Shown: positions 1 through 64,000 of the stretch, piece after piece
Layout: every line of letters starts with the position of its first letter
Position numbering within the stretch: the stretch's first letter is position 1
NCBI RefSeq assembly: GCF_014279795.1
Contig: NZ_CP047945.1
Span: 1,384,572 to 1,448,571 of the forward strand
Direction: 5' to 3'
From: Synechococcus sp. PROS-7-1
GTDB taxonomy: Bacteria > Cyanobacteriota > Cyanobacteriia > PCC-6307 > Cyanobiaceae
DNA length: 64,000 bases
Notes under the pieces: generated by a model
Seen by the model: the letters and a program-made list of their open reading frames with translations, nothing else
Told to the model about the DNA's origin: nothing
Databases searched by the model: none
Position numbers and translations under genes: made by a program

Positions 1-2183
1 TCAGCCCGGATCGCCAGATCCATAGCGGCTGAGGTTTCCTCGACCAGCGCGTGCAAGTCGCTACGGCCGAGACGATCGCAACGCTCAAGCAGGCCGCCCT
101 GTTCTCGATTGAGATCCTCCCGCCGACGGGAAAGATTGTGTTCTTGTTGTTCAAGCGAGGCCAGCTGCCTCTCGGCATCGGCCATTCGCTCAAGACCAGC
201 CTCGGCGGTCAGCGCGAGAAGCTTGGCTTGCTGAACGCGGCTGGTCTCCTTCAGAGCGTCCAGCCGACGCTGAATCTGAGCCGATTCACCGTGAGTCTCC
301 ACAAACGCTTGGCGTTGTTGGCGTCGCTGCAGTTGTTGGGCTTCCAGGCGTTCCACAGTCACCCGTAGTTCCTGGCGTTCCGACTGAACAGCACTCAGGT
401 TGCGTTCCAGTGCATCGAGGCCCGCGCGAAGCGCCCGGGTTTGCTCCTGAACGGATTTGTAGGTGGCCCTGCAGTCGAGGAGTTCCTGGTCGAGAGCTGT
501 GGAGTCAACCGTGATCACGACCTCCGATTCAAGGTCCAGCTGGAGAGCTGACAGCTTCTGCCGCAGGGTTTCAAGGGATTCATTGCCGTCAACTTGGGCA
601 GGACGTTGCTGATCCAACTGTTGGAGGCGCGCTTTCAGCAGAGCGAGCTCCTGGGTGAGTTGTTGCTGCTGAAGCAGCTGCTCCCTGGCCTCATCGAGGG
701 ATGACGCGCCCCACTGTCGAAGCCCTTCGTCGAACTCCGCCTGGAGGTGTGAGCGCTCGGTGGTCAGAGAGGCCAGACCGGTGCCCTCTCCAGGAATCAC
801 CTGCACCATCACCCCCGCACCAACTTGCAGCCGGAAGGCCCCGGAACGCTGCAGGGTTTGTCCCTGCAACAACGCATCACCATCCAGCACCACCTCCTGA
901 TCAGCCGCTTCCAGATGAATCGACGACGCCATGCTGTTCAGTCGGATCTCCAGTTCTCGAAGACGCTCCTGCAAACGCTGAAGGGCAGACAGAGCCTCTT
1001 TGGTTTTTGCCGGTGCAGCATCAAGCTTGTTTTGCAGTGATGCCTGTTGCGATTGAAGATGGGCTCGCAGATCATCCCGTTGTTGATGGTCACGAATCCT
1101 GGTTTCGAGAGTCCGGAGCTCCTGCTGACGGCGCAATGCATGACCGCGCTCTTCCAGCGCATGACGCTGTTCTTCGAGAGTGTTGAGAGAGGCCTGCCGC
1201 GTTTTGAGCTGTTCGGACTGCTGTGTGGCCTGCACCACCGCTCTCTCCAGATCGTGACGATGGACCTGAATGGAGCGACCTGTCGACTCCGTTTCGGCAT
1301 CAAGAGTCTTCAGGTTGTTGAGCTGCTGTTTGAGCTGCTGTTCTTCCTGAATGAGGGGTACAAGGGAGCGCTGCAGATCGACCAGGCTGGTCAGCCGGCG
1401 GCGTTGCTGGCGTAATTCAGGAACGGTGCCGCTCTCAAGATCTCGCAGAGCCTGCTCATTGCGATCGAGCTCTTCGCAGGCCGATTCATAGATCTCCAGC
1501 TGTTGGCACGCGTCTTGATGGCGCTGCTCGGCCTGCTGCAACTCCTGACGGCGCTTCCAGAGTTCGCTCTGCTGCTTGACGCCTCGACTGGTGAAGCTGG
1601 AGGAGACCAACACCTCAAGCTGATCGTGAATGTGTTGATCCAAGGGTGATTGCAGCGATTCCGAGGCCTGGTTCTCCAATGCGGCAATGAGACCGTTGAG
1701 GTCGTAATGGCTGCCATCCAGCTCAAGAAGATTGCGGCCTGCTAGCCCTTGCATCACCCAGAGATGCGCCCAGCGACTGGGCAGGATCCGGTTGACTTGC
1801 CGACTGCCGATGATCTCCTCGACGCCGAGCAGTGAAGCCAGGCGATCCTCCGCTTCTGCGCCCAGAAGCGCTGGATTGCCCATCCGACTGAGGCGGCAGG
1901 TACCACCGGCACCACTGAAAGATTTCTGCAGAGACCAGTGATGTCCATCCGCTTCGAAGTCGAGTTCTATTTGGGGATGACCGGCATGCATCGCGGAGCG
2001 CAGATCACGAACGGCGGCACCGGTTGCTGTGGCACGCACGAACAACGTGCGATGCATGGCCTCCACCAGCGAGCTCTTCCCGGTTTCGTTGCCACCGCCG
2101 ATCAACGTCAACCCCGGCGCGAAAGCCACCTCCAGTTCTCGATGGCGGCGCACGCTTTCCAGCCGGCAGCGGATTAGGCGCAT
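1..2183 (-). CDS. SbcC/YhaN-like SMC-type ATPase, partial (C-terminus beyond window)
   Basis: The reverse strand is open from an ATG at 2183 to the window edge (about 727 codons), so the C-terminus and Walker B half are missing. The N-terminus carries a Walker A motif, GGGNETGKSS (about residues 29-38), in an SMC/Rad50-like context. From about residue 200 the protein is a long Q/E/R/L-rich coiled coil. A non-coiled, glycine-rich, probably beta-strand segment interrupts it at about residues 417-465, and I saw no CxxC zinc hook, so it looks closer to YhaN-type ATPases than to canonical SbcC. Its start overlaps the end of the SbcD-like nuclease gene by 10 bp, so the two are probably translationally coupled and act together in DNA end processing. 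Family placement is by motif; the exact subfamily is uncertain. Confidence 0.85.
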   Translation of the reverse strand, partial: MRLIRCRLESVRRHRELEVAFAPGLTLIGGGNETGKSSLVEAMHRTLFVRATATGAAVRDLRSAMHAGHPQIELDFEADGHHWSLQKSFSGAGGTCRLSRMGNPALLGAEAEDRLASLLGVEEIIGSRQVNRILPSRWAHLWVMQGLAGRNLLELDGSHYDLNGLIAALENQASESLQSPLDQHIHDQLEVLVSSSFTSRGVKQQSELWKRRQELQQAEQRHQDACQQLEIYESACEELDRNEQALRDLESGTVPELRQQRRRLTSLVDLQRSLVPLIQEEQQLKQQLNNLKTLDAETESTGRSIQVHRHDLERAVVQATQQSEQLKTRQASLNTLEEQRHALEERGHALRRQQELRTLETRIRDHQQRDDLRAHLQSQQASLQNKLDAAPAKTKEALSALQRLQERLRELEIRLNSMASSIHLEAADQEVVLDGDALLQGQTLQRSGAFRLQVGAGVMVQVIPGEGTGLASLTTERSHLQAEFDEGLRQWGASSLDEAREQLLQQQQLTQELALLKARLQQLDQQRPAQVDGNESLETLRQKLSALQLDLESEVVITVDSTALDQELLDCRATYKSVQEQTRALRAGLDALERNLSAVQSERQELRVTVERLEAQQLQRRQQRQAFVETHGESAQIQRRLDALKETSRVQQAKLLALTAEAGLERMADAERQLASLEQQEHNLSRRREDLNREQGGLLERCDRLGRSDLHALVEETSAAMDLAIRA

Positions 2184-3319
2184 GGAGAGGCGGCGCAGAG
2201 CTGGTGGAGTTCGATCAAAGCCTGCTCGATGAGAGGGTCAGCCCCACCCTCGAGCTCCTGTTTCAAACCTGCAGCAATGCTGCTGAGGAGCGGACCATCA
2301 CTCCGGTTCAAACACTGATCGAGTTCTCCATCGGTTGGATGTCGCCGAAGCTCACCTCGCAAGCGCAGATGCAGAAGCTGCTCTGAAAGCTCGCTGAGAA
2401 GCGCCTGCAAACGACGATGGGCATCCAAGCCAAGCTGGCCGTTGAGTTCAAGTCTCAGCAGATCACGGCCCACGCGGCTACCGATGCAACCATCGAGCTG
2501 ATGGTGCAGGCGTTCCAGATCGGGCATTCCCTGGAGCTGCATGGTGATCCGATGCCACGCAACCCGCCCAGTCGTGATTATCTGCACCCGAGGATGTTCG
2601 CCTCTTGTGAGGTCGGCAAGAACCACCTGCGATCGCTGATCGTCTGGCCCCGTTGGGAATCGATCAGGCTCCGGTGTACCGCAGTACCAGGCATTGCTCT
2701 GAACCTGCATCAATCCATGCCAGTCGCCAAGAGCGATGTAATCGAGCTCTCCTTTGGGCAGCTGCTCAAGATGCAAGGTATTCACATCAGTCCCGGAGCC
2801 AAAGCCCTGCACCGATCCATGGGCCAGCAGAACGCGTGGAGCCTCTGGATCAAGATCCTGCCAATTGAGCTGATCAAGCCAGCGCATCGGACCGACACTG
2901 TCGTGCCGGCGTAGCAGGGGGCAGGGCAACAGGGTCAACCCCGCTCTGCTCACGGGCTCGGGTTGGCTGAGAAGCTCCAGATTCGGGGCCCGCTCCCGCA
3001 TGCGACGCAGAAGATCCTCACGCCGCCAGATACCACCCGCCCCGCCATGGTCATGATTGCCAGGGATCACAAGAACAGAGCACGGCATCGCACCGATCAG
3101 CTCCATCACTTCCAAAACCTCCGAGGGGGGAACGGTGGAGGAATCAAAAAGGTCGCCAGCCACAAGCAGGGCATCCACCGATTCACGGCGGGCAACCTCA
3201 CCGATGCGACGAACGGCCTCAACACGTTCTTGCTGCAGACGAGCCTGTTTCTGAGAATCAGCAATCCACCGGTAAGGCTTACCGATCTGCCAGTCAGCCG
3301 TATGAAGAATGCGGGGCAC
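2174..3319 (-). CDS. sbcD: SbcD/Mre11-like DNA repair exonuclease (calcineurin-like metallophosphoesterase)
   Basis: This 381-residue protein has all the metallophosphoesterase motifs: HTADWQ (H6, D9), GDLFD (G55-D59), GNHDH (87-91), LLAHGS and LGDWHG. In this family these residues bind two Mn ions for 3'-5' exonuclease and endonuclease activity on DNA ends. I chose the GTG at 3319 because AAGGGAG lies a few bases upstream and the conserved fold begins immediately. The reading frame continues upstream to 3505, but that part has no family character and would cover the divergent promoter region. It overlaps the SbcC-like gene by 10 bp. The C-terminal ~120 residues are a less conserved cap or ATPase-binding part. 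Confidence 0.88.
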   Translation of the reverse strand: MPRILHTADWQIGKPYRWIADSQKQARLQQERVEAVRRIGEVARRESVDALLVAGDLFDSSTVPPSEVLEVMELIGAMPCSVLVIPGNHDHGGAGGIWRREDLLRRMRERAPNLELLSQPEPVSRAGLTLLPCPLLRRHDSVGPMRWLDQLNWQDLDPEAPRVLLAHGSVQGFGSGTDVNTLHLEQLPKGELDYIALGDWHGLMQVQSNAWYCGTPEPDRFPTGPDDQRSQVVLADLTRGEHPRVQIITTGRVAWHRITMQLQGMPDLERLHHQLDGCIGSRVGRDLLRLELNGQLGLDAHRRLQALLSELSEQLLHLRLRGELRRHPTDGELDQCLNRSDGPLLSSIAAGLKQELEGGADPLIEQALIELHQLCAASPCA

Positions 3320-3441
3320 GCGCTCCCTTGATGCGGTCACAGCCCATGGTGCCGCCTCCCCGGCTGTTTTTCCGCACACTCTCCCCTGGCAAGACAGCTG
3401 GAAGACGGCATTGTTTCGACGTGAGACCCAGGCGATACACC

Positions 3442-4578
3442 GTGACCAAGGCTCCCTCCGGCTCCAACGCGTCCCTGGAGACCATCGCCGGACTGTTCCA
3501 TCCACCAGACCAGATCAAGGCCATCGATCAGCTGGGATCTGGAAATGTCAACGACACCTTCCTGGTCACCCTTGAGGCCAGCGCAGCGAGGCAAGCCTTC
3601 GTGATGCAGAGGCTCAACACGGATGTATTTGAAAGCCCGGAACTGGTGATGCGCAATCTCCTGCGCCTCGGCGATCACGTCGAGAGGCGATTAGCGCAGG
3701 AACCCCCTGAGCTTTCAGGGAGACGCTGGGAGATTCCCAGGGTTCTCCCCACCCTTGATGCCGACGGGCACTGGGTTGAGCATGAGGGTGAGTTCTGGCG
3801 CTCGATCTCGTATATCGGAGCGGCCACAACCACCGATGTCATCAAAGATGAAGCCCATGCCTGGGAGCTCGGTTACGGCCTCGGGATGTTTCACCATCTG
3901 ATCAGTGATCTGCCCACAGACGAGCTGGCGGACACCCTTGAAAATTTCCACATTGCACCGGCATATCTGGCTGAGCTCGATGCCGTGATCGGGAGCACAG
4001 CGCCCATCACGGACCGCAGGGTGAATGAAGCTCTCGCCTTCGTGGATGCGCGCCGTAACGGGCTCGATGTGCTTGAGCAGGCCTGCGCCAGGGGGGAACT
4101 CAAACGCAGGCCCATTCATGGAGACCCGAAAATCAACAATGTGATGATCGATGAGCGCACCGGGCATGCGGTGGGGTTGATCGATCTCGACACGGTCAAG
4201 CCCGGATTGCTTCACTACGACATCGGCGATTGTCTCCGCTCCTGCTGCAACCGCCTCGGGGAGGAAACCGCCACCCCGGAGGATGTTGTTTTTGATCTGG
4301 AACTCTGCCGCTCGATCCTGGAGGGGTACCTCAAGGTTGGGCAATCCTTCCTCAGCGATGACGATGTGCGCCACCTGCCTGCGTGCATTCGCTTGATCCC
4401 CTTGGAACTGGGGCTGCGTTTTTTGACTGATCACCTTTCAGGCGACAGGTATTTCAAAACCGAGCGAGCCGGTCACAATCTGGATCGGGCTTGGGTTCAG
4501 TTCGCGCTCACCCGCTCGATTGAGCAGCAGTGGGACGAGCTGGTTGCCCTGATCGAAAGCCTTCGCGGAGTGCGCTGA
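3442..4578 (+). CDS. APH-family phosphotransferase (small-molecule kinase, substrate unknown)
   Basis: This is an aminoglycoside-phosphotransferase-fold protein of about 378 residues. The N-lobe has LGSGNVNDTF as a glycine-rich nucleotide loop. The catalytic loop is HGDPKINN (His near 226, Asp near 228), and a second metal-binding Asp lies in GLIDLDT near residue 247. Such proteins phosphorylate hydroxyls on sugars, amino alcohols or nucleosides, and the N-acetylhexosamine kinase branch looks closest. That substrate is inference only. The frame is open from 3328, but the first 38 codons look non-coding; the GTG at 3442 follows AGGCG at a suitable distance. It is divergent from the sbcD-like gene and only 1 bp separates its stop from the next start, so it probably leads an operon. 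Confidence 0.75.
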   Translation: MTKAPSGSNASLETIAGLFHPPDQIKAIDQLGSGNVNDTFLVTLEASAARQAFVMQRLNTDVFESPELVMRNLLRLGDHVERRLAQEPPELSGRRWEIPRVLPTLDADGHWVEHEGEFWRSISYIGAATTTDVIKDEAHAWELGYGLGMFHHLISDLPTDELADTLENFHIAPAYLAELDAVIGSTAPITDRRVNEALAFVDARRNGLDVLEQACARGELKRRPIHGDPKINNVMIDERTGHAVGLIDLDTVKPGLLHYDIGDCLRSCCNRLGEETATPEDVVFDLELCRSILEGYLKVGQSFLSDDDVRHLPACIRLIPLELGLRFLTDHLSGDRYFKTERAGHNLDRAWVQFALTRSIEQQWDELVALIESLRGVR

Positions 4579-4579
4579 C

Positions 4580-5161
4580 GTGGCACGCCATCCCGTGATG
4601 GTGCGTCAGGTTTGCCCGCTGGTCCCTTTTTCTCCAGACGCATCCCCGAAACTTCTCGCCAGTGCCGAGTTCGTATGGGAGGAACACAACACCCTCGAAT
4701 TAAGTTTCAGCCTGAGGCCATCCCAATCGGGGCAGCCTCTTCCCATGCTGAAGTTCACGTCAGCAGCACCCGGCTCGAGCGAGCGCAGCGGGCAGCGTCT
4801 CGATGGTCTCTGGGAACACAGCTGCTTTGAAGCATTTTTTGCCCTGCCAAACCAGGATCGTTATTGGGAACTCAATGTTTCACCAAGCGGCGACTGGAAT
4901 CTCTATCGGTTCGAGAGCTACCGCAGTCAGGGAGCACGCGAACAAACGTTAGAACCACGCATTCATTGGCAAAGCTCCCAGAAGGATTGCCGCTGCACCA
5001 TCGAGTTGCGTCTGGATCCCTGGTGGACTGCGGTGCAACTTCCTGATCTGGCGATCGCGATGGTGCTCGAGGACAGTGACAACAACCTCAGCTACTGGGC
5101 TTTGTCTCACCACGGAGACGAGCCAGACTTTCACGACAGGCGTGGCTATCTCACCCCATGA
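4580..5161 (+). CDS. DOMON-like domain protein
   Basis: A 193-residue protein with no obvious signal peptide. The alternating hydrophobic pattern, the motif LDGLWEHSCFEAFF followed by YWELNVSPSGDWNLYRFE, and the later LSYWALSH/DFHDR block are characteristic of the DOMON-like beta-sandwich proteins common in cyanobacteria. DOMON folds bind heme or sugars, but no ligand can be assigned here. The GTG start is one base past the previous stop, and the stop overlaps the ATG of the transglycosylase gene (ATGA), so the three genes are likely co-transcribed. Confidence 0.7.
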   Translation: MARHPVMVRQVCPLVPFSPDASPKLLASAEFVWEEHNTLELSFSLRPSQSGQPLPMLKFTSAAPGSSERSGQRLDGLWEHSCFEAFFALPNQDRYWELNVSPSGDWNLYRFESYRSQGAREQTLEPRIHWQSSQKDCRCTIELRLDPWWTAVQLPDLAIAMVLEDSDNNLSYWALSHHGDEPDFHDRRGYLTP

Positions 5162-6171
5162 CCCGGTTCCTGATCCGTCGTCACCGCTGGGCGACTCTGC
5201 TGCTCGGTCTGCCGCTTCTGTTCACGCCTCTCACCGTTGCCTGCCAACCGCTGAACGCACCGACCTCAGAGCGTCCTGAAGCCAACAAGCCAACGGTTTC
5301 TGGCACCGGAATTGCACTGCCAACCCGATCAGACCTTCCGGTGGCACCGAACGGACGCCACTACCCCCTGGTCCCGACCGAGGCAGACAACACAGCGTCT
5401 CTGCTGATCAGCATCGAAACCGCCTTGGTAGACCCGGACCACGATCCAGCGGAGATTGCGCAACTCGCCCATCAACAGCAGGTCATTTACCGGGTGCTGT
5501 CCCATACCCCCGCTCGTGCTGCAGCGGTGAGGGATCAACTGCCCTCGCAGTTGCAATGGGTGTTCGATCAACACATCGCCGCACGACGCTCATTCCTGGC
5601 CATGCACCGGGGACCGGCGTCCACAACGCTGCCGGCGTGGCGCATCCAAGCGCCTGCCCCGCAGGATGATCTTCTCAAGGCCTACCGCAGCGCCGCGGAT
5701 GCCACCGGTATCGCATGGGAGGTGCTGGCCGCTGTGAATCTTGTGGAAACGGGGATGGGGCGGATCGATGGTGTGTCCGTCGCCAATGCGCAGGGGCCGA
5801 TGCAGTTCCTCCCCACCACCTGGGCCGAGCCTGGAATCGGCAGGGATGGAGACATTCGCGATCCATGGGATGCCATCCATGCGGCTGCGCGATATCTCGT
5901 GCGACGTGGCGGCCTCAAGGACATCCGCCGCGGTCTCTGGGGGTACAACAACAGTGACCATTACGGCAAAGCTGTATTGCACTACGCAGCGTTGCTCCAA
6001 CGGGAACCACTCACCTATCGAGGCCTCTACAACTGGCAGATCCATTACGCCGCCTCAGCGGGTGATCTCTGGCTGCATGAGGGGTATGCAGCAGCGTCAC
6101 CGATTCCCGTGACCGAGCATCTGAAGCGCTATCCCCACAGTGCCCCTCCTCCACATGGAAGCCACAACTGA
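5158..6171 (+). CDS. Exported lytic transglycosylase (SLT fold)
   Basis: This 337-residue protein starts with a positively charged, hydrophobic signal sequence ending near TVACQP. The cysteine could mark a lipoprotein, but the lipobox is not canonical. The catalytic domain is C-terminal: NLVETGMG holds the catalytic glutamate (E197), and AQGPMQFLPTTW (211-222) is the usual substrate-binding loop, followed by DPWDAIHAAARYL and GYNNSDHYG. Such enzymes cleave the glycan strand of peptidoglycan to form 1,6-anhydromuramic ends. It overlaps the upstream gene by 4 bp. Confidence 0.85.
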   Translation: MTRFLIRRHRWATLLLGLPLLFTPLTVACQPLNAPTSERPEANKPTVSGTGIALPTRSDLPVAPNGRHYPLVPTEADNTASLLISIETALVDPDHDPAEIAQLAHQQQVIYRVLSHTPARAAAVRDQLPSQLQWVFDQHIAARRSFLAMHRGPASTTLPAWRIQAPAPQDDLLKAYRSAADATGIAWEVLAAVNLVETGMGRIDGVSVANAQGPMQFLPTTWAEPGIGRDGDIRDPWDAIHAAARYLVRRGGLKDIRRGLWGYNNSDHYGKAVLHYAALLQREPLTYRGLYNWQIHYAASAGDLWLHEGYAAASPIPVTEHLKRYPHSAPPPHGSHN

Positions 6172-6212
6172 ACCCTTCAAAATGACGCCGTAAAGCGGTC
6201 GGCCCCTCACCC

Positions 6213-7478
6213 TTGAACCTCTCGTCTGAGTCAACTGGCAGCCATTCGCCGATCGCTGCCGCCATCGGCAACACGGTGGAGTGGTTTGATTTCGCTGTGT
6301 ATGGCTACTTCGCTGAGTCGATTGGTGCAGCGTTCTTCCCACAGGATTCACCAACCCTGCAATTTCTGAGCGCCTTCGGGGTGTTTGCCGCCGGCTACCT
6401 GATGCGCCCAATCGGGGGTCTTGTGCTCGGCCCCATCGGCGACATGTTCGGCCGGCGCATTTTGCTGCTTCTGAGCGTGGCGATCATGGGCTGCTGCAGC
6501 CTCATGATCGCGGTACTGCCCACGACAGACCAGATCGGTCCTCTCGCAGCCGTGCTGTTGGTGCTCCTGCGGATGATTCAAGGTCTGTCTGTCGGTGCGG
6601 AGTACTCGAGCTCAATCGCCTGGAGTGTGGAGACATCTCCCCAAAAAGCGCGTGGATTTCTTGCCAGCGTGACCGCTGCTGGGGCCACCGTGGGCTTCAT
6701 CTCCGGCTCGCTCGTAGCCACCGTGATTGATCACTTCATTCCGATCACCGCCATGAATGCAGGGGGCTGGAGAATTCCATTCGTCATTGGCTCTCTGCTG
6801 TCACTGCTGGCAGTGATGCTGCGCAGATCAATTCAGGACAGCCGTCCTGAAGGGGCATCGAGTTCCATCACCGGTCAATGGCGTCAAGTGATGACCGACT
6901 GGCCAGCCATGCTGCGCCTGATGGGCACCGTGGGCGTCGCCACGGCTGTGTTTTACGCCGTTGGGGTGTACTACGTCGACGAGGCATCTCGAGTTGATCC
7001 CGCCAACGCGTCGCTGTACAACGGCATAAATACGCTCGTGCAGCTCTTCGGACTTGGGATGGCGCTCCTGGCAGGCCGCTGTGCCGATCGCTTCTCCCCC
7101 CTTCCGCTTGTAAGGCGTTCTCTTCTGATCAGCATGGTCTTGATGGTCCCGGGCCTGCAGATCATTTCCAAGGGGGGACCTGTTGGCTTTGCGATTGGGC
7201 AGGCCATGGTCTTGCTTCCAATCTTTTTTTATTCCGGGGTCACCCCACTGCTTCACCCGCTTTTTTTTCCAGGTGGTTCGCGATGTGCCAGTTTTTCCTT
7301 CTCTTACAGCCTCGTGGTGGCCGTGGTCGGAGGCACCGCGCCATTGGTGTCCACCTGGCTCAGGGATCTCAAGGGCTGGCCCAACGGGCTGATTCTCTAT
7401 CTGCTGATTCTGGCGATCCCAGCGTTCTGGGCCTGGTCCTCCGGCCCCCGGCATTTACGCTTCCAGGGACAGGACTGA
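6213..7478 (+). CDS. MFS transporter, metabolite:H+ symporter (MHS) type
   Basis: About 421 residues with roughly 12 hydrophobic segments. The N-terminal block IGNTVEWFDFAVYGYF, the loop motif GDMFGRR and the segment RMIQGLSVGAEYSSS are hallmarks of the metabolite:H+ symporter family (ProP, KgtP, ShiA relatives). Substrates in that family include betaine/proline, dicarboxylates and shikimate; none can be chosen here. The start appears to be TTG at 6213 without a clear ribosome site. The following hypothetical gene starts 10 bp after the stop. Confidence 0.82.
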   Translation: MNLSSESTGSHSPIAAAIGNTVEWFDFAVYGYFAESIGAAFFPQDSPTLQFLSAFGVFAAGYLMRPIGGLVLGPIGDMFGRRILLLLSVAIMGCCSLMIAVLPTTDQIGPLAAVLLVLLRMIQGLSVGAEYSSSIAWSVETSPQKARGFLASVTAAGATVGFISGSLVATVIDHFIPITAMNAGGWRIPFVIGSLLSLLAVMLRRSIQDSRPEGASSSITGQWRQVMTDWPAMLRLMGTVGVATAVFYAVGVYYVDEASRVDPANASLYNGINTLVQLFGLGMALLAGRCADRFSPLPLVRRSLLISMVLMVPGLQIISKGGPVGFAIGQAMVLLPIFFYSGVTPLLHPLFFPGGSRCASFSFSYSLVVAVVGGTAPLVSTWLRDLKGWPNGLILYLLILAIPAFWAWSSGPRHLRFQGQD

Positions 7479-7487
7479 ACAAGCTGC

Positions 7488-9546
<2,059 letters not shown>

Positions 9547-9563
9547 TGGGGAGGCGTAGCTGA

Positions 9564-10457
9564 ATGGCGCTGATCCTTCCGCCCAATTATCACAAGATCA
9601 CTGCGGTTGAACGCAACCGCATCTCCTGGATCGAGCCCAAGGAAGCTGAACGACAGGACATCCGTCCTTTGCGAATCGGCATCCTGAACATCATGCCGCT
9701 GGGGAAACAGTATGAATTCAATCTGTTGCACCCCCTCGGTCTCTCGGTGCTCCAGATCGAACCGATCTGGATACGACTGCAGACCCATGCCTACAAAAGT
9801 TGGGACCAGTCCCATCTCAACGACCTGTATGTGAGCTGGGAGGAAGCCCTCTCCCAGGGACCTCTCGACGGTTTGATCATCACAGGTGCACCTGTGGAAC
9901 ATCTGGCCTTTGAAGATGTCACTTACTGGAAAGAATTAGTCGCCGTGGTCGAGGAAGCGCGCCACACCTGCGCCAGCACCCTTGGACTCTGCTGGGCCGG
10001 ATTTGCTCTGGCCTATCTGGCCGGTGTGAACAAGACGGCATTCAAACGCAAGCTGTTCGGGGTCTATCCCCTGCGCAGCCTCGTTCCAGGTCACTCGTTG
10101 ATGGGCACCCAGGATGATCAATTCCTCTGTCCCCAGAGTCGCCATGCCGGTTTACCGGACGCGGCCATGGAATCAGCTCAACGGCAGGGACGGCTGCGCC
10201 TGCTCGCCCATGGTGAATCCGTCGGATACACCATTTTTGAAACCCCGGATCAGAGGCAGCTGATGCATCTCGGCCATCCCGAATACAACGTTGGCCGGAT
10301 CATTGCCGAGATGGAGAGGGACAAAGCCCGTGGCGATGTTCCACCGCCGGAGAATTTCAACGCCGACCATCCCAGGACCCTCTGGCGTTCCCATCGCAAC
10401 TTGCTGTTCCAGCAATGGCTCTGGTTTTGCTATCAGCGGGTTTCATTGCAGGGATAA
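9564..10457 (+). CDS. metA: Homoserine O-acyltransferase MetA, probably acetyl-CoA specific
   Basis: This enzyme activates homoserine for methionine synthesis. The catalytic residues are visible: nucleophile C143 in GLCWAGF, and H238 and E240 in LGHPEYN, matching the Cys/His/Glu set of the family. E112 in GAPVEHL lies where E. coli MetA has Gly111 and Bacillus cereus MetA has Glu111. In that comparison Glu favours acetyl-CoA and Gly favours succinyl-CoA. Acetyl transfer also fits the neighbouring O-acetylhomoserine sulfhydrylase gene. The 297-residue length is normal, and the gene starts 17 bp after metY. Confidence 0.93.
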   Translation: MALILPPNYHKITAVERNRISWIEPKEAERQDIRPLRIGILNIMPLGKQYEFNLLHPLGLSVLQIEPIWIRLQTHAYKSWDQSHLNDLYVSWEEALSQGPLDGLIITGAPVEHLAFEDVTYWKELVAVVEEARHTCASTLGLCWAGFALAYLAGVNKTAFKRKLFGVYPLRSLVPGHSLMGTQDDQFLCPQSRHAGLPDAAMESAQRQGRLRLLAHGESVGYTIFETPDQRQLMHLGHPEYNVGRIIAEMERDKARGDVPPPENFNADHPRTLWRSHRNLLFQQWLWFCYQRVSLQG

Positions 10458-10475
10458 ACAGCACTCGAGCCTCAG

Positions 10476-10718
10476 ATGCACCCACTTGATCTCTATGACC
10501 AATGGCGGCGACGCTTGCTTCGCTGGTTACCGGTTCGTCAGGCATTTGACCGCACCCCAGGTGATGTCGCGCCCCATGGCTCAGAAGACTGGTTGTTGGA
10601 GCCCATCGATGCCGATGAAGCGTGTCGACTCTTCCCTCACCTTGCAAAAGACCGCGCTGTGCTGCAGTACCAAAAGCTGCGTCTACAGATGCGCGAACAG
10701 GACGGACGCGGTTTCTAA
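10476..10718 (+). CDS. Small conserved hypothetical protein
   Basis: An 80-residue protein rich in Arg, Leu and acidic residues with no signal peptide, membrane span or motif I recognise. It starts 18 bp after metA and its stop overlaps the convergent DUF723-like gene by 4 bp, so it probably belongs to the metY-metA transcript. It could be a small regulatory or accessory protein, but nothing in the sequence shows this. Confidence 0.55.
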   Translation: MHPLDLYDQWRRRLLRWLPVRQAFDRTPGDVAPHGSEDWLLEPIDADEACRLFPHLAKDRAVLQYQKLRLQMREQDGRGF

Positions 10719-11011
10719 AGCGCGACTTTTGCCTCGACAGGGTGTAAGGCCTCCACAGGCTTGGCCGCAGCACGATTCAATTCCCGTTCCAGACACTCCA
10801 CCCGTCGCTCACGCAGGCAATGACGGCACCCGCCTGTGGTTTGCAGGTGTTTTTCAGGGGTAATGGTGATGGGATGAACAGGATGCTTGCGGCAACGGAT
10901 TTTCACCGGACTCTTGTAACTGCGCCACTGAATCTCGGAGTAATCGAAACGATCACCGAAGCGCTGCTTCGCCCGCTCCAGGAAGAGTTCGAGGGTAATC
11001 CGTGCTGCCAT
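10715..11011 (-). CDS. DUF723-like small zinc-finger protein
   Basis: A 98-residue basic protein. The pattern of an N-terminal helix, then FDYSEIQWRSYKSPVKIRC, then KHPV and GGCRHC, closely follows DUF723 modules usually found in homing or Vsr-type endonucleases, where a paired-cysteine (treble-clef-like) zinc site binds nucleic acid. Here the module stands alone, with C and H candidates in RCRKH and CRHC. The divergent AlkB gene starts 11 bp away. Function is unknown; DNA or RNA binding is an inference. Confidence 0.65.
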   Translation of the reverse strand: MAARITLELFLERAKQRFGDRFDYSEIQWRSYKSPVKIRCRKHPVHPITITPEKHLQTTGGCRHCLRERRVECLERELNRAAAKPVEALHPVEAKVAL

Positions 11012-11022
11012 GGCGGCAATCT

Positions 11023-11664
11023 ATGGACGAATGGATTCGGCGCTCCACTGCTGTTATTCGTCTTTACGTCGACACCATGAACTGGACCCTTCAATCCCAA
11101 TGGCTCTCCCCTGACACCACCCAGGAGTGGATGGTGCGGTGTCGCCAGCAAATCAAGTGGGAGCACACCGATGTCAGGGTCTACGGGCGATGGCACAAGG
11201 TGCCGAGGCTCACAGCATTCCTGGCCGATCGATCGGTGACCTATCGCTACAGCGGTGCTCTTCACCGTGGGACAGGTTGGCCGCAGTGGTTTCTACCACT
11301 TCTCGAAAAGGTCTCGAAACAGTCCAACGCTCCATTCAACGGCTGTTTGTTCAATTTGTATCGAAACGGCGAAGACCGGATGGGGTGGCATGCCGACGAT
11401 GAACCCGAAATCGACGCTTCGTTCCCGATCGCCTCACTCTCACTTGGGGCGACACGCGACCTTCAGTTTCGCCACCGAGAAACCGGGCAGCGGCTTGATC
11501 TCACGCTCTCAGATGGCGACTTGTTGCTGATGGATCCTGAATGCCAAAGTCTGTGGATGCATGGACTGCCGACCCGGCGCAAGATCACAACGCCGCGACT
11601 GAATCTCACCTTCCGTGTGTTCAAAACCAACGATTCAGAACGACACTCCAAAGGGGCACGCTGA
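11023..11664 (+). CDS. alkB: AlkB-family 2-oxoglutarate/Fe(II) dioxygenase
   Basis: AlkB proteins remove alkyl groups from nucleic-acid bases by oxidative demethylation. The iron ligands are visible: HAD within MGWHADDEPE and the distal His in WMHGLPT. RLNLTFR supplies the 2-oxoglutarate-binding arginines. The segment SLSLGATRDLQFRH is also typical. At about 213 residues it is a compact AlkB. The ATG at 11023 is preferred over an upstream in-frame codon at 11002 that would overlap the divergent gene; ATG 11077 is a second option. Its 3' end overlaps the convergent AEC gene by 44 bp. Confidence 0.87.
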   Translation: MDEWIRRSTAVIRLYVDTMNWTLQSQWLSPDTTQEWMVRCRQQIKWEHTDVRVYGRWHKVPRLTAFLADRSVTYRYSGALHRGTGWPQWFLPLLEKVSKQSNAPFNGCLFNLYRNGEDRMGWHADDEPEIDASFPIASLSLGATRDLQFRHRETGQRLDLTLSDGDLLLMDPECQSLWMHGLPTRRKITTPRLNLTFRVFKTNDSERHSKGAR

Positions 11665-12526
11665 CCAAGGCAATGAGCGTGCTGCGCAGAATCAACTGTG
11701 CGGAAGCCGATGCATCGCATTGCTCGGATTCAGCCATCAACAGCACTGAGATCGCTGTTGGAGCGGCTGCCTGAAGCACGAGGGCTTTCTTCGCGAGTAG
11801 TGGAAGGGGGAGAGGAAGACTGATCACCAGCATCAGCATCGGGAACAACAGAAGCTTGCAGACCAGGGGAGATAGCAATCCCCCGGCCACAGGCGAGGGC
11901 GCACGCGAAGCAATGGTTCCCAAACGCATTCCCACAACAGCAAGTGCCAGCACAATCACCACCCGCGAAGGCAACCACAGGCCTGCACTGATGACGTCAT
12001 GCCATGGAGTGGCCATCACAATCAGGGCGCCGAGCAGACCCCGCGTCGCAGGGCTCGCCCAGAGATGGCTTGCCAACGCGCTCCAGCGGTAGCCATGGCC
12101 TTGATGATTGGTCTGATGCAGCCAGAGTGGACCCAGCCCCCAAGCCAGAAGCGTGGCGCCAAAGTCGTAACCGATACTCACTGGAAGCGCCTCGGGTGGA
12201 AGCAATGCCAACGCAGCGGGAATGCCGAAGTAAGCCGTATTACCGATGCAACTGGCCAGCTGTCGATCAGGCAACACCAAAGCGTCAGTGATCAACCGCG
12301 AGCTTCGCAACGCAACAAGCATGAGCACGATCGCTGACACAGCCAGCAAAGCCATGACCACAAGAGAGCGGTTAAGCCCGCCGTGAAGAAGCAACCCCAT
12401 CAGGCTCAGGGGAACTCCAAAACGCACCAAGGGCGTGGCCAGGGGATTGATCCATTGCGGGCGGCATCGACCGATCAGAGCCCCCGCCAAAAGACAGGGA
12501 ACCATCTCCCAGAGCAGACTCAGCAC
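11621..12526 (-). CDS. AEC (auxin efflux carrier) family permease
   Basis: A 301-residue membrane protein with about nine to ten hydrophobic spans, starting WEMVPCLLAGALIGR. The conserved segment CIGNTAYFGIPAALAL and the C-terminal block QAAAPTAISVLLMAE are typical AEC family signatures. Relatives export or import organic acids and auxin-like compounds; the substrate here cannot be read from sequence. The gene converges on alkB with a 44-bp overlap. Confidence 0.8.
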   Translation of the reverse strand: MLSLLWEMVPCLLAGALIGRCRPQWINPLATPLVRFGVPLSLMGLLLHGGLNRSLVVMALLAVSAIVLMLVALRSSRLITDALVLPDRQLASCIGNTAYFGIPAALALLPPEALPVSIGYDFGATLLAWGLGPLWLHQTNHQGHGYRWSALASHLWASPATRGLLGALIVMATPWHDVISAGLWLPSRVVIVLALAVVGMRLGTIASRAPSPVAGGLLSPLVCKLLLFPMLMLVISLPLPLPLLAKKALVLQAAAPTAISVLLMAESEQCDASASAQLILRSTLIALVSVPLWSVVLNRWF

Positions 12527-12603
12527 CTTTCACCGCCAGCAAGGGCCAACTGAGGCGACAGGCCTTGTGCCAAAATTTCCACCGTCCTCGCCTGACTGGC
12601 AGC

Positions 12604-12819
12604 ATGGCCTTCGCTGCACCGTCCTGTCTGATCCAGCAACATCTTCTGCAACTCAGCACTGCACTGATGGAGCGCTGCGAGCAGCTTCAACTTCATCTGG
12701 CCGAGCAGATCGACCAACTTCCGCTCGGCAATGAAAGCTGGCTGCAAACGGAACGTGAGCTGGTCGCCGCTGAGCAAGCTCTGGATCGCCTTCATCACGC
12801 GTCTCAATGGGCCATCTGA
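12604..12819 (+). CDS. Small conserved hypothetical protein (helical)
   Basis: A 71-residue, leucine- and glutamine-rich protein predicted by eye to be almost entirely helical, probably a coiled coil (two heptad-like runs around residues 10-60). The ATG at 12604 is preferred to an upstream in-frame codon at 12565 that lies too close to the divergent AEC promoter. Its last 16 bases overlap the 3' end of the ABC ATPase gene on the other strand. No function can be assigned. Confidence 0.55.
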   Translation: MAFAAPSCLIQQHLLQLSTALMERCEQLQLHLAEQIDQLPLGNESWLQTERELVAAEQALDRLHHASQWAI

Positions 12820-13547
12820 TTGAGAAAACGTTGCGAGCGTTCTTCCTTGGCATGAGTGAAGAACTCCTCGGCATCGGTTAACTCAACAACCCGTCCTCCG
12901 TCCATGAACAACACCCGGTCCGCCACCTCACGGGCGAAACCGAGTTCATGGGTGACCACCACCATTGTCATGCCAGCGGCAGCCAGTTGGCGCATGGCAT
13001 CGAGAACCTCCTTCACCCGCTCAGGATCAAGGGCACTGGTGGGCTCATCGAACAGCATCAACTCTGGATCCAGGGCCAAAGCCCTAGCGATGGCGACCCG
13101 TTGCTGCTGGCCACCACTGAGCTGAGCCGGATATTTCAATGCTTGATCAGCGATGCCCATCTGATCGAGCAGAGCAGACGCCCGGCGTTCAGCCTGAAGC
13201 CTTGGGATCGACTTCACCTGAATCGGCGCCAAGGTGATGTTCTGAAGAATCGTGAGGTGGGGAAACAGATTGAACTGCTGAAACACCATGCCCACACGAC
13301 GTCGGATTCGGCGGATCTGACGCTCGTCGTGGTCGGAATCGAGTGGAATGCCAACCACTTCAAGGGAACCGGAATCGATCGACTCCAAACCGTTGAAGGT
13401 GCGAATGAGCGTGCTCTTTCCGGAACCGGACGGTCCCATCACCACAAGGACCTCACCATGACGAACACTGAGGCTGACATCGTCAAGAGCGCGATTTCCA
13501 GCGGCGAAGCTCTTGTTGACTGACTCAGCACGAACAGCAATGGTCAT
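12804..13547 (-). CDS. aapP: Polar amino-acid ABC transporter, ATP-binding subunit
   Basis: A 247-residue ABC ATPase of the GlnQ/AapP type: Walker A GPSGSGKST, Q-loop QQFNLFPH, signature LSGGQQQR, Walker B LMLFDEPTS and H-loop VVTHE. The FNLFPH Q-loop and the short length are typical of polar amino-acid importers. It overlaps the upstream permease gene by 4 bp and is the last gene of the operon that begins at 17061. Confidence 0.93.
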   Translation of the reverse strand: MTIAVRAESVNKSFAAGNRALDDVSLSVRHGEVLVVMGPSGSGKSTLIRTFNGLESIDSGSLEVVGIPLDSDHDERQIRRIRRRVGMVFQQFNLFPHLTILQNITLAPIQVKSIPRLQAERRASALLDQMGIADQALKYPAQLSGGQQQRVAIARALALDPELMLFDEPTSALDPERVKEVLDAMRQLAAAGMTMVVVTHELGFAREVADRVLFMDGGRVVELTDAEEFFTHAKEERSQRFLNQMAH

Positions 13548-14584
13548 GAACGGCGGGCTGCAATGAGATTGGACGAGTCTTGTCGCTCAAACTGGCGCGC
13601 CATGAGAGCCATCGCGGTGCAGAGCAACCAATACAACACGGCAAGCCAGACATAAACCTCGAGGTGGCGCCCGATGTAGGCCGGATTGGCCAACAAGCTT
13701 TGGCTGATACCAAGCAATTCCACCAAACCAAGAATGGCCATCAGACTGGTGTTTTGAAGTAAACCCACCGCCTGGTTCGTGAGCGCAGGAACAGCGATGC
13801 GCAGAGCCTGCGGAAGAATGACCAGACGCTGGATCTGCCATGGTCCGAGTCCGAGTGCTGCAGCCGCTTCGAGTTGCGTTGGGGGCACTGCCTGCAATCC
13901 TCCTCTCACATCCTCAGCCACATAGGCAGCTGCAAACAAAGCAAAGGCCACAACGGCACGGAGCACACGGTTGATTTCAATCTGAACCGGAAGAAACAGC
14001 GGCAGCAGAAGCTGGCCAAAGAACAGAACAGCGATCAACGGAACAGCACGCATCCCATCGATGTAGATCTTGGAAAGCTGGCGTGCTGTGGTCAGCTCGC
14101 TACAGCGCCCCAAGGCGAGAAGAACACCGAGTGGAAGCGCAATCAACCCACTGAACAAGGTCAGCAAGAGCGTCAGAACAAGTCCTCCCCAGAGACGGGA
14201 GGGGACTGGATCCAACACACCACCACCCGCCAGAAGCCACAACCCGAGGGGCATCATCAACAACCAGCTCCAGGACAGAATCACGCTGTTGAGGTGCAAC
14301 CCTCGGCGCAGGAGGAGAGGCTGGGCCAACGTGAAGATCGTGAGCAGCAGCAGCAAACCAAGCCACAGGAATGGCCTCCATCGGGACGCCTCCGGATAGC
14401 CACCGATCGCAAAGAGCGGCAGATTCCCCGAGACCACTGACCAGTCAGCTTGCTGGAGAATCCAAAAGGCTGTTGACCAAAACGCCCAGGCAATGAAACC
14501 CAGCAGAACAATGCTGAAACAGGCTTGCAGGGGATGGCGGCGACAATGTCGCAAGCCAGTGCGAAGGGACGACGATCTTGGCAA
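13544..14584 (-). CDS. aapM: Amino-acid ABC transporter permease (AapM type)
   Basis: A 346-residue permease. Its N-terminal half has extra hydrophobic spans (residues about 20-140), as in AapM/BztC. The C-terminal half carries the HisMQ-type loop (EDVRGGLQAVPPTQLEAAAALG) that contacts the ATPase. It pairs with the 299-residue permease encoded upstream. The ABC ATPase overlaps its stop by 4 bp, and the HdeD-like gene ends 4 bp before its start. Confidence 0.9.
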   Translation of the reverse strand: MPRSSSLRTGLRHCRRHPLQACFSIVLLGFIAWAFWSTAFWILQQADWSVVSGNLPLFAIGGYPEASRWRPFLWLGLLLLLTIFTLAQPLLLRRGLHLNSVILSWSWLLMMPLGLWLLAGGGVLDPVPSRLWGGLVLTLLLTLFSGLIALPLGVLLALGRCSELTTARQLSKIYIDGMRAVPLIAVLFFGQLLLPLFLPVQIEINRVLRAVVAFALFAAAYVAEDVRGGLQAVPPTQLEAAAALGLGPWQIQRLVILPQALRIAVPALTNQAVGLLQNTSLMAILGLVELLGISQSLLANPAYIGRHLEVYVWLAVLYWLLCTAMALMARQFERQDSSNLIAARRS

Positions 14585-14587
14585 TGC

Positions 14588-15088
14588 TCAGGCGCCAGGC
14601 TGATCAGATGGAGCCTGAAACAAATTGAGCGCTGAAAGGAACAAGGCGACACCGAAAAGAGTCCCCAGGGCCCAGAGACTGTCCGATGGCCACTCAAGAA
14701 CGAGCAATAGTCCCAAGATGGAGGTGACCACTCCATCCACGACCGCCAAACCAGCAGCGGCACCAGGGGTTGTCGCACCGGAGGCCAGTTCCATCACGCC
14801 TTCAATGAGAAGAAGAACTCCAGCGAACAACGTGAGACTGATTTCACTATCGATCGGATCGAGCAGAATGAAAACGGCGCCACCGATATAGAGAAGGGCA
14901 GACAACACACGAAACACTTTGCCCTGAGAGGAGGACTCAGCACCAAGGCGGAGAAATTGCCCGATCCCTGCAGCAAAAGCAATTCCTCCGATGCCAATCG
15001 TCAGCAACGTGGCAGAAACGAAGGGAAGAAGAATGGCAGCAATAGCCGCAATGACGAGAAGTACGGCAGCAATACGGCGTGAGGTCAT
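14588..15088 (-). CDS. HdeD/DUF308-family membrane protein inside the amino-acid ABC operon
   Basis: A 166-residue protein with about six hydrophobic helices and paired small-residue turns (IGIGGIAFAAGIGQF, LLLIEGVMELASG), which match the HdeD/DUF308 family. E. coli HdeD is linked to acid resistance; cyanobacterial members have no known role. It sits between the two permease genes of an amino-acid importer, in the same orientation, 4 bp from the downstream gene and 25 bp from the upstream one, so it is almost certainly co-transcribed. Confidence 0.8.
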   Translation of the reverse strand: MTSRRIAAVLLVIAAIAAILLPFVSATLLTIGIGGIAFAAGIGQFLRLGAESSSQGKVFRVLSALLYIGGAVFILLDPIDSEISLTLFAGVLLLIEGVMELASGATTPGAAAGLAVVDGVVTSILGLLLVLEWPSDSLWALGTLFGVALFLSALNLFQAPSDQPGA

Positions 15089-15112
15089 GGGTCCAACAAC
15101 GGTCGACGAATG

Positions 15113-16012
15113 TTAGATGCGTTGCCCCTTGTTGAGCACAGAGTGATTGAGGATCTGCATGCCGCCGTTGATCAGCAGGTTGAGCAGAAGAAAGCTCAAC
15201 AAGAGGAGCAGAAAGCCTTCGATGGCACGTCCCGTCTGAGTGATGGCGGTATCACTGACGGCATACAGATCGGCATAGCCAACAGCGATTGACAACGTGC
15301 TGTTCTTGGCAAGGTTGAGGTATTGGCTGCTGAGGGCCGGGAGAATGGCTGGAAGAGCTTGGGGCAGAACCACACGTTTCAGCCCGAGCCCCTCAGCGAT
15401 GCCCAGGCTGCGAAAGGCTTCCCACTGTCCCCGCGGTACGGCATCCAGCCCCCCACGGACCACCTCGGCAATGGAAGCCCCTGTGAACACACTGAGTCCA
15501 ACCAGGACAGCCGCAAATTCAACACTGAGATTGAGTCCCATCACGCTGATGGCCTGGTTGGAGACTCGAATCAATGCCCCAAGCGGAGCGAGCGGTTCGG
15601 ACGGCAGACCCAGAAAGGCCACGAAGTACCAGAAGAGCAGTTGCAAAAGCAAAGGAGTCTGACGAATCAGCCCCACATAAAGACCTGCAAGCGCACTGAG
15701 CAGTGGGTTATCGCTGCGAGACGCAGCGCCTGCCACCACGCCCAACACTGTGGCCAGGACAATGCTGCAGGCGATCACCCGAAGACTGTTCAACCATCCC
15801 ATCAACAGGGCCCAGGCCATGCTGTCGCCAGGTTGAAACGGCAAAAGATGCTCGCTAATCGCAAACCCAGCTGGCCTGGTCAGCCAACGGAAACTCAGCC
15901 CCAACCCTGTACGAATCAAGTTGACGGTGAGGTTGTTGATCAGGATTCCAGCCAGCGTGAGCACGGCCGCTAGCAGCAGAACCTGGATCCACCAGCGTTG
16001 TCGACGCGTCAT
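15113..16012 (-). CDS. aapQ: Amino-acid ABC transporter permease (AapQ type)
   Basis: A 299-residue inner-membrane permease of the HisM/AapQ family. The ATPase-coupling loop EVVRGGLDAVPRGQWEAFRSLG is clear, and there are about eight hydrophobic spans. It overlaps the end of the upstream binding-protein gene by 4 bp. With the other permease it forms the heterodimeric channel for a polar or general L-amino acid. Confidence 0.9.
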   Translation of the reverse strand: MTRRQRWWIQVLLLAAVLTLAGILINNLTVNLIRTGLGLSFRWLTRPAGFAISEHLLPFQPGDSMAWALLMGWLNSLRVIACSIVLATVLGVVAGAASRSDNPLLSALAGLYVGLIRQTPLLLQLLFWYFVAFLGLPSEPLAPLGALIRVSNQAISVMGLNLSVEFAAVLVGLSVFTGASIAEVVRGGLDAVPRGQWEAFRSLGIAEGLGLKRVVLPQALPAILPALSSQYLNLAKNSTLSIAVGYADLYAVSDTAITQTGRAIEGFLLLLLSFLLLNLLINGGMQILNHSVLNKGQRI

Positions 16013-17061
16013 TGGAATGGTGGAGCAATCAAGACACCACCATCCCGATACAGCTGATTGAGTGCTCTCGGGATGGGCACAGCACTCTGCGGGCCGAGGT
16101 GGCGGTCATAAATCTCGCCGTAATTGCCGGTGGTCTTTAACACCCTGACGACGAAATCATTCGGAAGACCCAGTTTTGATCCAAGCTCTCCTTCAACTCC
16201 CAAAAAACGCCGCAACGCTGTTTTGCTGGGATCGTTGATCGCCTCCTGAAGCTTGGCGTCCACAGTCTCTTGCGTGATCCCCATTTCCTCAGCGGTCACC
16301 AGAGCAAAAACCACCCATCGCATGGCATCGGCCAAGCGTTGGTCTCCTCCGGACGATAGAGGGGCCAGGGGTTCCTTGCTGAGCACTTCGGGCAGGATTT
16401 GATGGTTGTTTGGTTGTTCAAAGCCGGAACGAGCCGAGGCCAATTGAGATCGGTCCGATGTCATCGCTGCGCAACGCTTCTGCAAATACCCAGCCACGAG
16501 CTGATTCAAGTCTTGATATTTAACCGGTTTGTATGGAATTCCCTTGGCCTGAAAAACATCGTTGAGGTTCTGTTCCGTTGTGGTTCCGGAACCAACACAG
16601 ATTGTTTTGTTTCTGAGGTCTTCGAGCCCCTTGATACCGGAATCACGGCGCACAAGAAGACCTTGACCATCGTGAAACACCACCGGTGCAAAAGAAACGC
16701 CATTCCCACCAGACGCATCACGACTGAGATTGAACGTGGTATTGCGAGACAAAAGGTCGATTTCACCAGTTCTCAGAGCCGTAAAACGCTCCGGAGCTGT
16801 CAGTGGTCTGTACTCAACCTTGCTGGAATCCCCTAGGAATGCCGCAGCAAAGGCTTTGCACATGTCCACATCCAGTCCTGCATAGCGGCCGTCACGATCC
16901 AGAAAACTGAAACCAGGAATCTTGCCGCTGACCCCACAGCGAAGCTGACCTCGCTGACGGATCAGATCCAAGCGAGAGGCTCCTCCCTCGCCGAGCGTTG
17001 CGCAGGCTTGCAAACTGAGCAGCAAGACCCCGAGAGAAAGAAGCACACCACGCTGCTGCAT
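16009..17061 (-). CDS. aapJ: Amino-acid ABC transporter periplasmic binding protein (AapJ type)
   Basis: A 350-residue extracytoplasmic solute-binding protein. The N-terminus is a signal sequence with a probable lipoprotein cleavage site (LSLQAC, about residues 15-20). The mature part has RGQLRCGVSG, GLDVDMCKAFAAA and the DLLSRNTTFNLSRD block characteristic of AapJ/BztA general L-amino-acid receptors. It is the first gene of the operon 17061-12804. The 5' region up to the divergent small gene should hold the promoter, though no clear sigma-70 pair stands out. Confidence 0.9.
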   Translation of the reverse strand: MQQRGVLLSLGVLLLSLQACATLGEGGASRLDLIRQRGQLRCGVSGKIPGFSFLDRDGRYAGLDVDMCKAFAAAFLGDSSKVEYRPLTAPERFTALRTGEIDLLSRNTTFNLSRDASGGNGVSFAPVVFHDGQGLLVRRDSGIKGLEDLRNKTICVGSGTTTEQNLNDVFQAKGIPYKPVKYQDLNQLVAGYLQKRCAAMTSDRSQLASARSGFEQPNNHQILPEVLSKEPLAPLSSGGDQRLADAMRWVVFALVTAEEMGITQETVDAKLQEAINDPSKTALRRFLGVEGELGSKLGLPNDFVVRVLKTTGNYGEIYDRHLGPQSAVPIPRALNQLYRDGGVLIAPPFQ

Positions 17062-17148
17062 ACAGAATCACCAAAGCAAAGCCAGTGTGTCAGAGGTTGC
17101 ACACAACGATTGGACTGATCGCAAGGATCTGTGCTCGGAGGATTAATC

Positions 17149-17496
17149 TTGAAGCTAATTCTATGTGACGAAATGCATCGATCCCTGCTGGGGTCAATAT
17201 CTTTTTTGATCGTAGGAACTTCCTTGAGTTTCTCACCTTCTTTCGCCTGGGAATTGGGAGATCGCCAGGCATACAACAATAAGATGGCCATCCTCAAGGT
17301 CATGTTGGAAGGTGCCAGGGAACGCGCCATTGCAGAGAATGACCTTGAAACAATGTGCCTGATTATGAGCATCGGCAATGATGTCACCGAAACCTTTTTA
17401 AGGGCTCGAGCTGACGATGCAATGATCAACAAGCGGCTCACTGGCATGAGAAATGATCTCACCGCATGTCTGGCTCTGCTTTACAACCGCCGATGA
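17149..17496 (+). CDS. Small exported hypothetical protein
   Basis: About 115 residues with an N-terminal signal peptide ending near SPSFA/WE and a charged helical mature part of about 75 residues containing two cysteines. I chose TTG 17149 because a perfect GGAGGA lies 6 bases upstream, the strongest ribosome site seen in this window; ATG 17173 is the alternative. It is divergent from aapJ and converges on the SulP gene with a 4-bp gap. No family was recognised. Confidence 0.6.
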   Translation: MKLILCDEMHRSLLGSISFLIVGTSLSFSPSFAWELGDRQAYNNKMAILKVMLEGARERAIAENDLETMCLIMSIGNDVTETFLRARADDAMINKRLTGMRNDLTACLALLYNRR

Positions 17497-17500
17497 TCTG

Positions 17501-19093
17501 TCAGCCGTGAGAACCTTCAGGCTGAGAGCCGATACGCTCAAACAGATCGAGGCTTTCGGTGTTGAGACCGACCAGTTCAACCTCTGATCCACCCTTTTTC
17601 AGTTTCCTGACCAACTGATTGAGTGCTCCCGCACCACTTTGATCCCAGATGTGAGCTGAAGACATGTCAATGATGATTTTTGCTGGGTGATCATGGACAT
17701 CAAAGCCCTGGAGGAAATAAATCTTGCTCACGAAAAACAGTTGGCCAGTCACGACATAACGACGCAGATCTGGAGCAACATCCACTGGCTCAACACGAAT
17801 AACCTTCGCAACCTTCCTGCTGAACAGGATTCCGGCCAGCGCCACTCCTGCTAAGACACCCAGCGCCAGATTGTGGGGGGTGGTCAGCATGGTGACGGCA
17901 AAGGTCATCAACATCACTGCTGTATCGCTCTTCGGAATGGAGCGGATCCTTCGCAGTCCAGCCACATCCGCAGTGCTGACAGCGATGCTGATCATCACAG
18001 CAACCAGTGCAGCCATGGGAATCTGCTGAAGCCAAGGTCTGGCAAGCAGGATCATGGCTAGCAGGCTCACGCCTGAGAACAGCGTGGAAAGGCGCGTACG
18101 GCCCCCGTTATCGATATTCATCACGGATTGGCCAACCAGCGCGCACCCCGCCATACCGCCAAACAAAGACGACACAATGTTGGCGAGGCCTTGCCCCCGT
18201 GCTTCCACATTCTTGTTGGAGTTGCTGTCGGTGCGGTCGTCGAGAATGTCTTGCGTCAGGAATGTTTCCATCAGTCCCACCAGGGAAATGGCCAGGGCTG
18301 TTGGCAACACGATTCCGAGGGTTTCCAGGCTGAAGGGCACTTTCATGTTCTCTGGTGAACCGAAGGGCCAGCTCGGCATCGGAAGTCCGGTTGGCAGATC
18401 ACCAAGGCTGCTCACTGTGGGAATTCCGAAGTTGTCCGCCAGGTTGAAGACCATGGAGATGACCGTCAGCACGACAATCGCCACCAGCTGAGACGGCAAC
18501 ACCCGCGTCAGACGCGGCAGCCCGTAGATGATCACAAGCCCCAGCAAAACAAGTCCCCATATGATCGGCAGCTGCACTCCGCTGAACATCACCTCATGGG
18601 CGTGACCAGCAGCTTTGGTTTCTCCGAAATGGAGATTGATCCCTAGTTGGGGTAACTGCGCTTGAAAAATCAGCAGGGCCAGAGCATTAACGAAGCCGCT
18701 CAACACTGCTAGCGGCACGAAGCGCATCTGATAAGCGAGTCGCATCCACCCCCAGAGAATCTGCAGGATGCCGGTCACAACGCCGGCCACCAGGAGATAA
18801 GTCAGGCCAAGGCCAGGTCCACGGGCTTCACCGGTGGCCACAAGCCCCGTCATCAATAAAGCCGTGGAGCCCGTGGCGGAGGTGATCATTGCCGACCGTC
18901 CACCCACGAAGGCGATGGTGATCGACAGGCAGAAGGCTCCAAATAAACCCACCTGGGGGTCAACGCCCGCAATTCCTGAAAAGGCAATGGCCTCGGGAAT
19001 CATGGCGAAGGCCACCACCAAGCCGGAAAGAAGCTCCTTGCTGGGGTTACCGATGAGGGGCTCCAACCGCAGCGCCCCGGGTCCGGTTGCCAT
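17501..19093 (-). CDS. SulP-family anion transporter with C-terminal STAS domain
   Basis: A 530-residue membrane protein. The first span contains [14 protein letters not shown], followed by [12 protein letters not shown] and ATGSTALL, typical of SulP transporters; there are roughly 12-14 spans. A STAS domain occupies about residues 440-520 ([19 protein letters not shown]). Compared with Synechococcus BicA bicarbonate transporters, the N-terminal helices look nearer to the YbaR/YchM branch, so bicarbonate, sulfate or another anion remains open. Confidence 0.8.
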
Positions 19094-19123
19094 AAATCAA
19101 TCTGTACGTGTGGCGACCGTATC

Positions 19124-20353
19124 TCAAAGCCGGCACAGACGTTGATCGGGATCAAGCTCGGCCTTCAATTGCTTGAGTGATGGCAACCAGGATCCAAAGG
19201 CATCTTCCAATTCCTGGTCATGACAGGGAAGATGGTCATGAAGTTGAGCGAGATGCACCCCTGGGTTCAGCGCCATCAACGCCTCGCTCACACGCTCCAT
19301 CCAATCCAGGGAACGCTGCCGTCCAGCACGGTCCCCAGGTGTCCAGGCCGCAGTGATCCAGGGTTTCCACACCGCATCGCGATGGATAAAGGATGTCGAA
19401 GCGGGCTCAACAGAGCCTGTTTCCCCACCCAATTGCTGAGCACTGATTCGGCAGGACGGATGCGGCCTGCGCATCATCAACTCACGAAGATGATCGACCA
19501 CTAACTCAGCCTCCTCCCCCCATCTCTGCCCAAGCCTGCCGAGCACCTCACAGTGGGACGGCAATGGTTGGCGGTCACTCGTGAGCCGGCCGAAAGCAGG
19601 AAGTGACAGCTGATCAGCAAAAAGCTCAGCGGCGTCACCTGCACAAGCCGGAAGCAGATCTGGTGTGCAGCCATCGGAAACACATTGCACGGCATAGATC
19701 TCGACGTGATCACCCCATGACCATTGGAGACTCGCGGAAGAAGGCCACTGCTCCGCCAAACGGATCCAATGGGGCAATGCCTCAACAGCGATGCGCGTCT
19801 GCTGAACGGCCAGGGGCTTGATGGGGTGTGTACTTAGCTCCAGGCCTGTCACGACAGCCAGAAAAGGAGCGGCGCCCAGAAGGCCTCGCCAGTAGTCGAC
19901 AGCCCGCTCATCACCGATGACGTCATCTCGGTGGATATTGAACCGTTCACCGTTGCCCCACACCCCCTCGATCCGCTGGATATGGTCCATGGCCAAACCT
20001 TGGGAGCGACTCAGCGGCCCCATACCGCCGGTGAGAAGAAATCCAGATCCAGGCAATCCCGACAGCCCAATCGGCAGAGCGCGTCGATGGGGACGCAGGC
20101 CTTCGAGCACTTCAGCCATGGTGAGTCCGGTGCCGATCGTGACCTGAGAAGACTCCCCCTGATAACGAAGCTCCTGGTAACGCGGTCTAAGATCGAGCGT
20201 CCAAAGGCCATCACCGGCACAACGACTGCTCGTTGCACCAGAGCTCACCAACAATGGGGTTGGGTGCAGAGGGTGAGCCAAAACAGCGGCCAAGAGCTCA
20301 GGGCCAAGAATGAGCCGTCCTTTCGATCGTGCATCCTTCGCCAAAGCATTCAT
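19124..20353 (-). CDS. FAD-binding oxidoreductase (PCMH/berberine-bridge-like fold)
   Basis: About 409 residues. The N-terminal region, with [32 protein letters not shown] and the glycine-rich [20 protein letters not shown], is an FAD-binding PCMH domain. The C-terminal part ends with a block similar to the substrate domain of D-lactate/berberine-bridge type oxidases. The substrate is unknown. ATG 20353 is preferred because the longer frame (to 20398) would reach almost to the divergent chelatase start at 20404. Confidence 0.75.
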
Positions 20354-20403
20354 GACATCGCGCTCACAGGTACGAATAGGTTTGGCAAAGATGCCCACTC
20401 AGT

Positions 20404-21522
20404 GTGACCCTGGCGCTCGATGCTCTTTCTGATCAGAAACATGGTGTTCTGATCTGCGGTCATGGGAGCCGGAACCGTTTGGCGGTTGAGGAATTCGAAG
20501 GCCTCGCCCATGGATTAAAGGCCAGGCTTCCTGACCTTCCTGTGGAGTATGGCTTTCTTGAATTTGCTCAGCCCATTCTCCGTGAGGCACTCGATCGCCT
20601 CCGAGCCCAGGGAGTTGAGAAGGTTCTGGCCATCCCGGCGATGCTATTTGCCGCCGGGCATGCCAAGAACGACATTCCATCGGTCCTCAATACCTACAGC
20701 GCTGAAACGGGTCTGGACATCGATTACGGACGGGAACTGGGCGTTGATCGCTTAATGATTGCTGCAGCAGGAGCACGCATCCGTGAGGCACTCATGGCTG
20801 CGGATCCCTGCCCGGCTGAGGACACCCTGCTGGTCGTCGTAGGGCGTGGATCATCGGATCCCGATGCCAACTCGAACGTGTCCAAAGTGACCCGCATGCT
20901 GGTGGAAGGCTTCGGCTTCGGCTGGGGTGAAACGGTGTACTCAGGCGTCACGTTTCCCTTGGTGGATCCGGGGCTGCGGCACGTTGTGAAGCTGGGATTC
21001 AAACGAATCGTCGTCTTTCCTTATTTCCTGTTTTCGGGAGTGTTGGTGAGCCGAATCAGACAACACACCCTTGGCGTTGCTGAAGATCATCCCAACATCG
21101 AATTCCTTGATGCCCCCTATCTCGGAGATCACAGCTTCGTGCTGGACACGTTCCTCGAGAGAGTGAGCGAGGTGCTGGGGGGAGAAGCGGCCATGAACTG
21201 CTCACTGTGCAAGTACAGAGCCCAGGTTCTGGGGTTCGAGCAGGAAGTGGGCCTCGAGCAAGCCAGTCACCACCATCATGTGGAGGGCCTCACTGAGGCC
21301 TGCAACCTCTGCGAGAGGGAGTGCACTGGCGCTTGCCAGCCCGACGGAGTGCCGATTCCACTTGGGGGCAACCAACACCACAGCCATGACCACAGCCATG
21401 ACCATGACCATGACCATGGTCATGGACACCACCATCCCTACCCCCATGCAGATCACCCCCTCGGGCCCAACACGTTGAGAAGCTCCTCGTCACAGGTAGA
21501 CACATCTGAGCCAGAAAGCTGA
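20404..21522 (+). CDS. cbiX: Sirohydrochlorin ferro/cobaltochelatase (CbiX/SirB-like) with histidine-rich tail
   Basis: This enzyme inserts Co or Fe into sirohydrochlorin on the way to cobalamin or siroheme. The 372-residue protein is a tandem of two CbiX-like domains. The N-terminal one keeps both metal-binding histidines, H20 in GHGSR and H86 in AGHAKND. The C-terminal one starts GRGSS and lacks them, so only one site looks catalytic. After the second domain comes a cysteine-rich link (NCSLC, CNLCERECTGAC), then a tail with 14 histidines in 27 residues (325-351) alternating with Asp and Gly. Such tails usually store or deliver divalent metal. The start is a GTG about 50 bp from the divergent FAD gene. 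Confidence 0.85.
   Translation: MTLALDALSDQKHGVLICGHGSRNRLAVEEFEGLAHGLKARLPDLPVEYGFLEFAQPILREALDRLRAQGVEKVLAIPAMLFAAGHAKNDIPSVLNTYSAETGLDIDYGRELGVDRLMIAAAGARIREALMAADPCPAEDTLLVVVGRGSSDPDANSNVSKVTRMLVEGFGFGWGETVYSGVTFPLVDPGLRHVVKLGFKRIVVFPYFLFSGVLVSRIRQHTLGVAEDHPNIEFLDAPYLGDHSFVLDTFLERVSEVLGGEAAMNCSLCKYRAQVLGFEQEVGLEQASHHHHVEGLTEACNLCERECTGACQPDGVPIPLGGNQHHSHDHSHDHDHDHGHGHHHPYPHADHPLGPNTLRSSSSQVDTSEPES
21378..21425 (+). repeat. Hexanucleotide CCATGA-type repeat coding for the His/Asp tail
   Basis: A short tandem repeat inside the chelatase gene. Units of ACAGCCATGACC appear twice and then shrink to CCATGA units, encoding alternating His-Ser/Asp. Low-complexity DNA of this kind can change length by slippage in multiples of 6, which would alter the metal-binding tail without shifting the frame. 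Confidence 0.7.
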
Positions 21523-21896
21523 AGCAATTCAGACGGATTTCGATGCTCATCCGTCTCTGTCTCAATGCGTCACGAGAGAAACGCACTCATCAGAGTGACT
21601 GATCAATGGCGGCAGCTGTGGAGAGCACGATCTTTTTTCCACAGCTTTAGGGCCGTTTTCCACCGCTGAACAGCAGAAGCCCCAGCATTCATCCCGTGAC
21701 TGTGGGTAGCTCCATTGGCAGCCACAAACACTTGACAACCGAAGTGCTACCGCACTACGAGCGCACTAAGCCCCAAGAGCGCTCTAAGAACTGTCGCGGT
21801 GAGATGAGTCTCATGCGAGATCAGGAATCAATGGCATTCACAGGTGCCCTTTGACGACAAGGGGTGGGCTGTGGCTTCCTTACTGGTGAATGAACA
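21523..21896. other. 374-bp non-coding stretch between cbiX and DUF2811
   Basis: No credible gene lies here. The first 60 bp carry no clear terminator. The middle holds three DnaA-box-like sites (annotated separately). At 21744-21788 there are repeated GCNCTA-type elements, including a near-exact direct pair, GAGCGCACTAAG at 21759 and GAGCGCTCTAAG at 21777, spaced 18 bp. A TTGACA at 21733 could be a -35 box for the downstream gene, but no good -10 follows. Confidence 0.6.
21617..21664. promoter_or_regulatory. Cluster of three DnaA-box-like sites
   Basis: TTTTCCACA at 21635-21643 and TTTTCCACC at 21656-21664 lie in the same orientation, 21 bp apart (two helical turns). TGTGGAGAG at 21617-21625 is an inverted 7/9 match to the classical box. 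TTTTCCACA is the form I recall for cyanobacterial DnaA boxes. No dnaN or dnaA lies nearby, so this may be a titration or regulatory site rather than the origin. Confidence 0.4.
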
Positions 21897-22178
21897 ATGC
21901 CTGAGAGGCTGATGGATCGAAATCATCTTGAACGCTGCATCAATGCACAAACACCCACCAGCGAAGCGGAGTCGCCCTTTGTGAGTCTTGAAGCGGAGAT
22001 TCCTGAAGTGCTCTACGAAGGCATGAAAAGCTTCATCGGCTCCAATCCCTCTTGGGATCAATACCAGGTGATGAGTTCTGCGCTGGCCCAGTTCCTCTTC
22101 CAGAACGGCTGCGCCGAGAGGGCTGTGACGCAGCGCTACCTTGATGACCTCTTCAGCCGCAGTCGCTTGCAGGCCTGA
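21897..22178 (+). CDS. DUF2811 domain protein
   Basis: A 93-residue protein. The stretch starting VSLEAEIPEVLYEGMKSF and ending in CAERAVTQRYLDDLF is the DUF2811 domain, found in cyanobacteria and short enough to be the whole protein. Role unknown. ATG 21897 is used; ATG 21912 is also possible, as GAGAGG lies just before it. The last 26 bases overlap the 3' end of the convergent GMC oxidoreductase gene. Confidence 0.82.
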   Translation: MPERLMDRNHLERCINAQTPTSEAESPFVSLEAEIPEVLYEGMKSFIGSNPSWDQYQVMSSALAQFLFQNGCAERAVTQRYLDDLFSRSRLQA

Positions 22179-23814
22179 GAGCCTCCAGGCAGGCACGACG
22201 GGTGATGGCCATCATCGTGAGTGTTGGGCTTTGCCATCCAGATGAGGGCCAGCAGGCACCATCCACCACCAGCACATTCCGGCAGCGCCACAAACGATTG
22301 CAAGAGTCGACAACGCTCGTTTCTTCACTGAGGCCCATGGGAGCCCCTCCCACTTCATGGATGTAATACCCCGGAGGCGGGGCATCCTCTTGAACAGCAA
22401 TCGCTCCGCGAACGACGGGTTCAACGAAAGGAAGATGCAACAAATCAGCGAGTGAAGCTGGAGTACCACCAGCAATGTCGATGCAGTCTCGAATGGTGTC
22501 TTGCATGTGTGTCACCATCGCCTTTTCATTGGCCCCCCAGCGGCAGCTGATCATGGGCATCGGCACTCCGAGCGAATCACAGCGATCCGAGAGGGTGACG
22601 CGATTGGCCTCAGAGGCCAAGACCTCTCCATGGCCAATCAAAAAGCCGAGGCGTTGATCCGGTTGGCGCTTGAGCCACCAAGGAGGATCAAAGCGATTGA
22701 TCGCACCCCAGAGCCCATAGCCCCGTAGGAACGAACGCCCGTTGCACTGGGCAGGATCATTCCCAAAAGGGAGGAAAAAGCTTCCTGCACCCGAGAGCAG
22801 GCTGGATGGATCCTGCTCCTGCATGGGCGTCCTGCCGGTTAGCGATGGCACTGAGAAAAAGCGGCAACTGGACACGTGATCCATGAGGCCTTGACCCAGC
22901 AAACCGGATGAATCGCGGAAACCGCGGGAGTCGTGCCTTTGCTCCGATTGCAGAAGCAACCGAAGGCTGGCGATGGTTGAAGCGCACAGCACAATCAGAT
23001 CGGCTTCAAGAAGACGCTGCTCACCGCTTGAGCGATCCACCACAACGACGGCCTTGGCTTTGTCCTGACCGGAATGCATCACCAAATTCACGGCCATGAA
23101 GCCGCTGAGCAGCTCCACCCGGCCCGAGGCCCTGGCATGGAGCAACGTCGATCCGTTGCTGCTCGACTTGGGCCAAGACGATTGGGAGCCAGGAAGGCGT
23201 GCAGAGAAACCCCGGGAGTGAATTAAGGAAACGCCCCGATGTTTCAGCAAGGCGGTGCGGAAGCTCTCTTCCTCAGGGAGCAAAGGCAGTGCCGGAGCCA
23301 ACACGCCATCAGGAAGATGCTGAAGACCATCTTGATTACCTCTCACCTGAAAAAAGCGCTCAAGAGCGCTGTAGTGCGGGTCCAGATCGTCGTGACCAAT
23401 CGGCCAGCTTTGCCCGTAGCCATCGGCATCAGCAGCCTTGAAGTCGTAGTCCGAAAGACGCAGCGTGATACCTCCCCAGGTCAGGCTGCGACCTCCCACC
23501 TGACGGCCCTGGGTCCAAAGAAATGGTTGGTCCGTTGGTGTGATGTAGGGATATTGATATTCGTCGGCATACAAAGCAGGATTCTGCTTCCAGTAACCGG
23601 GATGCTGGGATTGCCGTCGATGCCGACCACTCAGCAGACCCTCAGCACGCCGCAGACTGTTCGCCGGTTCTGACCCGAATGCTTGCTCAGGAGTTTGATC
23701 AGGGCCTGCTTCGACAACCAGCACGCGCACTCCTGCTTCGGCAAGGGTCATCGCAGCCACACCTCCAGTGGCTCCGGAACCAATCACGATGGCATCGAAG
23801 GGTTGGTGCGGCAT
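22153..23814 (-). CDS. GMC-family FAD oxidoreductase
   Basis: A 553-residue flavoprotein. IGSGATGGVAAMTLAEAGVRVLVVEAG at the N-terminus is the Rossmann FAD-binding fold. GRQVGGRSLTWGGITLR is the GMC signature, and the C-terminal part (HEVGGAPMG, DGACWPSSGWQSPTLTMMA) supplies the active-site region. Related enzymes oxidise alcohols, sugars or cholesterol; the substrate is not readable here. No signal peptide is obvious. The gene overlaps DUF2811 by 26 bp at its 3' end. Confidence 0.87.
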   Translation of the reverse strand: MPHQPFDAIVIGSGATGGVAAMTLAEAGVRVLVVEAGPDQTPEQAFGSEPANSLRRAEGLLSGRHRRQSQHPGYWKQNPALYADEYQYPYITPTDQPFLWTQGRQVGGRSLTWGGITLRLSDYDFKAADADGYGQSWPIGHDDLDPHYSALERFFQVRGNQDGLQHLPDGVLAPALPLLPEEESFRTALLKHRGVSLIHSRGFSARLPGSQSSWPKSSSNGSTLLHARASGRVELLSGFMAVNLVMHSGQDKAKAVVVVDRSSGEQRLLEADLIVLCASTIASLRLLLQSEQRHDSRGFRDSSGLLGQGLMDHVSSCRFFSVPSLTGRTPMQEQDPSSLLSGAGSFFLPFGNDPAQCNGRSFLRGYGLWGAINRFDPPWWLKRQPDQRLGFLIGHGEVLASEANRVTLSDRCDSLGVPMPMISCRWGANEKAMVTHMQDTIRDCIDIAGGTPASLADLLHLPFVEPVVRGAIAVQEDAPPPGYYIHEVGGAPMGLSEETSVVDSCNRLWRCRNVLVVDGACWPSSGWQSPTLTMMAITRRACLEALRPASDCG

Positions 23815-23950
23815 TCGGTTAAAAGCGATCCATTTCAGGACGCTTGATTCTCAGAGAAACAAGCGGAGTTGCGATGTTGAGATAAAAAACAAGCCATACA
23901 AACGACATCTTGCTCGCGCAAACAATTGCACCACAATCGCAAGAAATCAA

Positions 23951-23981
23951 TAAAAAAACCCCACAACTGCGGGGTTTTTTT
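23951..23981 (-). terminator. Rho-independent terminator after tRNA-fMet
   Basis: On the reverse strand, a run of A is followed by CCCC, an 8-base loop, GGGG and seven T residues. Because it is flanked by A and T tracts it could act in both directions. It lies 6 bp beyond the tRNA 3' end. Confidence 0.8.
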
Positions 23982-23986
23982 GAAGT

Positions 23987-24063
<77 letters not shown>

Positions 24064-24074
24064 GTGACTCATTC

Positions 24075-24103
24075 ACTATACAACTTGGTGTCGAACGACA
24101 CCA
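24075..24103 (-). promoter_or_regulatory. tRNA-fMet promoter -10 and hairpin behind the asparaginase gene
   Basis: On the reverse strand TATAGT (24080-24075) is a good -10 box 11 bp before the tRNA 5' end. Just upstream, 24086-24103 is a perfect 8-bp inverted repeat with a 2-base loop (TGGTGTCG/CGACACCA). It lies between asparaginase and tRNA and may separate their transcripts; it lacks a T run. No clear -35 is visible. Confidence 0.45.
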
Positions 24104-24113
24104 CGAATGTGAT

Positions 24114-25085
24114 TTATGAACGCAGCTCTCCTTCCACCACGAGGTGAACGCCAGGATTGGGAAGCAACAGTTGCTCCTCCAGCTCCTGAAGACCGCTTGG
24201 AGTGAGCCAATCCAACTGGCGCAACACATGCAAAGCAACGGCCTGCTTGGCGCGACGCGCACCATCCACAACCTTGATCGCGACTCCGAGGCCGTCCCCA
24301 GTTCGACTAAGGCATTGAATTCCCTCGGCACCTCCCTTGCTGATGACCTGATTGTGGGAGCGCCGCATCAGCTCGGTGTCAAACCGTCCTTCCCCAGCCA
24401 CAAGCTCGGGGTGAGCCAGCATGGCGCGGCTAATTTGCTCCATCTCAGCGTGGGTTGAGGCACCAAGGTGGGCATAGAGGAGGCCGATTTGGGCCAACTG
24501 AAGTCTGAGGGTGGGGGCTCCGCAGTCGTCCCGTTCGGCCACGAGCTCCTCCGCAGGCAGACCGAGCAGCTCTGCGACGCGACGATTCACCTCCTGCTGA
24601 ACGGGATGGTCTCCACGCAAGTAAGAGTCGAGAGGCCAGCCCATCTTCTTGGCTGTGATTAAAAACCCGGCATGTTTGCCCGAACAATTGTGTTCAAGAG
24701 GACTGCGAGCCCCAGCAGGAATGGGGCATTGGAGATGATCGCTTTCCAACTCGGCATTCCACAACAGTCGGAACGCCTCCCGAGCATGGGACGGAGTGCC
24801 GGCATGGGAGGCACAGCTGATGGCAATGCCCCGCTCTCCGCAGCTGTAAGCCTCCGATGCTCCACTGCTCAACAAGGGCAACGCCTGAAAGGGTTTGAGC
24901 GCCGAGCGCACAAACGTTTCGTGATCTGGCTCTCCGGCTCGCATCAACACACGGCCGCGGCTATCGCAGACCACCACATGAACCCGATGGCTGGATTCAA
25001 CCGATGCGCCTCGTCTCAGCTGCACTTCCAAGGGCGGCACCGCTGTGGGTCGCGCTGAACCTCTGTATCCAGATGGAAGCGACAT
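24114..25085 (-). CDS. Asparaginase, Rhizobium etli type
   Basis: About 323 residues of the asparaginase family exemplified by R. etli AnsA, unrelated to the E. coli enzymes. Markers are ESSHRVHVVVCDSRGR near the N-terminus, SALKPFQALPLL, ISCASHAG, and NCSGKHAGFL with the probable catalytic Ser/Cys-Lys region. It hydrolyses asparagine to aspartate and ammonia. ATG 25085 is preferred to upstream starts that overlap the CGLD27 gene. Last gene of a four-gene run 26605-24114. Confidence 0.82.
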   Translation of the reverse strand: MSLPSGYRGSARPTAVPPLEVQLRRGASVESSHRVHVVVCDSRGRVLMRAGEPDHETFVRSALKPFQALPLLSSGASEAYSCGERGIAISCASHAGTPSHAREAFRLLWNAELESDHLQCPIPAGARSPLEHNCSGKHAGFLITAKKMGWPLDSYLRGDHPVQQEVNRRVAELLGLPAEELVAERDDCGAPTLRLQLAQIGLLYAHLGASTHAEMEQISRAMLAHPELVAGEGRFDTELMRRSHNQVISKGGAEGIQCLSRTGDGLGVAIKVVDGARRAKQAVALHVLRQLDWLTPSGLQELEEQLLLPNPGVHLVVEGELRS

Positions 25086-25107
25086 GAAAGGAGGAGATCC
25101 CTCGAAT

Positions 25108-25602
25108 TCAGAGAGCTTGACAGATGCTCGCACCACCGAGCATCAAGCCAGTGACGAGCGCCATCGCACGACCAAGGCGGCCGAGAATCGGGCGGACTTC
25201 GTGTTGAGCGAGCAAGAGATCACGCTCACGCCAGGCCAGTGGCTTTTCCCAAACCTGGCCGTCGTACCAGCCTGACTCTTCATATTCAACCTGCTCTGAA
25301 AGCAGTCGTTTGTGCACATAGCTCCACCCAAGCCATTGGCGCACCAGGAGCAACATCGGCAGCACGAGTGCAGCAACACCTCCTGCTAAACACAGTCGCA
25401 CTGGGTCGTGCCGAAGAGTCCAGCTTCCACTGGCCACAAGAACACTGACCGGTGAAATGAGAAGCCAGCTGATCAGAAGAGCCCGATCGAGATCAATCTG
25501 TGACTGGCATGGCCACGTAAAAAACCAAGAACGGCTCAGTTCAACGAACTCCTCCTGGGGACGCTGCTCAGGCGGAACAGGGCAGGACACGCTGGAGACC
25601 AT
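25108..25602 (-). CDS. CGLD27-like membrane protein (DUF1230)
   Basis: A 164-residue protein recognised by SWFFTWP near residue 25, two membrane spans around residues 40-90, and the strongly conserved YEESGWYDGQVWEKP followed by LLAQHEVRPIL. This family is conserved across cyanobacteria, algae and plants (CGLD27); plant members are reported to affect iron or photosynthetic homeostasis, with no settled role. It starts 9 bp after rsfS and ends 22 bp before asparaginase. Confidence 0.85.
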   Translation of the reverse strand: MVSSVSCPVPPEQRPQEEFVELSRSWFFTWPCQSQIDLDRALLISWLLISPVSVLVASGSWTLRHDPVRLCLAGGVAALVLPMLLLVRQWLGWSYVHKRLLSEQVEYEESGWYDGQVWEKPLAWRERDLLLAQHEVRPILGRLGRAMALVTGLMLGGASICQAL

Positions 25603-25611
25603 GGAGGGATC

Positions 25612-25977
25612 TCAGTCCTCGGTGGTTTTTGAGGCTAGATGGGGTCGACGCTGGCCGTGGCTCCAGAACGCTTCAAGGTCGTAATAACTGCGCTCACCAG
25701 GCTGAAGCACATGAACGATCAGTTCCCCGTAATCCAAGAGGGCCCATCGTCCTTCGTTGATTCCTTCCTTGCGTAGAGGTAGGCGCTGAACCTCCTCTTC
25801 CAACCGGTCTTCGACGGAACGGGCGATCGCGCGAACCTGCACATCGCTCTGCCCTCCGGCGATCACCATCCAGTCGGCCAGACTTGAGACTTCATCCACG
25901 CGTATGAGCTGGATATCCACAGCCTTGCGGTCGTCACAGGCTTCAGCGGCCAATTCAGCCAGCTGCTCACTATCCAT
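25612..25977 (-). CDS. rsfS: Ribosome silencing factor RsfS (Iojap/DUF143)
   Basis: A 121-residue protein with the Iojap signature DWMVIAGGQSDVQVRAIA and the second block RWALLDYGELIVHVLQPGERSYYDLEAFW. RsfS binds uL14 on the 50S subunit and blocks subunit joining in starvation. The frame extends upstream to 26268 in a shadow of the neighbouring gene; the ATG at 25977 gives the normal N-terminus and overlaps the DUF3318 stop by 8 bp. Confidence 0.93.
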   Translation of the reverse strand: MDSEQLAELAAEACDDRKAVDIQLIRVDEVSSLADWMVIAGGQSDVQVRAIARSVEDRLEEEVQRLPLRKEGINEGRWALLDYGELIVHVLQPGERSYYDLEAFWSHGQRRPHLASKTTED

Positions 25978-26605
25978 AGACGTTCTCACTGGTGACGGAT
26001 TGACGGGACCCCTGTTGCTGAGCCATTTCAGCTCGGGCCTTACCAGCACTCTTGCGCAGAGCCTCCAGACGATCCTCGTAAAACCCCCTCTTCTTCTTCT
26101 TTCTGGTCTTCTCAACGAGGTCCTTGAGGGCACCGCCAAGGCTCTTGTAAGCATTCGGGACGCTGTAACCGAAGCGGCAGGCGAGATCAATCGCACGCTC
26201 ATCAGCAGCGATGGCATCCCGCAAACGCTTCTCGGCGTTGTTTTTGAGATAGAGCCGGTACCCCGCAAACCCGGAGAGCCCCAAGGCCATGATCAGCAGC
26301 AGCCCGTCCTGAACCCAGAGCTCTCCGATGGCACCTCCAAGACCGATAGCTAGTGCGGCCATCTCCCAACCGTCTCGCGGGATGGTGTCGTTCTGAATCC
26401 GCCCAACCTCATGCCAGAAGAGCAAGTTGCGGTAATCCAGAGCCAGGCTGTCCCAGGCATCAAGGTCAACCTGAATCTCCACTTCGTCGCGACCGATTTC
26501 CTCCAGGGTGATCAGAGCAGGATCAACTGCTGCTGCGGCCTCAACGAACACCCAGCTCTGCATTTCGGGGGGCAGCAGCCCCTTCAGGCGCTGGAGTTCG
26601 CTCAT
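25970..26605 (-). CDS. DUF3318 membrane protein
   Basis: About 211 residues. An N-terminal soluble part (LLPPEMQSWVFVEAAAAVDP) is followed by a hydrophobic region of about 35 residues near position 85-120, then a basic C-terminal part rich in Lys/Arg. These features match DUF3318, a cyanobacterial family of unknown role. It heads the operon with rsfS, CGLD27 and asparaginase, and is divergent from carB. Confidence 0.82.
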   Translation of the reverse strand: MSELQRLKGLLPPEMQSWVFVEAAAAVDPALITLEEIGRDEVEIQVDLDAWDSLALDYRNLLFWHEVGRIQNDTIPRDGWEMAALAIGLGGAIGELWVQDGLLLIMALGLSGFAGYRLYLKNNAEKRLRDAIAADERAIDLACRFGYSVPNAYKSLGGALKDLVEKTRKKKKRGFYEDRLEALRKSAGKARAEMAQQQGSRQSVTSENVYG

Positions 26606-26723
26606 GATTTTCACTGTTTCACCTGACCCTCAAAGTTAGCGACTCACCAGCTCACTTCGTTGGGAGTGTTCTTAAGCCAGTGGGCTGCGTGGGAGACTCA
26701 TAAGGTTTGGCCACCCACCATCA

Positions 26724-29700
26724 ATGCCCAGGCGGAACGATCTGCAGCGCATCCTTCTGCTGGGTTCTGGGCCGATCGTGATTGGACAGGCCTGTGAGTT
26801 CGACTATTCAGGAACGCAAGCCTGCAAAGCCCTCAAAGCCGAAGGTTACGAAGTTGTTTTAGTTAATTCCAATCCGGCCTCGATCATGACTGATCCGGAG
26901 ATGGCGGATCGGACCTACGTCGAACCTCTTACTCCTGAGGTCGTCACAAGGGTGATTGAACGAGAGAAGCCGGATGCCCTCCTGCCAACGATGGGAGGGC
27001 AGACAGCTCTGAACTTGGCTGTTGCGCTGGCAGAGAACGGCACTCTGGATCGCTTCGGCATTGAACTGATCGGTGCTGACCTCAAGGCAATCCGCAAAGC
27101 AGAGGACCGGCAGCTCTTCAAGCAGGCGATGGAACGGATCGGGGTGCAGGTCTGTCCTTCTGGGATCGCTTCATCCATGGACGAAGCGAAGGCCGTCGGA
27201 GCCTCCATCGGCACATACCCTCGAATCATCCGTCCGGCCTTCACGCTGGGAGGCAGCGGGGGAGGCATCGCCTACAACCCTGAGGAGTTCGACGCGATTT
27301 GCAAGAGCGGGCTCGATGCAAGTCCGGTTTCGCAGATTCTCATCGAGAAGTCACTCCTCGGCTGGAAAGAGTTCGAACTGGAGGTGATGCGCGATCTCGC
27401 CGACAACGTCGTGATCGTCTGCAGCATTGAAAATCTCGATCCGATGGGAGTGCACACGGGCGACTCGATCACAGTGGCACCCGCTCAGACGCTCACCGAT
27501 CGGGAATACCAGCGTTTAAGGGACCAGTCGATCGCAATCATCCGCGAGATCGGTGTCGCGACAGGCGGCAGCAACATCCAGTTCGCCATCAATCCTCAAA
27601 ACGGCGAGGTGGTGGTCATCGAAATGAACCCCCGAGTGAGCCGATCATCGGCGTTGGCCAGCAAGGCCACAGGGTTCCCGATCGCGAAGATTGCCGCGAA
27701 GTTAGCCATTGGATACACCCTTGATGAAATCCTGAACGACATCACAGGCAAGACACCTGCTTGCTTTGAACCGACGATCGACTACGTCGTTACCAAAATC
27801 CCTCGCTTCGCCTTTGAGAAGTTCCGCGGATCGCCAGCCGTTCTGACCACGGCGATGAAATCCGTTGGCGAAGCCATGGCGATGGGCCGATGTTTCGAGG
27901 AATCGTTCCAAAAAGCGCTGCGATCGCTCGAGACAGGCCTCTCAGGCTGGGGAGGCGATCGGCCGGAACCAACGCTTGAACCAGCCGAACTGGAGCGGTC
28001 CCTGCGGACCCCTTCCCCCGAGCGCATTCTCAGCGTTCGTGCCGCGATGATTGCAGGCCGGAGCGATACCGAGATCCATGCTCTCAGCAGCATCGACCCC
28101 TGGTTCCTGGCCAAACTTCGCCACCTGATTGACGTCGAAGAGCGGCTCCTGTGCGGGAAACGTTTGGATCAGCTCTCAAGCGACACCATGCTTGAGCTGA
28201 AGCAGCTCGGGTTCTCTGATCGTCAAATTGCCTGGCAAACCAACAGCCATGAGCTTTCGGTGCGTGCCCATCGCAAAACACTCGCAGTTCAACCCGTCTT
28301 TAAAACTGTTGACACCTGCGCAGCAGAGTTCGCCTCCTCGACGCCTTACCACTACTCAACTTATGAGAGGGCGGTCGCTCGCATCAACACCAGCGGGGAT
28401 CTTGAGTTTCAGGAACCAGCCAGCGAAGTATCCAGTGACACCCGGCCCAAGCTGATGATTCTGGGCGGTGGTCCGAACCGGATAGGCCAGGGCATCGAGT
28501 TCGACTACTGCTGCTGCCATGCCTCCTTCTCTGCACAGAGCCAGGGGTACTGCACGGTGATGGTGAACAGCAACCCAGAAACAGTCTCCACCGACTACGA
28601 CAGCAGCGATCGTCTGTACTTCGAGCCCCTCACCTTTGAGGATGTGCTGAATGTGATTGAAGTGGAGCGTCCCGCAGGAGTGATCGTTCAATTCGGTGGT
28701 CAGACGCCACTCAAGCTCGCTCTTCCTCTTTTGCGATGGCTCGAAACACCGGAGGGGCAGTCCACCGGCACGCAGATTTGGGGAACAACTCCTGAATCGA
28801 TTGATCTTGCCGAGGACCGTGAACAGTTCGAAGCCATTCTTCGACAGCTAGACATTCGCCAGCCACGCAATGGCCTTGCACGCAGTGAAGCGGAAGCCAG
28901 GGCAGTCGCCGAAACAGTCGGCTATCCCGTGGTGGTCCGCCCCTCGTACGTCCTCGGTGGTCGCGCCATGGAAGTTGTCTATGACGAGAACGAACTGAAC
29001 CGCTACATGAACGAAGCCGTTCAGGTTGAGCCTGATCATCCGGTACTCATCGACCAGTACCTGCAAAACGCCATTGAGGTGGACGTTGACGCCCTCTGCG
29101 ATCACGAGGGCACAGTCGTGATCGGTGGACTGATGGAACACATCGAACCTGCAGGCATTCATTCCGGTGATTCGGCCTGCTGCCTTCCCTCGATTTCACT
29201 GGGGGATGAAGCGCTCAACACCATCAAAACCTGGACAAAAGCATTAGCGCTTCGTCTGAACGTGCGTGGACTGATCAACCTTCAGTTCGCTGTACAAAAA
29301 GCAGAAACCGGTGAAGAAAGGGTGTTCATCATCGAAGCCAACCCAAGAGCATCAAGAACCGTCCCTTTCGTCGCCAAGGCCACGGGTGTGCCTCTCGCTC
29401 GCATTGCAACACGGCTGATGGCAGGAGAGAGCCTCGCGACCATTGGGTTGTTGGAAGAACCTCGGCCGCCCCTGCAAGCTGTGAAAGAGGCTGTTTTGCC
29501 ATTCAGACGTTTTCCAGGTGCAGACTCGCTCCTCGGTCCTGAGATGCGCTCCACCGGAGAAGTGATGGGATGGGCTCCAGACTTCGGAATGGCCTACGCC
29601 AAAGCCGAGATCGCTGCAGGTGAAGCCCTGCCCACGGAGGGTACGGTGTTCCTGTCAACGCACGACCGCGACAAACCGGCCTTGATTCCGGTCGCGCAGC

Positions 29701-30047
29701 GCCTGATCGCTCTTGGATTTGATCTGATCGCGACGGCTGGCACCGCCCAAACCCTTGTTGAGGCAGGGCTGACGGTGACCCCTGTGCTCAAGGTGCATGA
29801 AGGCAGACCGAACATCGAAGATCAGATCCGCTCAGGGGATGTCCAGCTCGTGATCAACACCCCCATCGGCCGCCAGGCTGCTCACGATGATCGCTACCTC
29901 AGGCGAGCGGCCCTCGACTATTCCGTACCCACGCTCACCACCCTGGCAGGTGCCCGCTCCGCGGTTGAAGGAATCGAGGCTCTTCAGTCGCGGAGCATCG
30001 ACATTCACGCGCTGCAGGATGTTCATGCAGGGGTTGAGTCCCGGTAA
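26724..30047 (+). CDS. carB: Carbamoyl-phosphate synthase large subunit
   Basis: A full-length 1107-residue subunit. The two homologous ATP-grasp halves are clear: the N-terminal half begins [15 protein letters not shown] and the second half begins near residue 575 ([20 protein letters not shown]). The C-terminal MGS-like allosteric domain follows (ATAGTAQTL). The enzyme makes carbamoyl phosphate from glutamine-derived ammonia, bicarbonate and 2 ATP for arginine and pyrimidines. It is divergent from DUF3318 across a 118-bp gap in which I see no clear promoter boxes. Confidence 0.97.
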
Positions 30048-30072
30048 GGTCACAGAAGATTGATCAAGCCCA

Positions 30073-30744
30073 GTGACCGTCAGCACTCCCGCGCAAACAT
30101 CACCAGGCAGCGACTGCCGCGAGGCTTTTAGGGCTGCTTATGAGAACCGTTACACCTGGGATCCTGGCTTCTCCGGCTATCGCGGACGTTGCATCTGGCA
30201 ACAGGGCGACCGCAGCGTCGAGGGCCGCTTCGAAGTTGGTGCCGACCTGAAGGCCAAGGTGACAGGCGTTGACGATGCAGAGGTTGAGAAGGCCATGGCA
30301 TCCCAGCTCTGGGAAGTGGCGATCCACCGGGTTCGGAGGTCTTTCGATCAGGTGCACGGTGACAACACGTTCACTGCGGGAACCACCAGCGATGAAGGTC
30401 TGGAAGTCCTGATCGGCGGCAAGGGTGAGGGAGACCGCTACCGCATCAAAGATCGGGTGGTCACCATGGTTCACCGTCATATTCACGGAACTGTGGTCAC
30501 CATTCACACCGGCAGTACCACCGACACGGGGTCTGGATACCTCAGCCGTACTTACACAAGTCAGTATGCGGACCCATCAACCGGCGAAGCTCGCGGCGGA
30601 CTCAGCCGTTTTGAAGACACATTCATGCCACTCGAATCCAACGGTCCCTGGGTTCTTGAGCAACGGGTGATCAGCACCGAAGCGCACGGCCAAACACCGG
30701 CTAGCACTCAGTCTTTCCGCTTCCTCGATTGTTCCAGCCTGTGA
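30073..30744 (+). CDS. DUF3386 domain protein
   Basis: A 223-residue soluble protein. The pattern REAFRAAYENRYTWDPGFSGYRG near the N-terminus and the block SQSFRFLDCS at the end are typical DUF3386, a family of cyanobacteria and plants with no settled role. It starts with GTG 26 bp after carB, and its stop overlaps the ATG of the symporter (TGATG), so it is translationally linked to it. Confidence 0.85.
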   Translation: MTVSTPAQTSPGSDCREAFRAAYENRYTWDPGFSGYRGRCIWQQGDRSVEGRFEVGADLKAKVTGVDDAEVEKAMASQLWEVAIHRVRRSFDQVHGDNTFTAGTTSDEGLEVLIGGKGEGDRYRIKDRVVTMVHRHIHGTVVTIHTGSTTDTGSGYLSRTYTSQYADPSTGEARGGLSRFEDTFMPLESNGPWVLEQRVISTEAHGQTPASTQSFRFLDCSSL

Positions 30745-32111
30745 TGTCCGTCTCCATCGCGACTCTGAGGAGTCTGAGCCTCGAAGAGGTCAGTTCGGTT
30801 GTCTGGGGACCAGCGACACTCGTACTCATTGCCGGTACAGGCCTCTACCTGATGGTGGGCCTGCAGTGGATGCCGCTGCGTCGCTTGGGTTTCGCCCTGA
30901 ACGCGATGGTGGCGTCAATGCGAACTGGCAAAAGTTCCGAGCAGTCCGGTGAAGGCGAGGTGAATGCCTTCCAAGGCTTGATGACGGCCCTCGCTGCAAC
31001 AATCGGCACAGGGAATGTGGCCGGAGTCGCTGCAGCGATTGGGGCTGGAGGACCAGGTGCCGTGTTCTGGATGTGGCTTGCGGCTGTTCTTGGCATCGCC
31101 ACCAAATACGGCGAATGCATGGTGGCCGTTCAGTTCCGTGAGGTTGATTCTCTTCGGGACCATGTTGGCGGTCCGATGTACGCCATCCGCAATGGTCTTG
31201 GTCCCCGCTGGGCCTGGCTCGGCATCGTGTTTGCCTTGTTCGGAACCTTCGCTGGATTCGGAATCGGCAATGGTGTGCAGGCCCATGAATTAGCGAGCGT
31301 TCTGAGCAGCTATGGCATCCCCCCCCTGGCAACAGGCATCGGGATGGCTCTCATTACCTTTGTTGTGATTATTGGTGGAATCCGCCGAATCGGTCGCGTG
31401 GCAGGTGTGGTGGTTCCAGTGATGGCTGGGATTTATGTTCTCAGCGCGCTTGTGATTCTTTTACTTCACGTCGGTGAGATCCCAGCGGCATTTCAGCTGA
31501 TCGTGCAGGACGCTTTTACAGGTCGGGCAGCAGCTGGAGGGGCCGTGGGTGTGGTGATCCAAAAAGGAATCGCTCGTGGAGTGTTCTCCAACGAAGCCGG
31601 CCTGGGAACGGCTCCGATCGCGCAGGCGTCAGCTCGTCCAGGAGATCCAGTCCTTCAAGGTGCCGTCGCCATGCTGGGAACGGTGATTGACACGCTGATT
31701 ATCTGCACGATGACGGCCCTCGTGATCGTGATCAGTGGGCGTTACGTGGACAGCGAGCAGGGTGTGATGCTCACCAAAAGTGCTTTTGATTGGGCCTTGC
31801 CTGGTGCCGGCCATCTTGTGAGTTTTGCAACAGTCACGTTCACGGCTACCACCATCCTTGGTTGGAGTTTCTACAGCGAACGCTGCCTGGAATTTCTCGC
31901 TGGTGTTCGTCCGATTCGCTGGTTCCGTCTGGTCTGGGTGGCGGTGGTCGTCATTGGAGCCACCGCCAGCTTCGACGTGGTTTGGTTAATCGCAGACATC
32001 CTCAACGGATTGATGGCAATCCCGAATCTCTTGTCCTTGCTACTTCTCTCCCCAGTGATCTTCAAGATCACCAGGGATTACAACTTCAACCGTTCTCAGG
32101 CAAAGGAGTGA
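30744..32111 (+). CDS. AGCS-family sodium:alanine/glycine symporter
   Basis: About 455 residues with roughly 11 membrane spans. Signatures are TIGTGNVAGVAAAIGAGGPGAVFWMW, the KYGE motif, and FSNEAGLGTAPIAQA, the sodium- and substrate-binding helix of AGCS transporters. It imports alanine or glycine with Na+. The start chosen, ATG 30744, overlaps the DUF3386 stop; 30729 would overlap it more. Its 3' end overlaps a small convergent gene by 26 bp. Confidence 0.9.
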   Translation: MSVSIATLRSLSLEEVSSVVWGPATLVLIAGTGLYLMVGLQWMPLRRLGFALNAMVASMRTGKSSEQSGEGEVNAFQGLMTALAATIGTGNVAGVAAAIGAGGPGAVFWMWLAAVLGIATKYGECMVAVQFREVDSLRDHVGGPMYAIRNGLGPRWAWLGIVFALFGTFAGFGIGNGVQAHELASVLSSYGIPPLATGIGMALITFVVIIGGIRRIGRVAGVVVPVMAGIYVLSALVILLLHVGEIPAAFQLIVQDAFTGRAAAGGAVGVVIQKGIARGVFSNEAGLGTAPIAQASARPGDPVLQGAVAMLGTVIDTLIICTMTALVIVISGRYVDSEQGVMLTKSAFDWALPGAGHLVSFATVTFTATTILGWSFYSERCLEFLAGVRPIRWFRLVWVAVVVIGATASFDVVWLIADILNGLMAIPNLLSLLLLSPVIFKITRDYNFNRSQAKE

Positions 32112-32316
32112 CGTTCTTCAAGCGTTCATTCAGTTGCATTGCCATGGTCTGACGTCCAACAGCTAACACCTTGAGGGTGTCTTCATGCATCCTCAGCTGT
32201 GCATCGGCCACTTGCATCCCGCGTACAAGCTCCTTGAGCTCATCAGGCAAGGCATTGAGGTCATAGCGCTTGCCTTCAAAGGTCAGAACTGGATTGTCGG
32301 TCGGAGTGGTTGTCAT
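32086..32316 (-). CDS. Small DUF6447-like protein
   Basis: A 76-residue acidic protein beginning MTTTPTDNPVLTFEGKRYDL, followed by a helical segment (residues about 20-70) with heptad-like leucines. This matches DUF6447, a small cyanobacterial family, though I recognise it only moderately well. The last 26 bases overlap the symporter gene. The start at 32316 is preferred over 32340. Confidence 0.68.
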   Translation of the reverse strand: MTTTPTDNPVLTFEGKRYDLNALPDELKELVRGMQVADAQLRMHEDTLKVLAVGRQTMAMQLNERLKNVTPLPENG

Positions 32317-32352
32317 GGCTCTGAAGCAAGGTCTGAACACTTCACTTCGAAT

Positions 32353-34095
32353 TTAGCTCTGCAAATCACGAATCATCTGCCGTTCACACAGTTCGCGATA
32401 ACGCCCGTTGTGCTGCATCAGGGCGTCATGGGTTCCCTGTTCGATGATCGAGCCATTCTCGAGAACAACAATCCGGTCTGCTTCCTGAACAGTTGCCAGT
32501 CGATGCGCAATCACCAGCACTGTCCGGCCGCGCATGGCCTGACGAAGGCCTACCTGCACAGCAGATTCCGCTTCGGCATCCAGCGCGCTGGTGGCTTCAT
32601 CGAGAAGCATCACAGCAGGGTCCCCAAGAACGGCACGGGCGATGGCGATGCGCTGAAGCTGCCCGCCAGACACATTGGTTCCCCTCTCTTCCAGATGGGT
32701 CGCGTATCCCTCCGGGAGGTTGATGATGAAATCGTGGGCATTGGCCAGACGGGCCGCTTCCACGACTTGCTCTTGGCTGGCCGCGCGACCGAAGCGAATC
32801 GCTTCGGCAATGGTGCCTGAGAACACACTGCTGCGCTGCGGAACCAGGGCCACCTGCTGGCGAAGATCACGGGCCCTCACTTGGGCCAGATTCTTGCCGT
32901 CCAGCAGCACCTGACCACTCTGCGCGGTGTTGAAACGCAGCACCAATGAAAAAAGTGTGCTCTTGCCGGCCCCCGAAGGACCCACCAGGGCCACCACGCT
33001 TCCAGCTTCAATGGCCAAGTTGAGGTCATGCAAAACAGGTTGATCTAGGCGATAACCAAACTGCACGTTCTCGAAGACCAGATCACCACGAAGGCGATCC
33101 AGGGGAAGAGCCGGATCGGGGTCGGCGGGCTCTGAGGGCTCCTTCTCGATCGCCCTCAGACGGCGCAACGAGGCCTGACCCTGCTGAAACTCGTTGTAGT
33201 TCGTGGTGAGGTGAGCAATGGGGTCGATCAGCACCACAAGACCGGTCACGTAGCTGGTGAGTCCCTTGCTGTCGAGATCTCCATTGCTCAGCCTGTAAGC
33301 AGCGAGGACGAGAACCACCGCAATGCCGAGAACTTCGATGATGCCAACAACCGGATGTTGCAAGGCCACCAGCCGGTAGGTGTTGTAGCGGGCCTTCCTG
33401 TGCTGATCGATCTCCTGTTCGAAGCGCCCCTGCAACCAGGGTTCGGCGGCAAAAGCCCGAACCAAAGGCAAACCCTCAATCGCCTCGCCAAGAAGCCCTG
33501 CCAACTCACTGACTTTTTTCTGACTGCGTTCAGTGGCGGCCATGACCCTTCCACCAAACAAACTGATTAACCACACGATCAACGGCGCAAGCAGAAGGAT
33601 CGCAAGGGTGAGTTTCCAGTCGAGCCAGAGCATGTACCCCAGAACAGCAAGGAGCTGAAGGGCACTGGGGATCGTGTCGTGGAGAGTTTTGTAGATCACC
33701 TCACTGACACGGTCCGCGTCTTCGGTCAGCCGATACGTGAGGTCCCCCGCTGAGAGCTTCTCCAGGGCACCGAGTTCCACCTGTTGCAGTTGGCGGAAAA
33801 GATCCCTGCGCAAGCTCTGGCTCACCTGCAGTGCTGGACCGGCCAACAACGAATCCTGAGCAAACTGAGCCAGCTTCTGGAGCAGAAACACCACAAGAAC
33901 GAGGCCGATCACAGGGAGCACGACTGACAGATCACCTGAACCAAGGGCAGGAATCAACCGTCCAACCAGATCCATCAGCAGCGGCCAGCTGCCAACAAAG
34001 AGGATCATGCTGAGCGCACCCCAAAGCAGCTGGACGGAATGCGGCCGCAGGAGGGGAAGAAGTCTGCGGAATCCGGCTTCGGAAGGGGTCAGCAT
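32353..34095 (-). CDS. ABC exporter, fused permease and ATPase (MsbA/lipid-flippase-like)
   Basis: A 580-residue half-transporter: six membrane spans (to about residue 330), then an ABC domain with Walker A GPSGAGKST, signature NVSGGQLQR, Walker B VMLLDEATSALD and H-loop VIAHR. The ELGALEKLSAGDLTYRLTEDADRVSE block is typical of MsbA-like exporters. Substrates range from lipids to peptides; no assignment is possible. It is divergent from the S4 gene at 34111. Confidence 0.9.
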   Translation of the reverse strand: MLTPSEAGFRRLLPLLRPHSVQLLWGALSMILFVGSWPLLMDLVGRLIPALGSGDLSVVLPVIGLVLVVFLLQKLAQFAQDSLLAGPALQVSQSLRRDLFRQLQQVELGALEKLSAGDLTYRLTEDADRVSEVIYKTLHDTIPSALQLLAVLGYMLWLDWKLTLAILLLAPLIVWLISLFGGRVMAATERSQKKVSELAGLLGEAIEGLPLVRAFAAEPWLQGRFEQEIDQHRKARYNTYRLVALQHPVVGIIEVLGIAVVLVLAAYRLSNGDLDSKGLTSYVTGLVVLIDPIAHLTTNYNEFQQGQASLRRLRAIEKEPSEPADPDPALPLDRLRGDLVFENVQFGYRLDQPVLHDLNLAIEAGSVVALVGPSGAGKSTLFSLVLRFNTAQSGQVLLDGKNLAQVRARDLRQQVALVPQRSSVFSGTIAEAIRFGRAASQEQVVEAARLANAHDFIINLPEGYATHLEERGTNVSGGQLQRIAIARAVLGDPAVMLLDEATSALDAEAESAVQVGLRQAMRGRTVLVIAHRLATVQEADRIVVLENGSIIEQGTHDALMQHNGRYRELCERQMIRDLQS

Positions 34096-34110
34096 CGGTG
34101 CACACTATCA

Positions 34111-34332
34111 ATGGCATCCAGACGCACTGCCCTGATGAAGCTCGATCAGTTCCTCAAATGGCAGGGATGGGTTTCCACAGGAGGCGAGGCCAAACTGCGC
34201 ATCCGCGATGGCCAGGTGCTGGTCAACGGCAGTGTGGAATCCCGCCGAGGACGGCAACTCACGGCTGGAGATCATGTTGAACTCGGTGGAGAAAGCGCCA
34301 CGGTTCCCGAAGACCCTCAGGCTGGGCCGTAA
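34111..34332 (+). CDS. S4-domain RNA-binding protein (YbcJ/YaaA-like)
   Basis: A 73-residue protein that is a single S4 RNA-binding domain: LMKLDQFLKWQGWVSTGGEA, RDGQVLVNG and RRGRQL. Similar stand-alone proteins bind structured RNA or ribosomes. The upstream frame to 34039 reads into the divergent ABC gene, so ATG 34111 is used; ATG 34135 is the alternative. It precedes tpiA by 33 bp. Confidence 0.85.
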   Translation: MASRRTALMKLDQFLKWQGWVSTGGEAKLRIRDGQVLVNGSVESRRGRQLTAGDHVELGGESATVPEDPQAGP

Positions 34333-34365
34333 GTTGGCTGCTGCTGAGCTGCAGAGGACGCAAGC

Positions 34366-35097
34366 GTGCGCAAACCGGTGATCGCAGGCAACTGGAAGAT
34401 GCACATGACCTGTGCCCAGACCCGGGACTGGATGGGTACGTTCCTACCCCTGATCGCTGAGACCCCGGATGACCGTCATTTGGTGGTAGCTCCGCCCTTC
34501 ACCGCGATCAGCACGCTGGCGGATGTGGGGACTGGGAGTCGGGTCGAAATCTCCAGCCAAAATGTGCATTGGGAAGGTCACGGGGCTTACACGGGCGAGA
34601 TCTCACCAGCGATGCTTCAGGAGCATGGCGTGCGTTACGCCATCGTTGGCCACAGCGAGCCCCGGAAATACTTCAGCGAGAGTGATGAACAGATCAACCA
34701 CAGAGCCCGTTCAGCGCAAGCTCACGACCTGATCCCCATCGTCTGCGTGGGCGAGAGCGACGAGCAGCGCAGCCGAGGTGAGGCTGAACGGGTAATCCGT
34801 CGACAGGTGGAACAGGGCCTTGAAGGTCTCGATCCGGCTCGGTTGGTCGTGGCCTACGAACCAATCTGGGCCATCGGCACAGGAAAAACCTGTGAGTCCG
34901 CCGAGGCGAATCGAATCTGTGGACTGATCCGAAGCTGGGTCGGTTCACCTGATCTGATCATTCAGTACGGAGGGTCGGTGAAGCCAGCAAACATCGATGA
35001 GCTCATGGGCATGAGCGAAATTGATGGTGTGTTAGTCGGAGGTGCATCGCTCGATCCCGAGGGCTTCGCAAGAATCGCGAACTACAAGAAAGTCTGA
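34366..35097 (+). CDS. tpiA: Triosephosphate isomerase
   Basis: A 243-residue enzyme interconverting dihydroxyacetone phosphate and glyceraldehyde 3-phosphate for glycolysis and the Calvin cycle. Catalytic residues are visible: K11 in NWKMH, H96 in VGHSEPR and E165 in [16 protein letters not shown] near the C-terminus binds phosphate. GTG 34366 is the start, with AGAGGA upstream. folP follows after 7 bp. Confidence 0.96.
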
Positions 35098-35104
35098 GCG
35101 AGCG

Positions 35105-35938
35105 ATGCGCCATCCCACCTGCTGGGGTCACAGACCAGCTGTGATGGGTGTGATCAACCTCACCCCAGACTCCTTCAGTGATGGAGGCCGTTTCAACGGT
35201 GAGGATCTGGCCACAAGAGAAGCCGACCGACAGATCCGTGATGGAGCCGATGTGCTCGATCTTGGTGCTCAAAGCACCCGACCTGGGGCCGAAGAGGTGG
35301 GTGCTGAAGAGGAACTGAGACGTCTGATCCCCTGCCTCAAAGCGATCAGACTCGCCCATCCAAATATCATCATTTCCGTCGACACGTTCCTGGCTGCTGT
35401 GGCCTCAGCGGCACTCGATGCGGGTGCCGACTGGATCAATGATGTCAGCGGAGGCCGCCGCGATTCAGCCATGCTTCCGCTCATTGCTGAAGCAGGCTGT
35501 CCTTACGTGTTGATGCACAGCCGGGGAAACAGCGCAACGATGGACTCTTGCACCAATTACGGCAAGGAGGGTGTGGTGAATGCAGTCCAGCGAGAACTGC
35601 GGGAAACCACCAAACTGGCCTGCCAACAAGGAGTGAAGCATGCCCAACTGATTTGGGATCCAGGGCTGGGATTTGCGAAAGACAATGAACAGAATCTGGA
35701 ACTAATCCGCCGGCTCGAAGAACTCCAATACGATGGCATTCCTTTGTTGCTGGGCCCATCTCGAAAACGCTTCATCGGCGCGGTCTTGAATCAACCCAAG
35801 CCCAAAGCAAGAATCTGGGGGACTGCTGCAGTCTGCGCACGTGCCCAGGCCGCAGGCGTGCATGTCTTGCGAGTGCACGATGTTGGACCGATCCATCAGA
35901 TGCTGACCATGGGGGAAGCCGTAGCCCGAGACACCTGA
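35105..35938 (+). CDS. folP: Dihydropteroate synthase
   Basis: A 277-residue enzyme of folate synthesis, joining pABA to the pterin pyrophosphate. The diagnostic GVINLTPDSFSDGG lies at about residues 15-28, with VLDLGAQSTRPGA and LIWDPGLGFAK farther on. The start at ATG 35105, 7 bp after tpiA, is preferred over an in-frame codon inside tpiA at 35042. Confidence 0.95.
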   Translation: MRHPTCWGHRPAVMGVINLTPDSFSDGGRFNGEDLATREADRQIRDGADVLDLGAQSTRPGAEEVGAEEELRRLIPCLKAIRLAHPNIIISVDTFLAAVASAALDAGADWINDVSGGRRDSAMLPLIAEAGCPYVLMHSRGNSATMDSCTNYGKEGVVNAVQRELRETTKLACQQGVKHAQLIWDPGLGFAKDNEQNLELIRRLEELQYDGIPLLLGPSRKRFIGAVLNQPKPKARIWGTAAVCARAQAAGVHVLRVHDVGPIHQMLTMGEAVARDT

Positions 35939-35981
35939 TTGGTTTCGCTAGAACAGGACTCCTTTCAAGTCACGAACGTCC

Positions 35982-36389
35982 ATGACATCAGAGCATGCCC
36001 TAACCCTTCTCTACGACGGCGGCTGCCCACTCTGTGTCAGAGAAGTGAACTTTCTCCGCCGAAAGGATCAAAAGGAAGTGATGCAATTTGTGGATATCAA
36101 TGCCACGGATTACTGTCCTGAATCATGGGGTGGAATCACCTATCGCCAAGCCATGGCAAGGATTCATGCCATCGATGCCGACGGGAAAGTTCTTAAGGAT
36201 GTGGCTGTGTTTCGCGCTGCTTACCGCTTGATTGGTCTCGGCTGGATTTATGCACCCACAACATGGCCTTTCGTCAGTCCGATCGTGGATTGGTTGTATT
36301 CACTTTGGGCACGCTATCGACTGCCGATCACCAAAAGACCATCCTTGGACAAATTATGCACTGAGCGATGTGAACGCGCTGGGACTTGA
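35982..36389 (+). CDS. DCC-family thiol-disulfide oxidoreductase (DUF393)
   Basis: A 135-residue protein with LYDGGCPLCVREV near the N-terminus, the defining DCC/DUF393 motif, followed by FRAAYRLIGLGWIY. Such proteins are predicted thioredoxin-fold oxidoreductases of unsettled role. The coding end overlaps the left arm of a strong hairpin that separates it from the convergent chlH. Confidence 0.9.
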   Translation: MTSEHALTLLYDGGCPLCVREVNFLRRKDQKEVMQFVDINATDYCPESWGGITYRQAMARIHAIDADGKVLKDVAVFRAAYRLIGLGWIYAPTTWPFVSPIVDWLYSLWARYRLPITKRPSLDKLCTERCERAGT

Positions 36390-36401
36390 ATCCCAGCGCG
36401 T
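36374..36401. terminator. Perfect 11-bp hairpin between convergent DCC and chlH genes
   Basis: An 11-bp perfect inverted repeat (ACGCGCTGGGA / TCCCAGCGCGT) with a 6-base loop begins inside the last codons of the DCC gene. It is a likely bidirectional stop for both transcripts, though neither side has a T run. Confidence 0.5.
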
Positions 36402-36412
36402 GCTGACGACGT

Positions 36413-39400
36413 TCAGGCTGGAGTCGTCACACCTTCAATCCGATCCTCTACTTCCTGGTAAAGCTCTTGGAGCTGCTGGATGTTTTCATCAGAGGTTTCC
36501 CAGTATCCCCGACCGTTCACCTCAAGCAATGTTCCAACAATGCGTCGGAAACTGTGAGGATTTAACTCCAAGAGACGTTTCCGCATCTCCGGATCATTGA
36601 TGAAAGTTTCGTTGGCTTCCTCGTATACGAAGTTGTCAACCGCGCCACTGGTAGCACTCCAACCGAGCGTGAAGTTGAGACGCTTAGCCACTTCGCGAAC
36701 GCCCTCATAACCGGAATCGAGCATGCCTTCGTACCACTTGGGATTAAGAAGCTTGGTCCGAGAATCCAGACGAATCGTCTCACTCAAGGAGCGCACTTGA
36801 GCATTGGCTGTTGTGGTGTCAGCGATGTAGCTGGTTGGAGCTTTGCCATCATCCCGCAAGCCCTTAATGAGCTTGGTGGGATCACTGTCGAAATAATGAC
36901 TCACATCCGTCAGCGAAATCTCTGCCGAATCAAGATTCTGGAAGGTAACGTCAGCAGTTTTCATGACGTTCTCAAACACATCACGCTTCTGGTTCATCTC
37001 ACCAGGATTGTCCGCATTGAATGCAAACGTTTTGCGGGAGAGGTACATCTCCTGCAACTCACCTTCTTCCTCCCAGGTGCTATTTTCTACAGCGAGATTG
37101 ACGTTTGAACTGTAGCTACCACTAGCGTTCGAGAACACCCTGCAAGCCGCATCACGAAGGCTTGTACCTTCTTTTTCGGCCTGTTCAAGAGCATGGCGAC
37201 GCACAAAATTCTGCTCTAGAGGTTCATCAGCTTCAGCCGCCATTTTCACAGCCTGGTCAATTAAGGCCATCTGGTTGATGAACAGGTCACGGAACACACC
37301 AGAGCAATTCACCACCACATCAATCCGAGGACGACCCAACTCTTCAAGGGGAATCAACTCGAGCTTGTTGACGCGGCCGACAGAATCAGCCATCGGCTTA
37401 ACGCCAACAAACCAGAGGATCTGAGCAAGAGACTCACCATAGGTCTTGATATTGTCTGTACCCCAAAGAACACAGGCAATGGTTTCTGGCCAAGCGCCTT
37501 GCTCTTCACGCTGACGCTCAATCAACTTATCGACCACACCCTTCGCTGCAGCAACTGCTGCTCGGGTAGGAATAGCTTGGGGATCAAGGGCGTGAATGTT
37601 TTTGCCGCTAGGAAGAACACCGGGGTTGCGGATGGGATCTCCGCCTGGCCCTGGAAGCACATATTCACCATCAAGCGCCCGCAACAAACTTTCCATCTCC
37701 ATATCCGCGCAAATTTGCTCAAGGCAAAAACGCAGGTACGCAAAAAGCTTGTCGAGCTCGGTGGAATCAATGCTGGTGAAACCAGCTCCACAGCATGCCC
37801 TCAGCCAGGGAGTAGGAAGCTTCAGTCCAAACTTGGTGAGGAGGTCAAGAAGCCAACCGAAGTTGCCGCGCATGTTCACCCTGCCATCAAGACCGGTCAG
37901 GGAACGAACCATGGAGCCGATGGCAGCCCGGGATGTTTCAGTGATCGTCCGATTCAGTTCAACATCAGCAAGAACGCCCTCATCATTCCCTCGATAAATA
38001 GCGTCGATGGTGCGTCCCATCGCTTCAGCGAGAAGCCCTGGGAGTGAGCGAAGACCTTCCTCCTCACGCTCCAGCGCTGCGATATTGACCAAGGTTGCGA
38101 CAGCCTCTTCAGCCGTGGGGGGCTTGCCGATGGTATGGAGACCGCAGGGGAGAAGACGACTTTCAATCTCCATCAATTGGCGGTAAACAGCGCCAACCAG
38201 AGCATCCCGACCCTCGAGATCAAGAGAGGCAGCATCGTCCTCAGGAAGGTCAACATCCTTATCCAAATTGCACAGACGGGCCGTTTCAACAATCGTGTTC
38301 ACGATCTGAACGCCGCGACCGCCCTCGCGCAATTGCTGATAAGAACCGACGAGTTCACCAAGCTCTTTGAGGCCCTTGTAAAGGCCGGCATTCTCTGCTG
38401 GTGGCGTGAGGTAGCTGATCGTGGACGCGTAGCCGCGGCGTTTGGCGATCGTGGCCTCAGAAGGATTGTTTGCTGCGTAGTAGTACAGATTCGGCAAAGA
38501 GCCAATCAATGAATCTGGATAACAGGTTTCACTCATGCCCATCTGCTTGCCGGGCATGAACTCAAGTGACCCGTGGGTACCAAAGTGGAGAACGGCATCA
38601 GCCCCCCACACTTTCTCGAGGTAGGTGTAATAAGCGGCGAAGCCATGGTGAGGGCTCGCACTACGGGAATAGAGAAGGCGCATTGGATCGCCTTCGTAAC
38701 CAAATGTGGGCTGCACACCAACAAACACATTGCCAAAATGACGGCCGTAAATCAGCAGGTTTTGCCCATCGCTGTTGAGATTTCCAGGAGGTTTTCCCCA
38801 GTTCTCCTCCAAACGCTCGGAGTAAGGGGTCAGCCGCTCGTACTCCTCCACACTCATGCGATGGGCGATCGAAAGCTCCGGTGCTCCCTGCATCGCTTCA
38901 GGGTCATTGATCACCGCTTCCATCAAAGTTTTGGAATCACGCGGAAGATCCTGAATGTCGTATCCCTTCGCCTTCATTTCTTCGAGAACACGATGAATGG
39001 ATCCGAATACATCGAGATAGGCCGCTGTTCCCACATTTCCCTTGTCCGGAGGAAAGCTGAAAACGGTGATTGCTAACTTTTTCTGCTGACGCGGCTTGAT
39101 TCGCAAGGATGACCAGCGAATCGCCCGTTCGGCAATGGCATCGACCCGATCTTGAAGGGTATGGGCTTTTCCAGTTGCATCATCACGGCCGGACAGAACA
39201 ATGGGTTCAATGGCACCATCCAGCTCTGGAATCGCAATCTGCAGTGCCACTTGCACGGGGTGAAGGCCGAGATCGCTGTCCTCCCATTCCTGGGTGGTCT
39301 GGAAGACCAATGGCAAGGCCACCATGTAGGGGCGATTGAGCTTCTTAAGGGACTCGATTGCCTTGGGGTGGTCTTGGCGAGCCGGTCCACCAACCAGTGC

Positions 39401-40423
39401 GAAACCAGTCAGCGACACGATGCCATCAACCAATGGCTGTTCTGGATTCAGCGGATCAAAGAAGAAGGCGTTGACGGGCTTGGAGAAGTCGAGACCGCCG
39501 CAGAAGATCGGGATCACCCGAGCACCACGGAACTCAAGCTCCTGAATGACCGCTACATAGTGCGCGTCATCACCCGTCACGATGTGGCTGCGCTGCAGCA
39601 CCAGACCAATCACTGGCCCTTGACGGGCTTCATCGGAAAGATCGGTTCGGCTTGACGTCCAATTCAGATATTCCTTGAGATCCTCAAACATGTTGGGCGC
39701 AAGGGGATGCCAAATCCCCAGGTCAGGGAAGACCTCTGGCTCCGCCACCACCATGGCTGAACGTTCCTCACCTTCAGCAGGCGGAAAGACATACTTGTCG
39801 GCCAGCATCAGCAAGAAATTCCTGAGATTGTCGGGAGTTCCCCCTAACCAGTACTGGAAGCTGAGCATGAAGCTCCTGGCATCCTGCGCTTTCTCCACCG
39901 GCAGGTACTTGAGAACAGTGGGAAGCGTGTTGAGAAGCTTGAGCATGGCGTCCTGAAAGCCTGCCCCCCCGGCTTCCTTCCGCTTTTTCATGAAACCGGC
40001 AATGGCACTTTTGCTTTGCCCAAGCTGCGCCATTGAAAAGGAGCCGAGCTTGTTCAGGCGCATCACCTCGGGCATCGAGGGGAACACCACAGCTGCCTTG
40101 AGACGGTCGCGGTGGGGGGTTACAGCCTCAACGACCTTCTGAGCAAGATCCTCAATGAAAATGAGGGAAGCGATGAAGACATCGGCCTCGCTGATATCAC
40201 GCTTGAAATTTTCGTAATTATCGGGATCGCGCAGTTCCTCGATCAAATAGCCGCAGAGATCAATTCCAAGGTCTCCTTCAGCCGCGTTGAGAGCAATGGC
40301 GGCCTGGGTGAGTGAGTTTTGGTACTGAGGTTCCAGAACCACGTAAACCGCCTTCATCACGGACTTGTGGTTTTGACCCTCCACAGGAGCAACGCGACGA
40401 TCAGCGGAGCGGACCTGTGTGAA
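36413..40423 (-). CDS. chlH: Magnesium chelatase subunit H
   Basis: A 1336-residue porphyrin-binding subunit of magnesium chelatase; with ChlI and ChlD it inserts Mg into protoporphyrin IX, the first committed step to chlorophyll. The N-terminal block [17 protein letters not shown], the region [17 protein letters not shown] and [15 protein letters not shown] are characteristic of ChlH/BchH/CobN proteins. ATG 40423 gives the expected N-terminus; the longer frame to 40474 runs into the promoter region. The gene is divergent from dapB. Confidence 0.97.
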
Positions 40424-40441
40424 CATCTGCACTCTTTGAGC

Positions 40442-40456
40442 AATGTGAAGAACATT
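40442..40456. promoter_or_regulatory. Palindrome AATGT-N5-ACATT in the chlH leader
   Basis: A perfect 5-5-5 dyad centred about 26 bp upstream of the chlH ATG. Its place fits an operator or a leader structure. No known regulator can be matched by eye. Confidence 0.35.
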
Positions 40457-40487
40457 ACGGCGGGCCGTGCTCAAGGTGCGAGTGTTT

Positions 40488-40510
40488 GGGGTCTGGTGTT
40501 ACAAGACCCC
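40488..40510. promoter_or_regulatory. 7-bp hairpin in the chlH-dapB intergenic region
   Basis: GGGGTCT and AGACCCC flank a 9-base loop in the middle of the 122-bp gap between divergent chlH and dapB. It could be an operator or a leader hairpin for either gene. Confidence 0.3.
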
Positions 40511-40545
40511 CGAGCCCATAGGCTCTAGCGAGTGACAGCAGTGCC

Positions 40546-41397
40546 ATGAATTCAGCAGCGGGTGGTTCGATCCCTGTGGTGGTCACAGGAGCACTCGGAA
40601 GGATGGGTGCTGAGGTGATCAGGGCCATTCAGGCAGCGGAGGACTGCTATCTCGTGGGTGCCGTTGACACCACACCTGGCAAGGAGGGACACGACGTCGG
40701 CGATTGTCTCGGCCTAGGCCCCCTTGAGGTCGCCGTGACCGCCGACCTAGAGGGATGCCTCTGTGCTTGCAGCCAAGCCGTACGCGACAACGGTCGAGGT
40801 CACGGCGCTGTGATGGTGGATTTCACCCATCCATCAGTCGTCTACAGCAATACCCGCGCCGCGATCGCTTACGGCGTGCATCCCGTGATCGGCACAACAG
40901 GGCTTTCACCGCAGCAGCTGAACGATCTCAATGAATTTGCGCGCAAGGCATCCATCGGTGGCGCTGTAATCCCCAATTTCTCTGTGGGAATGGTTCTGCT
41001 TCAACAGGCAGCAGCAGCAGCGGCGCGCTTTTACGACCATGCTGAACTCACGGAGCTCCATCACAATCGCAAGGCTGATGCACCCAGCGGGACATGCATC
41101 AAAACCGCTGAACTCATGGAGGAGCTCGGCAAATCCTTCAACCCTGAAGAAGTCGAAGAACATGAATCCCTCGAGGGGAGCCGGGGTGGCCGCCGTCCCA
41201 GTGGACTTCGCCTTCATTCACTGCGACTACCGGGCTTGGTCGCACACCAAGAAGTGATGTTCGGAGCGCCCGGCGAAACATATACCCTTCGCCACGACAC
41301 GATCGATCGCTCTGCCTACATGCCAGGGGTACTGCTGTGCGTGCGCCGGGTCCGTCAACTCGAGGGGCTGGTCTACGGCCTCGAACGCCTGATCTGA
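40546..41397 (+). CDS. dapB: 4-hydroxy-tetrahydrodipicolinate reductase
   Basis: A 283-residue enzyme of lysine and diaminopimelate synthesis. The nucleotide motif GALGRMG lies at residues 15-21. The catalytic region [12 protein letters not shown] contains H172, H173 and K176. A phosphate-poor dinucleotide pocket follows in the C-terminal half, ending in [12 protein letters not shown]. The following membrane protein gene starts 6 bp later. Confidence 0.96.
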
Positions 41398-41403
41398 TTC
41401 AAG

Positions 41404-42072
41404 ATGCTTCTGCCTCTGCGACCGGGAGAACTTCAGCGCCTGATTCCGGCAGTCGCCACGGGAACTCAATTCAGAGCAACCCTCGGCAATCCCCGCAAGA
41501 TTCTTCAGCGCCTGCTGATTTCTGGAATCGGCGGTGTGATCACGCTTCTCATCAGCCAGAGCTTGTCGTTCAACCGCTGGGGGTCGGTTTGGTTGATCGC
41601 AGGAGTCGTCCTGCTCCTCTACATCCTTTGGGGTCCGATCGTTGAAGCGGGTCGTCGCAATGCCCAGCTTCGGCGCTATCCCGCAGCAGCCATCTTCGAA
41701 GGCGAGATTGCGGAAGCATTCACCCAAGAACGCGTCGAGAATCAGCGTGAACAGGCTGATGCCAACGGTCGCCTCGAACTGGTCGAGAACAGGCGAACCT
41801 GGATGGTGATCGACCTTGCCGATGAGGATGGCTACCTCGGCAGGATCAGTTTCCCGATGACCAAGGCCCACGGATCAATCCGACCGGGGATGGTGGTCCG
41901 TTGCATCGTGCTCAGTGATCGCAAGGACTTCAGCAGATTGGGAGCGCTGACCGATGCCTGGTTACCGGAGGCCCGCCTCTGGGTTGGGGACTACCCGTTC
42001 CTGCTGAGGCCAGCTTTCGAAGATCTTTGCCGACTGCGCCTGCGTGGCAGCACCCAGAATCAAAAGTTCTGA
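41404..42072 (+). CDS. Conserved cyanobacterial membrane protein, unknown function
   Basis: A 222-residue protein. Two hydrophobic helices lie near residues 37-55 and 60-80, followed by a soluble domain of about 140 residues with conserved-looking TWMVIDLADEDGYLGRISFPM and LRPAFEDLCRL. I recall it only as a conserved cyanobacterial family, sometimes labelled a phosphate ABC permease, which the sequence does not support. It probably shares a transcript with dapB. Confidence 0.75.
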   Translation: MLLPLRPGELQRLIPAVATGTQFRATLGNPRKILQRLLISGIGGVITLLISQSLSFNRWGSVWLIAGVVLLLYILWGPIVEAGRRNAQLRRYPAAAIFEGEIAEAFTQERVENQREQADANGRLELVENRRTWMVIDLADEDGYLGRISFPMTKAHGSIRPGMVVRCIVLSDRKDFSRLGALTDAWLPEARLWVGDYPFLLRPAFEDLCRLRLRGSTQNQKF

Positions 42073-42082
42073 AAAGATGCGT

Positions 42083-42099
42083 TACGCTATGTAAAGACG
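42083..42099 (-). promoter_or_regulatory. HLR1-like element upstream of hli
   Basis: The reverse strand reads TTTACATA, GC, GTAAC. HLR1, the RpaB site of high-light genes, is a pair of TTTACA-type repeats separated by two bases. One half is perfect; the second matches at about 4 of 6. It sits 11-27 bp before the hli start. Confidence 0.3.
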
Positions 42100-42109
42100 C
42101 CTGAGACAA

Positions 42110-42361
42110 ATGTCCGAAGTACCTGCAAGTGCACCAGTCATCCGTGGAGCGACGGTGACAACAGAAGATGGCGGCCGTTTGAACGCCTTCGCGACCGAAC
42201 CCAGAATGGAAGTGGTAGACACCGAAAGTGGTTGGGGTTTCCATGAGCGTGCTGAAAAGCTGAACGGACGCATGGCCATGCTTGGCTTCATTGCTCTGCT
42301 TGCGACTGAACTCGCCATGGGTGGAGAGGCCTTCACCCGCGGTCTCCTGGGCATCGGCTGA
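42110..42361 (+). CDS. hli: High-light-inducible protein (HLIP)
   Basis: An 83-residue single-helix protein. The helix carries the chlorophyll-binding ExxNxR core (ERAEKLNGRMAMLGF), as in CAB/ELIP/HLIP proteins, followed by a hydrophobic span with MGGEAFTRGLL. HLIPs protect photosystem II and chlorophyll biosynthesis under high light. About 40 residues of variable sequence precede the helix. Confidence 0.95.
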   Translation: MSEVPASAPVIRGATVTTEDGGRLNAFATEPRMEVVDTESGWGFHERAEKLNGRMAMLGFIALLATELAMGGEAFTRGLLGIG

Positions 42362-42365
42362 TTCC

Positions 42366-43640
42366 TTGCCAGAAGCAACGGCAACTGACCGGTTCCTGAT
42401 TGTTGGAGCCGGTCCAACAGGTTCTCTTCTCGCTCTTGGTCTTGCTCGGCAGGGATTTAACGTCCTGTTAATTGACCATCAGACACGACCCGAGCTGATT
42501 GGACGAAGCCGTGCATACGCCTTAACCCACTCATCCAGACGCTTGCTCCAACGCCTGGATGTTTGGGATCAACTTCAAAATTTTTTATCACCGTTTGAGT
42601 CCCTTCGTCTCGACGACCGGGTTCTGGGATCAACTGCATGGTTTCGCCGCAGTGATCTCAGACCCGGAAACAGAGGGTCTGAAGCGATCGGCTGGATTCT
42701 GGATCACAAGCCGTTGATGACGAAGCTCCTGGACGAGCTTGAGAACAACGCATTGGTCAACATGCGCTTCAGTGTTGACGAACATTCTTCCCGGCAGCAC
42801 CAACAGCAATCTGATTGGATTGTTGCTGCTGATGGTTCTCGCTCGACACTTCGTCGCTCTCGAGCGATGCCGTTCTGGAGTCACGCGTACAAACAAGGTT
42901 GCTTAACAGCCAAAGTGACTCTCGAGGGCGCCGAGCAACGTTGTGCCTATGAATTGTTCCGAGCCGAGGGACCGATGGCTGTGCTGCCACTTGGAGGTGC
43001 GCTGTACCAAGTGGTTTGGAGTGCTCCTCTTCAGCACTGTCGTGAACGCGCAAACCTGCAGGACCATCAACTACTTCAGCAACTAACAGACGTTCTTCCA
43101 ATAGGAATTCGTCCCACAGCTCTTTTGGATCAACCTGGGGCGTTCCCTTTGGAACTCAGCTTTGCCCCACAACTCAGTGCCGCCAACCTGTTGTTGGTCG
43201 GAGAATCGGGTCATCGCTGTCATCCCGTTGGTGGTCAAGGATTGAATCTCTGCTGGCGGGATGTAAGTGACCTGCTTGACCTCACGCAATCGAGAGGCAT
43301 CAACGGTTCCCTGCCATCAAACCTGGGACGCCTTTACACCTGGCGACGGCTTTCCGATCTGATCAGTGTTCTGCTCTCCACTGACCTTCTGATCCGATTG
43401 TTCTCCAATCGGCAACCACTCATTCTTCCGATACGGTTTCTAATCATCAAGCTTCTGGCGCAGGCCCGATGGGTTCGTCGCGTCAGTCTTTCGGCCATGA
43501 CCGACGGTCCTGGCACCTTGCTCTCGCGCTTGCCACAGTGTGGTCAAAGGATTGCCCACGATGGTGACAAGCAGCGATCCACAACCCCAGCCGAATCCCG
43601 CTCTGCTCAGTTTTCTTCAGCAGAAAATGGGACTCAGTGA
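42366..43640 (+). CDS. FAD-dependent aromatic monooxygenase (UbiH-like)
   Basis: About 424 residues. FLIVGAGPTGSLLALGLARQG is the N-terminal FAD fold, AADGSRSTLRR the DG motif, and GESGHRCHPVGGQGLN the second FAD/NADPH motif of UbiH/PHBH-type hydroxylases. In cyanobacteria a role on quinone or aromatic substrates is plausible but not shown. A TTG 5 bp after hli is the likely start. The end overlaps the next gene by 80 bp, and the last ~25 residues look unlike a conserved C-terminus. Confidence 0.78.
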   Translation: MPEATATDRFLIVGAGPTGSLLALGLARQGFNVLLIDHQTRPELIGRSRAYALTHSSRRLLQRLDVWDQLQNFLSPFESLRLDDRVLGSTAWFRRSDLRPGNRGSEAIGWILDHKPLMTKLLDELENNALVNMRFSVDEHSSRQHQQQSDWIVAADGSRSTLRRSRAMPFWSHAYKQGCLTAKVTLEGAEQRCAYELFRAEGPMAVLPLGGALYQVVWSAPLQHCRERANLQDHQLLQQLTDVLPIGIRPTALLDQPGAFPLELSFAPQLSAANLLLVGESGHRCHPVGGQGLNLCWRDVSDLLDLTQSRGINGSLPSNLGRLYTWRRLSDLISVLLSTDLLIRLFSNRQPLILPIRFLIIKLLAQARWVRRVSLSAMTDGPGTLLSRLPQCGQRIAHDGDKQRSTTPAESRSAQFSSAENGTQ

Positions 43641-43773
43641 CAACGCGATCAATCTGGGTTTGCGACAAGCCGCTTTGGAACAGGCTCCGCTCCCTGTCGT
43701 GCTTTGGAGCTTCGGTCTTCTGAATCTCAGCCAATACCAAGACGTTCTCGACTGGCAGAACCAGCAGGAGTGA
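43561..43773 (+). CDS. DUF2949 domain protein
   Basis: A 70-residue protein with the compact DUF2949 pattern LLSFLQQKMGLSDNAI, then EQAPLPVVLWSFGLLNL. The domain is confined to cyanobacteria and has no known role. It starts inside the 3' end of the monooxygenase gene in a different frame. The apt gene converges 4 bp after its stop. Confidence 0.8.
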   Translation: MVTSSDPQPQPNPALLSFLQQKMGLSDNAINLGLRQAALEQAPLPVVLWSFGLLNLSQYQDVLDWQNQQE

Positions 43774-43777
43774 GAGA

Positions 43778-44296
43778 TCAGTCGTAAATAATCAGTGATT
43801 CGACTGGTACACCAGCTGGAAGTTTTCTGCGCCCAGCCAGATCCGCAAGTTCGATCACGAATCCGCATCCCACAAGCACTCCTCCAGCCTTGGTGACCAA
43901 TTCAGCCGATGCCGAGGCAGTACCACCAGTGGCCAGCAGGTCATCCACAAGCATCACTCTCGGATGATCAGACAAAGCATCAGCGTGAATCTCGAGACGA
44001 TCACTGCCGTACTCCAGGGTGTAATCGATTCCGATCACCTCACCAGGCAATTTGCCTGGCTTGCGAACGGGGACAAAGCCCTTCTTCAGCTGGGTTGCCA
44101 GCGCCGTTCCAACAATGAACCCCCTGGATTCGATGCCCACGATCAGATCCGGTTGCCATCGATCACACACAGCGACCAGGCGCCGAATCACCTCATCCCA
44201 ACCGCTGGGTTCCCTGAGTAAGGGGGTGATGTCACGGAACAGGATTCCGGGCTTGGGAAAGTCGGGAATATCTCGAACGTACTGACGAAGATCCAC
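43778..44296 (-). CDS. apt: Adenine phosphoribosyltransferase
   Basis: A 172-residue purine-salvage enzyme making AMP from adenine and PRPP. Key features are [18 protein letters not shown] near the N-terminus, [10 protein letters not shown], and the PRPP motif [13 protein letters not shown]. The GTG at 44296 gives the usual length; ATGs at 44329-44341 would add a tail and overlap the divergent DUF3038 start. Confidence 0.93.
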
Positions 44297-44339
44297 GAGG
44301 TGGTGACGGAAAGGCCTGAACCCTGGCATCATCGCAGCC

Positions 44340-44897
44340 ATGACCGATGTTTCAGTTCCGGCGGTATCCGATCCGTCTCAACCCGAAGCCGTTCTCGGCC
44401 GACGGGCGCTCGAACGCCTGGATCTTCTGTTGCTGACTGTGGAGTCATTGGATCTCAATGGTGGGGAGGCCATGCTCTGGGCGACCCGACAACTGGGGTT
44501 TGAAACGGTCTTTCCCAATCGTGTCGAACTCTGGAAGCGCCGGTGCCACAACCCACTGAGGCGATCAACCCGCCGTGGATCGCTTGCAGCGGTTGAAACT
44601 GAAGCCCTGATCCGCATTCTCTGCGCCATGGCGGATCGTCTCTACCCACTGCTGCATCAATTGCTGTCAAGCAGGGAACCTGCAAACCTCACAGAACAAC
44701 GTTGGGCTCTCCTGGATCAGCGCCTTGGAGACCTCATCGAAGAGCGCATGAACCTCCGCAGGGGAGCCATTCAGCGCCTTCTTGATGGTCAACAGGCCAT
44801 GCCCCTTCAGCGCCAACTCGTGCTCACACTGGCCCTGGCTGCCGGTCCAGGTGGAGTCGATCGGCTCCGCGCCAGCCTTCTCGATCCGACCCCCTGA
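44340..44897 (+). CDS. DUF3038 domain protein
   Basis: A 185-residue, mostly helical protein with [22 protein letters not shown] near residue 25 and [19 protein letters not shown] farther on, matching DUF3038. It is followed immediately by DUF4335, sharing the overlap base at 44897. The two families are commonly neighbours in cyanobacteria, which suggests they act together in an unknown process. Confidence 0.82.
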
Positions 44898-45538
44898 TGG
44901 TGATGCTGAAACAGTCCTTCCGATACGACCAAACCGCTGCACGCTTGGAGGTTGAAGGTCTTCCAGACTTTTCTGCCGACCATGGCAGCAATGCGATCGG
45001 CATTCTCTCCAGTTGGAGACTCACCATGATTGGCGGCCCTGAAATGGAAGGGAAACGGGAGCACCTGGAAGCCCTCATGGCTGCGGTCATTCCCTATGCC
45101 CGTCTTCAACTGTCGGGGGTATCCAGAGTTCAAGGCCAGGATGGGGGGCCCGTGCGAATCCTCCCTCTCGAGCAAGGACATCAACTGGAACTAATCAGCA
45201 GCCGCAGTGGAGTTCCTCCTCTGACCCTTCAACTTGATGATGCGGATCTTGCAGACCTGGTGCGCTGCCTCGATGCCCTGCGTCACGACGAAAGGGTTCG
45301 CATCCAGTGGCCTCGGATCACCCATGCTCCCCTGCCGAAACGGGATCTGGAAGAGCGAACACCTTTGCTTCAACGCTTGGCGGCACCAGCACTGGGCACC
45401 GGTACGTTTTTGATTCTTGGGCTGGTCGGTCTGCTTGTGCCGATCCCCACACCCGAAACCCCGCAGACCAATCCCCAGCTCGAAAAGCAGGAGGGGCGAG
45501 CAGAGCCACCGATTAGCAATCCTTCACAAGCTGATTGA
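44897..45538 (+). CDS. DUF4335 domain protein
   Basis: A 213-residue protein beginning KQSFRYDQTAARLEVEGLPDF with a soluble domain to about residue 160, then a single C-terminal hydrophobic helix (APALGTGTFLILGLVGLLVP) and a proline-rich acidic tail. This layout matches DUF4335, which follows DUF3038 in many cyanobacteria. Probably membrane-anchored through the C-terminal helix. Confidence 0.82.
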   Translation: MVMLKQSFRYDQTAARLEVEGLPDFSADHGSNAIGILSSWRLTMIGGPEMEGKREHLEALMAAVIPYARLQLSGVSRVQGQDGGPVRILPLEQGHQLELISSRSGVPPLTLQLDDADLADLVRCLDALRHDERVRIQWPRITHAPLPKRDLEERTPLLQRLAAPALGTGTFLILGLVGLLVPIPTPETPQTNPQLEKQEGRAEPPISNPSQAD

Positions 45539-45582
45539 GAGCGTTGACCTGAGCAGAGAGATCCTCAGAATGATCAGATCGG

Positions 45583-45840
45583 ATGAATGCGGGAATGGCA
45601 TCAAGCTGGTCAGATCTCCGTCGTCGGGTTGCACGCATTGGAGCTTCGCTTGATGTCGTCGTCCGGAGCGATCCGGAAGTTTGCGGTCTCAGTGGTTCTG
45701 GATATCACATCACTCTTCACCACAGTGGTTATGGGGATTGCACTGTTGGCGATCTCACCTTGATCGACTGTCCCAACGAACTCGTGCTCACAGAATTTGA
45801 GCGCTGGATGCGAGGTGCCGGACACCAGGCAATGTCATGA
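45583..45840 (+). CDS. Small conserved hypothetical protein
   Basis: An 85-residue soluble protein with SGYHITLHHSGYGDCTVGDLTLIDCP in the middle, which looks like a compact beta domain. I recognise no family. ATG 45583 is used; ATG 45595 is possible. Its stop overlaps the next gene's start by 4 bp, so the two are co-transcribed. Confidence 0.6.
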   Translation: MNAGMASSWSDLRRRVARIGASLDVVVRSDPEVCGLSGSGYHITLHHSGYGDCTVGDLTLIDCPNELVLTEFERWMRGAGHQAMS

Positions 45841-46247
45841 ACCCACCCAAGATCCGCCCCCTGCGCAAGGGGAAATCACCGAGAAAAGTGTTCAGTAAAG
45901 GGCGCTCCTCCCGACCGATGTCCGTCGGCAGGCAACTCTTCGAGTCCGTTCTGCTGCTCGGCTTTGGTGCGGGTGCATTCACCTTCCTGAGCTGGCTTCC
46001 CCAGAAACTCGACGCCATGGTGGTCGTGAGCGAAGCGATCGCCGACCTTATCCGGGGTCTGAGTCAGCTTGTTGAAGCAGCGCTGGGGCTTGCGGCCATC
46101 ATTCTGATCGCCCTGCTGCTGGTGCTGGCGTTCGTATCGATCATCGCAGGAACCATCCGCCTATTTAAGGGATGCAGCCGGCTCATGCGCGGAACGACAA
46201 ATCCTCACGTGAAAACGAAGCGCTCAGCGTCAAAGATCAAGCGCTGA
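45837..46247 (+). CDS. Small membrane protein, unknown
   Basis: A 136-residue protein with a strongly basic N-terminus (residues 1-30), two hydrophobic spans (about 35-55 and 80-110) and a basic C-terminus rich in Lys/Ser. The family is not known to me. Overlaps the upstream gene by 4 bp and converges on the EF-hand gene with a 14-bp gap. Confidence 0.65.
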   Translation: MNPPKIRPLRKGKSPRKVFSKGRSSRPMSVGRQLFESVLLLGFGAGAFTFLSWLPQKLDAMVVVSEAIADLIRGLSQLVEAALGLAAIILIALLLVLAFVSIIAGTIRLFKGCSRLMRGTTNPHVKTKRSASKIKR

Positions 46248-46261
46248 AAGGCTTGAGGAGC

Positions 46262-46729
46262 TCAGGGAGCAGGTGATCGAGGGGCCAGCGAACGCTGAAC
46301 AATCCAAAGCTCCTCAAGTGTCAATCCACCATTCGCATCAAGATCGAAGCTGGTGAAGTTGCGGTTTAGCCAGGGCAAAGAACGACATTCCGATCGATCC
46401 AACTGACCATCGCCGTTGCGATCGGCCTGACGGAAGCGTTGCTGTAGACGCCTGCCACTGGGATGGGGCGTTGATGGTCTGAGATCTTCCAACAAAAGGA
46501 AGCCCCGAGAATCGCGCCGTTGCAATCTGCGTTCGAGGTAAGGATCACCCTTCACTTCACCAGTCTCCAAGCGCCCGTCGCCATTCACATCCCTACGAAT
46601 AAACAACGCCTCCATCCGTTGCCCATAGGAGTGAACGGGCCTGGATTCAGCCCAGACCGGAAGAACCGCGAGTGGAGTGATCAGAAGCCCAAACGCCCCG
46701 ATCTTCAGTGATGGCAGCGGTAAGTCCAT
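46262..46729 (-). CDS. Exported EF-hand calcium-binding protein
   Basis: A 155-residue protein with a signal peptide ending near VWAES. Two clear EF-hand loops follow, DVNGDGRLETGE and DRNGDGQLDRSE, plus a third weaker loop DLDANGGLTLEE near the C-terminus. It probably binds Ca2+ in the periplasm; partner unknown. It is divergent from the response regulator gene across a 142-bp gap. Confidence 0.82.
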   Translation of the reverse strand: MDLPLPSLKIGAFGLLITPLAVLPVWAESRPVHSYGQRMEALFIRRDVNGDGRLETGEVKGDPYLERRLQRRDSRGFLLLEDLRPSTPHPSGRRLQQRFRQADRNGDGQLDRSECRSLPWLNRNFTSFDLDANGGLTLEELWIVQRSLAPRSPAP

Positions 46730-46871
46730 TCCATCAGGTTATGAGCAACCTGAGGCCAGGGAGTGTCTGAGTGGTGACAGCACGCTGATCAGCTGTGACA
46801 GGGTCAATCCCTGGGCGACAGGGTGCTGATGCATCCATACGATCAGGGCATCTCTTGCAGGACTAACAACG

Positions 46872-47597
46872 GTGGGACGCTCCTCGATGATCTGGGTGGT
46901 CGACGATGATCCTGAGCTGCGCCAGATGGTGGGCACTTACCTCATCGACCAGGGCTATGACGTGCGCAGCCTCAGTGACGTCAAACAACTCGAGGCAAGA
47001 CTCGAGTTCCAGCGGCCAGATTTGATCGTTCTCGATTTGATGATGCCAGGAGACGACGGTCTCACAGCCCTCCGCCGTCTCCGCGACGCTGGAGACGATC
47101 TGCCAGTGGTCATGCTGACTGCCCGCGGCGAGGGCGTCGACCGCATCATCGGCCTCGAACAGGGTGCTGATGACTATCTCGCCAAACCGTTTCTGCCGAG
47201 AGAACTCTCCGCACGGATCGAAGCTGTTCTTCGGCGCCGGAGTTCCCTCCCTGCGGGAACTCCTCTCGCGGAAGGTGGCGATGTGGTGTTCGGAGACAAC
47301 GTGCTCGATCTGGCCGCAAGGACGCTGACCCGCGAGGGGAAACCAGTGGTGATCACCAGTGGTGAATTCAGTCTGCTGGCATCCTTCGTTCAACACCCAC
47401 ACCGTCCGCTATCGAGAGAACGGCTCATTGAGCTAGCGCGCGGGCCTGGTTGTGACACAGACAGCCGCAGCATGGACGTGCAGGTCTCTCGGGTACGCAA
47501 ACTGGTGGAACCTGACCCCACACGTCCCCGCTACCTGCAGACCGTCTGGGGCTATGGGTACGTGTTTGTTCCCGACGGTCAACCCCGCTCTCGCTAA
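46872..47597 (+). CDS. OmpR-family response regulator
   Basis: A 241-residue regulator. The receiver domain has acidic pocket D11-D13, phosphoacceptor D55 in LIVLDLMMPG, T in VMLTARG and K in YLAKPF. The C-terminal winged-helix domain ends SMDVQVSRVRKLVEPDPTRPRYLQTVWGYGYVF. GTG 46872 is used, with AGGA upstream; ATG 46887 is the alternative. The sensor kinase gene follows after 9 bp. Confidence 0.92.
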   Translation: MGRSSMIWVVDDDPELRQMVGTYLIDQGYDVRSLSDVKQLEARLEFQRPDLIVLDLMMPGDDGLTALRRLRDAGDDLPVVMLTARGEGVDRIIGLEQGADDYLAKPFLPRELSARIEAVLRRRSSLPAGTPLAEGGDVVFGDNVLDLAARTLTREGKPVVITSGEFSLLASFVQHPHRPLSRERLIELARGPGCDTDSRSMDVQVSRVRKLVEPDPTRPRYLQTVWGYGYVFVPDGQPRSR

Positions 47598-47606
47598 CTC
47601 CCTCCC

Positions 47607-48956
47607 ATGCCATCTCCGTCCTGGCAGAAGCGCATCAGCTCACTGCTGGGATGGGGAAGCCTGGCCCTCGGCAGTTCAGCCTTCTGTCTGCTGGTCTTCC
47701 AAGCCCTGTTCGGACGTCAGCTGGAGCAGCTTCAGACCATTCAGCTCGGTCGCGACTTGGCCCTCAACGTCAGGCTCACAGAACTGGCCTTGGAGCGATA
47801 TCCACCCCATCTGGTGGCAGAACTGACCGGATTGGATCTTGTGGTCACCGTGAGGCCCAAACCATCAACCTTGGATCCATCGGCAGGCTTCAAACGTCAG
47901 GCTGAAGCATTGCAACAACAACTTTGTCAAAGGCTGTCCCACTGCCCGATGGTCTACCCCCACCGCGCAGCTGGGGAAGAACGCAGCATTTGGATTGAGC
48001 TGATTTCCCCCCTGGAGCCCATCTGGTTGAAGGTGAATGTGCCTTCGATGATGCGCTGGCCCCCAGAGCCGACTCTTCTAGGACTGTCACTGGTTGGAGC
48101 AGGCATCATCTGCGGCGGGTTGTTCCTGCTCGTGGAGGTCGAGGCGCCGCTGAGAAGTCTGGAGAAAGCCCTTGCCAGGGTGGGGGAAGGAGGTGGGCCG
48201 GATGCTGTACCGGCTCGAGGTGCGCCGGAAGTGCAACGGCTCACGGAGCGCTTCAATGCGATGGTGCAGCGCCTAGCCACCAGCCGCCAAGAACGGGCCA
48301 CCATGCTGGCTGGTATTGCCCATGATCTAAGGGCACCGATCACGCGGCTTCAGTTCCGGCTCTCCATGCCTCAGCTCACGGCGGAAGACCGAGAGCGCTG
48401 TGCTGGAGATCTTCAGTCCCTCGAGCGGATCACGGGGCAGTTTCTGCTGTTTGCAGGAGGCGGTGACGGTGAAGCCTCAGTCGAGGTTCCTCTCGAGCAG
48501 CTGCTGGCAGAAGTGGCCAGCAGTCATCCAGCTGATCAACTCCATCTGGATCTCACGCCTCTCTCCATGGCCGTGAAACCGGTGGCTCTCGGCAGGGCGG
48601 TTGCCAATCTCATCGACAATGCGTTCTCTTACGGAACAGCCCCTGTGGTTTTGCGCCTGCGTGACATGGACTCACGCTGCAGCATCGAAATCTGGGACCA
48701 AGGTGAAGGCATGCCAGCCAGCGAATGGGAGCAAGCGCTTCAGCCCTTTCATCGCCTCGATTCTTCCCGTGGTCAACAAGGCCACTGCGGTCTCGGGCTC
48801 GCGATTGTCTCCCACGTGGCGACTCTTCACGGCGGACGTCTGGAGTGTCTGCAGGGAGATCTCTGTTCCGAAAAGCAGCCACCAGGACGCTTCGCCATTC
48901 GCCTCAGCCTCCCCTTGCCTACCGATCGCCAAGTCTCAGAACACCCACAAAGCTGA
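47607..48956 (+). CDS. Sensor histidine kinase (EnvZ type, HAMP)
   Basis: A 449-residue partner of the upstream regulator. Two membrane spans (about 12-34 and 155-177) bracket a periplasmic domain of about 120 residues. A HAMP linker follows, then the H-box with H239 in AHDLRAPITRL, the N-box LGRAVANLIDNAFSYG, and the ATP-lid motifs DQGEGMP and GLGLAIVSHVATLHGG. The input signal is unknown. ppk2 follows after about 68 bp. Confidence 0.92.
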   Translation: MPSPSWQKRISSLLGWGSLALGSSAFCLLVFQALFGRQLEQLQTIQLGRDLALNVRLTELALERYPPHLVAELTGLDLVVTVRPKPSTLDPSAGFKRQAEALQQQLCQRLSHCPMVYPHRAAGEERSIWIELISPLEPIWLKVNVPSMMRWPPEPTLLGLSLVGAGIICGGLFLLVEVEAPLRSLEKALARVGEGGGPDAVPARGAPEVQRLTERFNAMVQRLATSRQERATMLAGIAHDLRAPITRLQFRLSMPQLTAEDRERCAGDLQSLERITGQFLLFAGGGDGEASVEVPLEQLLAEVASSHPADQLHLDLTPLSMAVKPVALGRAVANLIDNAFSYGTAPVVLRLRDMDSRCSIEIWDQGEGMPASEWEQALQPFHRLDSSRGQQGHCGLGLAIVSHVATLHGGRLECLQGDLCSEKQPPGRFAIRLSLPLPTDRQVSEHPQS

Positions 48957-49024
48957 GAAAAACATTTGCACTGAAAGGGTGACGCTCGGAATCAGTCACC
49001 AATGAAGGAGAGGCTTCCCAAACC

Positions 49025-49981
49025 ATGGCGCATAAGGACAAAGACAAGGGCAAGCACAAGGCCCATGACAAAAAAAAAGACAGTGGGGAGAAGCTTCCCG
49101 ATTCCGTCATGGACAACCTTGCAGGCAGCGAGCACGACCTCGACAGTCCGGCAGAACTGCTGGACGACCTGCTCGAAGGTCGGAATCACAAGATCGAACG
49201 GCTGAATAAAAAGCTGTACGAAGCCGAACTGGTGAAACTCCAGACCCAGCTGGTGAAGATGCAGTACTGGATCAAGGACACCGGCTACCGGATGATCGTT
49301 CTGTTCGAAGGTCGAGATGCGGCAGGGAAAGGCGGCACAATTAAACGTCTCACAGAACCCTTAAATCCCCGAGGCTGCCGTGTCGTTGCTCTCGGAACGC
49401 CGACCGAGCGACAAAAAACACAATGGTATTTCCAGCGATACGTGGAACATTTCCCCGCAGCAGGAGAGATCGTGGTGTTCGATCGCAGCTGGTATAACCG
49501 TGCCGGAGTGGAGCGGGTCATGGGCTTCGCCACTCCTGAACAGGTTGAACAATTTCTTGATGACGTGCCTGAATTCGAACGCATGTTGGTGAGGAGCGGA
49601 ATCCTGCTCCTGAAGTATTGGTTTTCGGTGAGCGACACGGAACAGGAAGCCCGTTTCCAGTCGCGAATCGACGACCCCACCAGACGCTGGAAGCTGAGCC
49701 CCATGGATCTGGAGGCCCGTAATCGTTGGGTGGAGTTCTCCCAAGCGAAAGACGCCATGTTCAACCGCACCAACATTCCGGAAGCGCCCTGGTTCACCGT
49801 TGAAGCCGACGACAAGCGCAGAGCACGCCTCAACTGTCTGCGACATGTGCTGAGCAAAGTTCCCTGGGAAGACATGACACCTCCAGCAATCGAACTGCCT
49901 CCGCGGCCGGAGCAGGGCAACTACACCCGTCCACCGATCAACGAACAGTTCTTCGTGCCGAATGCCTACCCCTACAACTAA
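49025..49981 (+). CDS. ppk2: Polyphosphate kinase 2
   Basis: A 318-residue PPK2. After a lysine-rich N-terminus (about residues 1-22), the Walker A-like motif EGRDAAGKGGT is at 95-105 and the Walker B-like motif DRSWYNRAG at 153-161, followed by the lid arginines. PPK2 enzymes move phosphate between polyphosphate and nucleoside mono- or diphosphates. It starts 68 bp after the sensor kinase. Confidence 0.95.
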   Translation: MAHKDKDKGKHKAHDKKKDSGEKLPDSVMDNLAGSEHDLDSPAELLDDLLEGRNHKIERLNKKLYEAELVKLQTQLVKMQYWIKDTGYRMIVLFEGRDAAGKGGTIKRLTEPLNPRGCRVVALGTPTERQKTQWYFQRYVEHFPAAGEIVVFDRSWYNRAGVERVMGFATPEQVEQFLDDVPEFERMLVRSGILLLKYWFSVSDTEQEARFQSRIDDPTRRWKLSPMDLEARNRWVEFSQAKDAMFNRTNIPEAPWFTVEADDKRRARLNCLRHVLSKVPWEDMTPPAIELPPRPEQGNYTRPPINEQFFVPNAYPYN

Positions 49982-50001
49982 AGGACTAGCGGAGTTATTG
50001 C

Positions 50002-50247
50002 ATGCCGTATGAAATCCCTGCGCAAGAGCAAACGCGCAAATGGTTCCGTAGCCATCTGCTCGGTCGGGAGGTGGAATTGCAGGATCTCTACGAACTGCCG
50101 CTAGAAGAACTTGACCTCTTGATGGCCGAAACGGCTGAAATCCGCTCGGATCCTGAAAACCGAGTTCGCAGCCACGGTCGCTGGTGTACTGCAGGCTATG
50201 TACTGGAACTTGCCAGGATCATCGATGCACGACGTCTCAATGAATGA
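50002..50247 (+). CDS. Small conserved hypothetical protein
   Basis: An 81-residue acidic protein with EVELQDLYELPLEELDLLMAE, which looks like a helical, possibly protein-binding segment, and no signal peptide. It starts 20 bp after ppk2, so it may share its transcript. No family recognised. Confidence 0.6.
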   Translation: MPYEIPAQEQTRKWFRSHLLGREVELQDLYELPLEELDLLMAETAEIRSDPENRVRSHGRWCTAGYVLELARIIDARRLNE

Positions 50248-50260
50248 GTCATCAACTGCC

Positions 50261-50488
50261 ATGAACTCTGTGCAACGACTCCTACCGCTTGCGACGCTCT
50301 TGATTCTCTCCAACAGCACTGTTGTCCATGCGGGATCGGTGACGATGGGTGGGGTCAGCGAAGAGCTTGCGATCAATCGTGCAATGGCCAAGGTTCCTCA
50401 AGGGAAGAGCGTGACGGACACATCCTGCGAAGTGATTGGAACCTCAGGGAATTCGAGCACCTACCGCTGCACGGTCACTTGGGAGTAG
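50261..50488 (+). CDS. Small exported protein
   Basis: A 75-residue protein with a signal peptide ending VVHA/GSV and a mature part of about 50 residues with two cysteines (SCEVIG and YRCTV) that could form a disulfide. ATG 50261 is used; an upstream ATG at 50240 overlaps the previous stop. No family recognised. Confidence 0.6.
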   Translation: MNSVQRLLPLATLLILSNSTVVHAGSVTMGGVSEELAINRAMAKVPQGKSVTDTSCEVIGTSGNSSTYRCTVTWE

Positions 50489-50638
50489 GGCTAAAGCACT
50501 GAGGCACAGCGTCGTGCACACGCACAGCTTCAGCCGTGGAGCTGTGCAAACCAGAATCCCGCCAGCTGCCAGCTGGACCACAAGAAGATTCCAAGAAAGA
50601 GCCAATTCACCCATGCAGGGCGGTTTTTGTTCTCAAAC

Positions 50639-50665
50639 ATGGAGGGAGCTGATTGGTCCCTCCAT
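50639..50665. terminator. 9-bp hairpin in the 50.5-50.7 kb gap
   Basis: ATGGAGGGA and TCCCTCCAT form a 9-bp stem with a 9-base loop. The surrounding 197-bp gap has another GCACAGCT/AGCTGTGC stem near 50525. It may end the ppk2-side transcript or the minus-strand gene at 50686. No strong T run. Confidence 0.4.
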
Positions 50666-50685
50666 TCTGTTCAAACAACACCGGT

Positions 50686-50877
50686 TCAGACGGGGGAGTG
50701 AAGCGGTTGTTTGCGCTTGAGATCGTGCATCCCTTCAAGCTGCTGATGCACAGCCTTGAGCTGCCGCTGAATGTGATCGCTTTGTGGAAGGGAGCTCAGG
50801 GATGCCAATGCATGTTCAAGATGGTGCTTGGCATCAATCAGCAAACGACATTCCAGGCTGCCAGGCTCGTAACTCAT
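50686..50877 (-). CDS. Small conserved hypothetical protein
   Basis: A 63-residue, mostly helical protein (RLLIDAKHHLEHALASL then HIQRQLKAVHQQLEG), probably a small coiled coil. ATG 50877 is preferred over 50937. No family is known. It might be a chance ORF, but its regular helix pattern supports it. Confidence 0.45.
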   Translation of the reverse strand: MSYEPGSLECRLLIDAKHHLEHALASLSSLPQSDHIQRQLKAVHQQLEGMHDLKRKQPLHSPV

Positions 50878-50952
50878 CGCGTTCGTGAATCTCTTTTCAT
50901 TTAGACGCAGCCTGTTCAGATCGACTGTGTCAACCACAACTGTTTGACCTGA

Positions 50953-51498
50953 TTAAGGCTCCAGACGTCCTCCGGACGCCTCAATCAGATTCCATGGGCG
51001 TTCAATGCCTCCTTGAACGCTCCAGACCCCAAGCTGGGCGGCTTTGGCTTCACGCTCAAGACGGCTTTAATCCAGGTCATTGCATTGCCCCAGATAACCG
51101 TCGTAGGCAAAGACTGCCCCTTGCTTCAAAAGTGGAACAGCTACATCAGCCCCATCGTCGATCAAGCGAGCCACAACTCTGCCGTATACATCCCTGGCCC
51201 TTAGTTCCAGAACAACGCTGCTTCCAGGCATAAGGGAGCGGCGAAGCTGAGCTGTAGCGTTCTGCGCCCATGGCCTCTGCTCGGCAAGCGGTGCCTGAAT
51301 GCAAGCCAACCTGACGGCGCGCCCTTCACCCGCAAGGTCAACAAGCACTTCCTGGCCGTTGTTCACCGTCAGAACTGTGACCTCCTGCCGGGGGTGAGGA
51401 TCAGCAACCACCCTGGGGGCAAGGATCATTGGGGAAAGGATCAAGGCACCACCAAGGATCAAGGCACCCCGAATGTGCCGTCGTTGAAATCTCCCCAT
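50953..51498 (-). pseudogene. SNase-like (thermonuclease-family) exported protein interrupted by an in-frame TAA
   Basis: The gene starts at ATG 51498 with a signal peptide (to about residue 33) and an SNase-like domain with RLACIQAPL and DVYGRVVARL. It stops at TAA 51069-51067 after 143 residues. In the same frame the sequence continues as SRLEREAKAAQLGVW and GIERPWNLIEASGGRLEP to TAA 50955-50953. This is the normal SNase C-terminus, so one codon (probably a Tyr, TAC or TAT) became a stop. The active-site acidic residues are also changed (IQAPL instead of the usual D-T-P-E). It is either a pseudogene, a truncated protein, readthrough, or a sequencing error. Confidence 0.8.
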
Positions 51499-52175
51499 CA
51501 GCTCGCTACTGCCTCAACGTCGATGAACTCACCGGATTCCATGGCCTGTGCCGTGAGGTAGCGGAGCGTTCGGTTACGAATCAACTGAACCTCAACGGCA
51601 TTCCAGGTGCCACCTATCACACAACCCACCAGCGGAATCGTCTTGGTGATCAGAGCACGTTGACTCACTCTGCGTCCGAACACCCTGGTCATCACGCCGT
51701 TAATCAGAGCGAGGCTGCGCTTGTTGATCAGTTTCAACACCATCTCACGGGTGGCCGTATGCGCAGCCTTCAACCCCAGCTCCACACCCACTTGGCTAAT
51801 CACACTGGAGCCGAAAACCGGGAACAGCAACTCGTGGCGAGCGTTCTCACTCTCAAGGAACCCTGGAATCAGGAGCTCGGCGGCGCAGGCTGCAGCGAAC
51901 AGCTGGGTCCGAGTTGTGACGGACAGATCCGCCAGTGCCCCAGCCACACTGAGGACGGGATTCGCAGTCAACCCCATCGCCGCTCCCGCCGTAATCACAC
52001 GCAATCGCGCATCGCTGAATGCACGTTCAGCGAGTTCATAGGTCGTGGCATCTGGATAGCGGCGGCGAAGGAGATCCACTTCGCAGCGGACCTTGCTGGC
52101 ATCAAAACTGATGACCCAGTCGAGTAAGTCAGCAACTGAGTTCAGCGGCAAGGCGAAAGTCCCCACACTCTTCAC
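51498..52175 (-). CDS. EcsC-like protein
   Basis: A 225-residue protein. It lacks clear membrane spans, but glycine/alanine-rich helices (ITAGAAMGLTANPVLSVAGALADL, KTIPLVGCVIGGTWNAVEVQLI) resemble EcsC-type proteins, whose role is unknown. Family assignment is only moderately sure. Its stop overlaps the SNase-like start (TGATG), so they form a unit. Confidence 0.55.
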   Translation of the reverse strand: MKSVGTFALPLNSVADLLDWVISFDASKVRCEVDLLRRRYPDATTYELAERAFSDARLRVITAGAAMGLTANPVLSVAGALADLSVTTRTQLFAAACAAELLIPGFLESENARHELLFPVFGSSVISQVGVELGLKAAHTATREMVLKLINKRSLALINGVMTRVFGRRVSQRALITKTIPLVGCVIGGTWNAVEVQLIRNRTLRYLTAQAMESGEFIDVEAVAS

Positions 52176-52201
52176 CTTATCGGGATTCGCAAAGCTGGGT
52201 C

Positions 52202-54373
52202 CTAGCGAACAAAAAGCATCTCCCGGTACGAGGGCAGGGGCCAGCGATCGTCGTCCACGAGTTCCTCCAAGGAATCCACGGCCTCACGCAACAGCTGCAG
52301 CCGGGGAAGCAACACACCCGAGCAGTGGTTCATGGCCGCGGCGGTATCTCCGCAGTGCAACTGGTGCAATTCCCCTGCCAGAGCTGTTGCATGGTCGTCC
52401 ATACGTCGATGCAGCTCAGCGATCTGGTGGAGATCGCGGGTTTCAGGCTGAAGTCCGAGTGACTGCTGCTGTTGCAGGCTGCGTGCCAGGGCGCTCAGGT
52501 GCTTCTGAACAGCTGGGCTGATTTGCGTGCGCACCATGGAGAGGGCCACTTTGGCCTCCACTTCGATGGCGAGGGAGTACTGCTCTCCGTACACCTCGTA
52601 GCGGCTTTCCATCTCCACCGATGAGATCACGCCGTGGCGCTGGAACAGGCTTCGCACCTCCTCCCGGCGCAGCACTGGCAGGGCTTCAGCGGTATTGCGG
52701 AGATTTTCCAGGCCACGATCCTCGGTCGCTTCCCGATGCCACGCGTCGGAATAGCCATCACCGCCAAACACAGCGGCACCATGCCGATCCATGATCTGGC
52801 GAATCACCGCCGCCGCCGACTGTTCGAGACTCTGACCAGAGCCCATTTCAGCTTCAAGGCGATCGCTGATCCATTCCAGGGAATCAGCCAGCACGGTATT
52901 CATGGCCACGAGGGGCCCAGCGACGGACTGGCCGGAGCCAACAGCACGGAATTCAAACCTGTTTCCGGTAAAGGCAAAGGGGGAGGTGCGGTTGCGATCT
53001 CTTGCATCTTTGGGGAATTCGGGAAGGGTATCCACACCCAGACGCATCACTCCCCCATGGGAGCTGCCTGTGACCTCACCCCGTTGAATCTGCTGGAAGA
53101 CCTGCTCCAGTTGCTGGCCGAGATACACGGAAATGATCGCCGGAGGGGCTTCGTTTGCACCAAGGCGATGGTCGTTGCCTGCCGTCGCCACAACCGCACG
53201 CAGCAAGGGACCATTGCAATGCACGCCGCGGATTACGGCAGCACAGAACAACAGAAATTGAAGGTTGTCGTGGGGGGTGCGACCGGGATCCAGCAGGTTG
53301 CCCTGGGTGCTGTTGCCAACCGACCAGTTCACATGCTTTCCGGACCCGTTGATTCCAGCAAAGGGCTTTTCATGAAGCAGGCAGGTGAACCCATGACGCT
53401 TGGCGGTGCTGCGCAAGGTGGTCATGATCAGTTGCTGATGATCCGTCGCGACATTGGCGGCTTCATGCACTGGCGCGATCTCGAACTGGCCCGGTGCAAC
53501 TTCGTTGTGTCGGGTCTTTGCTGGAATCCCCAGTCTGTAAAGCTGACTCTCCACATCTTGCATGAAGACCTGCACCCTTTCCGGTATCGCACCGAAATAG
53601 TGATCATCAAATTGCTGACCCTTGGGTGACGCCGCGCCGAACAGCGTGCGACCGGCGAGAAGAAGGTCAGGCCTGAGGGTGGCGAACTGAGTGTCCACCA
53701 GAAAATATTCCTGCTCAGCCCCACAGGAGCTGTTCACAGGAGCCACCTCTTCGTTGCCAAGGAGGCGAAGCAACCTCTTCGCCTGCCGGTTCATGGCGGC
53801 ATTCGAACGGAGCAGAGGCGTTTTCTTATCAAGAGCCTCTCCTGTCCAGCTCACAAACACCGTGGGAATGCAGAGCGTCACCCCGTTGGGGGTACGCATC
53901 AAATAAGCCGGACTGGTGATGTCCCAGGCCGTGTATCCACGAGCCTCGAAGGTGGAACGGATGCCTCCATTGGGGAAGGAGCTGCCATCAGGTTCACCCT
54001 GAACGAGGAGCTTGCCTGAGAACTCATGGATCGCCTGACCATCACCTTGCGGGCTGATGAAACCGTCGTGCTTCTCCGCAGTGGAGTTGGTGAGGGGATA
54101 AAAAACGTGTGCGTAGTAGTGCGCACCTTGGGACACAGCCCAGTCCTTCATCGATTGGGCCACCACATCCGCCACGGCGAGATCAAGACGCCCGCCATCA
54201 CGGATCACACGACGAACCGCTTTGTAGGACTCCTTGGGCAGAGCACTTTTCATCCTTGCGAGCGTGAACACGTCGCTAGCCCAAACGTCTTCAAGGGGTT
54301 GGGCGGGCGCGCAGTCCACTGGCGTGCGCTGCTGGATGGCCTGAAGAGCAGCCAGACGGGCGGGATGGGGCAT
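52202..54373 (-). CDS. glnN: Glutamine synthetase type III
   Basis: A 723-residue enzyme, much longer than GS type I. GS-III markers are [34 protein letters not shown] and [12 protein letters not shown] in the central catalytic region, and a long C-terminal helical part. It makes glutamine from glutamate and ammonia and in cyanobacteria is usually induced by nitrogen starvation through NtcA. No NtcA site is visible upstream; arsJ ends 47 bp before its start. Confidence 0.95.
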
Positions 54374-54378
54374 GGTGG

Positions 54379-54400
54379 AAAAACCCGCAAATCAGCGGGA
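54379..54400 (-). terminator. Rho-independent terminator between arsJ and glnN
   Basis: On the reverse strand CCCGC, a 6-base loop, GCGGG and TTTTT directly follow arsJ and end only 5 bases before the glnN start codon. It should end the arsJ transcript, but it also occupies the glnN ribosome-binding region. Confidence 0.7.
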
Positions 54401-54420
54401 TGAAGCGCTTTAACCCGACG

Positions 54421-55674
54421 CTAAGCCGCCGACCTCCGCACAGCAGGAAGCCGAAGGCTGGTGAGCCATGAGAGCAACACCAGGAGAGAGGAAGTCCAGA
54501 GGCAGGCCTGCATTCCTGAGGTGGGCGTTCCGCCGATCAGAAACACCGCACCAGACAGCAACGTTCCAACCAGACGACCAGCCGCATTGGCCATGTAGTA
54601 AAAGCCCACATTGAGGCTCACACTCTCCGCATCCGTGTAGGCCAGCACCATGTAGGAGTGAATCGAGGAGTTCATCGCAAACACAACTCCAAACGCCGCC
54701 AGCCCTCCGACGATGGCCACCGTCACATCGACCTCACGAAGAAGGGCGATGGCGATCAGGGCGGGAATCGCCGTGAGTACCGCGCTCCAGAACTGCACGG
54801 CCGATGCACCAGGACTTTCACGCTGTCCCCAGAGGCGACGCAGCCCGGGGGCTGTGCCCTGCACGATGCCGTAGCCGATCACCCAGAGGCCGAGAAAACC
54901 GCCGATTTCCCAGAACCCCCAGCCAAGGGAGGCTTCGAGAAACACCGGGAGAGCCACCACAAACCACACATCGCGGGCACCGAACAAAAAGAACCGGGCC
55001 GCAGAGAGAACATTGATCCCCTTGCTCTTCGAAAACAAAGACGAAAACGCTGGCTTGGCCTTCATCTTTCCGATCTCGCCCGGCAACACCAGGGTGACGA
55101 GAAAAGCCAACGCCAGACCCGCAGACATCCAGGCCACGGCAGCGTTGAAACTCAGTGCTGTGAGCAACACACCTCCGAGAAAAAATCCAACCCCTTTAAG
55201 AGCATTTTTGGAACCGGTGAGAATCGCCACCCATTTGAACAACTGCGTTTCCCCCTTCTGAGCATCATCCGGCGTTTCCGGAACCACTGTTTTGATCGCG
55301 CTCTTCGCGCTCATCTTGTTGAGGTCTTTGGCAATTCCGCTGATCGCCTGAGCGACCATCACGTACACCACGCTCAGAAGCTTGGGCCAGGATTCCGCGA
55401 CGGGAACCAGCATCAACAACGCCAAAATCTGCAGAAGCGTCCCGACCCAGAGGGTGAGCCGCAATCCATAACGCGCTCCGATCCAACCTCCATAGAGATT
55501 GGTGAGAACCCCAAAGAACTCATAAAAGAGAAACAGAAAGGCGATCTCGAGTGTGGAGTATCCGAGCTCGTGAAAGTGAAAGACCACCAACATGCGCAAA
55601 GCGCCGTCAGTGAGCGTGAACGCCCAGTAGTTGGCGGTCACAATCCCGTACTGCTGCAGAGCGGAGAGCTTCAC
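54421..55674 (-). CDS. arsJ: ArsJ, organoarsenical (1-arseno-3-phosphoglycerate) efflux MFS permease
   Basis: A 417-residue MFS protein with about 12 spans. The features [46 protein letters not shown] and the position beside a GAPDH identify ArsJ, which exports 1-arseno-3-phosphoglycerate. The frame extends to 55731; GTG 55674 is preferred because it overlaps the GAPDH stop by 4 bp (GTGA). The following gene is glnN. Confidence 0.92.
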
Positions 55675-56693
55675 GCGTCCAGCCCCACCACATAGCTGGT
55701 GAGGTCGGCCATCCGGCAGCTGTAGCCCCATTCGTTGTCGTACCAGGCGAACACCTTCAACTGAGTGTCGTCAACGACCATCGTGGAGAGCGCATCAATG
55801 ATTGAGCTGCGGTTGTCGTTGGTGTAGTCGCAAGACACCAACGGTCGCTCCTCGTAACCCAGGATTCCCTGCAGTGGACCGTCTGCAGCAGCTTTAAAGG
55901 CTGCATTCACCTGTTCGACCGTGACGCTCTGCTTGAGCTCAAACACCGCATCAGTCAGGGAACCGTTAAGCAGCGGTACGCGCACGGCGTGACCATTGAG
56001 CTTGCCCTTGAGCTCAGGAAAGATCATCGCGATCGCCTTGGCAGAGCCCGTGGTGGTGGGGATCAGTGAGGTGAGGCCGGAGCGGGCCCGGCGCAGATCA
56101 CTCTTGAACGCATCGATCGGCACCTGGGTGTTGGTGATGTCGTGAATGGTGGTGATCATTCCGTGCTCGATGCCGAAGCTCTCGTGCACCACCTTCACCA
56201 CCGGCGCGAGGCAATTGGTGGTGCAGGAGGCAGCGGTCACCAACCGGTTCCGATCGGGCTCATAGAGGTGATGGTTGATGCCGTAAACAACGTTGAGAGC
56301 TTCGGCGCCGGCGACGACACCCTTCACAGGACAAGCCACCACAACGCGCTTCAGCCCCAACTGATCGAAGTAGGGATTCAAGGTCTCCGGGGTCTTGATC
56401 TTGCCGCTGGCCTCGAGCACCATCTCCACACCGCGCTCGGCCCAGGGCACTGCGGTGGGATCTTTCTCGCGCGACCAAGTCAAAGAGGAACCCTCCACAG
56501 TGAATCCCTCAGCGCTGCTGCAGATATCTCGGTCCCAGCGGCCATGCACCGAGTCAAACTCCAGAAGATGGGCAGCGGTCGCGGCATCACCGGCGGGGTC
56601 ATTCACATGAACCAGCTCGATACCGGGGCGTCCCCAGAGCGCTCTGAAGACGAGGCGACCGATTCGCCCGAAGCCATTGATGCCGATCCGCAT
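55671..56693 (-). CDS. gap: ArsJ-associated glyceraldehyde-3-phosphate dehydrogenase
   Basis: A 340-residue [23 protein letters not shown] is the NAD-binding fold, and the catalytic cysteine is C157 in [10 protein letters not shown]. Beside arsJ, such an enzyme joins arsenate to glyceraldehyde 3-phosphate, giving 1-arseno-3-phosphoglycerate for ArsJ to export. The long frame to 56762 adds 23 residues without family character, so ATG 56693 is used. It overlaps arsJ by 4 bp. Confidence 0.92.
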
Positions 56694-56714
56694 GGAGGTG
56701 TGCCGTGCATTCAC

Positions 56715-56726
56715 CAAATAAATTTG
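56715..56726. promoter_or_regulatory. Candidate ArsR operator CAAAT-AA-ATTTG
   Basis: A 5-2-5 dyad lies in the 120-bp gap between the divergent gap and arsR genes. ArsR-family repressors bind AT-rich dyads overlapping their own promoter, so this is the best-placed candidate. Regulation by arsenic is inferred. Confidence 0.4.
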
Positions 56727-56813
56727 ATCAGTCGCGTGCCATCCCGCAAGTGCCTGGATCACACGAAGCGTTTCACCACCACCGCTAACGTTGAGTCATC
56801 AGCCGCCTCGCCG

Positions 56814-57146
56814 ATGCCATCCATCGAGGCCACGCAACGTTCTCTCAGTGCACCGCAGGCCTGCAGCCTTCTCAAGGCACTGTCTGACCCCCTGCGCCTC
56901 CAGGTTCTCAACCAGCTTTCCACCGGTGAGCGCTGCGTCTGCGACCTCACCAGTTCCCTCTCACTCTCCCAGTCGCGCCTGTCCTTCCACCTCAAGGTGA
57001 TGAAAGACGCGGGATTACTGAGCGACCGCCAGAGCGGGCGATGGGTGTATTACAGCATTCGGCCACAAGCGCTGAATGCCTTGCAGGGTTGGATCAAAGA
57101 GCTCACCCGCTCCTGCGAAACCCCGGCCAGCAACTGCGCCGAATGA
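56814..57146 (+). CDS. arsR: ArsR-family metalloregulator
   Basis: A 110-residue winged-helix repressor. LLKALSDPLRLQVLNQLSTGERCVCDL contains the classical metal-sensing CVC pair (C41, C43) in the DNA-recognition region, followed by SLSQSRLSFHLKVMKDAGLL. Arsenite binding would release DNA. It is divergent from the gap/arsJ pair and overlaps the next gene by 4 bp (ATGA). Confidence 0.92.
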   Translation: MPSIEATQRSLSAPQACSLLKALSDPLRLQVLNQLSTGERCVCDLTSSLSLSQSRLSFHLKVMKDAGLLSDRQSGRWVYYSIRPQALNALQGWIKELTRSCETPASNCAE

Positions 57147-57775
57147 GTCCGATGGAGAGCTCCAGTGATGATGCGCGGCTGTTCTTCCCGGCTACGCAAC
57201 GCAATGTGCATGCGATCGGAGACGTGCTGGCCGACGCCCTCCCTGCCGGTGGACTCATCCTCGAACTGGCGAGCGGATCGGGAGAACACGGCGTTGCCTT
57301 CCAACATCGATTTCCCAGGATCACCTGGCAATGCAGCGACCCCGACCCCGACCACTGCCGCAGCATCAGCTCCTGGATTGCTCACGCGGGGCTGACGTCT
57401 GCCATGCCACAACCTCTGGCTTTGGATGTCTGTGAACCCGACTGGGTGGGTGGTCTGCCAACAGCACCAGCCATGGTTGTGGCCGTGAACCTTCTGCATA
57501 TTTCTCCATGGGAATGCACGCAGGCCCTCATGCAGGGCTCAGCTCGTCACCTGCCTCCCGGCGGTCGACTTTTGATCTACGGGCCATTTCGCGCTGAAGG
57601 GAAGCATGTGAGCGAAAGCAACCAACTTTTCGACACGTCGCTGAAGGAACGCGATTCCAGCTGGGGGGTGCGCGATCAAGAGGCAGTCATCAAGGAAGCC
57701 CAAGGAGCAGGACTGTCTCTTCAAGACATTCGCTTGATGCCATCAAACAACAGGATCATCCTTTTCGAGCGCTAA
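57143..57775 (+). CDS. DUF938 SAM-dependent methyltransferase
   Basis: A 210-residue protein. FFPATQRNVHAIGDVL and the SAM motif ILELASGSGEHG, then VVAVNLLHISPWE, are typical DUF938. The physiological substrate is unknown. It overlaps arsR by 4 bp, so it is co-transcribed with it. It is not an ArsM-type arsenite methyltransferase, which has conserved cysteines not seen here. Confidence 0.85.
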   Translation: MSPMESSSDDARLFFPATQRNVHAIGDVLADALPAGGLILELASGSGEHGVAFQHRFPRITWQCSDPDPDHCRSISSWIAHAGLTSAMPQPLALDVCEPDWVGGLPTAPAMVVAVNLLHISPWECTQALMQGSARHLPPGGRLLIYGPFRAEGKHVSESNQLFDTSLKERDSSWGVRDQEAVIKEAQGAGLSLQDIRLMPSNNRIILFER

Positions 57776-57790
57776 ACATCGGAGCTTTGG

Positions 57791-58753
57791 ATGGAAAGCA
57801 CACTGATCCAGGGCTTGGGCTTTGTACTCGTCGTGCTGGCCTGCACGGCCAATGATTCCCTCCAGACCCTCGGGACATTCCTGGTCAGCAATCGGGGACG
57901 AACACCGCTCTGGTTGCAAGTGCTCTGGATCTGCTTGGCAACGGCAGCAATCCTGATTTTCGGATGGATCCGATATCACGGCGATCCGGCCTGGGATCGC
58001 TTGGGACCATTCCCTCCACCGGAGGCATTCAGCTGATTTTATCTATTCCCACCGCTAACGATTGCAGTTTTGACCTGGTGGGGAGCTCCGATCGGAACCT
58101 CGATTCTGGTGCTGTCTGCGTTTGCACCGATGCAAACAACTGCGCTGGTGAAGACATCAGCACTGGGGTATCTGCTCGCCCTGGTGATCAGCTTGCTTCT
58201 CTATGGGCTGGGGCTCTGGCTGCTGGAAAAACGGTTCAGCCGCAGCACTGAACCATCTTCAACTGCGCTGCCGGAACGGTGGCTGATCCTGCAGTGGTTC
58301 AGCACAGCTTGGCTGTGGTGTCAGTGGATGATTCAAAACGCCGCCAGCCTGTATGTGTACCTGCCGAGGCAACTGAGCTTTGAGGAACTCTTTTTAAGCA
58401 TTGCCGTGATCTGCGCGGCCCTCGCCCTGATCTTTGCCTGGGGAGGTGGACCCATCCAAACCATCATTCGCCGCAAGATCAACATCCACGACATCCGATC
58501 CGCAACATTGATCGACCTTGTATTCGGAATGATTTTGTTCACCAGGGCACTCAGCATGTCGATGATTCCCCTCAGCACCACCTGGGTGTTCCTTGGCTTA
58601 CTGGCCGGTCGGGAGCTGGCGCTGGTGGCAAGACTGCATCAATCGTCGCCTGGGCAAGCCATCAAGCAGCTGGCGAAAGATCTGTTCAAAGCCAGCGTCG
58701 GCGTTGGCGTGAGTCTGGCTGTGGCGTCGTCTCTGCAACTGGTCCTGATGTAG
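57791..58753 (+). pseudogene. PiT-like membrane permease interrupted by an in-frame TGA
   Basis: The first part runs 81 codons from ATG 57791 to TGA 58034-58036. The same frame continues without a break as FYLFPPLTIAVLTWWGAPIG to 58753. The stop most likely replaced TGG (Trp). Two PiT-like repeats are visible: ANDSLQTLGTF with TWWGAPIGTS, then the second-half IPLSTTWVFLGLLAG, resembling the AND-x5-GT and P-[VS]-[ST]-T-x patterns of inorganic phosphate transporters. It follows DUF938 by 15 bp in the arsR transcript. The family match is by eye and divergent. Pseudogene, error or readthrough. Confidence 0.7.
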
Positions 58754-58850
58754 GCCTCATTGCCTAGGGGACCGGAACCACCAGCGCTCTCAAACAATCC
58801 ACCAAACCCCCCCGGAGTATCCATCAAGCAACCCCAGAGTCACCGTTGAG

Positions 58851-58878
58851 TTGCCCTGCAGCCACTCCGAGCTAAGAT
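58851..58878 (+). promoter_or_regulatory. Putative sigma-70 promoter before the RHH-like gene
   Basis: TTGCCC (58851-58856), a 16-base spacer and TAAGAT (58873-58878) lie 24 bp before the start at 58903. The gap from 58754 has no other feature that I see. Confidence 0.4.
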
Positions 58879-58902
58879 CAGATCATTCAGCCGTCCCGAT
58901 GC

Positions 58903-59139
58903 ATGGCCGTCCCCCGGGAAAACCAGGTGAAGCTGACGGTCTCCGTTCCGCCGAGCCTTCATGTCTTGTTGCGCAGCTGGGCTCTCTGCGAGGGGCGAGA
59001 ACTCACCAGTGTTGTTTTGCAGTGCGTTGAATTGTCGGTACGCCAACTGAAAAGCAACGGGTCCATCCCTGCTGGTGCGATCCGCAATTACGAGATGGCG
59101 TGCGAAGAGCGCCTCACCGCCGGAGGAGCGCTGTCATGA
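58903..59139 (+). CDS. Small ribbon-helix-helix-like protein
   Basis: A 78-residue protein. NQVKLTVSVPPSLHVLLRSWALCEGRELTSVVLQCVE matches a short strand followed by two helices, as in CopG/Arc-type proteins, but the match is weak. It may be a DNA-binding or antitoxin-like protein. It overlaps the next gene by 4 bp (ATGA). Confidence 0.6.
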   Translation: MAVPRENQVKLTVSVPPSLHVLLRSWALCEGRELTSVVLQCVELSVRQLKSNGSIPAGAIRNYEMACEERLTAGGALS

Positions 59140-59537
59140 CTTTGAAGCAAGCCACCCTTGAGCAGGCCTTGTTGGCCCCGTGCATGGAGGCGGTGATCGC
59201 CGTGACCGAGCGGTATCAGTTTCTGGAGGATCACCAGGGTGCACGCGTTTTCACCGCTTACCGAGAGATCGACCACGTGATCAAGCTCGGCTTCAGTGAA
59301 GACCTCCAGGGACAAACCCTCGACCTGGAGAATCGCGGATTTCAAATACTGGAAGCGCGGGAGGGAACCCGACGGGAACATCGCCTGCTGATGCTCACTT
59401 TGAAGGAAATCGGCTACGCGCCCCACTACAACAATGAGTACTTCCAGGCTTCAAAAGGACTGCTACGCCATCTCAGAAATCTGGGATGGCCCCTCGGCGA
59501 GCTTGCTCAACTGCTCAAGAGCCAACGCACGCATTAA
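59136..59537 (+). CDS. Conserved hypothetical protein
   Basis: A 133-residue soluble protein with a regular helical pattern and the stretch RVFTAYREIDHVIKLGFSEDLQG. No family recognised. The ATG at 59136 is coupled to the RHH-like gene; the frame continues upstream in that gene's sequence. Converges on a small exported-protein gene, with which it overlaps by 4 bp. Confidence 0.65.
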   Translation: MTLKQATLEQALLAPCMEAVIAVTERYQFLEDHQGARVFTAYREIDHVIKLGFSEDLQGQTLDLENRGFQILEAREGTRREHRLLMLTLKEIGYAPHYNNEYFQASKGLLRHLRNLGWPLGELAQLLKSQRTH

Positions 59538-59809
59538 TCACGCCGACGACGGCGGATTCCGCGACCGATGAAATCACAATCCAAGGGGGACAATTCACCG
59601 GTTCGGCAAGCTTGATCCAGCACGGCCTGCCGCTGCGATGGAGTCTGGGCATCGTGCTTTTCAAGAACATCCCTCACCGCGGGTGTGATCAGGCGCTGGC
59701 GCTGAAGCTCATCCAAGCTTTGGGCCCACGCAATCGCGCTCCAACCATGAGCGTCAGTACTGATCAGCACCCCCACCATCAGCAGCAGCCAGCGCAAGCG
59801 CATCAGCAT
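59534..59809 (-). CDS. Small exported protein (downstream of SGNH hydrolase)
   Basis: About 91 residues. A signal peptide (RLRWLLLMVGVLIS to about AWAQS) is followed by a short helical part and two cysteines (DQACRTG and PLDCDF). No family known. ATG 59809 is 11 bp after the preceding gene on this strand, so it is the last gene of the phosphonate-type operon. The end is strongly basic (RRRRR). Confidence 0.6.
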   Translation of the reverse strand: MLMRLRWLLLMVGVLISTDAHGWSAIAWAQSLDELQRQRLITPAVRDVLEKHDAQTPSQRQAVLDQACRTGELSPLDCDFIGRGIRRRRRD

Positions 59810-59820
59810 CTCGCCACGGG

Positions 59821-60090
59821 TCAGAAGGTCTCTCCGATGCCTGGACCGTACCAACCGTCTGGCCAGAAATCATCGTCGTAATCCACACTCCACTGATTCT
59901 TGGGAATCGGTCCCGATGACGGTTGGGTGCCATCCAGGCAGCCATCCGCCGTGGTGAAACCACTGGAAAACGCTTCACAGGTCACAGGGTCCTGCTGCGC
60001 CAGGGCTGGCATCACCTGAAGAGCGGCGGCCAAAACCACAACGACCATGCGCATGCCCGATCTCATCACTGCTGCGATTCTGATAGGCAT
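59821..60090 (-). CDS. Small exported protein (coupled to SGNH hydrolase)
   Basis: About 89 residues. A signal peptide (VVVVLAAALQVMPALA) is followed by an acidic, tryptophan-rich mature part containing two cysteines (VTCEAF and DGCLDG). Its ATG overlaps the stop of the SGNH hydrolase (TGATG). No family recognised. It may be a small substrate-binding or envelope protein. Confidence 0.65.
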   Translation of the reverse strand: MPIRIAAVMRSGMRMVVVVLAAALQVMPALAQQDPVTCEAFSSGFTTADGCLDGTQPSSGPIPKNQWSVDYDDDFWPDGWYGPGIGETF

Positions 60091-60758
60091 CAGGTCCAGG
60101 TGAGTTGTGTTTGCAACTCCAGACCTGCCCAACGCTGGAGGGCACCCCACGACCGAACCCGCTGCTCGATCCAGTGATGACCGGCACTGTTGAGGTGGAT
60201 CCCGTCGGGCTCAATCCAGCCAAGCCAACCCGGCTCTGCCAGCATGGCCGCGTGGAGAGGCAAAAAAGGAACATCCACCTCGAGACAGGCCTCTTCAATC
60301 TGAGCTTCATGCACAGCGATGTCGTGGTTGCTGTACCAGAGGCAGTCGGCAAACGGCATCACCTGTTCATCCACCGGCGACAGGCCAAGCACAAACACCT
60401 GGGTTCGCGCTGTCATGGCGTGAAGCAACTGTTCGTATCCGAAGCGCAAAGCCTGAGCATCGAGCGGCTGCCTTCCGTCGGCACGACCAACCCTGGCTGA
60501 ATCGTTGAGCCCCACGGCCACCAGCAAAGCCTTCGGCTGTTGGCGACGCAGCTCACCACGACAGGCCCACTCCGCTTCCCATCGTTGCGACACCGACTCC
60601 AGACCGTCGCCGCGAATCCCCAGTGGGTAGATCACCGGTGCATCGGGCAGCGCCATCCAGGCACGCCGTAAGCGCTCGCACCAGCCGCCACCCTCGGTGT
60701 CTCCCCAGCCGACCACGCCACTGTCACCAATCACCACCAGTTGACGCGGATGGCGCAT
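60090..60758 (-). CDS. SGNH/GDSL-family hydrolase (cytoplasmic)
   Basis: A 222-residue hydrolase. The nucleophile lies in VVIGDSGVVGWGD, the Asn block in VAVGLNDSARVG, and the Asp-His pair in EPDGIHLNSAGHHW. Such enzymes cleave esters. No signal peptide is seen, so it acts in the cytoplasm. It starts 25 bp after the permease gene and overlaps the next gene's ATG. Confidence 0.85.
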   Translation of the reverse strand: MRHPRQLVVIGDSGVVGWGDTEGGGWCERLRRAWMALPDAPVIYPLGIRGDGLESVSQRWEAEWACRGELRRQQPKALLVAVGLNDSARVGRADGRQPLDAQALRFGYEQLLHAMTARTQVFVLGLSPVDEQVMPFADCLWYSNHDIAVHEAQIEEACLEVDVPFLPLHAAMLAEPGWLGWIEPDGIHLNSAGHHWIEQRVRSWGALQRWAGLELQTQLTWT

Positions 60759-60783
60759 GGATTCCGTCGCTCATATCGGGTGA

Positions 60784-62313
60784 TCAGCTTTGCAGCCAGC
60801 GGGTCCGGCATTGATCGCTGAACCACTCCCCGAGCAGGGTGATCAGGGCATAAGCCCCAATCAACACCACAACAGCATCCCAGTGAAAGGAGCTGAGCGA
60901 TTCCAGCAACTGCCAACCCAGTCCACTGCCACCGATCAGGCCCACCACAACGGTCTCCCGCAGAATCACATCCGTGCGATAGGCCCCATAAGCCAGATAC
61001 CCAGGGCTGCGCGGCGTGAACAGGCCGTAGAGCCAGCCGAGCCGTGCTGACGCTCCAGAGGTGGCCATGGCCTGTTGTTGATCAACAGACTGCTGCTCCA
61101 GTTCTTCGCGCAACAGGCGTCCCATCACCCCGCCGTTGTGCAATCCAAGCGCCAGCGCACCGATCGCAAGGGTTGGACGGTTGCTGAGCAGCAGAAGCAA
61201 CACAGTGAGCGGTGGGGGGATGAGACGCAGCAGCGCCCAAACAGGATTGAGAGCCACCTGCCAAAACCGCGAGGGGGCCAGCAACATCGCCAGTGGAGGG
61301 AGACCAATCGCAATCCCAGCAGCCAGCACGGTGAGCAGGAGCGTCTCAACAATCAGCGGCAACCAGGGAATCTCCGCAGCTGCTTGCGTGAGACCGCGCC
61401 AGTCCGGCAGCGCCAGTCCTTGCCAGACGACAGTGCCGGAATCCGGGAGCAGCACCTGCAGCCAGAGGCGTCCTGCGATCCCCGCCGCAATGGTTCCCGC
61501 AAGGAAGAGACACAGGCGTCGCTGGCCAGCCTGGGCCTTGCGAGTTTGACGTCGCCAAAGCGTGAGCAGCAGCTCGAGAGCAACACTGAGGAGTCCAAGC
61601 ATCCACAGCCCACTCCAGAGCTCTCTGAACTGAAGCGACTGCAGGCTGAGCTGCAGATCAGTGCCCAGGCCTCCCAGACCAAAAACGCCCAAAAGCGTGG
61701 CACTGCGCAAGGCACACTCCAGGCGGTAGCCGCCATAACTCATCAACACGGTGCCCATCGCGGGAGACAGTGCCGTGAAACAGGCTGCCAAGGGGGGGGC
61801 ACCACCCTGCAACAGAGCCTGAAGCCTGGATGGATCGAGCGCCTCCAGCTGATCACGCCACACGCGAGCCACCAGGGCCGCATAGGGAATCGTGATCGCT
61901 GCGACCGCCACCGAAGGATGCAAGCCAAGAACCTGCAGGAGCAGCAGTCCCCAGATCAGTTCATGCACCGATCGAGGCAGGGCCAGGGTGCGACGAAGAA
62001 TCATTGCTGGCCAGGTTGGCCAATTCCACGTTTGCAACAGCCGTTCTGAGGCACAACACCCAAGCAGCACCCCAAGAACCAAGCTGAGGCTCCAGCCAGC
62101 CAGAGCCATCGCCAGCGTGACCTGCAGCGCACTGAACAGAGCTGTGAGCAGCGCTGGGTCCAGGGATGGATGCACTGCTGCCGCGAGAAATGTCAACAAG
62201 ATCTCCACGCCGCCGGCATGAAGTCCGGCGACAACGGTGATCAACACCGGCAGCAAGGCCAGAGCTGGCAGCAGTGCGAGCGCGGGTGCACTGGGTCGGG
62301 CCAACGCCATCAC
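60784..62313 (-). CDS. phnE: Phosphonate-type ABC transporter permease, double-length
   Basis: A 509-residue membrane protein about twice the usual PhnE length, built of two homologous halves with about 12 spans. Each half holds a typical EAA-like coupling loop, for example LRALLQGGAPPLAACFTAL and, near the end, QQAMATSGASARLGWLYGL. The ATPase gene ends 4 bp inside its start. Confidence 0.88.
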   Translation of the reverse strand: MMALARPSAPALALLPALALLPVLITVVAGLHAGGVEILLTFLAAAVHPSLDPALLTALFSALQVTLAMALAGWSLSLVLGVLLGCCASERLLQTWNWPTWPAMILRRTLALPRSVHELIWGLLLLQVLGLHPSVAVAAITIPYAALVARVWRDQLEALDPSRLQALLQGGAPPLAACFTALSPAMGTVLMSYGGYRLECALRSATLLGVFGLGGLGTDLQLSLQSLQFRELWSGLWMLGLLSVALELLLTLWRRQTRKAQAGQRRLCLFLAGTIAAGIAGRLWLQVLLPDSGTVVWQGLALPDWRGLTQAAAEIPWLPLIVETLLLTVLAAGIAIGLPPLAMLLAPSRFWQVALNPVWALLRLIPPPLTVLLLLLSNRPTLAIGALALGLHNGGVMGRLLREELEQQSVDQQQAMATSGASARLGWLYGLFTPRSPGYLAYGAYRTDVILRETVVVGLIGGSGLGWQLLESLSSFHWDAVVVLIGAYALITLLGEWFSDQCRTRWLQS

Positions 62314-63068
62314 AGTGCGTAGAGATCCTCAAGTTCTGCAGGCGTCACAGCGGTCGCTGGAGCGTCGATGCGCAAACGTCCTTCGCGCAGGGCGAGGACT
62401 CGATCAAAACGATGGATCAAATCCGGGCGATGTAGCGACACCACCACCGCTTCCGCACCATGGATCAGGGAACCATCGGCGTTCTTTTCCAGAATGCGAT
62501 CGAGCACTTCAGCGGCAATGGCTGGGTCCAGGCTGGCCAAGGGCTCATCAGCCAAAAGCAGAGACGGTTGTTGCCGGAACAATCGGGCCAAAGCAACCCG
62601 TTGCCGTTGACCACCCGACAGCTGCTGAACGGGGCGGTCAAGACCTTCGGGACCCAGAACCTGAGGATCCAATCCAGCCTGACGCAAGCACTGCAGACAA
62701 GGCGCTGCGCCGATGGTGAACAGAAGATTCGCCAGCGCCCAGGGCAGTCCATGCCGGCCCAGCACGCCGGCATTGATGTTCTGCCCAACACTGAGTTCCT
62801 CAATCAAGCGCAGGTCCTGCCAAAGGGTGCCGATTTCACAGCGCTGACGGCGCGTGCGTTGCCGAAGACTCTTGCCGCGCCAGAGAACCGTTCCCTGGTG
62901 CGGGGTCAGGCTGCCATTGATCACGGAAATCAATGAGCTCTTGCCGGCACCGCTAGGCCCGAGAAGGGCCACGCGCTCACCGCGATGGATGCGCAACGAC
63001 AGGCTGATCAGCCGGTCTCTCTGAGAGCCGGCCAACCGCACCTGTTCAAGCTGGAGCAGGGAGCTCAA
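62310..63068 (-). CDS. phnC: Phosphonate-type ABC transporter ATPase
   Basis: A 252-residue ATPase. Walker A GPSGAGKSS, signature LSGGQRQR and Walker B LLLADEPLASLDP are clear, with PhnC-like LWQDLRLIEELSVGQNINAGVLG. It overlaps its neighbours by 4 bp on each side. Confidence 0.9.
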   Translation of the reverse strand: MSSLLQLEQVRLAGSQRDRLISLSLRIHRGERVALLGPSGAGKSSLISVINGSLTPHQGTVLWRGKSLRQRTRRQRCEIGTLWQDLRLIEELSVGQNINAGVLGRHGLPWALANLLFTIGAAPCLQCLRQAGLDPQVLGPEGLDRPVQQLSGGQRQRVALARLFRQQPSLLLADEPLASLDPAIAAEVLDRILEKNADGSLIHGAEAVVVSLHRPDLIHRFDRVLALREGRLRIDAPATAVTPAELEDLYAL

Positions 63069-63964
63069 CGAATCTTGCCGAGTTGGCGACCTACCGTCTC
63101 GATCGGCTTGTACTGGCTGGCATCGGCGGGAATGAAACGCTTAGCAGCGAACAGCTCGAGGATCGTGGCCTGGCGAGGGGTGGATGGCTGAATGGCCAGA
63201 ATCGCCTTCTGCAGACGGGTTGTGAACCCCGAACCAAAGCGCTGATCAAGATCAGGGCGCGCCACCCAGTGGTAATCCACATACTCGGGAGTTCGCCAGA
63301 TCACGCTGACCTTGTCGGTGTTCACCCGCCCCTGCTTCAGCGCGGACGTCCAGACCTGCTCATTCAAGGCACCTGCCTGGTAAGCCCCGCTTTGCACCAA
63401 CGCGATGGTGGCGTCATGACTGCCGCTGAAGCCCGCCCGGCCCCCGCTGAACTGACTGGGAGTGACCCCTGCCTTCGCCAGAAAATGCTGGGGCATCAAG
63501 CGTCCGGACGTTGAGCTCTCCGAGCCAAAGGTGAAGCGCTTCCCCCGCAAACTGGCGAGACCGTTGATGGACTGGATCGGTTGAAGACCAGCTGATGAAT
63601 TGGCGATGAACACACTGCGAAAGCGGGCATCGATATCCCGCTGCGCCAAAACCTTGGCCCCAGGGGTCTGCAGCCGCGCCTGAACTCCGGTCAAACCACC
63701 GAACCAAACCAAATCAAGGCCTCCGGTCCGAAAGGCACTCACTGCGGCGGGATAATTGCTCACCGGCACGTAGCGAACGGTCACCTTCAGACGGTCGCTC
63801 AGCTCATCGGCGAGCTGGCCGTAGAGACGATTCAAGCGCTCGGGGTTCTGATCGGGAATGGCACCGACGCGAAGCGCTGGTTTAGCGATGGACGGAAGGA
63901 CCGCCACCCACTGGCAAAAGGACAAAGCCAGGAGAGCGGCGGCCCCTCGTTCTCGGATGGACAT
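63065..63964 (-). CDS. phnD: Phosphonate/phosphite/selenate-type ABC binding protein (PhnD family)
   Basis: A 299-residue exported binding protein with a signal peptide ending near SIAKPA. Typical PhnD features include LRVGAIPDQNPERL, DLVWFGGLTGVQAR and GSESSTSGRLMP. Related proteins bind phosphonates or phosphite; closely related proteins are labelled putative selenate receptors. The ligand here is open. It begins a run of six genes. Confidence 0.88.
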   Translation of the reverse strand: MSIRERGAAALLALSFCQWVAVLPSIAKPALRVGAIPDQNPERLNRLYGQLADELSDRLKVTVRYVPVSNYPAAVSAFRTGGLDLVWFGGLTGVQARLQTPGAKVLAQRDIDARFRSVFIANSSAGLQPIQSINGLASLRGKRFTFGSESSTSGRLMPQHFLAKAGVTPSQFSGGRAGFSGSHDATIALVQSGAYQAGALNEQVWTSALKQGRVNTDKVSVIWRTPEYVDYHWVARPDLDQRFGSGFTTRLQKAILAIQPSTPRQATILELFAAKRFIPADASQYKPIETVGRQLGKIR

Positions 63965-64000
63965 GAACGAGATTCTGGTGAACGATGCTTCAGCGACTGC

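Follow-up and report, generated by a model that had tools for sequence, protein, structure and literature searches.

Organization of the arsenate locus

The window (the whole 64,000-nucleotide stretch of Synechococcus sp. PROS-7-1 DNA analyzed here) contains two divergent gene groups, with gap and arsJ on the minus strand and arsR, a DUF938 gene, and a membrane protein gene with an in-frame TGA on the plus strand, as given by gene calls and family profiles. The features are as follows:

54421-55674, minus strand: arsJ, organoarsenical efflux MFS transporter (NCBIfam NF033734, 579 bits vs. a cut-off of 400)
55671-56693, minus strand: gap, ArsJ-associated glyceraldehyde-3-phosphate dehydrogenase (NCBIfam NF033735, 554.5 bits vs. 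a cut-off of 450)
56713-56728, no strand assigned: operator-like repeat ACCAA-N6-TTGAT between gap and arsR (putative function)
56814-57146, plus strand: arsR, metalloregulator (NF033788, E 5.1e-28; PF01022, E 6.5e-17)
57143-57775, plus strand: DUF938 methyltransferase-like gene (PF06080, E 1.1e-60)
57791-58753, plus strand: PITL, a broken gene for a PiT-like membrane transporter (321 codons with the final stop counted; fold predicted from the WH7803 copy)
58034-58036, plus strand: in-frame TGA, codon 82 of PITL (a sense codon in the two relatives with the same gene order)
58070-58753, plus strand: open remainder of PITL past the TGA, from the first TTG; it lacks the first signature and is therefore not expected to transport

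The GTG start of arsJ overlaps the gap stop codon, giving an arsJ/gap overlap of 4 bases. The start of the DUF938 gene overlaps the arsR stop codon, and 15 bases separate the DUF938 gene from PITL. The motif ERCVCDL, with its C-V-C pair, is present in the ArsR sequence. The family profiles confirmed the layout proposed in the initial annotation, that is, arsR, DUF938, and a PiT-like gene on one strand opposite divergent gap and arsJ. Its assignment of the arsJ/GAPDH pair to an arsenate locus was upheld as well, since both proteins exceed the curated cut-offs of the ArsJ-GAPDH arsenate pathway and their genes are adjacent. In this pathway, GAP makes arseno-triose from arsenate and ArsJ exports the product. 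A report linking DUF938 to arsenic was not found in the literature searched.

Besides the arsR gene itself, an operator-like repeat lies between the divergent units; it is degenerate in the window, where it represents a one-mismatch form of the ATCAA-N6-TTGAT found in relatives. The strict form (TCAA, 5-7 bases, TTGA) is present in 13 of the 14 arsR-bearing relatives examined, with G054 as the exception, and ten of the 14 have two repeat copies 18 bases apart, one loose second copy counted. In G009, G022, and G004 the strict repeat is located in the spacer behind gap and not directly before arsR. It was absent from the 200 bases searched in each of three of the five loci without an arsR match (G014, G024, and G007). 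The window, WH7803, and G006 each contain a single degenerate copy, which in the window has one mismatch. With at most one mismatch allowed, the repeat occurs five times in the 64-kb window compared to 2.0 expected occurrences, and one of these lies in the 120-base gap-arsR spacer. The repeat is presumably similar to the published ArsR site of Synechocystis. Its conservation renders the ArsR control suggested in the initial annotation probable, and we regard it as the likely operator through which ArsR would control arsR-DUF938-PITL. In G009, an MscS-family channel gene (PF00924) is located between the operator-like repeats and arsR, and G022 has a similar-looking frame at this position (L187:7101-8126 and L195:6737-7816 for the G009 and G022 frames).

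A premature stop codon in PITL

Apart from the single TGA, the frame 57791-58753 is open, with no other stop and no indel. WH7803 and G006, which share the gene order, have a sense codon at the TGA position and an open frame of equal length, in agreement with the broken frame described in the initial annotation. The stop is also present in the whole-genome sequence of the strain, which presumably is the same assembly. The simplest reading of these sequences is a recent nonsense mutation, and the gene has very probably been knocked out in the living strain. The loss seems to be recent and restricted to the window genome among the carriers seen, since WH7803 and G006 have an intact PITL at this position and two further carriers have the gene elsewhere. 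The window-specific codon changes in PITL comprise 10 silent and 7 replacing ones, compared to 13 and 2 in WH7803, a difference that does not significantly indicate relaxed selection (Fisher p 0.12).

Although a lone stop in an otherwise undisturbed frame would fit a sequencing or assembly error, with an intact PITL in the living strain, such an error is quite improbable in a genome that consists of one contig, is scored as 100% complete, and shows nothing else hinting at low quality. Recoding of the TGA by selenocysteine insertion or readthrough would account for the frame remaining open past it but can practically be dismissed, as neither same-order relative has a stop at that position and genome searches for tRNA-Sec and SelB gave no match above cut-off and only weaker ones. 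A PITL copy of another genome (G054:C1:936480-937434; L042/L105) is split across two frames, which reflects either an assembly error or another, independent break.

PITL and the PiT fold

The PF01384 (PiT) profile did not match the joined product of 57791-58753, nor anything else in the genome, and none of the 26 rows of alignment A1 (the window protein and 25 relatives) matched it at E<=5. The same search gave matches in 10 of the 14 control genomes; across the class, 60 of 145 genomes had a match, among them one of the 14 own-family rows listed.

Structural comparison gave a different result. We modeled the intact WH7803 copy, which is 96% identical to the window protein, with AlphaFold (37 input sequences, pLDDT 81.7, pTM 0.84). 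Foldseek returned 6l85_A as the sole match to this model at E<=0.001, with a probability of 1.00. VIA-align to 6l85_A, a sodium/phosphate transporter, yielded a Z of 22.5 and an rmsd of 3.9 over 295 residues at 14% identity, and the next structure reached a Z of 5.8. A viral relative modeled on its own alignment likewise matched the PiT structure (Z 21.5 over 294 residues, next 6.7). Distant relatives bridge the two families in sequence: 27 of 28 rows of alignment A4 match PF01384 at E<=1, as do all ten distant members scanned singly, six of which are also A4 rows (E 3.9e-11 to 0.07, one of the ten above the cut-off). Profile-profile comparisons gave low probabilities. Local hhalign of PITL against PiT alignments reached a probability of 17, or 10.5 with a larger alignment, and global hhalign gave an E of 0.001 at a probability of 8.7, compared to 0.8 for the reversed alignment and 0.45 to 0.95 for shuffles (5 listed of 20). 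In this low-probability global alignment (8.7), the ND, both P-x-S-T loops, and the second D-x-x-N are in register.

The PiT-like assignment of the initial annotation is thus supported by fold and bridging relatives and not by PF01384, which does not match PITL itself. Overall, PITL is almost certainly a divergent member of the PiT/PHO4 superfamily with a predicted PiT fold. Two other identities were considered and rejected, namely an amino-acid transporter, suggested by a single PDB sequence match with A1 at chance level (E 0.019), and DUF2878, to which the N-terminal 81 residues alone scored 24.3 bits vs. a cut-off of 27 and the full protein had no match. A PHROGs search with six proteins gave nothing better than E 0.0036, and a viral structure library contained no match at E<=0.001.

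Distribution of PITL relatives

PITL relatives were detected in 29 of 149 genomes and, within the genus, in 25 of 31, some of the six genomes without a match being incomplete. The window genome contains two, the broken PITL and an intact paralogue of 47% identity at C1:725690-726646 (L035:7670-8677), which keeps the signature residues that are changed in the ars-linked clade. A phylum-wide draw produced matches in 68 of 292 genomes, 50 of which are small genomes of one family (f46) outside the window's class. In a tree of 78 sequences, from which every second viral row and L106/L107 were left out, the ars-linked paralogue forms one clade of five (window, WH7803, G006, G025, and G017; support 100/100, stem 1.3). 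The other Synechococcus-family copies make up the adjoining clade, with the exception of the long-branched row L028. We regard the ars-linked PITL as a diverged paralogue of a PiT-like gene that is widespread in Synechococcus. A TauE/SafE-family gene adjoins the paralogue in the window genome and neighbors it in 10 of the 16 paralogue loci compared.

Relatives of PITL also occur in viral contigs (L106-L186), where they are encoded in 338 of 358 pattern-matched stretches; the best 80 of the 338 were analyzed. Some of them lie beside genes that we take to encode a ribonucleotide reductase and DnaB-like, ThyX-like, and family-B polymerase proteins. In 59 distinct viral loci, a PRPP synthetase is located within 5 kb in ten, a fatty acid desaturase in seven, and a PstS-like gene in three; neighbor clusters were named by one Pfam-scanned representative, and the PstS-like protein scored below its NCBIfam cut-off. 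A tblastn search of INPHARED phages with three queries gave no PITL match. One viral copy (L106:5001-5920) has its first signature in a different frame from the rest, due to either a frameshift or an assembly error.

Signature residues of the ars-linked clade

The initial annotation had listed the motifs AND-x5-GT and P-x-S-T-T twice; we found each of them once, at residues 20 and 260, respectively, and the matching first loop at residue 100 reads P-I-G-T-S. We compared these regions across 108 sequences (34 core, 5 from the ars-linked clade, 2 g116, 8 f46, and 59 viral), leaving out the partial or split copies L001, L029, L042, L105, and L093 as well as identical duplicates. N21, D22, and S262 are invariant among the sequences that cover them. 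Position 183 is Asp in all 103 sequences outside the ars-linked clade and Asn in all five inside. Position 186 has Asn in 100 of the 103 but Ser in all five clade members, and position 102 has Ser in 98 of the 103 but Gly in all five. Relative to the rest of the family, the clade thus carries the changes S102G, D183N, and N186S. Of the aspartates of two GANDVANA-type signatures, the one in N21-D22 is kept and the second is Asn183; of the serines of the two P-x-S-T loops, S262 is kept and S102 is replaced in every clade member. Five of eight f46 members have Ala at the S102 position, so position 102 is not strict across the PITL family.

In human PiT2, D28, S113, D506, and S593 are described as critical for phosphate transport in a section of PMC3126765. 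They map to D22, S102, D183, and S262 of PITL by motif and profile register, not by superposed structure. With S102 and D183 changed, the ars-linked clade would have lost two of these four positions while under constraint, as WH7803 and G006 PITL differ by 56 silent and 19 replacing codons. This pattern points to an altered substrate or coupling and not to an idle copy, and we cautiously favor an altered specificity of the intact ars-linked protein. Given the loss of PiT2-critical residues, it is possible that PITL transports neither phosphate nor arsenate. Its three coordinated changes make the ars-linked paralogue a source of natural variants with which the choice between phosphate and arsenate in the PiT fold could be probed.

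The ars loci of relatives

Matches to arsJ were found in 86 of 149 genomes, and 22 arsJ loci were examined, the window not counted. PITL is present in two of them (WH7803 and G006); ten have arsR-DUF938 without PITL, four have arsR without DUF938, five have arsJ-gap without an arsR match, and one is cut by a contig end. In eight of the ten PITL-less arsR-DUF938 loci, DUF938 is followed by homologues of two small genes that lie 3' of PITL in the window, implying that PITL was either inserted in one lineage or lost in others. The window locus is mosaic as judged from its informative sites, with a recombination-like breakpoint near 57505, inside the DUF938 gene. To the left, 523 sites agree with G006 vs. 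199 with WH7803; to the right, 459 agree with WH7803 vs. 128 with G006. The broken PITL therefore lies in the WH7803-like block. In G025 and G017, which both lack an arsJ match, PITL is located beside unrelated genes. The comparison with other genomes thus speaks for the annotated gene context in two genomes, which have intact homologues with the same neighbors, and against it in these two others.

Proposed role of PITL and alternative explanations

Taken together, we consider it reasonably probable that PITL is a divergent PiT/PHO4 carrier of altered specificity in an ars unit and that it was recently disabled in this genome. The gene would be the last of an arsR-DUF938-PITL unit opposite gap-arsJ, and gene order and the conserved repeat suggest that arsenic entering the cell relieves this unit of repression by ArsR. 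The main defense would be ArsJ and GAP, which would form arseno-triose from arsenate and then export it. PITL, which among the ars loci seen appears behind DUF938 in the WH7803 lineage only, may be an auxiliary in arsenic stress and not an ordinary phosphate symporter. In light of S102G, D183N, and N186S, it would most likely move an oxyanion with altered specificity or coupling, until one nonsense codon presumably disabled it recently in the window genome. The arsenic-related role of the intact protein is itself a tentative prediction: only three closely related genomes, the window genome among them, carry PITL in an ars locus, and in the two other carriers, which lack an arsJ match, it lies apart from ars genes.

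Alternatively, PITL may have arrived behind DUF938 by insertion and recombination without any arsenic function, in which case its loss in one strain would be drift. This is consistent with its presence in only three arsJ loci of one lineage (the window and 2 of 22), with the two carriers that lack an arsJ match and have PITL beside unrelated genes, and with the breakpoint near 57505 in a mosaic locus. We nevertheless regard it as rather unlikely, because the gene is intact in WH7803 and G006 with mostly silent differences (56 silent, 19 replacing) and follows DUF938 after 15 bases, in line with the ArsR unit.

By analogy with PstS genes in cyanobacterial ars clusters, for which an influence on phosphate transport is suggested in part of PMC4284471, intact PITL could be an arsenate-resistant importer that sustains phosphate entry under arsenate stress. 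The PstS-like gene that lies within 5 kb of the viral relative at 3 of the 59 distinct loci would agree with such a function. However, S102, D183, and N186 are changed in the ars-linked clade, and phosphate transport in PiT2 depends critically on the residues corresponding to S102 and D183 according to the section of PMC3126765 mentioned above, making this explanation unlikely.

The initial annotation had further proposed that loss of the carrier could reduce the influx of arsenate. In E. coli, arsenate is admitted by PiT carriers, and the gene is broken in the window, but an adaptive loss is very improbable and unsupported by our data: two relatives keep PITL intact within the same ars operon, which would be unexpected for a harmful entry route of arsenate; signature residues, among them PiT2-critical ones, are lost throughout the clade of five; an intact paralogue retaining them persists in the window genome; and a phnD/C/E-like uptake cluster lies next door.

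Phosphate uptake context

This cluster, at 60090-63964 beside the ars locus, comprises a GDSL esterase and phnE-, phnC-, and phnD-like ABC genes, with the phnE and phnC models below their cut-offs. The phnD-like binding protein scores above the cut-off of a "putative selenate" model as well (337.7 vs. 250 bits). Marine Synechococcus phnD1CE together with tesA is proposed as a constitutive phosphate transporter in a section of PMC10284923, and the phn-like cluster may therefore be another arsenate door beside the detoxification genes.

The same section states that marine picocyanobacteria lack Pit, a passage of PMC3429862 that they seem to lack PHO4-domain genes, and an excerpt of PMC9361551 that PitA is found only in 20 of 57 SC 5.2 freshwater isolates, about a third. 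These statements fit the recognized PF01384 family; the predicted structure shows a PiT-fold branch below the reach of PF01384 in 25 of 31 genomes of the genus. In the literature searched, which left most subscription journals outside, we found no report of this branch in Synechococcus or of PITL in ars loci. A more speculative joint reading, which we consider possible though doubtful, is that marine Synechococcus have a Pit-type transporter, with the widespread PITL paralogue as a working secondary importer of phosphate (and arsenate), the ars-linked paralogue as its re-tooled offspring, recruited to arsenic defense with a remodeled binding site, and uncultured marine phages carrying the same transporter to supply infected cells with phosphate. 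If the widespread paralogue does carry phosphate, models of phosphate and arsenate entry for abundant ocean Synechococcus would need a further route.

Comparison with known systems

The locus resembles the ArsJ-GAPDH arsenate export pathway in that both genes pass the NCBIfam cut-offs and are adjacent and overlapping. It differs by the extra DUF938 gene and, in one lineage, PITL, and other genomes have an MscS-like gene in the corresponding locus. The PstS-containing ars clusters of other cyanobacteria, as far as described in the part of PMC4284471 cited above, likewise combine a phosphate-uptake-type protein with ars genes, gap3, and an MFS gene, and in some cases the PstS-type gene lies behind arsR, like PITL here. 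In contrast to these clusters, the protein encoded here is a predicted PiT-fold permease with diverged signatures and not a binding protein.

Viruses carrying PiT-type transporters have a precedent in the PHO4 genes of marine algal viruses, reported in a passage of PMC3429862 along with one phage-derived clone. The viral PITL relatives differ from these in being located on contigs with phage-type replication genes and in matching PF01384 only weakly; of six scanned singly, one exceeded the cut-off.

Finally, PITL shares with the PiT/PHO4 family (PF01384; Thermotoga 6l85) the predicted fold over 295 of 320 residues (Z 22.5), the ND of the first signature, the P-x-S-T loop in the second half, and the two-half organization in profile register. 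It is shorter, only 14% identical to 6l85, and below PF01384 detection, its first loop is PIGTS, and instead of GANDVANA it has ANDSLQT and, in the ars-linked clade, QNAAS.
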